Origin: Bacteroidota bacterium
GTDB taxonomy: Bacteria > Bacteroidota > Bacteroidia > JABEUT01
DNA length: 39,573 nt
Reading direction: 5' to 3'
Assembly: GCA_013288205.1 (NCBI GenBank)
Contig: JABDCH010000016.1
Coordinates: forward strand, 1 to 39,573
Both the position numbers and the translations under genes were made by a program. Under the pieces are notes generated by a model. The model did not search any database, was not told where the DNA came from, and saw only the letters and a program-made list of their open reading frames with translations. Below, piece after piece: positions 1-39,573 of this stretch. Position 1 is the first letter of the stretch. Each line of letters opens with the position of its first letter.

Positions 1-63
1 CCCTACAATCAACAGATAGTAAACGAAGCAAATAATATAAAAATGGCCTTGCTTTTAAGTACC

Positions 64-1458
64 TTACATGGTCTTCAGTTCAGCTACTAAATCGGTAACC
101 ACCTTTTTAGCATCGCCGAATAACATGCTGGTTTTGGGATTGTAGAAAAGCTCGTTGTCAATACCCGCATAACCTGCGGCCATGCTTCGTTTGTTTACAA
201 TGATACTCTTAGCCCTGTCAACTTCCAAAATTGGCATACCATAAATAGGACTTGCCGGATTATTTTTAGCCGCAGGATTCACCACGTCATTTGCACCCAC
301 AATGAATACCACATCAGTAGTTTCAAATTCAGGGTTAATATCTTCCATTTCGCAGAGCTTGGAGTAGTCTACATTACTTTCTGCCATTAATACATTCATG
401 TGGCCGGGCATACGTCCTGCCACCGGGTGAATGGCATATTTTACTTCTACGCCTCTTTCTTCCAAAAGAGCTTCTAATTCATGCATTACATGTTGTGCTT
501 GAGCTACTGCCAAGCCGTAACCGGGAACGATAACCACTTTTTTAGAATAGTTCATCAGCACGGCAGCATCAGCAACCGAAATATCTTTTATGGAGCCACC
601 TGTTGCACTAGTGCCTGCACCAGCCGCCGCAGCGCTGCCTTGTCCAAATGCACCAAATACTACACTGAATAAAGTACGGTTCATACCTTTACACATAGCG
701 ATAGTGAGTATAGTACCAGCCGAACCCACGAGGATACCACCTGTCAACATAACTTTGTTGTGATAAAGGAATCCGCCTGAAGCAGCAGCAAGACCTGTAA
801 AGGAGTTGAGTAAGGAGATGACTACCGGCATATCTGCACCGCCGATTGGCAGTACAAACATGATACCGTAAAATAAAGCCAAAGCCAACACAATGCATGG
901 CCACATAAAGTCGGTTACACTTCCAAAAACAACGTATGCACCTGTACTTAATGTTATAAGAAGTATAATCGCATTGATTACATTATAAAAAGGAATGCGG
1001 GGATTTGAATTTAGATTACCATTCAGTTTCATGAAAGCAACCATACTACCGGAGAAGGAAATGCTACCAATAATAAGTCCTGCCATAACCATCATAATAG
1101 ATTTCATATCACCTGTATGAACACTAAATTCCATAATGGAAATTAATGCAGCGCAAGCGCCACCCATACCGTTAAAGAGCGATACCAATTGAGGCATAGC
1201 AGTCATCTTTACCTTTTTAGCAACCATCCAGCCAATGATACCGCCAATGGCAATAGCTCCAAATAATAAAATATAAACGATAGGCTTAACTTCCTTATCA
1301 TGGATAAAAATGGTACCCAGGATAGCAAATGTCATTCCAACTGCAGCGTAAGTGTTTCCTCTACGGGCAGTATCGGGCTTGCCCATCATTTTTAATCCTA
1401 AAATGAAGGTAACGGAGCCAATAAGATAAATTATTTCTAATAAAATAGATTGATTCAT
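64..1458 (-). CDS. pntB: NAD(P) transhydrogenase subunit beta
   Basis: This 464-residue integral membrane protein matches PntB of proton-translocating transhydrogenase, which couples hydride transfer from NADH to NADP+ with proton entry across the inner membrane. The N-terminal half is a run of hydrophobic helices. The C-terminal part (from about residue 300) is the NADP(H)-binding dIII domain, with the signature VVIVPGYGLAVAQAQ, then GRMPGHMNVLMAE, and the late VIVGAND-type motif (FIVGANDVVNPAA). The length is normal for PntB. It is the last gene of a minus-strand operon, 15 bp after pntA2. The operon order pntA1-pntA2-pntB is the three-subunit form known from many bacteria outside the enterics. 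Function is certain at family level. Confidence 0.97.
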   Translation of the reverse strand: MNQSILLEIIYLIGSVTFILGLKMMGKPDTARRGNTYAAVGMTFAILGTIFIHDKEVKPIVYILLFGAIAIGGIIGWMVAKKVKMTAMPQLVSLFNGMGGACAALISIMEFSVHTGDMKSIMMVMAGLIIGSISFSGSMVAFMKLNGNLNSNPRIPFYNVINAIILLITLSTGAYVVFGSVTDFMWPCIVLALALFYGIMFVLPIGGADMPVVISLLNSFTGLAAASGGFLYHNKVMLTGGILVGSAGTILTIAMCKGMNRTLFSVVFGAFGQGSAAAAGAGTSATGGSIKDISVADAAVLMNYSKKVVIVPGYGLAVAQAQHVMHELEALLEERGVEVKYAIHPVAGRMPGHMNVLMAESNVDYSKLCEMEDINPEFETTDVVFIVGANDVVNPAAKNNPASPIYGMPILEVDRAKSIIVNKRSMAAGYAGIDNELFYNPKTSMLFGDAKKVVTDLVAELKTM

Positions 1459-1473
1459 AACGCTGATTCTTAA

Positions 1474-1791
1474 TTATTTTTTAGCAGGTTTCTTTTTAAA
1501 CATTTCAAGCATACGGTCGGTAACAACAAATCCGCCAACAACGTTAAGCGTACCAAGTATTACCGCAACAAATCCGAGAACAAGTGATATTACATTATCA
1601 GGGTCAGCATTAAGCAAAACCATGATAGCTCCAATAATTACAACCCCGTGAATTGCATTGGCACCCGACATAAGCGGGGTATGCAGTACCGATGGAACAC
1701 TGTTGATTACTTCCACACCCACGAATATCATCAGGATGAGGATATATATCATCTGAATGTGCATGTTGATAAACGAAAATATTTCTTGCAT
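1474..1791 (-). CDS. pntAB: NAD(P) transhydrogenase subunit alpha, membrane part (PntA2)
   Basis: A 105-residue protein with three to four hydrophobic segments corresponds to the membrane domain that is fused to the C terminus of PntA in Escherichia coli but is separate in three-subunit transhydrogenases. The segment EVINSVPSVLHTPLMSGANA is typical of the family, and the chain ends in a basic tail (KKKPAKK). It lies 12 bp after the pntA1 stop and 15 bp before pntB, so the three are almost certainly one transcript. With PntB it forms the proton channel. A short separate subunit is normal here and not a truncation. Confidence 0.95.
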   Translation of the reverse strand: MQEIFSFINMHIQMIYILILMIFVGVEVINSVPSVLHTPLMSGANAIHGVVIIGAIMVLLNADPDNVISLVLGFVAVILGTLNVVGGFVVTDRMLEMFKKKPAKK

Positions 1792-1803
1792 GACTAATAT
1801 AGA

Positions 1804-2928
1804 TTAAGATTGTTTTACACTTGGGTGAACAGCTACTCCCTTGTGAATAATGAGAGAGCCTTTGGTTATTTCTTCTTCCATTTCCCATTTAAAACCTTCG
1901 CCTGTGGCAAGGTGATAAAGGAATGTAGATATATTTTTAGCATACAGGTCGCTAGCATTAAGTGGCAACATCGCCGGAAGATTGGACTCTCCAATTATTT
2001 TAACGCCATTACCCTTTATTACTGTTTTATTCATTTCGCTGCCTACTACGTTTCCGCCTTGTTCAACTGCCATGTCAACAATTACAGAGCCATTACGCAT
2101 ACTGTTAACCATAGCTTCTGTGATAAGTACAGGCGCTTTTCTGCCAGGTATGAGAGCTGTAGTAATTACAATGTCAGCATCAGCAACATGCTTGGCTATA
2201 AGTTCCTGTTGATTCTTTAAAAATTCGTCAGACACATTGGTAACATAACCACCTGCCATTTTAACGGAATCATCACCTTTCAGCTCAATAAACTTTCCAC
2301 CGAGTGATTGTACTTGTTCCTTGGTTTCAGGCCGAATGTCGGATACTTCAACAATAGCGCCCAAGCGTTTTCCGGTGGCAATAGCCTGTAAGCCTGCAAC
2401 ACCGGCACCCATAATAACGATCTTGGCTGGTTTTATAGTTCCGGCTGCGGTCATCATTAAGGGGAATATTTTACCGAGCGCATCGGCTGCAATAATTACG
2501 GATTTATATCCTGCAAGGTTTGCTTGCGAGCTAAGTGCATCCATTTTTTGCGCCCTTGAAATACGCGGTATAGCATCTACTGAAAAAGCAGTGATGCCGG
2601 CCGATACACATGCCTTTACTAAATCAGGATGTGTAGCAGCATACATAAATGATATAAGTATGGCTTCTTTTTTCATGGAAGCAATATCTTCTGCTGATGG
2701 AGGATTCACGGCCAACACAATATCAGCATTTGCAAAAAGTTCTTTACGGTTGCTTGCAACAGTAGCTCCTGCTGCTGTGTAAACGTCATCTTTAAAATAA
2801 GAATTTTCGCCTGCACCACTTTCAATAGTACAAGGAAATCCTTTTTTAATTAATTCTTTTACCGTGTCGGGTGTAATAGCTACCCTGTTTTCTTTGACTT
2901 TAGTTTCTTTTGGAATTGCAATTTTCAC
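1804..2928 (-). CDS. pntAA: NAD(P) transhydrogenase subunit alpha, NAD-binding part (PntA1)
   Basis: This 374-residue soluble subunit binds NAD(H) and hands hydride to the NADP domain of PntB. It is related to alanine dehydrogenase. The start MKIAIPKETKVKENRVAITP is the classic AlaDh/PNT N-terminal signature, and the Rossmann segment IVIMGAGVAGLQAIATGKRLGAIVEVSDIRP follows around residues 170-200. The mobile-loop region (VNVSDEFLKNQQEL) and the dimer-interface region follow. The chain stops after the dI domain (AVHPSVKQS), with the membrane part encoded by the next gene. It is first in the pnt operon, 33 bp downstream of the yidC stop. Confidence is high. Confidence 0.96.
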   Translation of the reverse strand: MKIAIPKETKVKENRVAITPDTVKELIKKGFPCTIESGAGENSYFKDDVYTAAGATVASNRKELFANADIVLAVNPPSAEDIASMKKEAILISFMYAATHPDLVKACVSAGITAFSVDAIPRISRAQKMDALSSQANLAGYKSVIIAADALGKIFPLMMTAAGTIKPAKIVIMGAGVAGLQAIATGKRLGAIVEVSDIRPETKEQVQSLGGKFIELKGDDSVKMAGGYVTNVSDEFLKNQQELIAKHVADADIVITTALIPGRKAPVLITEAMVNSMRNGSVIVDMAVEQGGNVVGSEMNKTVIKGNGVKIIGESNLPAMLPLNASDLYAKNISTFLYHLATGEGFKWEMEEEITKGSLIIHKGVAVHPSVKQS

Positions 2929-2961
2929 TTCAGTGGTATTTTAAGTTTTATATGCTATTTA

Positions 2962-4875
2962 TTATCGTTTTCTAGCTGCCTGTTGTTGTTTTGCCATTTC
3001 TTCCAGTCTCTTCTGAAATTTTGAAACCTTCACAGGTTTTGCCCTATTTTCTTGCATTTTGCGGTGCAATGCGGCTTCATTAATAAACTGTCTTGCCAGG
3101 TAAGTTTGCCCAAAAGTAATAAGATTTGCGAGAAAGTAGTAATAGCTTAATCCGGCTGAATAACTATTAAGGGCGCTCAGGAAGAATATAGGGGTTATAT
3201 ACATCATCCATTTCATGGTCTTTGCCATTTGGTCGGTGCCCCCTGTGCCCATCAATTGTTGGTTTGATGCCAAATAGAGATATTGTGATAAGGTCATCAA
3301 CAGGGCAAAAAGACTGATGTGGTCTCCGTACCCGGGAATAGAGAATCCATTTTTGAACGTATAAATAGAATCGTAGGTTGAAAGATCAGTCGCCCATAAA
3401 AAATGTTGTTGACGAAGCTCGATGGAAGCAGGGAAGAAGCTGAAAAGAGCATACAGGATAGGAAGTTGGAAAAGCATAGGCAAACAACCCGCCAAAGGAT
3501 TTACACCTGCTTTTTTGTTCAAGGCCATTATAGCCTGTTGCTTTTTCATAGCATCTTCCGTTTTCGGGAACTTTTTATTTATCTCGTCTATCTCCGGTTT
3601 TAAAATGCGCATTTTGGCCGATGATACATAAGTACGGTATGCAATAGGGAAGAGGAGGGCTTTTATAACCAGGGTCAGTATAAGGATAACAATACCAAAA
3701 TTAAGGTTGAACTGACTTAAAAAGTCAAAAATCAAGATTACAACATACCTGTTTATCCACCCGAAAATACCCCAGCCGAGACTAATTTGCCTGTTCAGTT
3801 GGAGATCGTTATCGGAGGAATATTTTTTCAATAAATTATAATTGTTGGGGCCAAAAAAGAAGCTCATCCCAAAACTTTCATCGGTTGAACGAGTGTATGG
3901 GATATACATTTGGGCAGTATAGTTTTTCACAAATCCCGGTCTGAAATCTTGCTTGCACTCTACGGTAGGGCTGCTGAACTTGGTATTTGCTATTAATATG
4001 GATGAGAAAAACTGTTGCTTGAATGATACCCAGCTAATGTCGGACGTTAATGGCTTCTTTTCATCTTTCCCGGCTGAAAGATTATCTACATCATCCCGGT
4101 AAAATTTATAATATATAGTAGATGCACCTTGCTGTTTTTTAATGTTTGCTTCCTGTGAAGGGGTTTGCATACTCCAATTTAGTTCTATATCCTGGGTATT
4201 GGAAGCAAGAACATCCTGCATGCCCACTACACGAATTTTGCATTGCAGCATATAAGTTCCTGTTTTTAAGGAGTATATATACTGGATATACTTAGCCGGA
4301 TTACTGGTGTTTAGTTGCATAACCAGCACCGATGAATCTTTGGTTACGCTCACCTGGCTGTTAACCGCACTAAAATATAATGAATCGGTAGAGGTTTCGC
4401 GGGAATAAGCATTTAAAATCAGGCCGAACCGGGTAGAGTCGGGCTTGAATAATATCAGGGGAGTTCCATCACTTGTTTTGAAGTTTTTAAGCTCTACAGA
4501 TTCTACTTTGCCGCCCTTGGTACTGATAGTGGCCTTTAGTAAATCATTTTCAAGCGTATAGCTTTTATCGGGTCCCTTTAAAGCTGTGTAAAAAATACCA
4601 AAGTCCGATTGTAATTTATGAATAGCAACCAGTGAATCACTGGAATGGTTTGCCGTATCATGTATGGAAGTGCCTGTATCCTTTTTTTCTGCTTTTTTCG
4701 CTATTGATGCAGCTTTAGCCTCTTCCTGCTGTTGCTGCTGTACGTTGACTATTGAATCGTGTACTGCTTTTTGCCTTTCTAGCTGTTTTTCAGATGGTTG
4801 TGACCAATACATCCAACCGAAAAGAATTAATCCTATCGCAAATAAACCTATATATGTGTTCCTATCTGATCCCAT
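2962..4875 (-). CDS. yidC: Membrane protein insertase YidC
   Basis: YidC inserts and folds inner-membrane proteins, alone or with SecYEG. The product has an N-terminal membrane anchor (about residues 8-25), a long charged linker, a large periplasmic beta domain (about 80-350), and the conserved five-helix insertase core (from about 375), which includes the INKKFPKTEDAMKKQQAIMALNKKAGVNPLAGCLPMLFQLPILYALFSFF type region. The C-terminal tail is Lys/Arg/Gln-rich, as usual for ribosome contact. I start at ATG 4875 (MGSDRNTYIG, the usual YidC N terminus). The longer frame would need a TTG at 4908 that sits inside a TATCTTTG -7 box (4906-4913), so it is probably not translated. The product is 637 residues, a normal length for Bacteroidota. 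Confidence 0.96.
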   Translation of the reverse strand: MGSDRNTYIGLFAIGLILFGWMYWSQPSEKQLERQKAVHDSIVNVQQQQQEEAKAASIAKKAEKKDTGTSIHDTANHSSDSLVAIHKLQSDFGIFYTALKGPDKSYTLENDLLKATISTKGGKVESVELKNFKTSDGTPLILFKPDSTRFGLILNAYSRETSTDSLYFSAVNSQVSVTKDSSVLVMQLNTSNPAKYIQYIYSLKTGTYMLQCKIRVVGMQDVLASNTQDIELNWSMQTPSQEANIKKQQGASTIYYKFYRDDVDNLSAGKDEKKPLTSDISWVSFKQQFFSSILIANTKFSSPTVECKQDFRPGFVKNYTAQMYIPYTRSTDESFGMSFFFGPNNYNLLKKYSSDNDLQLNRQISLGWGIFGWINRYVVILIFDFLSQFNLNFGIVILILTLVIKALLFPIAYRTYVSSAKMRILKPEIDEINKKFPKTEDAMKKQQAIMALNKKAGVNPLAGCLPMLFQLPILYALFSFFPASIELRQQHFLWATDLSTYDSIYTFKNGFSIPGYGDHISLFALLMTLSQYLYLASNQQLMGTGGTDQMAKTMKWMMYITPIFFLSALNSYSAGLSYYYFLANLITFGQTYLARQFINEAALHRKMQENRAKPVKVSKFQKRLEEMAKQQQAARKR

Positions 4876-4905
4876 TAAATGAATATGCTTTTTTTCAGAG
4901 GACGG

Positions 4906-4913
4906 CAAAGATA
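4906..4913 (-). promoter_or_regulatory. -7 box (TATCTTTG) of yidC
   Basis: Read on the minus strand this is TATCTTTG, a perfect match to the TAnnTTTG -7 element of Bacteroidota sigma-ABfr promoters. It ends 30 bp before the chosen yidC ATG, leaving a leader of about 25 nt. No clear -33 TTG is seen at the usual distance. Confidence 0.6.
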
Positions 4914-5010
4914 TGGAAATGTTGGATAGTCGAATTATGAATTTGCAATTTTAAGAGTAACCATTACTATTATATAACATGTAAGTAGGTTATAATTAAA
5001 GATTTGTTGT

Positions 5011-5018
5011 TATTTTTG
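5011..5018 (+). promoter_or_regulatory. -7 box (TATTTTTG) of the small secreted protein gene
   Basis: TATTTTTG fits TAnnTTTG and ends 23 bp before the ATG at 5042. A -33 element is not obvious. Confidence 0.45.
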
Positions 5019-5041
5019 CCCAAACCTTTAAACATTTTAAA

Positions 5042-5353
5042 ATGAAAAAATTAAAAGTTACTATCGCCGCATTATGTTTAAGTATTGGAATTGTTAGTGC
5101 ACAATCTAATGCTTCTACCACGGCACCTGCAAAGCAAACTACTCCTAAAACAAGCACTGCGAAAACTCCAAAAGCAACTTCAACCAGTAAGGCTGCAACC
5201 GGGACAACTACCCCTGCAAAACCTACACAACATTTGAAGAAAGATGGTAGCCCTGATATGCGCTACAAAGAAAATAAAGCAGCCGCAGGTAAAACCACTA
5301 CTCCTAAGAAAGCAGCTGCCCCAGCAGCTACTCAACCTGCTACCGGAAAGTAA
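5042..5353 (+). CDS. Small secreted Thr/Ala/Lys/Pro-rich protein
   Basis: A 103-residue protein starts with a clear signal peptide (MKKLKVTIAALCLSIGIVSA, cleavage likely before QSNA). The mature part is low-complexity and rich in Thr, Ala, Lys and Pro, so it is basic and probably disordered. One more ordered segment, HLKKDGSPDMRYKENK, stands out. From memory, similar motifs recur in short exported proteins of Bacteroidota, but no function is known to me. It is monocistronic: a TATTTTTG box lies about 24 bp upstream (5011-5018) and a strong hairpin terminator lies downstream. The start ATG follows an A/T-rich leader. Confidence 0.8.
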   Translation: MKKLKVTIAALCLSIGIVSAQSNASTTAPAKQTTPKTSTAKTPKATSTSKAATGTTTPAKPTQHLKKDGSPDMRYKENKAAAGKTTTPKKAAAPAATQPATGK

Positions 5354-5696
5354 TTCAGGCATACGTACTATTATATAGTAAACTAAAAAGGCATTGCAGT
5401 ATTACTGTAATGCCTTTACTATTTGGTTTCCCTTGTTCTTGTACTATGGTTATTATTTTACCACTGTCAAAACTTATGGTATTCTCCCGAAGTCATTGAC
5501 CGTTTTTATGTGGCATTTGCCCTACACTTTATTTATAGCGAACTTCAATTTTATTGATCAGAGTTGTGATATGCTTGCAAGTGGCTGACTATTAAATTAT
5601 ACAAAATTATATAAATTTGTATTTGCTATAAATAAATCGAAAAAAGTGTGAAGTAACGTGAAGTAAAAAAAATACAGAAAATAATTTGTTGGCTAA
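5354..5696. other. 343-bp intergenic region with no supported gene
   Basis: It holds the hairpin terminator at 5387-5417 and then A/T-rich DNA. A 64-codon open frame on the plus strand (5394-5588) begins inside the terminator stem and has a Phe/Tyr/Leu-heavy, A/T-driven composition, so I do not call it. A short repeated GTGAAGTAA-like word lies around 5648-5665, just after the parC end. Confidence 0.6.
5387..5417. terminator. Hairpin terminator between convergent genes
   Basis: AAAGGCATTGCAGTA (5387-5401) pairs with TACTGTAATGCCTTT (5403-5417) over 15 bp with one G-U pair. Flanking A and T runs let it act in both directions, ending the 5042 gene. Confidence 0.7.
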
Positions 5697-8405
5697 TTAG
5701 AAAAGGGTGGGCTGGGAGTCTTTACCCCCATCTTTCGATTTGGGTTTCCTGGCCGGTTTAGGGGCAGCAGGCTTTTCCGTAAGATTTATTTTATTTTCCG
5801 CTATAGCCTTTTGTATGGGCGAAACTTCACTTTCTTCCATACCATTTTCCTCTTCTTCAATAGCGGCAAGGGCAATCAAATCACCAGTTGGGCGATTGGG
5901 ATCGGGCACTAATTTTATTTCTTTCACCTTATTCAGGTTTACCGGCTTTCCCTGTGCTTTTATGCCCATTACCGGAACCTCCTGGTCGACATTGATGAGT
6001 TCATCAGGCTGTTCTTTCCCTTTTTCCTGCCTGAACTTTACTTCAGCAATCAAAAAGTCATCGTCGGAAATTGCTTCTAATGTTGATGCGGGAGTCTCCG
6101 AAATAATCAAGTTTTTCTTTTCCGATTCTTCCGGGATAAAGCGTTTGATATAGTATTTCTTCTTTTCTCCTTCCCAGTAAACGAGGGTCAAAGGTCTTTC
6201 TTTATCCAGTTTAGTAATAAGGATAGTATCGGCATCAAAATGGGTAGTGAATTCAAAACCACAAGTGCGATAGTTTCCATCCTTGGTTACCACCAGTATT
6301 TTATCATCTCCCTCAAATTCGCCAAGGTATTTGCCATGCTCATCGGCATTCAATCGCAGCACAGTATCATCGAACCAAACTTTTTGAGCTGTTAAGGTGG
6401 ATATGCCTTTTTCTTTAATACTAACCTTGCGAACGGGATGCTTGGTAAGTATATTGCCCATAGCATCACGCCCTTTAATGGCTAACTCAGCAAAGTCTGC
6501 ATCAAAAACTTTGTTGCGTGCGGTAGCATTGGCTTTCAGAAAGACGGTAATTACTTCGGCTTCTCCATTGGGATTAGCGGTCATGTAAAGTATTTCTGAA
6601 TTGGGATTACCACGACTAAGCAGGTATTCTTTGTCACGAATAACAGAGGTAACAGCAAAGCGTTTTATCATGGTGTTGCCACGGGCACCGTCGCGATATA
6701 TCAAATTATAAATGGTGCGCTCATCGTTGCGTTTAAACACATTTATGTAGAGTATGTCTTTTCCCACGAAAGATTTTTCAGTAACCTTGGTAACAAGCAT
6801 AATGCCATCTCTGCGAATAACAATAATATCATCTAAATCAGAGCAATCGCATACAAACTCATCTTTTCTAATGCCATATCCCGCAAAGCCTTCCTCACGG
6901 TTTACGTATAGTTTCTGGTTGATGGCAGCCACTTGAGTTGCCACGATGGTATCGAAGGCTTTTATCTCTGTTTTCCGCTCTTTTCCCTCGCCATATTTTT
7001 TCTTAATCTCTTTAAAATAATCAATCGTATACTCAACAATGTTTTCCAGGTTGTGCTTCACTGTTTTCATTTCCTCCTGTATCGATTTCATCAACTCATC
7101 AGCCTGGAAGGTATCGTATTTAGAAATTCTTTTAATCTTTATTTCAGTAAGCTTAACAACATCAGCACGGGTAATTTCCCTTGGAAGTTTTTTGCGATAA
7201 GGTTTTAAGCCCTCTTCAATAGTGGTAAGTACGTCTTCCCATGTTTCAGATTCTTCAATGTCGCGGTAGATGCGTTTTTCAATAAATATCTTTTCCAGCG
7301 AAACATAATGAAACTGTTCAAGTAATTCTGCAAGGCGGATATCCAATTCTGTTTGCAGAAGCTTTTGTGTGCGTTCGGCCGATAACCTGAGCATTTCACT
7401 CACTCCCATAAAGCGGGGTCTGTCTCCTTCAATTACACAGGCATTAGGTGAAATAGACAAGGCGCAATCGGTAAAGGCATATAGGGCATCGATAGTTTTA
7501 TCGGGAGAAAAACCGGCCGGCAGGTGAATAAGGATTTCAACATTTTCTGCCGTATTATCTTCGATATTTTTAATCTTTATCTTACCTTTCTCATTAGCAT
7601 TTACAATAGAATCAATTAGCGATGAAGTGGTACATCCAAAAGGTATTTCGGTAATAACAAGTGTCTTTTTGTCGAGTATATTAATCTTGGCCCTTACAAT
7701 TACTTTGCCTCCTTTCAACCCATCGTTGTAGTTGGAGAAATCGGCCATGCCACCCGTCGGAAAGTCGGGGTAGAGGTGGGGTTTCCTGCCTTTTAACACT
7801 CCAATGGCAGCATCAATCAGTTCTAAAAAGTTATGCGGAAGAATTTTGCATGCAAGTCCCACCGCAATTCCTTCAGCGCCCTGGGCCAGCAATAATGGGA
7901 ATTTTACCGGTAAATAAACGGGTTCTTTATTTCGGCCATCGTAGCTGTTTTGCCAAACAGTAGTTTTTTCATTGAAGATTACTTCTAATGCAAATTTGGA
8001 AAGCCGGGCCTCAATATAACGGGGTGCTGCGGCAGAGTCTCCTGTAAGGATATTCCCCCAGTTACCTTGCATATCAATTGCTAATTCCCTTTGTCCTAAT
8101 TGAACCATAGCATCGCCAATAGACGCATCGCCATGTGGGTGATACTTCATGGTATTACCAATAACGTTGGCCACCTTATTATACCGTCCATCTTCCAATT
8201 CGCGCATCGAATGCAGAATACGCCTCTGCACCGGTTTCAGGCCATCCTCAAGGGCAGGTACGGCACGCTCCAGTATTACATAGGAGGCATAATCAAGAAA
8301 CCAGTTTTTATACATCTGGGTAAGATGTATAACTGATGATGAACCATTGTTGCCATTGGGTTCACCAGGGGTTTCATTAATTTCCTTATTGGGATTTTCA
8401 GCCAT
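5697..8405 (-). CDS. parC: DNA topoisomerase IV subunit A
   Basis: A 902-residue GyrA/ParC-family subunit cuts and rejoins DNA to decatenate daughter chromosomes together with ParE. The winged-helix/tower region begins at about residue 30. The catalytic tyrosine is Tyr130 in SAAAPRYIEARL, preceded by the helix-4 motif YHPHGDASIGDAM at 88-100. The C-terminal domain is a degenerate beta-pinwheel followed by an acidic stretch (AAIEEEENGMEESE) and a Lys/Pro-rich tail. The sequence style (SIGDAMVQLGQ, AGFSPDKTIDALYAF) is that of Bacteroidota ParC rather than GyrA, and no GyrA-box is evident. parE is not in this window. A CAAAAATA (TATTTTTG on the minus strand) box lies about 17 bp upstream. Confidence 0.92.
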   Translation of the reverse strand: MAENPNKEINETPGEPNGNNGSSSVIHLTQMYKNWFLDYASYVILERAVPALEDGLKPVQRRILHSMRELEDGRYNKVANVIGNTMKYHPHGDASIGDAMVQLGQRELAIDMQGNWGNILTGDSAAAPRYIEARLSKFALEVIFNEKTTVWQNSYDGRNKEPVYLPVKFPLLLAQGAEGIAVGLACKILPHNFLELIDAAIGVLKGRKPHLYPDFPTGGMADFSNYNDGLKGGKVIVRAKINILDKKTLVITEIPFGCTTSSLIDSIVNANEKGKIKIKNIEDNTAENVEILIHLPAGFSPDKTIDALYAFTDCALSISPNACVIEGDRPRFMGVSEMLRLSAERTQKLLQTELDIRLAELLEQFHYVSLEKIFIEKRIYRDIEESETWEDVLTTIEEGLKPYRKKLPREITRADVVKLTEIKIKRISKYDTFQADELMKSIQEEMKTVKHNLENIVEYTIDYFKEIKKKYGEGKERKTEIKAFDTIVATQVAAINQKLYVNREEGFAGYGIRKDEFVCDCSDLDDIIVIRRDGIMLVTKVTEKSFVGKDILYINVFKRNDERTIYNLIYRDGARGNTMIKRFAVTSVIRDKEYLLSRGNPNSEILYMTANPNGEAEVITVFLKANATARNKVFDADFAELAIKGRDAMGNILTKHPVRKVSIKEKGISTLTAQKVWFDDTVLRLNADEHGKYLGEFEGDDKILVVTKDGNYRTCGFEFTTHFDADTILITKLDKERPLTLVYWEGEKKKYYIKRFIPEESEKKNLIISETPASTLEAISDDDFLIAEVKFRQEKGKEQPDELINVDQEVPVMGIKAQGKPVNLNKVKEIKLVPDPNRPTGDLIALAAIEEEENGMEESEVSPIQKAIAENKINLTEKPAAPKPARKPKSKDGGKDSQPTLF

Positions 8406-8421
8406 TCGTTTTTTGTCGGCG

Positions 8422-8429
8422 CAAAAATA
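8422..8429 (-). promoter_or_regulatory. -7 box (TATTTTTG) of parC
   Basis: On the minus strand TATTTTTG matches TAnnTTTG. It ends 16 bp before the parC ATG, implying a very short leader. Confidence 0.45.
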
Positions 8430-8570
8430 GGATTTATGGGTTATGCAGTATGCGTTATAACCTATGAGTTATGAACTATGCATCGCAATTTATGAACGAT
8501 ACTATTACAAAATAATACGCAGAGCACCTAAAAGGTGTTGACAAGCAAAAGGAAATATACAGATAGAGTA

Positions 8571-9863
8571 TTACATTCCGCCGGTACCTTCTTCGCCATC
8601 CGGTTGGGCATCCTTTGAGCCATCAATCGAAATAACAGCGTTTGGATTACGGAATAGTTCCATCAAATCGCGGCTGCGGTTAATGCACCAGTTTATATGA
8701 TTGCTGAGTACAATAATGGTATTTCCTTTCTTCACATCGCGGATAAAAGCGGCATTGAAGCCATGCCACCAGCCTCCATGATAAATAATGGTATCACCGT
8801 TATATTGAAACAAACGCCAGCCAAAACCATAACTATGTCCATTAAGCCATTTGGTGTGCGGGGTATATGCTTCCTTCAGGGTGGCCTGACTTAGCAGTTT
8901 ATTACCATACAGTGCCTGATCCCATTTTAATAAGTCGGTTACAGTAGAGTAAACACCCTTGTCTCCGGCTACTCCATCCAGGAAGTCAATACCTGCTTTG
9001 CGGTAGTTTTTGTTGTATCCTATGGCTCTATTAGGAATAACAGTATCATACTTATCATAAATATATGTACGGGTCATGCCCAGCGGTTGGAAGATATTTT
9101 TGCGGGCAAAATCGGCAAAATGATAGCCTGTTATTTTTTCTACGATAGCCGCCAGAACGCAATAGTTTGTGTTGCAGTACTCAAACTTTCTATCCGGTTT
9201 AAAATAACAGTGTGGCTTATATTCGGCCAGCATATTAATAACCTCCATATTATCAATCAACGTATTCTGATTAGGACATTCTGCACCACAGGTAAACATA
9301 TAATTAGGCAGGCCAGAACGATGATCGAGGCACATACGGATAGTTACGCCTGTATAAGGGAAATCAGGGAAATACTTTACTATAGAATCATCATAACTTA
9401 AAAGTCCTTTTTCCTTAAGCATCATGATAGCTACTGCTGTAAACTGCTTTGAAACAGATCCTAATTGAAATTCGGTTGTATCGGTGAGTAATTCATGCGT
9501 TTTATAATCAGCATAACCGAATTGATGCGTGTATAGAATTTTACCGTCGTGGGCAACTAAAGCACTTCCATTGAAGCGGGCTTTTTCTGCTAACACATTA
9601 AAAAATGAATCGGAGGCCTGTGCTTCAAATTTTTCAAGCGGTGTAAAAATGGCTATCGTATCTCTGTGCTTTTTCGTGAGTTTAAATGTAAGGGAATCAT
9701 TGGCAACGTGCTTTTTTATGTTGCCTGCCTTAGCTGATCTGATGGCTGCTCCGCTCGTAAAGAGAGACCAAACAGCTAATCCACCTACAAGAAAGACCGA
9801 TACTTGAGCTAATATATGAAGGGACTTCCCCTGCACCCAGGGGTTTATTTTTTTCAATTTCAC
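8571..9863 (-). CDS. Serine hydrolase, beta-lactamase/penicillin-binding-like (class C fold)
   Basis: A 430-residue member of the PF00144 family (class C beta-lactamases, DD-peptidases, esterases). The three active-site motifs are visible: SxxK as SVSK (Ser136, Lys139), YxN as YCN (Tyr229-Asn231), and a late HGG in place of KTG (IYHGGWWHGF). A basic N terminus with one hydrophobic segment (about residues 15-40) suggests membrane anchoring or a signal peptide with the catalytic domain in the periplasm. The insert TCGAECPNQN contains two cysteines. The substrate (peptidoglycan peptide, beta-lactam or ester) cannot be told from sequence, and calling it a resistance gene would be unsupported. It ends 10 bp from the lipoprotein gene upstream, so the two may be co-transcribed. 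Confidence 0.88.
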   Translation of the reverse strand: MKLKKINPWVQGKSLHILAQVSVFLVGGLAVWSLFTSGAAIRSAKAGNIKKHVANDSLTFKLTKKHRDTIAIFTPLEKFEAQASDSFFNVLAEKARFNGSALVAHDGKILYTHQFGYADYKTHELLTDTTEFQLGSVSKQFTAVAIMMLKEKGLLSYDDSIVKYFPDFPYTGVTIRMCLDHRSGLPNYMFTCGAECPNQNTLIDNMEVINMLAEYKPHCYFKPDRKFEYCNTNYCVLAAIVEKITGYHFADFARKNIFQPLGMTRTYIYDKYDTVIPNRAIGYNKNYRKAGIDFLDGVAGDKGVYSTVTDLLKWDQALYGNKLLSQATLKEAYTPHTKWLNGHSYGFGWRLFQYNGDTIIYHGGWWHGFNAAFIRDVKKGNTIIVLSNHINWCINRSRDLMELFRNPNAVISIDGSKDAQPDGEEGTGGM

Positions 9864-9873
9864 TCTGCTGTGT

Positions 9874-10731
9874 TTATCGTTGTTTTACTACAACTACTAG
9901 GCATTTAGATTCGCTCCAAAATAATTTTTGGTTGATAATGATAAGCGAGTCTGCTTGCTCATTACCGGAGATTCTATACGAAGTGCCAGGATGATTTGTT
10001 ATGATTTTGTCGAACTTACTGTATAAAGGAAGTGCGTGTACAGTATGGTAATCGGCACTGGTGAAATAAGCAGTGTTAGTATTTGGCTTTAATTGCTCGG
10101 TACCACCTACGCCAAGCACTCCACCTTCTTTCATAATTACTCCCTTGTTTTTGAGTTCTTTTGTAGTTCCAACAGCATAGAACACCATGTTTTGCTCGGA
10201 AATAGTTGCATTTTGGCGTGCAATTACTTGCAGGCTGTCATTAAATCTTTGTATTTCTGTTTTCAGGTTTGCATTGGTTTCAGCAAGCTGGCTTTGGAGT
10301 CCTGCTATTTCAGAATCCTTTTCACTTAGTTCTTCGGTAAGGTGTTCAACCATTTTTTGCAATTCAGCATTCTTGTTACCCGATGCAGCCAGCTTCTTTT
10401 TCATCATGGCTAGTTGTTCCTTATTCTTCATCATCAGGTTGCCGATATATTTCATATCGGTAATGATCATTTCCTTTTTATCCATCCCTTCGGTGGTTCC
10501 ACCAATCTTCATAATATGGGCCTTTGCCTTGATAGAGTCGAGATTATCCTCGATATCGTTCATCGACTTTATATAGGCAGTAATAGTAGAATCCTGAGCA
10601 CGTGTCCTTAGATTCAAGGTTGAATCTTCAGCGTTCATAGTCTTTAACTGAGCTTGTTCCGCTTGCTCCTTTTTGTTGTTACATGCAAAAAGCATCGAGA
10701 CAACAGCTGCTGCTAAAAGATATTTTTTCAT
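9874..10731 (-). CDS. Coiled-coil lipoprotein, unknown function
   Basis: This 285-residue protein begins with a lipoprotein signal (MKKYLLAAAVVSMLFAC, lipidated Cys17). A long region with heptad-like Leu/Met/Ile spacing (about residues 90-170, e.g. MVEHLTEELSEKDSEIAGLQ) predicts a coiled coil. The C-terminal part (from about 180) looks globular (FYAVGTTKELKNKGVIMKEG). Proteins of this layout are common and uncharacterised in Bacteroidota. A TATATTTG box lies about 35 bp upstream (10766-10773 on the minus strand), and the serine hydrolase follows within 10 bp. The lipoprotein call is firm; no function is proposed. Confidence 0.85.
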   Translation of the reverse strand: MKKYLLAAAVVSMLFACNNKKEQAEQAQLKTMNAEDSTLNLRTRAQDSTITAYIKSMNDIEDNLDSIKAKAHIMKIGGTTEGMDKKEMIITDMKYIGNLMMKNKEQLAMMKKKLAASGNKNAELQKMVEHLTEELSEKDSEIAGLQSQLAETNANLKTEIQRFNDSLQVIARQNATISEQNMVFYAVGTTKELKNKGVIMKEGGVLGVGGTEQLKPNTNTAYFTSADYHTVHALPLYSKFDKIITNHPGTSYRISGNEQADSLIIINQKLFWSESKCLVVVVKQR

Positions 10732-10765
10732 AGTTAATGTGTATTAGAGGGTTAACTAATTTCTG

Positions 10766-10773
10766 CAAATATA
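10766..10773 (-). promoter_or_regulatory. -7 box (TATATTTG) of the coiled-coil lipoprotein gene
   Basis: The minus strand reads TATATTTG, matching TAnnTTTG, about 34 bp before the ATG at 10731. Confidence 0.5.
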
Positions 10774-10906
10774 GAATTTATTGGGAATTCTTCATACCCC
10801 TATGCAGTTGTTTTTTATTCACAGCCAGTTGTCAGCTATTTAGTAGAATTTAAATGGCCAGGGAAAATAAGTAACACAAATTAGTATCTAATGAAATAGG
10901 AGGTTA

Positions 10907-11866
10907 CTATGCCTTTACTATTCTCTCTTTCAAGTATTGAACCACACTCTTCTCAATTTCCTTTTCGAGGTTGTCGCCACCTGGAGCAGGAGCAAACTTG
11001 GTTCCTGTAATTTTATCGAAGAGTTCAATATAGCGGTTAGAAACAGCAGTTACTATTTCATCGTCCATAACCGGTATCTGTTGGCCGTCCAATCCTTGAA
11101 ATCCTTTATAAATAAGCCATTCTCGTAAAAATTCTTTTGATAATTGTTTTTGGGGTTGCTTATTTTTTTGGCGTTCTTCATATCCTTCCGAATAGAAATA
11201 GCGGGAAGAATCAGGCGTATGCACTTCGTCAATCAGATAAATCTTACCTTCATGCAGGCCAAATTCATATTTCGTATCCACCAAAATCAGTCCTTGTTTG
11301 GCGGCCATTTCAGTGCCTCTTTTAAATAGCAGGCGGGTATAGTTCTCCAGTTGTTCATAATGTTCTTTGGAAACTAAATCACGTTTAATAATTTCTTCTT
11401 TTGAAATATCTTCATCATGTCCCTCATCCGCCTTGGTAGTAGGGGTGATGATAGGTTCCCTGAATTTGTCATTTTCATGCAGCCCTTCCGGCAAACGCGC
11501 TCCGCAGATAGCTCTTTTCCCCTCTTTATATTCCCTCCAAGCGTGTCCTGAAAGGTAGCCCCGAATAACCATTTCCACTTTAAAGGGCTGGCATAATTTA
11601 CCCACACTCACCATCGGGTGCGGAACATCGGTAATCCAGTTAGGAACAATGTCAGCGGTAGCTTTCATGAAATGGGCTGCAATTTGGTTTAGCACTTGCC
11701 CTTTATATGGAATGCCTTTTGGCAGAACCACATCGAATGCCGAAACACGGTCGCTGACGAGTACCACTAAAAGGTCGTCATTGATATTATATACATCCCG
11801 AACTTTTCCTTTGTAGAAGCTCTTTTGACCGGGGAAATTAAAGTGGGTAGCAGTTATGGTTTGCAT
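10907..11866 (-). CDS. purC: Phosphoribosylaminoimidazole-succinocarboxamide (SAICAR) synthase
   Basis: PurC ligates aspartate to CAIR using ATP in purine biosynthesis. The 319-residue length is that of the longer bacterial/eukaryote-like form. Visible family motifs are [12 protein letters not shown] near the N terminus (nucleotide-binding lobe), [19 protein letters not shown], the substrate-binding [20 protein letters not shown], and [13 protein letters not shown] followed by [13 protein letters not shown] (catalytic acid and SSRY motif). It is monocistronic, with a TATATTTG box (minus strand, 11911-11918) about 45 bp upstream. Confidence is very high. Confidence 0.97.
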
Positions 11867-11910
11867 GGCGTTTCGTTGATTAAGAATTAGGAATTATATA
11901 TATGATGATG

Positions 11911-11918
11911 CAAATATA
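11911..11918 (-). promoter_or_regulatory. -7 box (TATATTTG) of purC
   Basis: TATATTTG on the minus strand matches TAnnTTTG, 44 bp before the purC ATG. I saw no purine-riboswitch-like aptamer in the leader. Confidence 0.45.
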
Positions 11919-11991
11919 TATGAAAGCATATTCAACATTGTAAATGTTAAAAATATTTTCACGGAATCTGTAAAATGCCTTTTTAGGCCAA

Positions 11992-12957
11992 TTATTCTTT
12001 GGGCGCTTTTTTCTTCCTGGGTTCAGCATATATGCTGAGTATCTTTCTCACCAGCTTATGCCTTACCACGTCTGATCCATCCAAGAAAATAAGCTCAATA
12101 CCCGGAACATCCTTGAATATTTCTATAGCATGAATAAGTCCCGATGGTTGTTTGAAAGGAAGATCTGTTTGTGTGGTGTCGCCGGTAACGATAAACTTAG
12201 CAGAGCTACCCATACGGGTAAGGAACATCTTCATTTGGTTTTCCGTTGTGTTTTGACCTTCATCTAAAATTACAAATGCGTTATTAAGGGTTCTTCCCCG
12301 CATAAATGCAAGGGGAGCAACTTCGATAATCTTGTTTTCGAGATAGGTTTCCAGTTTTTCCCCGGGAAGCATATCATATAATGCATCGTATAATGGCTGG
12401 AGATAGGGATCTAATTTTTCTTTTAGGTCGCCGGGAAGAAATCCAAGGCTTTCTCCTGCTTCTACAGCCGGACGAGTGAGGATTATCTTACGGACCTCTT
12501 TATTCTTTAATGCTCTTACAGCGAGGGCAACAGCAGTATAGGTTTTACCTGTTCCCGCAGGGCCTACGGCAAATACCAGGTCATTCTTCATACTTGCTTC
12601 CACCATTTTTTGTTGGTTGACGGTGCGGGCTTTTACTACCAGCCCATTGTTCCCATATACAATTACGTGGTTTTCGCCGGTTTCATTGTTTGGCTCGGGT
12701 GAATCACCTCCCTGCATTATCCGTTCAATATCTGCATCGCTCAATACGCCATATTTGCGGTAGTGTTCCTGGATCCTCATTATTTTTTTACTGAAAGACT
12801 CTATGCTTTCATGCGAGCCTGATATGCGTAAAGAATCGCCCCTGGCAACTATTTTCAGTTTTGGGAAATGTTCTTTTATAATGTGCATCCGGGAGTCGTT
12901 AATACCATAAAGTTCAATGAGCGGGATGTCTTCGATGAATATATCTTTTTCCGGCAT
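11992..12957 (-). CDS. PhoH-family ATPase
   Basis: A 321-residue PhoH-like (PhoL/YbeZ type) P-loop protein. Walker A is GPAGTGKT (132-139), and Walker B/DEAD-like is AFVILDEGQNTT, followed by the sensor-like VTGDTTQTDLP. An N-terminal KH-like segment (about residues 10-65, KIVARGDSLRISGSHESIESFSKKI) supports an RNA-related role, consistent with the ybeZ-ybeY association known in other bacteria. ybeY is not adjacent here. A TACATTTG box (minus strand, 12980-12987) lies about 22 bp upstream. The physiological role in Bacteroidota is not well defined. Confidence 0.92.
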   Translation of the reverse strand: MPEKDIFIEDIPLIELYGINDSRMHIIKEHFPKLKIVARGDSLRISGSHESIESFSKKIMRIQEHYRKYGVLSDADIERIMQGGDSPEPNNETGENHVIVYGNNGLVVKARTVNQQKMVEASMKNDLVFAVGPAGTGKTYTAVALAVRALKNKEVRKIILTRPAVEAGESLGFLPGDLKEKLDPYLQPLYDALYDMLPGEKLETYLENKIIEVAPLAFMRGRTLNNAFVILDEGQNTTENQMKMFLTRMGSSAKFIVTGDTTQTDLPFKQPSGLIHAIEIFKDVPGIELIFLDGSDVVRHKLVRKILSIYAEPRKKKAPKE

Positions 12958-12979
12958 AGGAGTATAGAATAGTTATATC

Positions 12980-12987
12980 GCAAATGT
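12980..12987 (-). promoter_or_regulatory. -7 box (TACATTTG) of the phoH-like gene
   Basis: TACATTTG on the minus strand matches TAnnTTTG, 22 bp before the ATG at 12957, in the divergent region shared with the DUF62 gene. Confidence 0.5.
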
Positions 12988-13089
12988 AAGTAGAGATAGA
13001 ATGTTTAATTTTGGACTTTATGAAAAGATTTAAACACTTTTTAAATTATAACTTTTCGTTAACTCTTTTACACTTAACTCTGAATTAAT

Positions 13090-13866
13090 ATGTCGTTAAT
13101 ATCATTGACTACTGACATGGGTAATTCAGGCTTTTATGCGGCAAGTGTAAAAGCGGCTATACTTGGGGCATTGCCCGGAGCTACTATAGTGGATGTTACG
13201 CATTCTATCCGGCCTTTCCACGTTAGTGCAGCTGCCTTTACGTTGAAAAATGTGTATAAACAATTCCCCGAGGGAAGTATTCATATCGTTAGTGTAGATG
13301 CATTGAATAGCCCTCATTCGCGAGTATTAGCTATACAAACTGAAGGACATTATTTTATAGGGCCCGATAATGGGTTATTTAGTTTGGTATTTGCTCATCC
13401 GCCGGCAGAGGTTTATGAAATCATACTTGCTCCTGACCCTGCATCGTTGGCATTTATTACCAAAGATATTATGGTGAAGTCTGCGGTGCATATTGCAAAA
13501 GGCGTTAACCTGGCTGAAATAGGCAGGATATATAAAAATTATATTCAGCTTACGGCATGGCAGCCTATATATAATGATGCAAGCATACGCACATCGGTAG
13601 TATATATAGATGAATACGGCAACTGCATCTTTAATCTTGAAAAAACTTTATTTGAACAAGTAGCAAAAGGCCGCAAGTTTGAAATAGATGTAAAGAGGAA
13701 CCCGATTGAAATAATTTCCAAAACATATAATGATGTTGGAGGAGGGGAGTTGGTAGCTCTCTTCGCAGGTTCAGGGTTGCTGGAGATTGCTATTAATCGT
13801 GGCAACATAGCAGAACTGTTAGGCCTAAAGGAAGGTGATAGCGTATTAATTACGTTTGAGGATTAA
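13090..13866 (+). CDS. S-adenosyl-L-methionine hydrolase / SAM hydroxide adenosyltransferase (DUF62 family)
   Basis: A 258-residue protein of the family that includes SalL chlorinase and fluorinase, most bacterial members of which hydrolyse SAM to adenosine and methionine. Family hallmarks are the start ISLTTDMGNSGFYAASVKAAI, then DVTHSIRPFHVSAAAFTLKN, the VVSVD-type strand, GHYFIGPDNGLFSLVF, and a C-terminal domain with YIDEYGNCIFNL. The asparagine in GPDNG and the aspartate in TTDMG are the expected substrate residues. The small halide-pocket loop of true halogenases is not recognisable, so a hydrolase is more likely. It is convergent with, and 5 bp from, the RNA methyltransferase gene. Confidence 0.9.
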   Translation: MSLISLTTDMGNSGFYAASVKAAILGALPGATIVDVTHSIRPFHVSAAAFTLKNVYKQFPEGSIHIVSVDALNSPHSRVLAIQTEGHYFIGPDNGLFSLVFAHPPAEVYEIILAPDPASLAFITKDIMVKSAVHIAKGVNLAEIGRIYKNYIQLTAWQPIYNDASIRTSVVYIDEYGNCIFNLEKTLFEQVAKGRKFEIDVKRNPIEIISKTYNDVGGGELVALFAGSGLLEIAINRGNIAELLGLKEGDSVLITFED

Positions 13867-13871
13867 GATAT

Positions 13872-14549
13872 TTATTTCTGTTTTTGTATAAAATCCTTTT
13901 CCAGTAAATCGACTTTGGGAATAGTATTTCGCAGCCATTGCAAGCGCAACGTTTCTTTATCTTGTTCACTTAATTGCCACGCAATATTATCTTTTCTAAG
14001 CCTTGTAGACAGTACGTACATGCTCAATGCTGCCGCAACTGAAATATTGAAGCTTTCGGTAAACCCCATCATTGGGATTTTTACATACATGTCTGCTTTG
14101 CCTTCTAATTCATCTGTTGCACCGCGCATTTCAGTTCCGAAAAAGAGTGCCACTTTATTGTGCAACGGAACCTCTTCAATGGTGTAGTTATCTTTATGCA
14201 ATGAAGTTACTGCAATAGCATAGCCTTTTGCGCGGAGTGTGTTTATGCAATTATCCAGGCTTTGGGCATCGTTATATCGTTGCAACGTTAACCACTTTTC
14301 TGAACCAAGCGATACATCAGGGTTATACGTGTATTTATTTTCATTTTCAATAATATGTACATCTTGTATGCCGAAGCAGTCGCAGGAGCGAAGCACAGCG
14401 CTGGCATTATGCGGCTGGTAAATGTTCTCAAGCCCAATAGCAATGTGGCGGGTGCGGTTGACAAGAACATCCTCAAAGCGCTTTAAGCGGGCTTCGGTTG
14501 CAAAACCGGAAAGGTATTTTATTAATTCTGTTTGCAACGAGGCATTCAT
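13872..14549 (-). CDS. trmH: SpoU-family tRNA/rRNA (ribose-2'-O) methyltransferase, TrmH-like
   Basis: A 225-residue SPOUT enzyme that 2'-O-methylates ribose with SAM through a trefoil knot. Motif 1 is the RTRHIAIGLENIYQPHNASAVLRSCDCFG region (conserved Asn and Arg), motif 2 is ALFFGTEMRGATDE (G-T-E-M-x-G), and motif 3 is IPMMGFTESFNISVAAALSMY (the TESFNISVAAA knot). The short N terminus and lack of an L30e-like domain favour TrmH (Gm18 of tRNA) over the RlmB/TsnR type. The exact target is inferred. Two near-identical 13-bp repeats lie immediately upstream (14567-14596). Confidence 0.88.
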   Translation of the reverse strand: MNASLQTELIKYLSGFATEARLKRFEDVLVNRTRHIAIGLENIYQPHNASAVLRSCDCFGIQDVHIIENENKYTYNPDVSLGSEKWLTLQRYNDAQSLDNCINTLRAKGYAIAVTSLHKDNYTIEEVPLHNKVALFFGTEMRGATDELEGKADMYVKIPMMGFTESFNISVAAALSMYVLSTRLRKDNIAWQLSEQDKETLRLQWLRNTIPKVDLLEKDFIQKQK

Positions 14550-14599
14550 TAATATGAATACTTTATAACTTGATGAACTTTAAAACTTGATAAACTGAT

Positions 14600-15568
14600 T
14601 TATGTGAACCTGGGTGCAGATATTTGTAGCTCTTCCGCCGAAAGTGATTTGAAGTATTCCAATGTGATTTTTAAACCTTCTGCTCTTGCAACTTTTGGCT
14701 CCCATCCCAATAATTTTTTAGCAAGCGTAATATCAGGCTGGCGTTGTTTGGGGTCATCTTTAGGAAGTGCGGCATGAATTATTTTTTGATCGCTTCCAGT
14801 CAGTTTAAGAATTTCTTCGCCAAATTCATTAATGGTTATTTCTGCCGGGTTACCAATGTTTACAGGATATGCATAATCACTTAAAAGCAACCGGTAGATA
14901 CCTTCCACCAAATCAGAAACATAACAAAAAGAACGTGTCTGGCTACCATCGCCAAAGGCTGTAAGCGGCTCCCCACGCAGAGCTTGTCCAATAAATGTAG
15001 GTAGCACACGGCCATCGTTCAGGCGCATCCTAGGCCCATAGGTATTGAAAATACGTACAATCCTTGTATCTAATTTATGAAAGGTATGGTAGGCCATTGT
15101 CATTGCTTCCTGGAAACGCTTGGCTTCGTCATATACTCCGCGAGGCCCAACAGGATTTACATTTCCCCAATATTCTTCCGTTTGTGGGTGCACAAGTGGA
15201 TCCCCGTATACCTCCGACGTGGAGGCCACCAGTATCCTTGCATTTTTTGATTTAGCGAGACCTAATAAGTTATGCGTACCCAATGAACCTACCTTCAATG
15301 TTTGTATAGGTATTTTCAAATAATCGATAGGGCTAGCGGGTGATGCAAAGTGGAGTATATAATGGAGTTCTCCGGGAACATGGACAAATTTGGAAACATC
15401 GTGATGATAAAATTCAAAATGCTCAAGCGAAAAGAGGTGATTTATATTACGTAGGTCGCCGGTAATGAGGTTGTCCATACCAATAACATGGTATCCTTCT
15501 TTAATAAAACGGTCGCAGAGATGCGAACCTAAAAACCCTGCTGCACCTGTTATTAATACTCTTTTCAT
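14600..15568 (-). CDS. uxs: UDP-glucuronate decarboxylase (UDP-xylose synthase)
   Basis: A 322-residue extended SDR enzyme expected to convert UDP-glucuronate to UDP-xylose. The NAD-binding GxxGxxG is GAAGFLGS (8-15). The catalytic triad is visible as the Thr/Ser region STSEVYGDP (117-124) and YDEAK (Tyr146, Lys150). Features diagnostic for UXS are [22 protein letters not shown] and [22 protein letters not shown]. It starts 10 bp downstream of ugd, so substrate supply (UDP-glucuronate from Ugd) and consumption are encoded together. The likely end use is UDP-xylose or UDP-glucuronate for surface polysaccharide. Confidence 0.93.
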
Positions 15569-15577
15569 AGTTTATTG

Positions 15578-16885
15578 TTATATCACATCCTTCCGGCCAA
15601 TGCTGTAGTAGGTAAATCCTTCCTGCTGCATTTGCTCGGTCGCATATAGATTTCTTCCGTCAAAAATAACAGGTTTTGTCATCCGATTCCTTATTTCTTT
15701 AAAATCGGGGGTACGGAATTCACTCCATTCGGTTGCTATTATAAGTGCATCGGCATCTTGCAGCGCCTCATACTCGGTGGATGCAAAATAGATACGGCTG
15801 CCATATAACTTGTTCACATTTTCCATAGCTGCCGGGTCATAAGCGCTTACACTGGCTTTATGTTTCAATAACTCATCGATAATAATAAGCGACGGGGCCT
15901 CGCGTATATCATCTGTATCTGGCTTAAATGACAACCCCCACAGAGCTATTTTTAAGCCTTCCAGGTTAGGAAAGTGCGCTTTTAGCCTATGGATAATTGA
16001 GTGCTTTTGAAGTTCGTTTACGTGCATAACCGATTTTAGAATTTTAAAATCGTAGTTATATTCATTTGAAGCCTGCACCAATGCTTTCACATCTTTTGGG
16101 AAACAACTTCCTCCATATCCTATACCTGGGAATAAAAAGCGTTTCCCTATGCGTTGGTCAGCGCCAATTCCAATACGTACGGCATCTACATCGGCACCCA
16201 TTTTTTCGCAAATGTTGGCAATTTCATTCATGAATGAAATTTTGGTGGCTAAGAACGAGTTGGCAGCATATTTGGTAAGCTCGGCGGAGCGTTCATCCAT
16301 AATATAAACAGGGTTTCCCTGGCGGACAAATGGCTTATACAAATCTTCCATTATTTTTCTTGCTCTTGGAGAGGAGGTCCCAATTACAACCCTATCAGGT
16401 TTCATGAAATCGTCCACTGCGAAGCCCTCTCGTAAAAACTCCGGGTTTGAAACCACATCAAACTCCACTTTGCAATTAGCTGCAATCGCTGCTCTAACCT
16501 TTTCGGAAGTACCTACTGGTACAGTACTTTTATCTATAATAACCTTATATGATGTAATTAGTTTACCCAAATCGTCAGCTACTTTAAGGATATAAGATAA
16601 ATCAGCCGATCCATCTTCATTCGGTGGGGTAGGTAGTGCAAGAAAAATAATGTCAGAATTATCTACCACTTCTTTTAGGTTAGTAGTAAATCTCAGCCTT
16701 TTTGATTTGATGTTTCTTTCAAAAAGGGTATCCAGGTCAGGTTCATAGATGGGCATTTTGCCATTTTTCATAGCCTCAACCTTGGCGTTGTCAATATCAA
16801 CGCAAATTACATGATTGCCGGTTTCTGCAAAGCAGGTTCCTGTTACCAAACCTACATAACCTGTGCCAACTATACTAATGTTCAT
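15578..16885 (-). CDS. ugd: UDP-glucose 6-dehydrogenase
   Basis: A 435-residue NAD-dependent dehydrogenase that oxidises UDP-glucose to UDP-glucuronate. Visible features are the N-terminal Rossmann motif VGTGYVGLVTG, EPDLDTLFERN, the STVPVGTSEKV loop, NPEFLREGFAVDDFMKPDRVVIG, the catalytic cysteine in PGIGYGGSCFPKDV, and the second NAD/UDP domain with LSFKPDTDDIREAPSL. I start at ATG 16885 (MNISIVGTGYVG). The upstream TTG at 16930 lies next to a TATCTTTG promoter box (16917-16924), making the 15-residue extension unlikely. It is the first gene of the ugd-uxs operon. Confidence 0.95.
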   Translation of the reverse strand: MNISIVGTGYVGLVTGTCFAETGNHVICVDIDNAKVEAMKNGKMPIYEPDLDTLFERNIKSKRLRFTTNLKEVVDNSDIIFLALPTPPNEDGSADLSYILKVADDLGKLITSYKVIIDKSTVPVGTSEKVRAAIAANCKVEFDVVSNPEFLREGFAVDDFMKPDRVVIGTSSPRARKIMEDLYKPFVRQGNPVYIMDERSAELTKYAANSFLATKISFMNEIANICEKMGADVDAVRIGIGADQRIGKRFLFPGIGYGGSCFPKDVKALVQASNEYNYDFKILKSVMHVNELQKHSIIHRLKAHFPNLEGLKIALWGLSFKPDTDDIREAPSLIIIDELLKHKASVSAYDPAAMENVNKLYGSRIYFASTEYEALQDADALIIATEWSEFRTPDFKEIRNRMTKPVIFDGRNLYATEQMQQEGFTYYSIGRKDVI

Positions 16886-16916
16886 ATTCTTGAAATTTAA
16901 GGAACTTTTGGGTCGG

Positions 16917-16924
16917 CAAAGATA
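16917..16924 (-). promoter_or_regulatory. -7 box (TATCTTTG) of the ugd-uxs operon
   Basis: TATCTTTG on the minus strand fits TAnnTTTG perfectly and ends 31 bp before the chosen ugd ATG. This spacing matches that at yidC. Confidence 0.55.
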
Positions 16925-17026
16925 ATACAATTAAAAGGCAGGAAAATGATATAAAACAGGAGATTACAGAATGTTTAACACTTTCTAATATGGTATGCAA
17001 TTCTATTAGTTCAAAAGAAGTTTAGT

Positions 17027-18298
17027 ATGTTTGTCGCTTGTAAAAACACTTCTGATTACGTGCAAAACGATCCGTACGTTTCTTTAAAAAATCGAGATTT
17101 CAGGCTTTTTGCATTTGCCCGTCTTTTAATAACTATTGCCACCCAGATGCAGGGTGTTATTGTTGGCTGGCAGATACTAGGATATACTAAAGACCCCTTT
17201 TTATTCGGGATGATAGGTCTTACAGAAGCTATTCCTTTTATTTCAACGGCTTTGTTTGCAGGTCATGTGGCTGATATTATCCAGCGCAAGCGAATCATAA
17301 TAATATCAGCCATTATAATGAATATAGCTACCTTTATTTTGTACTTATATACGTTGAATAATGACTTATTCCTGCACCAGTATGGCATTTTGCCTATTTA
17401 TATCATTATTTTTTTTACGGGTATTGCAAGGGCTTTTGTTGCTCCTGCCATGTTTGCATTTTTATCACAAATTGTTCCAAGGGAAGATTATCCTAATGCC
17501 ACCACCTGGAATAGTACAGCATGGCAGGTAGGCGCTATTGCAGGTCCTGCAATAGGTGGTTTTCTTTTTGGGATAATTGGTGTAGGCAAGAGTTACCTTA
17601 CTGATTTCATTCTAACTTTCATAGCGCTTATCCTTTTCAGTTTTATAAAAGCACGCCCACTACTTGAAAGGGTAAAGAAAGAGAAGCTTTTTACAAGTCT
17701 TTCGCAGGGAATTAAATTTGTTTTCAGCGATCAGGCCATATTAGGGGCCTTATCACTCGATTTGTTTGCAGTACTTTTTGGCGGAGCGGTGGCCTTGTTG
17801 CCCTTATTTGCCAAATTGGTATTGAAGACAGGCCCAATAGGGTTGGGGATGCTTCGTGCTGCACCATCTATCGGGGCCGTGATAATGGGCGCCGTAATGG
17901 TGTACCGCCCTCCTTTTAGAAATGCAGGCCGGAATATGCTGCTTGCCGTAATCGGCTATGGTATTTGCATCATATTGTTTGCCGTATCTACCAATCTTAT
18001 ACTTTCTGTTTTTCTGCTCGCAGTTAGTGGGGCATTCGATAGTGTGAGTGTAATTATAAGATCAACCATTCTTCAGTTAAGAACCCCCGATGAAATGCGA
18101 GGCAGGGTATCTTCTGTAAATAACATTTTCATCGGCTCCTCCAATGAAATAGGGGAGTTCGAATCGGGGCTTATGGCCCGGCTGATGGGTTTAATCCCCT
18201 CTGTTATTTTTGGAGGAGGCATGACCATATTCGTTGTAGGCTTTACCTGGATAAAGGCTAAAGCATTACGTACGCTCCATTTAGATGGGAAGAAATAA
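17027..18298 (+). CDS. Major facilitator superfamily transporter (EntS/MFS_3-like)
   Basis: A 423-residue protein with about twelve hydrophobic helices (roughly two sets of six around a cytoplasmic loop near residue 210-225, IKARPLLERVKKEK). The loop AGHVADIIQRKRIIIISAI after helix 2 is the MFS motif-A equivalent (G-x-x-A-D-x-x-x-R-K/R). The style resembles the enterobactin-exporter-like MFS_3 family, so it is an exporter candidate with unknown substrate. The ATG at 17027 overlaps a TATGTTTG box (17026-17033). If that is the promoter, a GTG at 17060 (VQNDPYVSLKNRDF) would be the start, giving 412 residues. It is divergent from ugd and followed by a hairpin terminator. Confidence 0.88.
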   Translation: MFVACKNTSDYVQNDPYVSLKNRDFRLFAFARLLITIATQMQGVIVGWQILGYTKDPFLFGMIGLTEAIPFISTALFAGHVADIIQRKRIIIISAIIMNIATFILYLYTLNNDLFLHQYGILPIYIIIFFTGIARAFVAPAMFAFLSQIVPREDYPNATTWNSTAWQVGAIAGPAIGGFLFGIIGVGKSYLTDFILTFIALILFSFIKARPLLERVKKEKLFTSLSQGIKFVFSDQAILGALSLDLFAVLFGGAVALLPLFAKLVLKTGPIGLGMLRAAPSIGAVIMGAVMVYRPPFRNAGRNMLLAVIGYGICIILFAVSTNLILSVFLLAVSGAFDSVSVIIRSTILQLRTPDEMRGRVSSVNNIFIGSSNEIGEFESGLMARLMGLIPSVIFGGGMTIFVVGFTWIKAKALRTLHLDGKK

Positions 18299-18331
18299 TG
18301 TGGCCTTTCTTTACGACCTTATTAAAATAAA

Positions 18332-18359
18332 AACACCCCGATCGTATCGAGGTGTTTAA
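18332..18359. terminator. Bidirectional hairpin between MFS and OmpP1-like genes
   Basis: AACACC-C-CGAT pairs with ATCG-A-GGTGTT around an CGT loop, with A-rich and T-rich flanks. It lies between the convergent stops at 18298 and 18368. Confidence 0.65.
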
Positions 18360-18367
18360 AATCTTTC

Positions 18368-19984
18368 TTAGTAGGCTCCCGGAGGTGGCGGAGGAGGTGG
18401 CGGATAGCTGTTATACCTTCTGCGGTGTGGATGGCTTTTAGGCGAATCGAATGTATATGCCATTGTAAGTATCACATTTGATATATTAGTTTTCAAAGTG
18501 GCTGGGGTGGCTTCAGAATAAGATTGATATTGTTCGCTATACTGCATAAGAGTATAGGCTATATCAAATGCTACATGATTTACCTTTAGGCCCACTCCAA
18601 GCGAATAGGTATTGCGTATAGAACTGTATCCTACGGTTGATTGGTTATAAGGATTTCCATAGATGGAGTATCCGGCACGAAGACTAATAGGATACAAAAC
18701 CCATTCAAAACCAAAACGAAGATTATTTGCCTGCATAAAATCCTGGCTTATAGCGGAATTGAGGGGGGCAGTATATCCCGAACCTAAATCGGCGGACTTT
18801 ACACTTATGGTGGAATAGTCGACATATTGATAATCTGCACTGACAATTCCCTGGCCGTTAATCACTGCGGCAGCGCCTATAATAGCTTTCATAGGAGTAG
18901 TGAGGTTATAATTATATTGGGTTTGGGCTCCCAAAGGATTCCCGTTGCCATCTGTTGTGACAGATAGCGCTTGATAATTGGTATATGGTGATCCGGAAAT
19001 ATAATTAGCAACCCAATTAGTTGAATAGTTGTCAGTCATGCTGAAATAGGTGGGTGAGTGAATTGCTGCTCCCACTCTCAACCAATCCAGTATGCGATAA
19101 ATAATACCGACTTTAAAATTAACCCCAGTACCGGAAGTGTTTAAATTCTGGGTATACGTATAATTTGAGAAGCCATAATTGGCATCGGTATATTCGGCCT
19201 GTTCGGTATAAGAATCAGTAAGATTATAGTTTACATCTACAATTCCGATAGTACCACCGATGAACAAGCGGTCATTATAATTCCCACCAAAGCTTATATC
19301 GGTTTCTCCCATGGAGCCTGTGGTTAGTATGTTTTCGGTTTGCAATACGGTTCCTCCGGCATTGAGGGACGGTTGAATGATATTGAAGTATTGAGAGCCA
19401 TTGGTGCCCGCTACAGTGTCTAACAGGCCTGCATTCCAAGCCGGAGCAACTCTGAATCCATCAAGATTGCCAAGATTGTTATAATTCGTTCCATTTGCCT
19501 GCGTAGTAATATCATTCAGGAATGTACTTGAATTGGTAGTACCCTGTATGGTTACGTTATCATTAAAATTATTCAGGCGGTTGTAGGCAACACCAAAATT
19601 GTAACTCTTCCAGCCACCTTTATCATCTTTGTCTTTCTTTCTAACTTTACCTGTTGCCATAAACCCCAAACTCTGAAGGGTTGCGGCGCTATTGGTGTTT
19701 GTGGTGGAAGTGCCATTGTATGATGCATTAGTACTTTGAAAGGCTATACCTGGTGTTATTTCCATCTGATTATTTGTGTAAACAGCAATACTTGCCGGGT
19801 TATATCCTAATGCACCCATATCGCCCCCTACAGCGCAAAAAGCCCCACCCATTGCAGCAAACCTGGCTGTACCACCCAAAATATCCTGGGAATATCGCAG
19901 GGCATCTGATTCACCCAACTGGGCACTTGTTTTCAGGGGAATAATTGCCGAAAAAAGGCAAACAGAATATAAGAACCTTCTCAT
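18368..19984 (-). CDS. OmpP1/FadL-like outer-membrane transport protein with polyproline C terminus
   Basis: A 538-residue outer-membrane beta-barrel. The signal peptide is MRRFLYSVCLFSAIIPLKTSAQ. The N-terminal hatch-like region SQDILGGTARFAAMGGAFCAVGGDMGALGYNPASIAVY is typical of the OmpP1/FadL/TodX-type proteins of Bacteroidota (often annotated as hemin receptor or outer membrane protein transport protein). The body is rich in Tyr/Asn/Thr with alternating strands. The barrel seems to end at YTLMQYSEQ...VILTMAYTFDSP. After that comes a basic spacer and a run of eight prolines ending GAY, which is unusual for a porin whose last strand normally ends the chain. The substrate is unknown; hydrophobic compounds are the family precedent. 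Confidence 0.85.
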   Translation of the reverse strand: MRRFLYSVCLFSAIIPLKTSAQLGESDALRYSQDILGGTARFAAMGGAFCAVGGDMGALGYNPASIAVYTNNQMEITPGIAFQSTNASYNGTSTTNTNSAATLQSLGFMATGKVRKKDKDDKGGWKSYNFGVAYNRLNNFNDNVTIQGTTNSSTFLNDITTQANGTNYNNLGNLDGFRVAPAWNAGLLDTVAGTNGSQYFNIIQPSLNAGGTVLQTENILTTGSMGETDISFGGNYNDRLFIGGTIGIVDVNYNLTDSYTEQAEYTDANYGFSNYTYTQNLNTSGTGVNFKVGIIYRILDWLRVGAAIHSPTYFSMTDNYSTNWVANYISGSPYTNYQALSVTTDGNGNPLGAQTQYNYNLTTPMKAIIGAAAVINGQGIVSADYQYVDYSTISVKSADLGSGYTAPLNSAISQDFMQANNLRFGFEWVLYPISLRAGYSIYGNPYNQSTVGYSSIRNTYSLGVGLKVNHVAFDIAYTLMQYSEQYQSYSEATPATLKTNISNVILTMAYTFDSPKSHPHRRRYNSYPPPPPPPPGAY

Positions 19985-20035
19985 TTTTATCAGGTTTTAA
20001 ATGTTGAAATTGGTTTTAATTTGTAGAGATGAAGT

Positions 20036-21121
20036 TTATTTTCTCCCGCCGCCGCCGAAATGGCCTCCGCCACCACTGAAACCGGAGGAATGACCTCCGC
20101 CAAATCCGCTACTGGAATGACTTCCGCCGCTAAATCCATTGCCAAAATGGCTTCCACCAGATGCGCCACGGCCAATACTATAACCGGAAGAAGAACGGTT
20201 GGAATAATTCCCACCATAGTTTCTTTGTGAACCTCCGGAACGGGAATAAACACGTTGGGAGTTGCTGTAGTTACTTCTATTGTAGGAATTATTCCGGGTG
20301 TAGCTGCTATTCCTGGAATAAGTTCTGTTGCCAGTATTATTATTGGTGGCTGAACGTGAATATCCGTTTCCATTAGCAACCCTGTTTGAATTAGTGTATG
20401 TTCTTGCATTGGAATTTGCAACAGAACCTCGCGCAGATGCATTTGCTACATTTGAAAAATTATTGCCGGCTGTTCTTGCATTAGAGTATTTGGCAGGTGA
20501 TACACTATTATTGGCTCTAACGTTATTCATGTTTGCGGTTCTCGTTCCGACGTATGCCCCAAAACTTGATTCATTTCTGATTGAACGGGGAGAACCTACA
20601 ATTGCATTGCGATAACCATATCCACCATAATATCCATGATAACCATATCCGCCACCCCAATAACCGCCCCAATAGGGATAGCCAAAACCGTAACCAAAGC
20701 CCCAGTATGGGTAGCCCCAACCGAATCCAAATCCTAATCCCCAGCCGTAGTAAGGATAACCAAATCCTAATCCACAACTGTAATATGGGTAACCAAAAGC
20801 ATAGGGATCGTAGTTATAGCCGTAGCTGTCATCATAATAGGTATCGTTGTTATTCCAACTCTGATCATACTTTCCAACATTGGACGAGTAATTATAATCA
20901 TTGGAATAATAATTGTTCTTGTTTGAATCGTTTGCTGTGGCAGCAGGCTGATTTTGTGTTTGACTTGTAGCTATAGGAGCAGGCGTATTGGCAGGGGCAG
21001 TATTATTACGGGACGCATACACACCATCATCGTTATGTCCGGCAATATTTTCTTGTGTTCCACAGGAAGCAAAGCCGATTGCTACGAGACCGATGGCAGA
21101 TATTTTAAGCAAGGTTTTCAT
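20036..21121 (-). CDS. Gly/Tyr-rich low-complexity lipoprotein
   Basis: A 361-residue predicted lipoprotein: MKTLLKISAIGLVAIGFASC gives a lipobox FASC. Three compositional zones follow: an Asn/Ser/Ala/Pro linker with many Asn and Tyr (about 25-95), an aromatic/glycine zone (about 100-170) made of repeats such as GLGFGYPYYG and GYPYWGG, and a Ser/Asn/Arg zone ending in Gly/His/Ser repeats (SGGSHFGNGF, GGGHSSGFSGG). The start ATG 21121 is preferred; a TTG at 21142 would put charged residues ahead of the signal. No domain is recognisable. It is divergent from proS. A surface or extracellular-matrix role is plausible but unproven. Confidence 0.8.
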   Translation of the reverse strand: MKTLLKISAIGLVAIGFASCGTQENIAGHNDDGVYASRNNTAPANTPAPIATSQTQNQPAATANDSNKNNYYSNDYNYSSNVGKYDQSWNNNDTYYDDSYGYNYDPYAFGYPYYSCGLGFGYPYYGWGLGFGFGWGYPYWGFGYGFGYPYWGGYWGGGYGYHGYYGGYGYRNAIVGSPRSIRNESSFGAYVGTRTANMNNVRANNSVSPAKYSNARTAGNNFSNVANASARGSVANSNARTYTNSNRVANGNGYSRSATNNNTGNRTYSRNSSYTRNNSYNRSNYSNSQRVYSRSGGSQRNYGGNYSNRSSSGYSIGRGASGGSHFGNGFSGGSHSSSGFGGGHSSGFSGGGGHFGGGGRK

Positions 21122-21178
21122 AGGTTTCTTTACTTTTTTCAAAGGTTAGACTTTTTAACCGTTTAAAGGTTTATTGTT

Positions 21179-21186
21179 TATTTTTG
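21179..21186 (+). promoter_or_regulatory. Possible -7 box (TATTTTTG) of proS
   Basis: TATTTTTG fits TAnnTTTG and lies about 118 bp upstream of the proS ATG, in the divergent region. If used, it gives a long, A/T-rich leader. Confidence 0.35.
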
Positions 21187-21303
21187 CCGACTCCGATAAA
21201 TCTTTTACCTCTATACACTTTAAACTGGGACGAAGTTACGCATTTTTAGATGAATTTTAGGTGAAGAATAAGGACAAAAAAGTTTTTAACAATTTTTAGC
21301 ACT

Positions 21304-22773
21304 ATGAGCAAAGCCATCGTATCTCGGGAACAAGACTATTCGCAATGGTATAATGAATTGGTAATAAAAGCCGGACTGGCTGATTATTCAGCAGTTAAGG
21401 GGTGCATGGTTATTAAGCCATATGGGTTTGCTATTTGGGAAAGAATGCAACGTGCATTGGATGATATGTTCAAAAATACCGGACATTCCAATGCCTATTT
21501 TCCTTTATTCATCCCAAAATCCTTTTTTTCGAAGGAGGCAGCGCATGTGGAAGGGTTTGCCAAAGAATGTGCTGTAGTGACACATTATCGCTTAAAAAAC
21601 TCTCCGGAAGGCATTGTAGTAGATGAAACCGCCAAGCTGGAAGAAGAACTGATTATAAGACCCACTTCTGAAACTATTATTTGGAATACCTATAGGGGCT
21701 GGATACAATCGTATCGCGATTTGCCCCTTCTAATAAATCAATGGGCCAATGTGGTGCGTTGGGAAATGCGGACACGTCTATTTCTGCGTACTACTGAATT
21801 TTTGTGGCAAGAAGGGCATACCGCTCATGCTACTAGCCAGGAAGCTGTGGAGGAAACGTTACGCATATTAGATATCTACACTGAATTTGCTGAAAAGTGG
21901 ATGTCGATGCCGGTTGTTAAAGGTGTAAAGACAGCCAACGAGCGTTTTGCCGGTGCGGTAGATACCTATTGTATTGAAGCTTTGATGCAGGATGGAAAGG
22001 CCTTGCAAGCGGGCACATCGCATTTTCTTGGACAGAATTTTGCCAAAGCATTTGATGTGAAATTCCTCAATAAAGAAGGTAAATCAGAATTGGTATGGGC
22101 TACTTCCTGGGGAGTATCCACAAGACTTGTAGGCGCATTGATAATGACCCATTCCGATGATGATGGCTTGGTGCTTCCTCCTATGCTCGCGCCTCATGAG
22201 GTAATTATTGTTCCTATCTATCGCGATGAAGAGCAGTTAAAAAAGATCATGGAAGTTGTTTCCCAAATTAACAGCGAATTGACCAAACAAGGCATACGGG
22301 TAAAAATAGATGCAGATGATAAGCACAGCCCCGGCTGGAAATTTGCCGAATATGAATTGAAAGGTGTTCCGGTGCGGTTGGCAATTGGTCCTAAAGATTT
22401 GGAAAAAGGAACTGTAGAAGTTTATCGCCGCGATCTAAAACAAAAGCAATTTGTTCCCCAGGATGGAATTGCACCACATGTTAAAAACCTGCTTTCCCAA
22501 ATTCAGCAAAGCTTATACAATAAAGCGTTAGCGTTCCGTGAACAAAGCACGGTGAAAGTAGACGACTATACTACTTTCAAAGAAGTATTAGATAAAAAAG
22601 GTGGATTTGTATTAGCCCATTGGGATGGAACTACTGAAACAGAAGAGAAGATAAAAGAAGAAACAAAGGCCACTATCCGCTGTATTCCTATGGATAATCA
22701 ACAGGAGGAAGGCAACTGTATATATTCTGGTAAGCCTTCCAAGCAAAGGGTTATATTTGCTAAAGCCTATTGA
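21304..22773 (+). CDS. proS: Prolyl-tRNA synthetase (short, archaeal/eukaryote-type)
   Basis: A 489-residue class II aminoacyl-tRNA synthetase that charges tRNA-Pro. Motif 2 and surrounding residues are clear: [23 protein letters not shown], then [31 protein letters not shown]. Motif 3 is in the [27 protein letters not shown] region. There is no YbaK-like editing insertion, so this is the ProS type 3 form typical for Bacteroidota. The C-terminal anticodon-binding domain and zinc-like C-terminal region (about 400-489) end in [10 protein letters not shown]. Confidence is very high. Confidence 0.97.
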
Positions 22774-22801
22774 CAATATTAGGAATTAACCACTTTATTA
22801 A

Positions 22802-22809
22802 TATTTTTG
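22802..22809 (+). promoter_or_regulatory. -7 box (TATTTTTG) for the 22861 gene
   Basis: TATTTTTG matches TAnnTTTG, 51 bp before the ATG, in the gap after proS. Confidence 0.4.
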
Positions 22810-22860
22810 TTCTGATTCAATTAAATTCTAATTTGTAATTTCAGATTTCTGATTAGACGT

Positions 22861-23556
22861 ATGGATGCTAAACTAACTCCGGAGGAGCTTATATTAAAGC
22901 TGTTGAAAGAAAAAACAAGTCTTCAGCTTGATGTGCGTAAAAATATGGCCGATAGCTTTATTATGCTGAAGGAAACCCTCCAGGAGTTTGCAAAGAATCT
23001 ATCACAAAAAGCTAATTCTTTTGATAAAAGGATAAACATTGCATATAAAGAGAAGAACGAATTTGAAGCTACTTTAACAGTGGCAGAAGATGTGTTGGTG
23101 TTCTATATGCAAACCAATGTTTTTGAATTTGACCAGAGTCACCAAGTATGGCAAAATTCGTATGTAAAGAATAATGAAGGAAATGCCTATTGCGGCATCA
23201 TCAGTATTTATAATTTTTTGTCAGATTCATTTATTTATAATCGCAGCAATGATGCCGGCTATTTAATTGCTCGCATTTTTGTAAATCATGAAATGCATTA
23301 TTTTGTTGAAGGTAAACGACAGTTAGGTTTTCTGTACAACGATTTTTCCAACTCCGTACTTGATAAAAAAGCCGTAACAGAAATAATAAATTCAGCCGTT
23401 ATTTATACCTTGTCATTTAACTTATTTGTGCCTCCGTTTGATAACATAAAAGAAGTAAGTGTTTCAGCCATGGAAGAAGAAAACAATCGTATGCAGCTAC
23501 AAACTGGTAAGCGGCTCGGTTTCAGGTTTAGCGCCGATAATGATAATTTGAGATGA
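22861..23556 (+). CDS. Conserved hypothetical protein
   Basis: A 231-residue soluble protein without signal peptide or membrane helix. The N-terminal 60 residues look helical and charged (LLKEKTSLQLDVRKNMADSFIMLKETLQEFAKNL); the middle has mixed alpha/beta character (FEATLTVAEDVLVFYMQTNVFEF). I do not recognise a domain. Its stop overlaps the next gene's start by 4 bp (ATGA at 23553-23556), indicating translational coupling with the Rossmann-fold gene that is now frameshifted. Confidence 0.75.
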   Translation: MDAKLTPEELILKLLKEKTSLQLDVRKNMADSFIMLKETLQEFAKNLSQKANSFDKRINIAYKEKNEFEATLTVAEDVLVFYMQTNVFEFDQSHQVWQNSYVKNNEGNAYCGIISIYNFLSDSFIYNRSNDAGYLIARIFVNHEMHYFVEGKRQLGFLYNDFSNSVLDKKAVTEIINSAVIYTLSFNLFVPPFDNIKEVSVSAMEEENNRMQLQTGKRLGFRFSADNDNLR

Positions 23557-24220
23557 AAGTACGCGCCATCATAACAGGTTCCACAGGCATGGTAGGCGAG
23601 GGTGTATTGCTTGAATGCCTTTCACATCCGGATGTTGAGCAGGTACTGGTGATAAACCGGAGGCCCTACGAGGTTACACATCCTAAACTGAAAGAAATTA
23701 TCCTTGCTGATTTTTTTGACCTTTCTCCTATACAGGACCAATTGGTAAATTATAACGCATGCTTTTTTTGCCTCGGGGTGACTTCCGTTGGCATGAAAGA
23801 GCCGGAATATCGCCACCTGACCTATGACCTTACCACGAATATGGCACAACTGTTGTGTAAACAGAACTCGGATATGGTGTTCACTTATGTATCGGGTGCA
23901 GGAACCAATAACAAAGGCACCAGCAGGAGCTTTTGGATACGGGTAAAAGGTAAAACCGAAACCGATTTAATGGAACTGCCATTTAAGAAAGCCTATATAT
24001 GTTCCGCCCCGGTTATATGCAACCTACCAAAGGAGCGAAAAACACGCAAAAAGCTTATCTTTTCATGAGTTGGATGTATCCTGTTCTGCGGATGCTATTC
24101 CCGAAATTTGTTTGCACACTCAAAGAATTGGGCCTTGCTATGATTCATTGCCTAAAAAAAGGCTACGACAAATCAATTCTGGAAGTACCCGATATAGTGA
24201 AATTGGCGGGGGAGAAGTAA
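23553..24220 (+). pseudogene. NAD(P)-binding Rossmann/epimerase-like protein, frameshifted
   Basis: The first frame (23553-24068) encodes a short-chain NAD(P)-binding protein: MKVRAIITGSTGMVGEGVLLECL contains the GxTGMVGxG nucleotide motif, and TYVSGAGTNNKGTSRSFW.RVKGKTE supplies the active-site region (K of the VKGKxE segment). After PFKKAY the homology jumps frame: MFRPGYMQPTKGAKNT...FPKFVCTLKELGLAMIHCLKKGY (23999-24220) continues the same fold in the +1/-1 frame. The switch falls in the TATATAT run at 23994-24000, equivalent to a 2-bp AT insertion. A true mutation and a sequencing error cannot be separated here. The intact form would be about 221 residues. It ends 32 bp before the mobile-element boundary. 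Confidence 0.8.
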
Positions 24221-24251
24221 TCAAGTGAAACTATTCAATTACTCAACTAAG

Positions 24252-24266
24252 GTAGCCCGTAGGGGA
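24252..24266. repeat. att repeat, integrase-gene side of the element
   Basis: GTAGCCCGTAGGGGA is identical to the 3' end of the tRNA-Glu gene at 30154-30168 and is in the same orientation. It marks the far end of the integrated element. Flanks differ at once on both sides, so the identity is exactly 15 bp. Confidence 0.85.
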
Positions 24267-24384
24267 CTTTAAATTTTCTTATTCATCTTAACTTAAAATT
24301 ACTTACAAGTGGCGTAAATACTACTATTAGTAAGGTTTTTACTTTAAAGTTAGATTTTGTTAAATTAAGGTGATTTAACTAAAA

Positions 24385-24408
24385 AGTGTCCCCTAAAGTG
24401 TCCCCTAT
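24385..24408 (+). repeat. Tandem 12-bp repeats (integrase arm-site-like), integrase end
   Basis: Two abutting copies, AGTGTCCCCTAA (24385-24396) and AGTGTCCCCTAT (24397-24408). The same pair occurs near the other end at 30077-30100. The core att repeat contains the related TAGGGGAC (24260-24267) in reverse, as often seen for tyrosine-recombinase sites. Confidence 0.7.
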
Positions 24409-24420
24409 TTCAAATTAATT

Positions 24421-24428
24421 TATCTTTG
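24421..24428 (+). promoter_or_regulatory. -7 box (TATCTTTG) of the integrase gene
   Basis: TATCTTTG is a perfect TAnnTTTG element, 20 bp before the ATG at 24449. The -33 region would fall in the 12-bp repeats at 24385-24408, so integrase binding there could repress its own gene. Confidence 0.55.
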
Positions 24429-24448
24429 CAGCACTTAATTACTATACT

Positions 24449-25678
24449 ATGGCAAAGGTGAATTTTTATTTGAAAGAACCAACTGGAAAGAGCGAAACCC
24501 TTATTTATTTGTTCTTTCATTACAAGGGAGCAAGGTTAAAATATTCCACAGGTGAAACAATTTTGCCGAAATTTTGGAATGAAGAAAACCAAAGAGCCAG
24601 TATATCGCTAAAGGGTAGTTCTGAAATAAACGGACTGATAGACCGAATAGAGGAAGGTATAAAGAAAATTTACAGGGAAGGGCTAACTTATGGAAAGGAT
24701 ATTACAAACGTATATCTGAAAGAGAAACTTGACGAGGAATTAAATGATACAGGCAAAGCAGTAAAGACCTTTTTTGATTATTTTAATGAGTTTACAGAGG
24801 TGCAAAAATCATTTAAGACTTACCGAACTATTCAAAAATACAATACGCTGAAAAGTCATTTATTGCAATTTCAAAGTAAAAAAGTCTATAACTTATCCTT
24901 TGAAAAAATTGATATACGATTTAACGAACTCTTTACTGCCTTTTGCATTACTGATTTAAACCTTGTAAATAATTCCATTGCAAAGTACATAAAGACTTTA
25001 AAAACCTTTCTACATTGGGCAACTGATAGAGGGTATAATAAAAGCCTTTCATTTGTTAAGTTCAAAGCAAAGGAACGGGACGCTGATATTATTTACTTAA
25101 CCGAAGATGAACTTTTTACTCTTTACAATAAAGACTTATCTAAAAACATAGCCTTAGACAAGGTACGGGACACTTTTTGTTTCGGATGTTTTACAGGTTT
25201 ACGATACTCCGATATTACAAGGGTAACAAAAGAAAATGTGAAAGGGGGTGAAATAAATTTCATATCCGAAAAGACTACCGAAAAACTAAGTATTCCGCTT
25301 AATGAATATTCAGAAGCAATATTGAAAAAGTATAATTACTCTTTGCCGGTTATATCTAACCAAAAGACAAACGAACATTTGAAAGAGTTAGGAAAACTTG
25401 CGGAACTTGATGAACCTATAATGATTACACGCTTTAAAGGGGCGGAAGAAATACAGGTAACTAAGCCAAAATATGAGTTTATAGGTACACATACGGCACG
25501 TAGAACCTTTGTAACTCTTTCGCTTGAAAAAGGAATGAGACCGGAAATAGTAATGAGCATTACCGGACACAAAGAATATAATACCTTCAAAAAGTATATT
25601 AAGATAACTAACAAGGTAAAAAACATTGATATGAAAAGGATTTGGAATAAAGAAAGCTCTTTATTGGCAGTAATTTAA
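24449..25678 (+). CDS. Tyrosine recombinase / site-specific integrase
   Basis: A 409-residue phage-type integrase of the Bacteroidota kind. The N-terminal arm-binding domain spans about 1-95 (VNFYLKEPTGKSETLIYLFF), the SAM-like core-binding domain about 105-205, and the catalytic domain about 215-395. The active-site set is complete: Arg252 (FTGLRYSD), a Lys in the beta-hairpin (about 275), His348 and Arg351 (THTARRTF), His374 (ITGHKEYNTF) and the nucleophile Tyr383. It lies next to the att repeat and presumably recombines attP with the tRNA-Glu 3' end. A strong Bacteroidota-type promoter box precedes it. The C terminus is complete. Confidence 0.95.
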   Translation: MAKVNFYLKEPTGKSETLIYLFFHYKGARLKYSTGETILPKFWNEENQRASISLKGSSEINGLIDRIEEGIKKIYREGLTYGKDITNVYLKEKLDEELNDTGKAVKTFFDYFNEFTEVQKSFKTYRTIQKYNTLKSHLLQFQSKKVYNLSFEKIDIRFNELFTAFCITDLNLVNNSIAKYIKTLKTFLHWATDRGYNKSLSFVKFKAKERDADIIYLTEDELFTLYNKDLSKNIALDKVRDTFCFGCFTGLRYSDITRVTKENVKGGEINFISEKTTEKLSIPLNEYSEAILKKYNYSLPVISNQKTNEHLKELGKLAELDEPIMITRFKGAEEIQVTKPKYEFIGTHTARRTFVTLSLEKGMRPEIVMSITGHKEYNTFKKYIKITNKVKNIDMKRIWNKESSLLAVI

Positions 25679-25699
25679 TGTATTGTAAAAAAATCCTTT

Positions 25700-26437
25700 A
25701 TGAAATGCTATTTTCTTAATTGCCTCTCTTTTATTAACCTTACAAAAGACCAATTAATTAACCTGAGTCTTGTAATGGTAGGCTTATTAACTGTTGGAGT
25801 TGCCTTATATACTGCAATAATATTACTAAGGACACTAAAACAAATAAAAATCCAAACTGATGAGGCACAATTTCAAAGCAGAGCGATACTTGCAATGAAT
25901 CAATACAATATTTATTACAAAGAACTGGAGGGTATTTCAGCAACATTTGAGAATATGAATTTTAAGAAAAATATGGAAAGACGTAGTTTTGATTTAAAAA
26001 CAACATTTCCTTTGAATTTTAGACAGGCTTTAGATTTTGCAAATGGTAAAAATGACAAATTGATTGGACTGTTCACACTTTTTATGATTCCTGATAGAAA
26101 TAGCAGAACAAAAGAGCAAGAAACCTATATTCAATTTGACATATTACAACCTTTAATACGTGGATACGAACATCTATTACTTTTTTTAAATGCCATTAAA
26201 GACGATAATATATTAACAGATGAGTATAAAAGCATGTTTTATGAAAAAGTGGAATATGAATTATTACAATCATATCTAAGAATTTGTAATTACAAATTTA
26301 TGGATAAGACAAATGACTTTGACTTATCCTGCTACCCTGACCAATGGGTAAATGAATTTAAGAAGATTAATAATTTTTATATAAATAATAATGCCTTCAG
26401 ATATAAAGATTTGGATTTTTACCGGACGACTATGTAA
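25700..26437 (+). CDS. Single-pass membrane protein, unknown function (element cargo)
   Basis: A 245-residue protein with one strong hydrophobic segment near residues 22-46 (LSLVMVGLLTVGVALYTAIILL), then a basic amphipathic stretch (RTLKQIKIQTDEAQFQSRAI) and a soluble, mostly helical domain of about 190 residues rich in Tyr, Asn and Asp. This one-helix-plus-cytoplasmic-domain layout is frequent in accessory proteins of bacterial mobile elements. I recognise no domain. It begins 22 bp after the integrase stop without its own clear promoter, so it may be co-transcribed. Codon use is A/T-rich like the rest of the element. Confidence 0.7.
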   Translation: MKCYFLNCLSFINLTKDQLINLSLVMVGLLTVGVALYTAIILLRTLKQIKIQTDEAQFQSRAILAMNQYNIYYKELEGISATFENMNFKKNMERRSFDLKTTFPLNFRQALDFANGKNDKLIGLFTLFMIPDRNSRTKEQETYIQFDILQPLIRGYEHLLLFLNAIKDDNILTDEYKSMFYEKVEYELLQSYLRICNYKFMDKTNDFDLSCYPDQWVNEFKKINNFYINNNAFRYKDLDFYRTTM

Positions 26438-26478
26438 ATGAGAGGTGCTATATAAATTGTATTATTAAAAAAGGAATA

Positions 26479-27039
26479 ATGAAAAATATTATAGATGAAA
26501 AAACAAACATTGCTTTTAAATTAGCAAAGTACGAATCTCACGAGGACAAAATAAAATACTTGAATAAGGAGATTAAAAAAAATGAAAAGTTACTTAAAAC
26601 CTTTTGTAACACCCTTGAATATAAAAACCATCCCTATAAAAATGGAACTATTGCAATGGGAAACGGATTTTCTTTTCTTGAAGAGGAGTATTATAATGGA
26701 ATAATCGAGCACTTAAAGGAAAGAAAACTTTCTATTGTAAGTAATCTGCCCCCTCCAGAAACCGTTAAGGTATTAAAAGATAAAATTACAAATAAGCAAC
26801 AAATTTTATTACTGAATTATTTAGGCATACTTGAGAACGAACATCTACAAAAACTTACAACTGAAAAAAAGGGTATTTTATTAGGGTACTTGCTTAATAG
26901 AGACGAAAAAAACATGTCTGATTATATAAGATATTTTTACGGTAAGCCTGATAATAAGTTTAACTGCAAAACTCCTGCAAATATTGAAGCTGTGAACAAA
27001 ATTTTAAAAATTTTGGGGTTAAAGGAAATACTTACATAG
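26479..27039 (+). CDS. Hypothetical protein (mobile-element associated)
   Basis: A 186-residue soluble protein, Lys/Glu-rich, with an N-terminal charged helix (residues 1-45) and a C-terminal part (about 100-186: NKQQILLLNYLGILENEHLQKLTTEKKGILLGYLLNRDEKNMSDYIRYFYGKP). From memory, that C-terminal pattern (a KQxLLLxYLG helix followed by LLNRxEKN) resembles small proteins found beside integrases in Bacteroidota elements and distantly the RteC type of regulator, but I cannot verify homology. It has an AGGA-like ribosome-binding sequence before the ATG and is 41 bp after the membrane-protein gene. Confidence 0.65.
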   Translation: MKNIIDEKTNIAFKLAKYESHEDKIKYLNKEIKKNEKLLKTFCNTLEYKNHPYKNGTIAMGNGFSFLEEEYYNGIIEHLKERKLSIVSNLPPPETVKVLKDKITNKQQILLLNYLGILENEHLQKLTTEKKGILLGYLLNRDEKNMSDYIRYFYGKPDNKFNCKTPANIEAVNKILKILGLKEILT

Positions 27040-27102
27040 ATTTATCTTTTTTAATCTTTGTAGTTACTACATGCCCCGCTCCACCGGAAAAGTAGGAAGA
27101 AC

Positions 27103-27130
27103 TTGGCAAAGTTTTTAAACACTTTGTCAA
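27103..27130. promoter_or_regulatory. Inverted repeat directly before the HTH gene start
   Basis: TTGGCAAAGT (27103-27112) and ACTTTGTCAA (27121-27130) are inverted repeats with one mismatch around an 8-nt A/T spacer. The second arm touches the ATG at 27131, so the palindrome could be an operator for the HTH protein or a hairpin masking its start codon. Confidence 0.5.
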
Positions 27131-27421
27131 ATGGAAAATCAATTAATAGTTACTCTCAATGTTAATGACTTAAAAGAACTCATTAGCGAAGGCGTTACCA
27201 ATGCCCTTTCAAAAACCCCACAGCCTAAAAAAGAAGACGATACTTTGCTAAAACGCATAGACGTAGCAAAACTATTTTCTGTTTCACTGGTAACAGTTTC
27301 ACAATGGCAGAAAGACGGCGTACTACCATACCATAGAATTAAGAGCCGTATATTTTTTAAGCGATGCGAAGTATTACAGGCAATGGAACTAAAACCAAAG
27401 TATAAACGTAGTAGAAAGTGA
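27131..27421 (+). CDS. Helix-turn-helix (excisionase-like) DNA-binding protein
   Basis: A 96-residue protein with a MerR-like/HTH_17 domain at about 35-85: LLKRIDVAKLFSVSLVTVSQWQKDGVLPYHRIKSRIFFKRCEVLQAM. This is the excisionase/helix_turn_helix pattern found in Bacteroidota conjugative and mobilisable elements, where such proteins act as recombination directionality factors or as regulators. The basic tail (KYKRSRK) fits DNA binding. The location between integrase and RepL-like gene fits either role. An imperfect inverted repeat at 27103-27130 may be its own operator. Confidence 0.82.
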   Translation: MENQLIVTLNVNDLKELISEGVTNALSKTPQPKKEDDTLLKRIDVAKLFSVSLVTVSQWQKDGVLPYHRIKSRIFFKRCEVLQAMELKPKYKRSRK

Positions 27422-27491
27422 CACTTACTAAATACAATAATTAATAAGTAAACATCTTAAAACATTTGTTAATAAAGGAATGCTGGGAGAT

Positions 27492-27515
27492 TTATGTAAC
27501 ATATATGTTACATAA
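27492..27515. promoter_or_regulatory. 24-bp perfect palindrome upstream of the repL-like gene
   Basis: The two halves read TTATGTAACATA and its exact reverse complement TATGTTACATAA. An extra half-site TGTTACATA follows at 27528-27536, 22 bp (about two helix turns) from the right half. Both lie within 55 bp of the TTG start, so an operator or replication-initiator site is likely. Confidence 0.6.
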
Positions 27516-27545
27516 TAAGCTGAATAATGTTACATATTTTTAGTA

Positions 27546-28127
27546 TTGAGAGCGAATAAAACACAGGTAAATGCAATAAAGGAAACACTAAATGAAGTGT
27601 GGAATGTTGCTGATGTGAAAATATTTGTAAGCCCGAAAAAGACCTATAAATATGAATCCTTTACAATGTTTTTTCAAGCAGCTAATCTTTGGTTGACAAA
27701 AACACTAACTCCAATTTCTTGTAAGCTATTGATATATTTTAATTCCATTACAGCCTATGGAAATAGAGTAGATAAAGATATTTCAGATATATGCGGGGAT
27801 TTAAAATATAGTAGGATGCAACTTAATAGGGGAATTAAGGAATTGGAATCGTATGATATTATCCGTATTCTTAAATTAGATAGCGACAAACGAAGGAATA
27901 TTTATATACTTAATCCTTATCAAAGTTGGAAGGGTGCGCCAATTGAAAGAGCAATTATAAATAAAATATTCCCCGACAATCAATTACAATTTGATTTTGG
28001 AGGCACAAAAAAACCCCTGCATAGGCAATTAAGACCAAACGTGAATTTTTTAGAGCAATCAAAAACGAGGGAAAATAATGAGAACGCTAATAAGACCTCT
28101 AATGAAAACAAAGTCAAAGATGTTTAG
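27546..28127 (+). CDS. RepL-like winged-helix replication/maintenance protein
   Basis: A 193-residue protein with a winged helix-turn-helix like RepL-family plasmid initiators: ANLWLTKTLTPISCKLLIYFNSITAYGNRVDKDISDICGDLKYSRMQLNRGIKELESYDIIRIL is the HTH core (about 48-115), and RNIYILNPYQSWKG is the typical wing and tail. The C terminus is Asn/Lys-rich and looks disordered. Translation starts at TTG 27546; no ATG lies nearer than about residue 40, which would cut the N-terminal strand. Such proteins occur in integrated elements and may replicate the excised form. It is preceded by a 24-bp palindrome and overlaps the next gene by 8 bp. Confidence 0.72.
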   Translation: MRANKTQVNAIKETLNEVWNVADVKIFVSPKKTYKYESFTMFFQAANLWLTKTLTPISCKLLIYFNSITAYGNRVDKDISDICGDLKYSRMQLNRGIKELESYDIIRILKLDSDKRRNIYILNPYQSWKGAPIERAIINKIFPDNQLQFDFGGTKKPLHRQLRPNVNFLEQSKTRENNENANKTSNENKVKDV

Positions 28128-28374
28128 TGAGCGGATTAAATTTTACGCCGATACTGAAAGGGAACGGAATAAATTATTTACATGGGAGCTTCCGAATGGT
28201 ATACTAAGTATTCAGGATGCTTTAAAACGCTTTTTTGATAAGCGTTGGAATATTAGGGCGGCTTGGTATGAAAAGATTGATGTAAGCACAGGGGAAATAA
28301 AAGAGAATACAAAAATTGACGTTAAACGGGAATTAGATGCGTATATTAACAACGGACTTTCCCATAAACAGTAA
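28120..28374 (+). CDS. Small hypothetical protein, translationally coupled to the RepL-like gene
   Basis: An 84-residue soluble protein (MFSERIKFYADTERERNKLFTWELPNG...). I start at ATG 28120, whose ATGTTTAG overlaps the RepL-like stop (28125-28127), the usual coupling arrangement. The frame stays open upstream to 28078 (98 residues), but that would force a 50-bp overlap. The composition is charged with a conserved-looking core SIQDALKRFFDKRWNIRAAWYEKIDVSTGEI. No domain is recognised. Its position suggests a role in replication or copy control of the element. Confidence 0.55.
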   Translation: MFSERIKFYADTERERNKLFTWELPNGILSIQDALKRFFDKRWNIRAAWYEKIDVSTGEIKENTKIDVKRELDAYINNGLSHKQ

Positions 28375-28431
28375 ATATTTATATTAAAGTTCGACTTAGT
28401 GTTCAGCTTAAAAGATATATCCTTATTGTAC

Positions 28432-28641
28432 TTATGCCTCTCCTATATGAGCTTGCTTTTCCTTTTTTGCAAGTTCCCGACAAGCACGTGAACAAAACTT
28501 AGTGCCTTTCCTCCTTATCCAACATTCTGTTTGGCAATATTCGCATATATGCGAATATTCAATATGTGTAGAATGAATATAGCTGTTATTATACCAAGTA
28601 TGTCTGGTATGATTTACCCTCCTTATTTTGGGTTGATTCAT
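28432..28641 (-). CDS. Small zinc-ribbon-like protein
   Basis: A 69-residue protein with a four-cysteine cluster typical of tiny zinc ribbons, CEYCQTECWIRRKGTKFCSRACRELAKK (CxxC followed by CxxxC). It is the only element gene on the minus strand. The start at ATG 28641 lies just 6 bp after a TATATTTG box (28647-28654), so the mRNA would be nearly leaderless. The longer frame from 28686 needs a GTG and runs through the promoter. A 24-bp perfect palindrome (28536-28559) is embedded in the coding sequence over HICEYC. Probable nucleic-acid-binding protein of unknown role. Confidence 0.6.
   Translation of the reverse strand: MNQPKIRRVNHTRHTWYNNSYIHSTHIEYSHICEYCQTECWIRRKGTKFCSRACRELAKKEKQAHIGEA
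28536..28559. repeat. 24-bp perfect palindrome inside the zinc-ribbon gene
   Basis: The half is AATATTCGCATA and the other half is its exact reverse complement. It is centred on TATA (CATATATG), like the palindrome at 27492-27515, but the outer sequence differs. Confidence 0.5.
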
Positions 28642-28646
28642 GCCTA

Positions 28647-28654
28647 CAAATATA
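28647..28654 (-). promoter_or_regulatory. -7 box (TATATTTG) of the zinc-ribbon gene, leaderless start
   Basis: TATATTTG on the minus strand matches TAnnTTTG and ends 5 bp before ATG 28641. An ATGTAACATA motif (28663-28672) sits just upstream, where a -33 element or regulator would bind. Confidence 0.5.
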
Positions 28655-28670
28655 CAAAACGCATGTAACA

Positions 28671-28716
28671 TACAGAAAACATACACTAATCAGCCGGAAA
28701 ATGTACAGAAAACATA
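28671..28716 (+). repeat. 13-bp direct repeats spaced 33 bp (iteron-like)
   Basis: TACAGAAAACATA occurs at 28671-28683 and 28704-28716. Starts are 33 bp apart, close to three helical turns. The first copy abuts the ATGTAACATA motif. Iterons of replication origins look like this, but only two copies are present. Confidence 0.55.
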
Positions 28717-28723
28717 GCTCCCA

Positions 28724-28761
28724 ACGCGCGCGCATAATGCACGCGTGATACGCACGCGCGT
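28724..28761. other. Alternating CG-rich tract (Z-DNA-prone) in A/T-rich DNA
   Basis: The stretch begins ACGCGCGCGC, has the 8-bp palindrome CACGCGTG at 28740-28747, and ends CACGCGCGT. ACGCGCG (28724-28730) and CGCGCGT (28755-28761) are inverted repeats. It contrasts strongly with surrounding A/T-rich sequence. Confidence 0.5.
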
Positions 28762-28810
28762 AAGGCAGCAAAATATGTCGTAGTATATTCCCTTATAGCA
28801 TATTAATTTT

Positions 28811-28818
28811 TACATTTG
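28811..28818 (+). promoter_or_regulatory. -7 box (TACATTTG) upstream of the structured RNA/DNA region
   Basis: TACATTTG matches TAnnTTTG. Initiation would be near 28825, about 60 nt before the 28885-28998 hairpin. No TTG -33 element is obvious. Confidence 0.35.
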
Positions 28819-28884
28819 TAACTCTTAAAACAATAGAATGAAATAAACATAAAGGATAACTAACATATCAGCGTTAGCTTTCTT

Positions 28885-28998
28885 GTAATCGGAAAATTAG
28901 ACACTTCCCGCTTTTTCACAAGGATAAGTTATACGCTCACGCCAAAGGCGTGGGCTTTACTTATTTGTGAATAGGGTTTGTCTAATTACCCCGATTAC
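28885..28998 (+). ncRNA. Extended 114-nt hairpin: candidate structured RNA or single-strand DNA site
   Basis: Nested complementary blocks are, from outside in: GTAATCGG with CCGATTAC (8 bp), AATTAGACA with TGTCTAATT (9 bp), CCC with GGG, TTCACAA with TTGTGAA (7 bp), ATAAGT with ACTTAT (6 bp) and GCTCACGCC with GGCGTGGGC (9 bp, one G-U) around an AAA loop. Together that is about 42 pairs interrupted by small loops. A -7-like box lies upstream and a T-rich stretch (29021-29028) downstream. It could be an ncRNA, an oriT/ssDNA origin hairpin, or both; sequence alone does not decide. The element has no known RNA family that I recognise. Confidence 0.5.
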
Positions 28999-29155
28999 GG
29001 TAGGATATTGTCCACGCCTGATTTTTTATATAAACCTCCTGTTTGGGACAATAACGGAGAAATAAAATCAAATCACCATGTAACAAACCCCTAAAAGTGT
29101 TCGCCGAAAAACTTTAAGAGTAGGCAAATTTCTAATATTTTAAAAATCAAACAAA

Positions 29156-29386
29156 ATGAAAAAGTTAATTCTATCTATTGCAGTTATAGCCGTATTATTA
29201 AGCACAACCAGTTGTGGAACAATTTTGGGCGGTAAAATTGGAGAGTGCCAAAAAACAAAATCACCTAAAGGACAGCCTGGAAGACAGGTAAGAGGATGGT
29301 GTTTAGTTTTTGATGGCCCCTGGGGATTAATAATAGATGCTATTACAGGTGGGCTATATATGCCTTGCGATGGCCCCAAAAAATAA
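29156..29386 (+). CDS. Small cysteine-containing lipoprotein (cargo)
   Basis: A 76-residue predicted lipoprotein: MKKLILSIAVIAVLLSTTSC with lipobox STTSC (Cys20). The mature part CGTILGGKIGECQK...GWCLVFDGPWGLIIDAITGGLYMPCDGPKK has three more cysteines. The CGTI start with a later DxPWxLIxDxI-type segment recalls the small YceK/YidQ-like lipoproteins, but length and cysteines differ, so this is only a suggestion. It ends in a clean rho-independent terminator, so it is probably monocistronic. An ATGTAACA motif lies 71 bp upstream. Confidence 0.7.
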   Translation: MKKLILSIAVIAVLLSTTSCGTILGGKIGECQKTKSPKGQPGRQVRGWCLVFDGPWGLIIDAITGGLYMPCDGPKK

Positions 29387-29413
29387 GCAAAAAAAAGTGG
29401 ATATATATTATAA

Positions 29414-29436
29414 AAGGCTCGGAATAACCGAGCCTT
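29414..29436 (+). terminator. Terminator after the small lipoprotein
   Basis: AAGGCTCGG (29414-29422) pairs with CCGAGCCTT (29428-29436) around AATAA. The T tail is weak (TCATTACCTTTT). Confidence 0.6.
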
Positions 29437-29473
29437 CATTACCTTTTATTAAACTCTTTTAACAATTACAAAT

Positions 29474-29935
29474 ATGAAAAGAATAATTTTATTTATCGGA
29501 ATTGCTTTATTATCCTATACTAATTCTTTTTCACAACAAAATGTCAATGGCGGAAATGTTATAGCAACTACGGAAGAAGAGTATAATTATGTAACAGTAG
29601 GATACCCGCAAGCAGTTGCAGCAGGGTATGATGTAAAAAAAGGATATTCAGTAAAAGACTTAGGAAATTGGGGGTATCAGGGTAAAAGCGTAAACTTTAA
29701 AGCATTTTATAGAGATGGCATAGTAAAACCAATAGCAATAATGGCTATATATACCATTATAGTTGATGGTAAAATTTCTTCTCCCGAATATTATTGTATT
29801 CCTACAATAAATGCTTATGCCTTATGGCAAAGAACATTACAGCAAGTTTCCGCCGAAAGTCTTGCTGGAGCAAAATATGAGGCTTTTACTTTTGCCTTAA
29901 TGAAACTTGCTTCTGAAAATATGACAGTTCAATAA
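29474..29935 (+). CDS. Secreted hypothetical protein (cargo)
   Basis: A 153-residue exported protein: MKRIILFIGIALLSYTNSFS is a signal peptide with cleavage likely before QQN. The mature part (about 130 residues) looks globular, with alternating hydrophobic strands (NFKAFYRDGIVKPIAIMAIYTIIVDG). No domain is recognised, and no Cys follows the signal, so it is periplasmic or secreted rather than a lipoprotein. It is followed by a strong terminator. Together with the 29156 lipoprotein it is the likely cargo of the element's tRNA end. Confidence 0.68.
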   Translation: MKRIILFIGIALLSYTNSFSQQNVNGGNVIATTEEEYNYVTVGYPQAVAAGYDVKKGYSVKDLGNWGYQGKSVNFKAFYRDGIVKPIAIMAIYTIIVDGKISSPEYYCIPTINAYALWQRTLQQVSAESLAGAKYEAFTFALMKLASENMTVQ

Positions 29936-29961
29936 TCCTAATCTAATAACATCTTATTATT

Positions 29962-29990
29962 AAGGCTTGGTGAATTACCAAGCCTTTTTT
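29962..29990 (+). terminator. Terminator after the secreted cargo gene
   Basis: AAGGCTTGG (29962-29970) pairs with CCAAGCCTT (29978-29986) around TGAATTA, followed by a T run. Confidence 0.8.
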
Positions 29991-30017
29991 ATTAGCCTAT
30001 CTTACTTTATCTTTCTT

Positions 30018-30044
30018 AATACTTTCTCTTTCAGAGAAAGTATT
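30018..30044. repeat. Perfect 12-bp stem hairpin near the element end
   Basis: AATACTTTCTCT (30018-30029) and AGAGAAAGTATT (30033-30044) are perfect inverted repeats around TTC. There is no T run, so it does not look like a terminator. It lies 33 bp before the arm-like repeats. Confidence 0.5.
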
Positions 30045-30076
30045 ACTACTCAAATAAGTGATAAATAGCAAGTAAT

Positions 30077-30100
30077 AGTGTCCCCTAAACTGTCCCCTAA
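30077..30100 (+). repeat. Tandem 12-bp repeats (integrase arm-site-like), tRNA end
   Basis: Copies are AGTGTCCCCTAA (30077-30088) and ACTGTCCCCTAA (30089-30100), in the same orientation as the pair at 24385-24408 and about 54 bp from the att repeat. Confidence 0.7.
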
Positions 30101-30107
30101 GAATAAA

Positions 30108-30140
30108 AAAACCTTGTAATATTTTGCTTTACAAGGTTTT
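30108..30140 (-). terminator. Terminator of tRNA-Glu lying in element DNA
   Basis: AAAACCTTGTAA (30108-30119) pairs with TTACAAGGTTTT (30129-30140), 12 bp with a 9-nt loop. Read on the minus strand it ends in a run of T, just downstream of the tRNA-Glu 3' end. Confidence 0.7.
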
Positions 30141-30153
30141 ATAAATTTTAAAA

Positions 30154-30168
30154 GTAGCCCGTAGGGGA
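30154..30168. repeat. att repeat, tRNA-Glu side of the element
   Basis: GTAGCCCGTAGGGGA is the reverse complement of the tRNA-Glu 3' acceptor and T-arm end. It is the second copy of the repeat at 24252-24266. The tRNA stays complete after integration. Confidence 0.85.
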
Positions 30169-30226
30169 ATCGAACCCCTGTTTCCAGGATGAAAACCTGG
30201 CGTCCTAACCCCTAGACGAACGGGCC
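30155..30226 (-). tRNA. tRNA-Glu (anticodon TTC)
   Basis: A 72-nt cloverleaf reads on the minus strand from GGCCCGTTCGTC to the ACGGGCTA 3' end. The acceptor stem is GGCCCGT/ACGGGCT with a G-U first pair. The anticodon stem CCAGG/CCTGG encloses TTTTCAT, giving anticodon TTC. The T-arm is the AGGGG-TTCGATT-CCCCT type. CCA is not encoded. The 3' end is the att site of the integrated element. A TACTTTTG box (30246-30253, minus strand) lies about 20 nt upstream of the 5' end. Confidence 0.95.
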
Positions 30227-30245
30227 TTAATTTTTTAAAGAGGCG

Positions 30246-30253
30246 CAAAAGTA
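30246..30253 (-). promoter_or_regulatory. -7 box (TACTTTTG) of tRNA-Glu
   Basis: TACTTTTG on the minus strand fits TAnnTTTG and lies 20 bp before the tRNA 5' end. Confidence 0.5.
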
Positions 30254-30329
30254 GATAATTTTTGAATATAATAACATCCTGATGGAAAATTATCAGGTGG
30301 CTAGTTATTTAAAAGTTACTTGAATGCCT

Positions 30330-31493
30330 CTACGACTTAGGTTTATCAAGCAAATTATGGAGTTCAGCCTCCAGGTCCGAATCGCTTAGTTTTTTATCTA
30401 TAATCTTTCCTTCAGGCGATACAAGCACGGTAAAGGGTATACCATCAAAGTGATACTGCTTTACCACTTTGGAGTCCCAGTATTTCAGTTCGCTAACCTG
30501 TGTCCAGGTTAGGTTAAATTTCTTTATAGCGGTTTCCCAGTCAGGTTTAAACTTATCAAGCGATACACTGAAAACGGTAAAGTTTTTGTCCTTATATTTA
30601 TTGTAAATACCCACCAAACCTGGTAGGCTCTCTTTACATGGTCCGCACCAGGAGGCCCAAAAATCAATTAATACGTATTTGCCGTGAAGACTGGATAAGG
30701 GAATCATTTTGCCCGTTGTATCTGGCAAGATAATGTCGGGAGCTATAGCGCCGATAGCTACCGATGCCATGCCTTCGTACATGGTATGATAGCGTTTCAC
30801 ATAGATTGAATTCGGATATTCCTTGTTAAGTGCACTATCAAGCGAGGCATAGTAAGTAATATCCTTGTCTGGTGACAATTGCATACTGGCTGCCAGGCAA
30901 GCAAATGAATTGATGTTTTGCCTGATAAAGCTCTTTACAAACATGGCTTCGTTATCCATAAGTTCATCATACGGTTTTCCAAAAGCGCCATTCAACGAGT
31001 CAAGCTTTTGTTTATTTCCGCTTACTGTATTAACCAATGCCTGGAACAAGCGTTGCAATGAATCACGCTTCATCATGTTGGTTTTAGCCTCCATATTGAA
31101 TTGCCAGAATAATTTGGAATCTGGTGAGCCATCAACGTTATAAGTATATCCCAGGTTTTGCGCATTTCCAGTTATGTGTACTTTTTCATTCGAATCAAGG
31201 ATCAGTGTAACATAGTTTTGTTGGGTGATGCGGAGTGTATAAAATCCTTTATATATACCCGGGGTGCTGAATGTGAAGGACCCATTCTTATCAATGGTTG
31301 TTGAATCAAGATGTTGGGTAGTGTCTGGTAGCAGTCTGTCGAGATATACCTTTATTCCTTCTCCTGCTTGAGATAAAGTGCCACTTAATTCAAATGTGAA
31401 AGCCTTTTTACCTGAGTTATGGCAGGAAGGCAAAAACAAAGTTCCCACAACTAGTAAGGAAAAAGCGATGTATGTTGATTTCAGTAGTTTCAT
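30330..31493 (-). CDS. TlpA-like thiol:disulfide oxidoreductase lipoprotein (DUF4369-type N terminus)
   Basis: A 387-residue periplasmic lipoprotein: the signal peptide ends FLPSC (Cys24). An N-terminal DUF4369-like beta domain (about 35-125) is typical of Bacteroidota TlpA paralogues. The C-terminal thioredoxin domain (about 245-385) has VLIDFWASWCGPCKES with active-site Cys283 and Cys286, then DKNFTVFSVSLDKFK and the cis-Pro region FDGIPFTVLV. It reduces or maintains thiols of periplasmic proteins; the actual partner is unknown. It ends about 100 bp from tRNA-Glu and has gatB 36 bp upstream. Confidence 0.92.
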   Translation of the reverse strand: MKLLKSTYIAFSLLVVGTLFLPSCHNSGKKAFTFELSGTLSQAGEGIKVYLDRLLPDTTQHLDSTTIDKNGSFTFSTPGIYKGFYTLRITQQNYVTLILDSNEKVHITGNAQNLGYTYNVDGSPDSKLFWQFNMEAKTNMMKRDSLQRLFQALVNTVSGNKQKLDSLNGAFGKPYDELMDNEAMFVKSFIRQNINSFACLAASMQLSPDKDITYYASLDSALNKEYPNSIYVKRYHTMYEGMASVAIGAIAPDIILPDTTGKMIPLSSLHGKYVLIDFWASWCGPCKESLPGLVGIYNKYKDKNFTVFSVSLDKFKPDWETAIKKFNLTWTQVSELKYWDSKVVKQYHFDGIPFTVLVSPEGKIIDKKLSDSDLEAELHNLLDKPKS

Positions 31494-31529
31494 GGTGATG
31501 TATATTTACGACAATTGATGGTAGTAGGA

Positions 31530-32990
31530 CTATTTTTCAAGGATATTTTTTAATAACTGTGTAGCTTTTTTAGGATCGGCTTTGCCTTTCGATAGTTTCA
31601 TTATTTCTCCCATAAAAAGGCCTATTAAACTGGTTTTCCCGTTTTTATATTCGGTTACTTTTTCAGGGTATTTATCCATCGCTATTTTTATAAATTCCTC
31701 AATCACTCCGGCATCGCTCTCCTGCACCAGGTTATGCTCTTTGGCGATATCAGTTGCCGTTTTAGAGGGCTGTTTCAGTAATTCGGGGAAAATGCGTTGT
31801 GACGCGATAGTATAGTTCACCTTATCTGAATCAATCAACGCTATAATATCGGCAATAGTAGCCGGTTTCAACGGGAATTTATCAATGGTTACTGCATTTT
31901 CATTCAAGTACGATTTTACATCGCCCATCATCCAGTTGGCCGCAGCTTTATGATTGGTGGTAAGCTTGCTTAGCTCTTCAAAATAGAGCGCAAATTCCTT
32001 ATTATCTATAATTACTGATGCGTCATAATCGCTCAGTTTATAGGCAGAAGTATATTTTTCATAAAGCTCATCGGGTAATGGCGGTAAGGTCAGGCGAACA
32101 TCCTCAATATATTCTGGCATCACCATTACTGGCGGTAAGTCAGGTTCGGGGAAGTAACGGTAATCATCTGCGCTTTCCTTGGTACGCATGGTGAATGTTT
32201 TGCCAGTTGAAGCATCGTAGCTGCGGGTTTCCTGCATTATTTTGCCTCCCGCCTCCATCTCTTCTATTTGCCTGGAAATTTCATGCTCAATAGCAGCTTG
32301 TACATTGCTGATGGAGTTCATGTTTTTTACTTCTACCTTGGTGCCAAACTTAGTTTCTCCTTTCAGTCGCACAGATACATTGGCATCACAACGAAGGCTG
32401 CCTTCTTCCATGTTACCATCGCAAATTTCAAGGTAACGCACCAGTCTTCTTAATTCCGTAAGATAGCTATATGCCTCATCAGCATTAGAAATTACGGGCT
32501 CGGTAACAATTTCAAGTAAGGGAACTCCCGCACGGTTCAAATCAATTAAGGTGTACTCAGGGTCTTGTTCATGTATGCTTTTACCGGTATCTTCCTCCAT
32601 GTGGATACGGGTTAGTTCCACCTGTTTATTTTTCCGTCCTCCGTTGGTGTTTATTGCAATGTATCCACCGGTACAAATAGGAGTGCTTTGCTGGGTAATT
32701 TGATACCCTTTAGGCAGGTCAGGATAAAAATAGTTTTTGCGCGAATATTGATTCTCTCTGGTTATACTGCATTTGCAAGCCAGGCCAAGTTTCACAGCAT
32801 ATTCTATTACTTTTTTATTTATCATCGGCAAGGTGCCGGGATGACCTAATGAAATAGGGCTTACCTGCGTATTAGGCATGGCTCCGAATTCGGTAGAATC
32901 GCTGCAATATGCTTTACTATTAGTTAGCAGTTGTATATGTACTTCGAGCCCAATTATGGGTTCGTATTTGTCAAAAATGGCTTTATCCAT
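31530..32990 (-). CDS. gatB: Aspartyl/glutamyl-tRNA amidotransferase subunit B
   Basis: GatB, 486 residues, is the kinase/amide-transfer subunit of GatCAB, which converts Glu-tRNA-Gln (and Asp-tRNA-Asn) to the amidated form. The cradle domain includes [13 protein letters not shown] at the start, [25 protein letters not shown]-type and [17 protein letters not shown] motifs, and [13 protein letters not shown]. The C-terminal helical and YqeY domains (from about 325) reach [11 protein letters not shown]. Length is normal. A TAATTTTG box (33008-33015, minus strand) lies between the mtgA stop and this start. Confidence is very high. Confidence 0.97.
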   Translation of the reverse strand: [486 protein letters not shown]

Positions 32991-33026
32991 AGTGGATTTT
33001 ATGGTTGCAAAATTAGGTAAAACTTC

Positions 33027-33731
33027 CTATTTCGGGGGATTATTAATATCCAGAGAACCGTAATGATCCATTTGCCCTACTATCCATTGCTGCCTCTCTG
33101 CTACATATGGGCCTGGGTTTACGGGGCTCCATTTCAATGGATCAGGCAAAATAGAGGCCAATGCAGCAGCTTCCTGACGTGTAAGGTTTTTAGCATGCTT
33201 ATGAAAATAGTATTCCGATGCAGCTTCGGCTCCAAAAATCCCTTTGCCAAACTCAATCACGTTTAGGTATACTTCCATAATGCGTTTTTTGCTCCAGAAT
33301 AATTCGGTCAGCCCGGTGAAGTAGACTTCGAAGCCTTTTCGTACCCAACTGCGGTTGGTGGTGAGGAATGCACACCTGGCCGCCTGCTGGCTAATAGTGC
33401 TTGCTCCGCGTATTTTTTTAGAATGTTCGTCGTGTCTCCATGCTGCTTTTATAGCATCGAAATTAAATCCGTGATGATGGAAAAAGTCCTGATCTTCGGA
33501 ACAAAATACAGCTAACTGCAAATTAGGTGATATGTCATCGATAGATACCCAGGTTTTTTGAATGGGGGCGGGGTGTTTATCAAATTTTTCCTTTACATAA
33601 CGTATAATTACCATCGGGGTTGTGTAAAAAGGCACCCAACGGAAAATGATAACGGAAATAATCGTTATGGCCAAATAAAATAAAACGATTCGCTTAGTCC
33701 ATCTCCAAACTGCCTTTCTTGTATTCTTCAT
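33027..33731 (-). CDS. mtgA: Monofunctional biosynthetic peptidoglycan transglycosylase
   Basis: A 234-residue GT51 glycosyltransferase that polymerises lipid II glycan strands. The N-terminal membrane anchor is about residues 14-33 (IVLFYLAITIISVIIFRW). Catalytic motif 1 is FCSEDQDFFHHHGFNFDAI (the first Glu), motif 2 GASTISQQAARCAFLT, motif 3 VRKGFEVYFTGLTELFWSKKRIMEVYLNVIEFGKGIFGAE. No transpeptidase domain follows, so it is MtgA rather than a bifunctional PBP. It is 36 bp upstream of gatB with a promoter-like box between. Confidence 0.95.
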   Translation of the reverse strand: MKNTRKAVWRWTKRIVLFYLAITIISVIIFRWVPFYTTPMVIIRYVKEKFDKHPAPIQKTWVSIDDISPNLQLAVFCSEDQDFFHHHGFNFDAIKAAWRHDEHSKKIRGASTISQQAARCAFLTTNRSWVRKGFEVYFTGLTELFWSKKRIMEVYLNVIEFGKGIFGAEAASEYYFHKHAKNLTRQEAAALASILPDPLKWSPVNPGPYVAERQQWIVGQMDHYGSLDINNPPK

Positions 33732-33790
33732 TATAACTCTTGGGAAATTTGGGACGAAATTAAATATTCAAGACTATTACGTGAATAAAA

Positions 33791-33819
33791 AACGGCATAA
33801 TAAATTAATATATGCCGTT
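33791..33819 (-). terminator. Terminator after the 33843-34691 beta-barrel gene
   Basis: AACGGCATA (33791-33799) pairs with TATGCCGTT (33811-33819). On the minus strand a T run follows, so it ends the gene that stops at 33843. Confidence 0.7.
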
Positions 33820-33842
33820 AAGTTTTTTAAATGTTGGAATTT

Positions 33843-34691
33843 TTACAGCTGGTACCCGATACCAAAAGTAATATTTAATAATTGAACAGGTAAATGGCCG
33901 TTAACGGAGTAATTTTGCATATATGTTATATTGGTGGGATTATTAGCATAGGGCGTGTAGTATTCAGTTTGCTCCGTATTATAAGGTACACTTGAGTAAA
34001 GGTAATCTACATTGGCCATAACACATATTTTCCGTCTGCCAAATTCTGCTATCATTAAGCGTAGCCCTATGCCTGCATCAAACGCAAATGATGTGGAGTT
34101 GCTGGGTTGTAAATCATATTGGTATTGGTCACCTGTTATATCTTCGTAAGCAATATCTTGTTCAGGGAGGCTGGATAAAAGAACGCCACCCATTAATCTG
34201 GCATCTGCCGAAAGGTTGCCAATAAGGGGATAAGTAACAAATAATCCTCCCATAATGCTGCTTTCTGAATAATCATTTTGATCGGGATATACCGGGCTTA
34301 CTTGATTATTATTTGAAAATGTATTAAGATCATATTCATTATCGTAGCTGCCAAACATCAAGGCAACTCCAAAATTAGTGTGGTTGATAGGAATACCCAT
34401 GGAAAAATTAAAATTGGAGCCCGCAAGAGCATATCCTCCATATTGACTTCCAATTGCCTGAAAACCCCCTTGCGGATTTGCAAATCCATAATTTATTGAA
34501 ATGAATCCGCTGGGATCCTCGGCGGTATTATCTTTATCCTTATCCTTTTGCTGAGTGTTGTTCGAAGGCTGTTTTCTCCATGAACCGTTTCCTCCGCCTC
34601 CATAATAGTCCTGTGCACTGCTTATAATACATAAGCAACTAAATAGGCTACATAATACCAGAGCCTTTGCTTTGCTTCTTGTTGTTTCCAT
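33843..34691 (-). CDS. Outer-membrane beta-barrel protein, unknown function
   Basis: A 282-residue secreted protein: a signal peptide reaches about residue 26 (LVLCSLFSCLCIISSAQ), then a short Gly/Asn/Lys linker with a DKDKDN acidic-basic tract, then alternating hydrophobic strands (SINYGFANPQGGFQ, NFGVALMFGSYDNEY, LSADARLMGGVLLSS, ICVMANVDYLYSSV) ending in VQLLNITFGIGYQL with a final aromatic/hydrophobic residue pattern typical of outer-membrane barrels. No specific family is recognised. It is divergent from the lipoprotein gene at 34947. Confidence 0.75.
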   Translation of the reverse strand: METTRSKAKALVLCSLFSCLCIISSAQDYYGGGGNGSWRKQPSNNTQQKDKDKDNTAEDPSGFISINYGFANPQGGFQAIGSQYGGYALAGSNFNFSMGIPINHTNFGVALMFGSYDNEYDLNTFSNNNQVSPVYPDQNDYSESSIMGGLFVTYPLIGNLSADARLMGGVLLSSLPEQDIAYEDITGDQYQYDLQPSNSTSFAFDAGIGLRLMIAEFGRRKICVMANVDYLYSSVPYNTEQTEYYTPYANNPTNITYMQNYSVNGHLPVQLLNITFGIGYQL

Positions 34692-34946
34692 ATTTCTTTT
34701 ATTTTAAGTAATAGACTATCTGTTTCAAATGAAGTTTAACCAGTTTTTCTTTTATGACGACGAAGGAATTTAAACCTTTCCATGTAATTACGTTCTTATT
34801 ATTCCAATATAAAACAAAAAGGTCTGAAATGGCTTATAAATTCGACGACAAAGGTATTAAAGAGGGTATATTTGTATAAAACATATTTTAAGCAGGCTAT
34901 CAAAAAGAACATCGTCTAACATTTTTTAACATATTTTTTAATAACC
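34692..34946. promoter_or_regulatory. Divergent promoter region with a TATATTTG box
   Basis: A TATATTTG box (34867-34874, plus strand) matches TAnnTTTG, 73 bp before the ATG at 34947. The rest is A/T-rich without clear repeats. Confidence 0.4.
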
Positions 34947-35795
34947 ATGAAGCGCATAAATCCTCTGAAACAAATTATAACCGGTATTTCTTTACTATGG
35001 ATGGCAGGCTGCTCATCTCCTCTTGTATACAATAGTGTATGGCAAGATAAACAGATTACCATTGATGGTAAAGCAACTGAATGGAAAATTCCATTGGATT
35101 ATTTTGATGATAAAACCAAACTCAACTTCACTGTTACCAACGATAAAAACAATCTTTATTTCTGTGTTCGTGCCACGGAGAATGAAACCCAAAAAGGAAT
35201 TATTCGCAGCGGTATGCAAATATGGATTGATACTACCGGGGGTAAAAAGAACCAGGTAGGTATACAGTTTCCGATTATAGAAAGAGGTACAAATACGCAA
35301 GAGGCTTCTTCAAAGCATTCAGATTCATACGAATCGTCAGAATCTTCGACATCTATGGATAATATGACTACCGCCAATAACCTGAAAAAGCACTACAAAG
35401 GAATAGGCAAAGAAATAAAACTTACAGGGTTCGTTAATGCTGCTAATGGCTTAGCTCAAGTTCCTAATACGTACGGAATTAATGCCTGCCTTAATTGGGA
35501 TACCAATGGCATTATGATTTATGAAGCATGTATTCCACTCGGTACCTTTTATAAAAATTCGCTTTCACTTTCCGATAGCAATAAGGTTATTGGTATATCT
35601 TTTATTGTGTCGGAAAGTCAAAAGAATAATGGTGGCGGTGGAGAAGGAGGAAGTCATGGCCATGGCGGCGGCGGCATGGGCGGAGGTGGTATGCACGGTG
35701 GCGGTGGTCATAGCGCCGGCGGATCATTGGAACCTGAGGTACTTACCACACATATAAAATTTCGTTTGGCAGTGCAAGCGCCATCTAAACAGTGA
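34947..35795 (+). CDS. CBM9-like lipoprotein with Gly/His-rich tail
   Basis: A 282-residue lipoprotein with signal MKRINPLKQIITGISLLWMAGC (lipobox MAGC). Residues about 30-110 (ITIDGKATEWKIPLDYFDDKTKLNFTVTNDKNNLYFCVRATE) resemble family 9 carbohydrate-binding or DOMON-like beta-sandwich domains. The C terminus (about 225-260) is a Gly/His tract, GGSHGHGGGGMGGGGMHGGGGHSAGG, followed by a short basic end. It is 13 bp before the receptor gene, so the two look like an operon. It may bind glycan or haem/metal at the cell surface. Confidence 0.72.
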   Translation: MKRINPLKQIITGISLLWMAGCSSPLVYNSVWQDKQITIDGKATEWKIPLDYFDDKTKLNFTVTNDKNNLYFCVRATENETQKGIIRSGMQIWIDTTGGKKNQVGIQFPIIERGTNTQEASSKHSDSYESSESSTSMDNMTTANNLKKHYKGIGKEIKLTGFVNAANGLAQVPNTYGINACLNWDTNGIMIYEACIPLGTFYKNSLSLSDSNKVIGISFIVSESQKNNGGGGEGGSHGHGGGGMGGGGMHGGGGHSAGGSLEPEVLTTHIKFRLAVQAPSKQ

Positions 35796-35807
35796 AAATA
35801 AAATAGA

Positions 35808-38717
35808 TTGAAGGGAAGGAAACATATTGTAATTTTATTGCTAACCTTTTTTTTCGGAAGTGTTGTAAAAGCACAATCCCCCAATCCACAACCCATAAAG
35901 ATATATGGCAAGCTTATAAGCGATTCTGATAAAACACCCATGCAGGGCGTGGCTGTTACATTGTATACACCTGACAGCGCCCAACAATTTTTTACGATAA
36001 CAGACAACAACGGAATTTTTGTTTTTGAAAACATAACTCCGGCACGGTATAGGTTGAGGGCTTCTTTCATTGGTTACCTGGATTTCAATATTCGATTTGC
36101 TCAATCTTTTACCAATATCAATATGGGTGTTCAGAAAATGAAATTTGGCACCACCGATATAAAGCAGGTTACTATTCACGGGGTAGTGCCTGTTGTGCAA
36201 CATGAAGATACTACCGAATATAATGCTGATGCCTTTAAAACCCAACCTGATGCCTCGGCTGAAGACCTGGTGAATAAAATGCCCGGCATAACATCGCAGA
36301 ATGGGGCTGTTACAGTGAATGGGGAACAAGTAACACAGGTGCTGGTAGATGGCACTCCCTTTTTTGGAGATGACCCGATGGTAGCTTTGAAAAACCTTCC
36401 GGCTGAGGTGATAGATAAGATACAGGTATTTGATAAGCTAAGCGACCAGGCGCAGTTTACCGGCTTTGATGACGGAAACACACAAAAAACAATAAATATT
36501 GTCACTAAAAAAAATCGGCGTAACGGCACGTTCGGTAAGGTATATGGAGGCTACGGAACCGACCAACGCTATTTGGCAGGAGGTAATATGAATTTTTTCA
36601 ATGGTGCTAGTCGTTTTAGCATAATAGGCCTTGCCAATAACATTAACCAGCAGAATTTTGCTACCCAGGATATATTGGGTATGTTGGGCGGAAGTGGTAA
36701 TGGCGGCGGAGGCGGAAGAGGTGGTTCTGGTGGAGGTGCCCGCCTGGGCGGCGGCATGGGAGGAGGCAGCAACATATCTTCTACCGGTGGTGGGCTTACA
36801 AGAGGAGCAGGGAATTACCTGGTAGGTACACAAGGTGGAATCACCACGACAAATTCCGTGGGCATGAATTACTCTGATGCCTGGGATAAAAACAGGGTGA
36901 GGTTAACGGCCAGCTATTTTTTTAATAATTCGGTGAATAATAATAACACTATCTCTACAACAGCCTACACAAGTGGAGAAGAAAGCAGCAACATATACGA
37001 CCAAAACTCAAGTACGGGTAGCACGAATTATAATAGCCGTATAAACAGCCGCCTGGAGTGGAATTTAGATACGAACAATGCCATATATGTGGTATTGAAA
37101 GGTAATATACAGCAAACGGAATCAATGGCCAATGCTACAGAAACCGATATGCTGACTGATATTGAACAAAGCTTTTCACAAACCGGTTCTTCCTCCACAA
37201 GCAGGGGATATGATTATTCCGGCAATATTCTATATATGCACAAATTCCATAAGCTGCACAGAACCATATCCTGGAATCTGAGCTTTGATGAGAACAACAA
37301 AAGCGTGCCCGGAAATCTCTTATCCGTGGATGATTACTATGCAAGGGACACCACTACCGTTTCTACTGTTCTAAACCAGCAATACACCCAACCTACATGG
37401 GGCTACACCTATTCTTCGAACATTTCTTATACTCAACCTTTAGACAGTAATAGTATCCTCCAAATTAATTACAATCCTTCCATTAATTACAACAATACGA
37501 ATAGAAGAACATATAATTACGATTCTACCTTGGTCGGGTATGTATTATTTGACAGCGCTCTTTCCAATCAATATGAGGATACATACATCACTCAATCTTT
37601 TGGGCTGAGCTACCGGCTTAATCATGGGAAGAAATATTATATTATGCTTAGTGTAAACCCTCAATATGCTACTTTAGTAGGGCAGGAGCAGTATCCAACC
37701 AGTGGGCAAATACAACGCAGTTATACCAGCGTACTCCCAAGGATAATATTTAATTACCGTTTTTCTCAAAGTAAAAATCTGCGCCTTATGTATCGTACCA
37801 ATGTTACGCCGCCTACTATTGCCCAGTTGCAGAATGTGGTAAATAATAGCAATCCATTATTGCTTAACACAGGTAACCCAAATTTAAAACAAGATTTTGA
37901 ACAGAGTTTCATAGTACGATATGGTGCTACCAATTCCAATGCGGGCACCACATTCCTGGTGTATACCTATGTAAACTATATTCAAAATTATGTAGGGAAT
38001 GCTTCGTTTATTCCTTTGCATGATAGTACACTTTCCAATGGAATGTTACTATATAACGGTTCCCAGCTTTCAGAGCCTGTGAACTTGCAGGGTTATTTGA
38101 ATGCAAAAGCTTTTATTACCTATGGATGGCTTATACGTCCACTTAAAGTAAACCTGAACCTTAATTCAGGTGTTACCTATACTCACACACCCGCACTGAT
38201 AAATGATGTTACCAATTATTCATCTAATTACACATACAGCGAAGGAGCCGTGTTGGGCAGTGATATAAGTGAGAATGTAGATTACACCATATCGTACACA
38301 GCCAATTATAGCACCGTTGCGAATACCCTGCAAAACCAGGAAGATGATAATTATTATACCGGAGTGCTGACAGGGAAAATCAACCTGATATTTTTTAAAG
38401 GACTGATAGTAAATACAAGCCTCAGTCAAACAGCTTACAGCGGCTTATCAGCTTCGCAGTATGACCAGGCTATTTACTTATGGAATGCCTCTATTGGCTA
38501 CAAATTTTTAAAGGACAAAATGCTGCAAGTGTCAATAAGCGCAAATGACATATTAAATCAAAATACCAATATTACCCGTACCGTAACCGATACATATATC
38601 CAGGACAGTCAAACGGTAGTGTTGCGCCGTTATTTTATGCTGAATCTTCAACTTAATATACGCAAGTATAAGACTACAGCGCCCGATGCGAAAGGGGCTA
38701 CTGGAAGTAAGGGATAA
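35808..38717 (+). CDS. TonB-dependent-receptor-like outer-membrane protein (carboxypeptidase-like domain, plug, barrel)
   Basis: A 969-residue outer-membrane protein. The signal peptide (KGRKHIVILLLTFFFGSVVKA) is followed by a carboxypeptidase regulatory-like domain (about 30-115, IKIYGKLISDSDKTPMQGVAVTLY) and a plug domain with NKMPGITSQNGAVTVNGEQVTQVLVDGTPFFGDDPMVALKNLPAEVIDKI. The rest (from about 245) is a barrel rich in Asn/Thr/Tyr. After the first strands comes a glycine-rich insert (about 297-325). The start codon is TTG 35808: no ATG precedes the signal peptide, and an in-frame TAA lies at 35799. The barrel type resembles outer_membrane_beta-barrel family 3; the ligand is unknown. Confidence 0.85.
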   Translation: MKGRKHIVILLLTFFFGSVVKAQSPNPQPIKIYGKLISDSDKTPMQGVAVTLYTPDSAQQFFTITDNNGIFVFENITPARYRLRASFIGYLDFNIRFAQSFTNINMGVQKMKFGTTDIKQVTIHGVVPVVQHEDTTEYNADAFKTQPDASAEDLVNKMPGITSQNGAVTVNGEQVTQVLVDGTPFFGDDPMVALKNLPAEVIDKIQVFDKLSDQAQFTGFDDGNTQKTINIVTKKNRRNGTFGKVYGGYGTDQRYLAGGNMNFFNGASRFSIIGLANNINQQNFATQDILGMLGGSGNGGGGGRGGSGGGARLGGGMGGGSNISSTGGGLTRGAGNYLVGTQGGITTTNSVGMNYSDAWDKNRVRLTASYFFNNSVNNNNTISTTAYTSGEESSNIYDQNSSTGSTNYNSRINSRLEWNLDTNNAIYVVLKGNIQQTESMANATETDMLTDIEQSFSQTGSSSTSRGYDYSGNILYMHKFHKLHRTISWNLSFDENNKSVPGNLLSVDDYYARDTTTVSTVLNQQYTQPTWGYTYSSNISYTQPLDSNSILQINYNPSINYNNTNRRTYNYDSTLVGYVLFDSALSNQYEDTYITQSFGLSYRLNHGKKYYIMLSVNPQYATLVGQEQYPTSGQIQRSYTSVLPRIIFNYRFSQSKNLRLMYRTNVTPPTIAQLQNVVNNSNPLLLNTGNPNLKQDFEQSFIVRYGATNSNAGTTFLVYTYVNYIQNYVGNASFIPLHDSTLSNGMLLYNGSQLSEPVNLQGYLNAKAFITYGWLIRPLKVNLNLNSGVTYTHTPALINDVTNYSSNYTYSEGAVLGSDISENVDYTISYTANYSTVANTLQNQEDDNYYTGVLTGKINLIFFKGLIVNTSLSQTAYSGLSASQYDQAIYLWNASIGYKFLKDKMLQVSISANDILNQNTNITRTVTDTYIQDSQTVVLRRYFMLNLQLNIRKYKTTAPDAKGATGSKG

Positions 38718-38816
38718 AAAAATAAACTCCCCCCAAAAAAGTTTATTGCACCAATGCACAGGGAATCTCAAATAACCAACGGCTACCCAAACATAGTGGA
38801 TTAGCGGGGTAAAATA

Positions 38817-38846
38817 AAAAGGGACGGGTTTTAAACCGTCCCTTTT
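38817..38846. terminator. Bidirectional terminator between the receptor and the T9SS cargo gene
   Basis: AAAAGGGACGG (38817-38827) pairs with CCGTCCCTTTT (38836-38846) around GTTTTAAA, with A and T tails. Confidence 0.8.
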
Positions 38847-38874
38847 CAAAGGCTCCCTAAGGAATGTCTATCTA

Positions 38875-39573
38875 TTATTGAATCTTTACGATCTTGCTTT
38901 CTTTAGCAATGGTTCCGTCCTGATTCAGTACTCTAACCAGGTAAATTCCATTGGCGCGGTCCGCAATGTTAAACTGCATAGATGTGTTATCGGACACAAA
39001 TGTGCTGCTTAATTTTTGGCCTGTATAATTATAAAGCTCTATCGTTTGTCCGTGTAATACACCTGCAACAGTAAAGTAGCCTGTGTTCGGGTCAGGATAG
39101 ATATTTATCACAGTAGAGTTAGAAATGCCAGCTACTCCCGCAGTACTTTTGATAGTAACAGTAGTGCTGTAAGCGCAACCGTTGGCATCAAGAATGGTAC
39201 ATGTATAGGTACCTGCACTTTGTCCTTTAATAGTGTCAGTTGTTTTACCACCAGGAGTCCACAGATAGGTGTATGGACCTGTGCCACCGCTCAAGGTAAC
39301 TGCTGCCACACCTGTTTTGTTACCATTATCAGCAATCGAATCGTGTGTAGCCGTCATGGCAGTAGGTTGGGTAATGGAAACAGAAGCGGTTGAAGTACAT
39401 CCATAACCATCGGTAACCTCAACAGTAAAACTACCTGCTCCTACATTTAAAATAGTATCAGCAGTTCTTGCGTTCGACCAGTTATAGTTATATGGTGAAG
39501 TTCCACCGGCTACGCTAGCAGTAGCGCTTCCGTCTAATTCGTCATAGCACTTAACATTAGTTGCTTTAACGCT
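38875..39573 (-). CDS. T9SS-targeted protein with SprB-like repeats (partial, 5' end beyond window)
   Basis: The frame is open to the right edge of the window, so only the C-terminal 232 residues are present. Two SprB-type repeats are visible (GGTSPYNYNWSNARTADTI... and GGTGPYTYLWTPGGKTTDTIKG...), each with C-x-G type cysteines. The final ~75 residues are a type A T9SS sorting domain: NIYPDPNTGYFTVAGVLHGQTIELYNYTGQKL...GIYLVRVLNQDGTIAKESKIVKIQ. It is exported by the type IX secretion system and attached or released at the surface. The internal ATG at 39357 is not the gene start. Confidence 0.9.
   Translation of the reverse strand, partial: SVKATNVKCYDELDGSATASVAGGTSPYNYNWSNARTADTILNVGAGSFTVEVTDGYGCTSTASVSITQPTAMTATHDSIADNGNKTGVAAVTLSGGTGPYTYLWTPGGKTTDTIKGQSAGTYTCTILDANGCAYSTTVTIKSTAGVAGISNSTVINIYPDPNTGYFTVAGVLHGQTIELYNYTGQKLSSTFVSDNTSMQFNIADRANGIYLVRVLNQDGTIAKESKIVKIQ

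Follow-up and report, generated by a model that had tools for sequence, protein, structure and literature searches.

A probable new family of pseudoknotted leader RNAs placed before unrelated genes in Bacteroidota

Most known riboswitches control genes that share a pathway. In the ZTP and cobalamin riboswitches, the loop of a 3' hairpin pairs back into the aptamer. Integron attC sites carry terminal RYYYAAC and GTTRRRY boxes and are found in arrays. In addition, Rfam holds several structured, cis-regulatory families from Bacteroidetes, including DUF805b (RF02914), Flavo-1 (RF01705), Bacteroidales-1 (RF01693) and others, some of which are situated upstream of genes. Thousands of palindromic candidates from Bacteroidetes are presented in PMC8040213, among them HMP2_4078, which is 109 bp long and lies near integrase and D5_N domains. 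PMC9723704, on Flavobacterium psychrophilum, describes structured 5' UTRs without Rfam hits, a median UTR of 24 bp and no Shine-Dalgarno sequences.

Here we describe an element from a window of 39,573 nucleotides (the whole stretch of DNA that was analysed) which probably represents a new and widespread family of leader RNAs, approximately 200 nt in length, that are pseudoknotted and act in cis on Bacteroidota mRNAs; this assessment comes from sequence comparison. The leader is like the ZTP and cobalamin riboswitches in its position, in having the loop of a 3' hairpin form a pseudoknot with the 5' domain, and in the nearby start codon. Unlike them, it has no sequence match in Rfam and the genes behind it share no pathway. 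A search of the whole window against Rfam 15 at the gathering cut-off left the leader without a match; between 28780 and 29170, at E values up to 5, there were weak, overlapping matches to unrelated families only, and at 12 homologous loci, at E values up to 1, the leader was matched by no family. Readings of the element as a retron, 6S RNA, omega RNA or IS605 element were dropped, as Rfam gave no match to any of them. The Bacteroidetes families named above resemble the leader in phylum, in being structured and, for some, in lying upstream of genes; RF02914 differs in that it matches a separate, 33-nt motif behind the leader and not the leader itself. Compared by description, HMP2_4078 of PMC8040213 is similar in phylum, in the size of the main hairpin and in its mobile-element neighbours, and might be the leader's central hairpin; unlike for the leader, no pseudoknot, promoter or ATG spacing is described for the candidates in the passages covered. 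Novelty of the family therefore means absence from Rfam 15. The structured UTRs of PMC9723704, compared by description, are long leaders like the present RNA, but those named in the passages covered precede pheA, hisG, ftsY, acsA, alaS and rimP. No description of the leader RNA was found in the parts of the open-licence PMC literature that were covered.

The leader as modelled spans 28856..29060 on the forward strand, which is also the strand of the leader features below. It comprises 203 model positions and scores 197.3 and 191.8 bits with covariance models R1 and R2, in which the model alignment itself included the window copy. A large nested hairpin had been proposed in the preliminary description, and it stands: the main hairpin at 28884-28999 holds 42 pairs. 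The predicted RNA fold of 28870-29060 has an energy of -64.3 kcal/mol versus -42.1 +/- 4.4 for shuffles (z -5.0, with 0 of 200 shuffles as low), and z is -5.9 for 28862-29062, which includes the outer helix P1. It had also been stated that no coding frame explains the complementarity, and zero ORFs of at least 80 aa overlap 28885-29053. The opposite strand of the hairpin region also folds (z -5.6), as the bottom strand of any long palindrome would, and folding alone therefore cannot separate RNA from DNA or pick the strand.

The fold is made up of five helices, supported by covariation. P1 pairs strand a (28867..28873) with strand d (29015..29022), the latter having one bulged base in the window copy. 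P2 (28884..28892 with 28991-28999) and P3 (28895..28903 with 28979-28987) follow, and then P4, the 5' strand of which has a two-base bulge (28915..28929 with 28959-28971). P5 is the conserved apical hairpin, consisting of strands b and c (28935..28955). A U-run at 29022..29027 lies directly behind P1. Next is hairpin P6 (29036..29059), in which CTCC at 29036-29039 pairs with GGAG at 29056-29059; P6-like stems are seen in copies elsewhere. The second, 8-bp stem of the preliminary description (29006-29013 with 29046-29053) is present in the sequence, and its 3' strand lies in the loop of P6. As P1 crosses this stem, it is a pseudoknot, here called K, and not the plain stem that had been supposed; it appears in the centroid of the 28870-29060 fold and in neither minimum-energy structure. 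P1, P6 and the homologues had been missed.

A DNA search revealed two further copies in the window's own genome; across the genus, 7 of 11 genomes gave matches, 13 in all with the window copy counted, and one of these (L009) is a DUF805b-like motif only and another (L013) matches part of the query. The order-level genome set consisted of the same 11 genomes. A covariance model built from a 12-copy alignment found 23 copies in 9 of the 11, again including the window's own. In the class, the first covariance model had a match at E<=0.01 in 91 of 395 genomes. The second matched 39 of 395 genomes sampled from the phylum (E<=0.001), including one that does not belong to the class, 34 of the 61 genomes of one further genus, and 0 of 146 genomes of a control phylum. 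A strict DNA pattern retrieved 117 stretches from a named genome collection, and 78 of the 80 listed have a model match. By record name, 78 of these 80 are presumably Bacteroidota; the two others are a Lachnospiraceae MAG, perhaps mis-binned, which has a model match, and a Hyalangium record, which has none. Among 86 pattern loci, the model match is absent at two, Hyalangium (L182) and L194. The plasmid search yielded zero matches to the leader, and the phage search a single match of 44 nt at 86%. Six viral contigs (L250-L255) carry the leader, with a model match in all six.

Layout counts are based on 169 distinct copies, after identical ones were merged. Seven of 107 loci (L099, L113, L118, L121, L125, L128 and L131) were left out before counting, as were L045 and L048, which fell below the score cut; class matches were fetched mainly from the upper part of the list and most of the lower ones were left out. 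In four of the viral contigs (L251-L254), and in L183 and L165, the leader precedes a conserved small protein of 71-74 aa. In L251 and L253, integrase-like and terminase-like genes, named by eye, adjoin this unit, and the leader is therefore probably carried by temperate phages or prophages.

Homologues retain pairing through compensatory changes, the result that the preliminary description had looked for in a covariance comparison and the kind of conserved secondary structure associated with a cis-acting mRNA leader. In a MAFFT alignment of 12 copies including the window's, which was not fitted to structure, 16 of the 42 consensus-fold pairs have a double change. With pseudoknots included, 91.1% of the 674 cells of this alignment are paired versus 83.3% in shuffles, and there are 63 double-change cells versus 22. 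In an alignment of 98 copies guided by the second model, 92.2% of the 4277 cells are paired versus 67.8% shuffled, with 1017 double-change cells versus 293.5 +/- 16.8 and double changes in 39 of 45 pairs; this alignment was fitted to P1-P5 and leans towards the modelled helices, which the 12-copy alignment does not. P1 was assessed on an alignment made without it (A3, which still holds three antisense artefacts). Here, 85.8% of cells are paired versus 77.9%, with 46 double-change cells versus 20, while on two weaker measures 156 and 47 of 500 shuffles did at least as well. There are more G-U than A-C cells, 419 versus 130, or 211 versus 116 without four wobble-rich pairs, which argues that the folding strand is that of the transcript's sense. 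The structured RNA that was one of the candidates first put forward is supported.

The covariation of K is mixed. Within the genus, 98.9% of its cells are paired and 4 of 8 pairs are doubly changed. In alignment A4, which beyond the genus is poor in the K region, 72.2% of cells are paired versus 66.4%, 469 of 500 shuffles reach its count of doubly changed pairs, and sliding K by +1 column gives 52 double-change cells versus 37 unslid. Support for K came from an alignment-free permutation test: runs of at least five pairs occur in 86 of 166 copies versus a mean of 55.5 (maximum 64 in 100 permutations), and in 24 of 56 versus 7.9 (maximum 16) when copies with the consensus strand are removed. 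Taken singly, no more than 26 of 87 sequences reach significance, and K seems to be absent from some copies. The best stems around the 3' strand of K, that is P6, score 6.37 versus 5.48 in shuffles. A pairing of the 3' tail GGGGA with the P3/P4 internal loop (75% of cells, double changes in 2 of 5 pairs) was dropped in favour of P6, because distant copies support P6 better.

Four strands of the leader share a CACGC/GCGTG core. Strand c (GCGTGGG, the 3' side of P5) is complementary to strand d (CCCACGC, comprising K plus P1), and the c:d pairing, considered as the alternative state of a possible attenuator or switch, would exclude P1, K and P5. It covaries, with 97.4% of 663 cells paired and 10 double-change cells versus 1.1 (for example in L055, L070, L080 and L105). 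Forcing it costs a median of 14.4 kcal/mol in nested folding, so that c:d may be a rare state, a pairing in trans or a by-product of the shared core sequence.

Upstream of the leader, the -7-like box TACATTTG (TAnnTTTG) at 28811..28818 on the forward strand probably drives transcription, as was proposed at the outset, and its position is conserved among copies. Among the 169 copies, 71 have TAnnTTTG at a distance of 30-70 nt before the model start, versus 62 of 2250 background windows (2.8%); the exact box is missing from this interval in the other 98. At the 3' side, at least five T within 13 nt behind CACGC are found in 113 of 169 copies (background 2.8%). An ORF of at least 45 aa starts between -35 and +90 nt from the model end in 149 of 169 copies, and in 93 of these 149 it does so +8 to +18 nt past the model; the remaining 20 copies lack such an ORF nearby. 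An ATG in any frame lies +5 to +24 nt past the model in 120 of 165 copies versus 33.8% of background. A leader placed between promoter and start codon is therefore a feature of some copies and not of all. Within one genus (g58), the copies cease to resemble one another at the DNA level once the start codon is reached: matches at four other places extend at most over positions 1418-1751 of the query, in which the ATG is at 1720. In the window, an ATG lies 18 nt past the model, where the start codon is usually found, but it is closed at once (ATG-TAA, 29078..29083, forward strand), and a lipoprotein-like ORF starts 96 nt past the model. Another genome (L006/L029) has the same order as the window, with ATG-CCA-TAA at the usual start.

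The element could instead be a trans-acting small RNA in its own right, with its 3' end at the U-run that follows P1, and the downstream gene would then be reached by read-through only. The frequency of the U-run, the closing of the whole domain by P1 and the several copies lacking K are in keeping with this. Such an RNA would not, however, need an ATG within 5-24 nt or a K that reaches past the U-run, and a terminator pattern scan, which allows loops of 3-8 only, did not list P1 with the U-run. We regard this explanation as unlikely, and a cis-acting leader as likely on these comparisons.

The genes behind the leader are diverse. Among 96 downstream proteins (98 ORFs minus L088 and L093, which have non-ATG starts), there is no shared family: in the 25 commonest families of each collection, Pfam has at most 3 members and NCBIfam and PADLOC at most 4, the PADLOC families (25 of 98 shown) being methyltransferases with up to 4. 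What recurs is the type of N-terminus, since 105 of 149 downstream ORFs begin like exported or membrane proteins versus 140 of 484 neighbours (Fisher p 2e-19); the rule is crude, using hydrophobicity only, and the contrast is inflated because background ORFs begin at the first ATG, so that their starts are less certain and their score lower. LamG-type proteins recur by eye, and Pfam Laminin_G_3 is found in 2 of the 96. In 4 of 6 regions examined, SusC-like and then SusD-like genes, recognised by eye, lie 0.2-0.55 kb behind the leader, and NCBIfam SusC has one match among the 96. At L256, L258, L259 and L260, SusC/SusD-like pairs follow the leader after an unusually long gap. In the window, the first longer ORF is the lipoprotein-like one (29156..29386, forward strand, 76 aa), for which no family was found in Pfam, PADLOC or NCBIfam. 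Counting against the leader reading are the genes without a common pathway, the copies that lack the exact box or a close ORF, the unevenness of K, the window ATG that is closed at once and the distance of the SusC-like genes. As unrelated genes share a leader that matches no catalogued RNA family, they probably share an RNA-based control that has gone unrecognised.

A DUF805b-like motif (RF02914) follows the leader at 29094..29126 on the forward strand, with 34.0 bits, below the gathering score of 35.6, and an E value of 4.6e-8. Similar motifs, also below the gathering score, are found in L006 (1774-1806, 31.5 bits) and L009 (1500-1531, 29.9 bits). All three precede a small lipoprotein-like gene, and in the window and L006 the motif is stacked behind the leader.

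The window copy resides in a 5.9-kb integrated element that has, at either boundary, a 15-bp repeat from the 3' end of tRNA-Glu (24252-24266 and 30154-30168), with near-identical 21-bp arms, TGTCCCCTAAANTGTCCCCTA, at 24387 and 30079. The element has genes for a tyrosine recombinase (integrase, 24449-25678), an excisionase-like protein (27131-27421) and a weakly Rep-like protein (27546-28127), the 3' end of the last being overlapped by an ORF in a different frame (28078-28374). Six genomes of the genus contain 20 copies, and 4 of these have a tyrosine recombinase within 7 kb on the same contig. Mobile elements thus carry the leader and do not explain it.

A further alternative is a portable promoter-leader module or a gene-cassette recombination site, with the fold serving DNA exchange before new accessory genes. 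The unrelated cargo, the patchy distribution, the several copies per genome, the viral contigs and the tRNA-Glu element are what such a module would produce, as are the core common to four strands and the two tandem leader-gene units on an Alistipes contig (L206, 1322-2285, ORFs of 61 and 73 aa). Like an integron attC site, the leader is a folded element just before accessory genes; unlike attC, it folds on the transcript strand and has a promoter in front. An attC identity was rejected: the RYYYAAC/GTTRRRY boxes were not seen on the consensus by eye, and no arrays were found among the class matches listed, the sole tandem case being the two units in a row of L206. The conserved promoter and ATG spacing and the G-U preference on the transcript strand also speak for RNA, and we consider exchange of DNA through the fold improbable, a little more so than the small RNA. 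A replication site of the window's mobile element, or the oriT or single-strand origin suggested initially together with a folded recombination site, is very improbable despite the integrase, excisionase-like and weakly Rep-like genes, since copies follow a promoter and precede the start codon of genes unrelated to one another, 16 of the 20 have no tyrosine-recombinase match within 7 kb on the same contig (short contigs may hide some) and no relaxase family was found among ten window proteins scanned.

For the cis-acting leader, comparison of the copies shows P1-P5, a pseudoknot K that joins the strand beside P1 to the P6 loop, a fold on the sense strand, a promoter box before and an ATG behind. 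P1-P5, with its conserved internal loops, would sense one signal, a ligand or protein, and its folding would decide whether K and P6 form. As these probably fall inside the region that the 30S subunit covers around the start codon, initiation of translation would be altered when they form. Early termination of transcription at the U-run behind P1 is another possibility, as an alternative or in addition. We rate a translational switch at slightly under an even chance and attenuation at the U-run as a lesser possibility; the two are not exclusive. One signal would thus govern a large number of unrelated genes, the majority of which encode exported or membrane proteins.

Taken further, the leader could be part of a phylum-wide, portable promoter-leader, repeatedly placed before accessory genes that are unrelated but encode exported and membrane proteins, and conveying one common signal via the start-codon pseudoknot. 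This is a tentative proposal, and somewhat doubtful, which would cover lipoproteins, LamG and SusC-like proteins, and phage and mobile-element genes. A strongly covarying RNA that is matched in 91 of 395 sampled class genomes and has no entry in Rfam would make a leader family of considerable size beyond those catalogued, in front of genes with no common pathway. In Bacteroidota, translation is initiated without Shine-Dalgarno sequences, and the leader would provide a handle on how the translation start of surface proteins is controlled in these bacteria.
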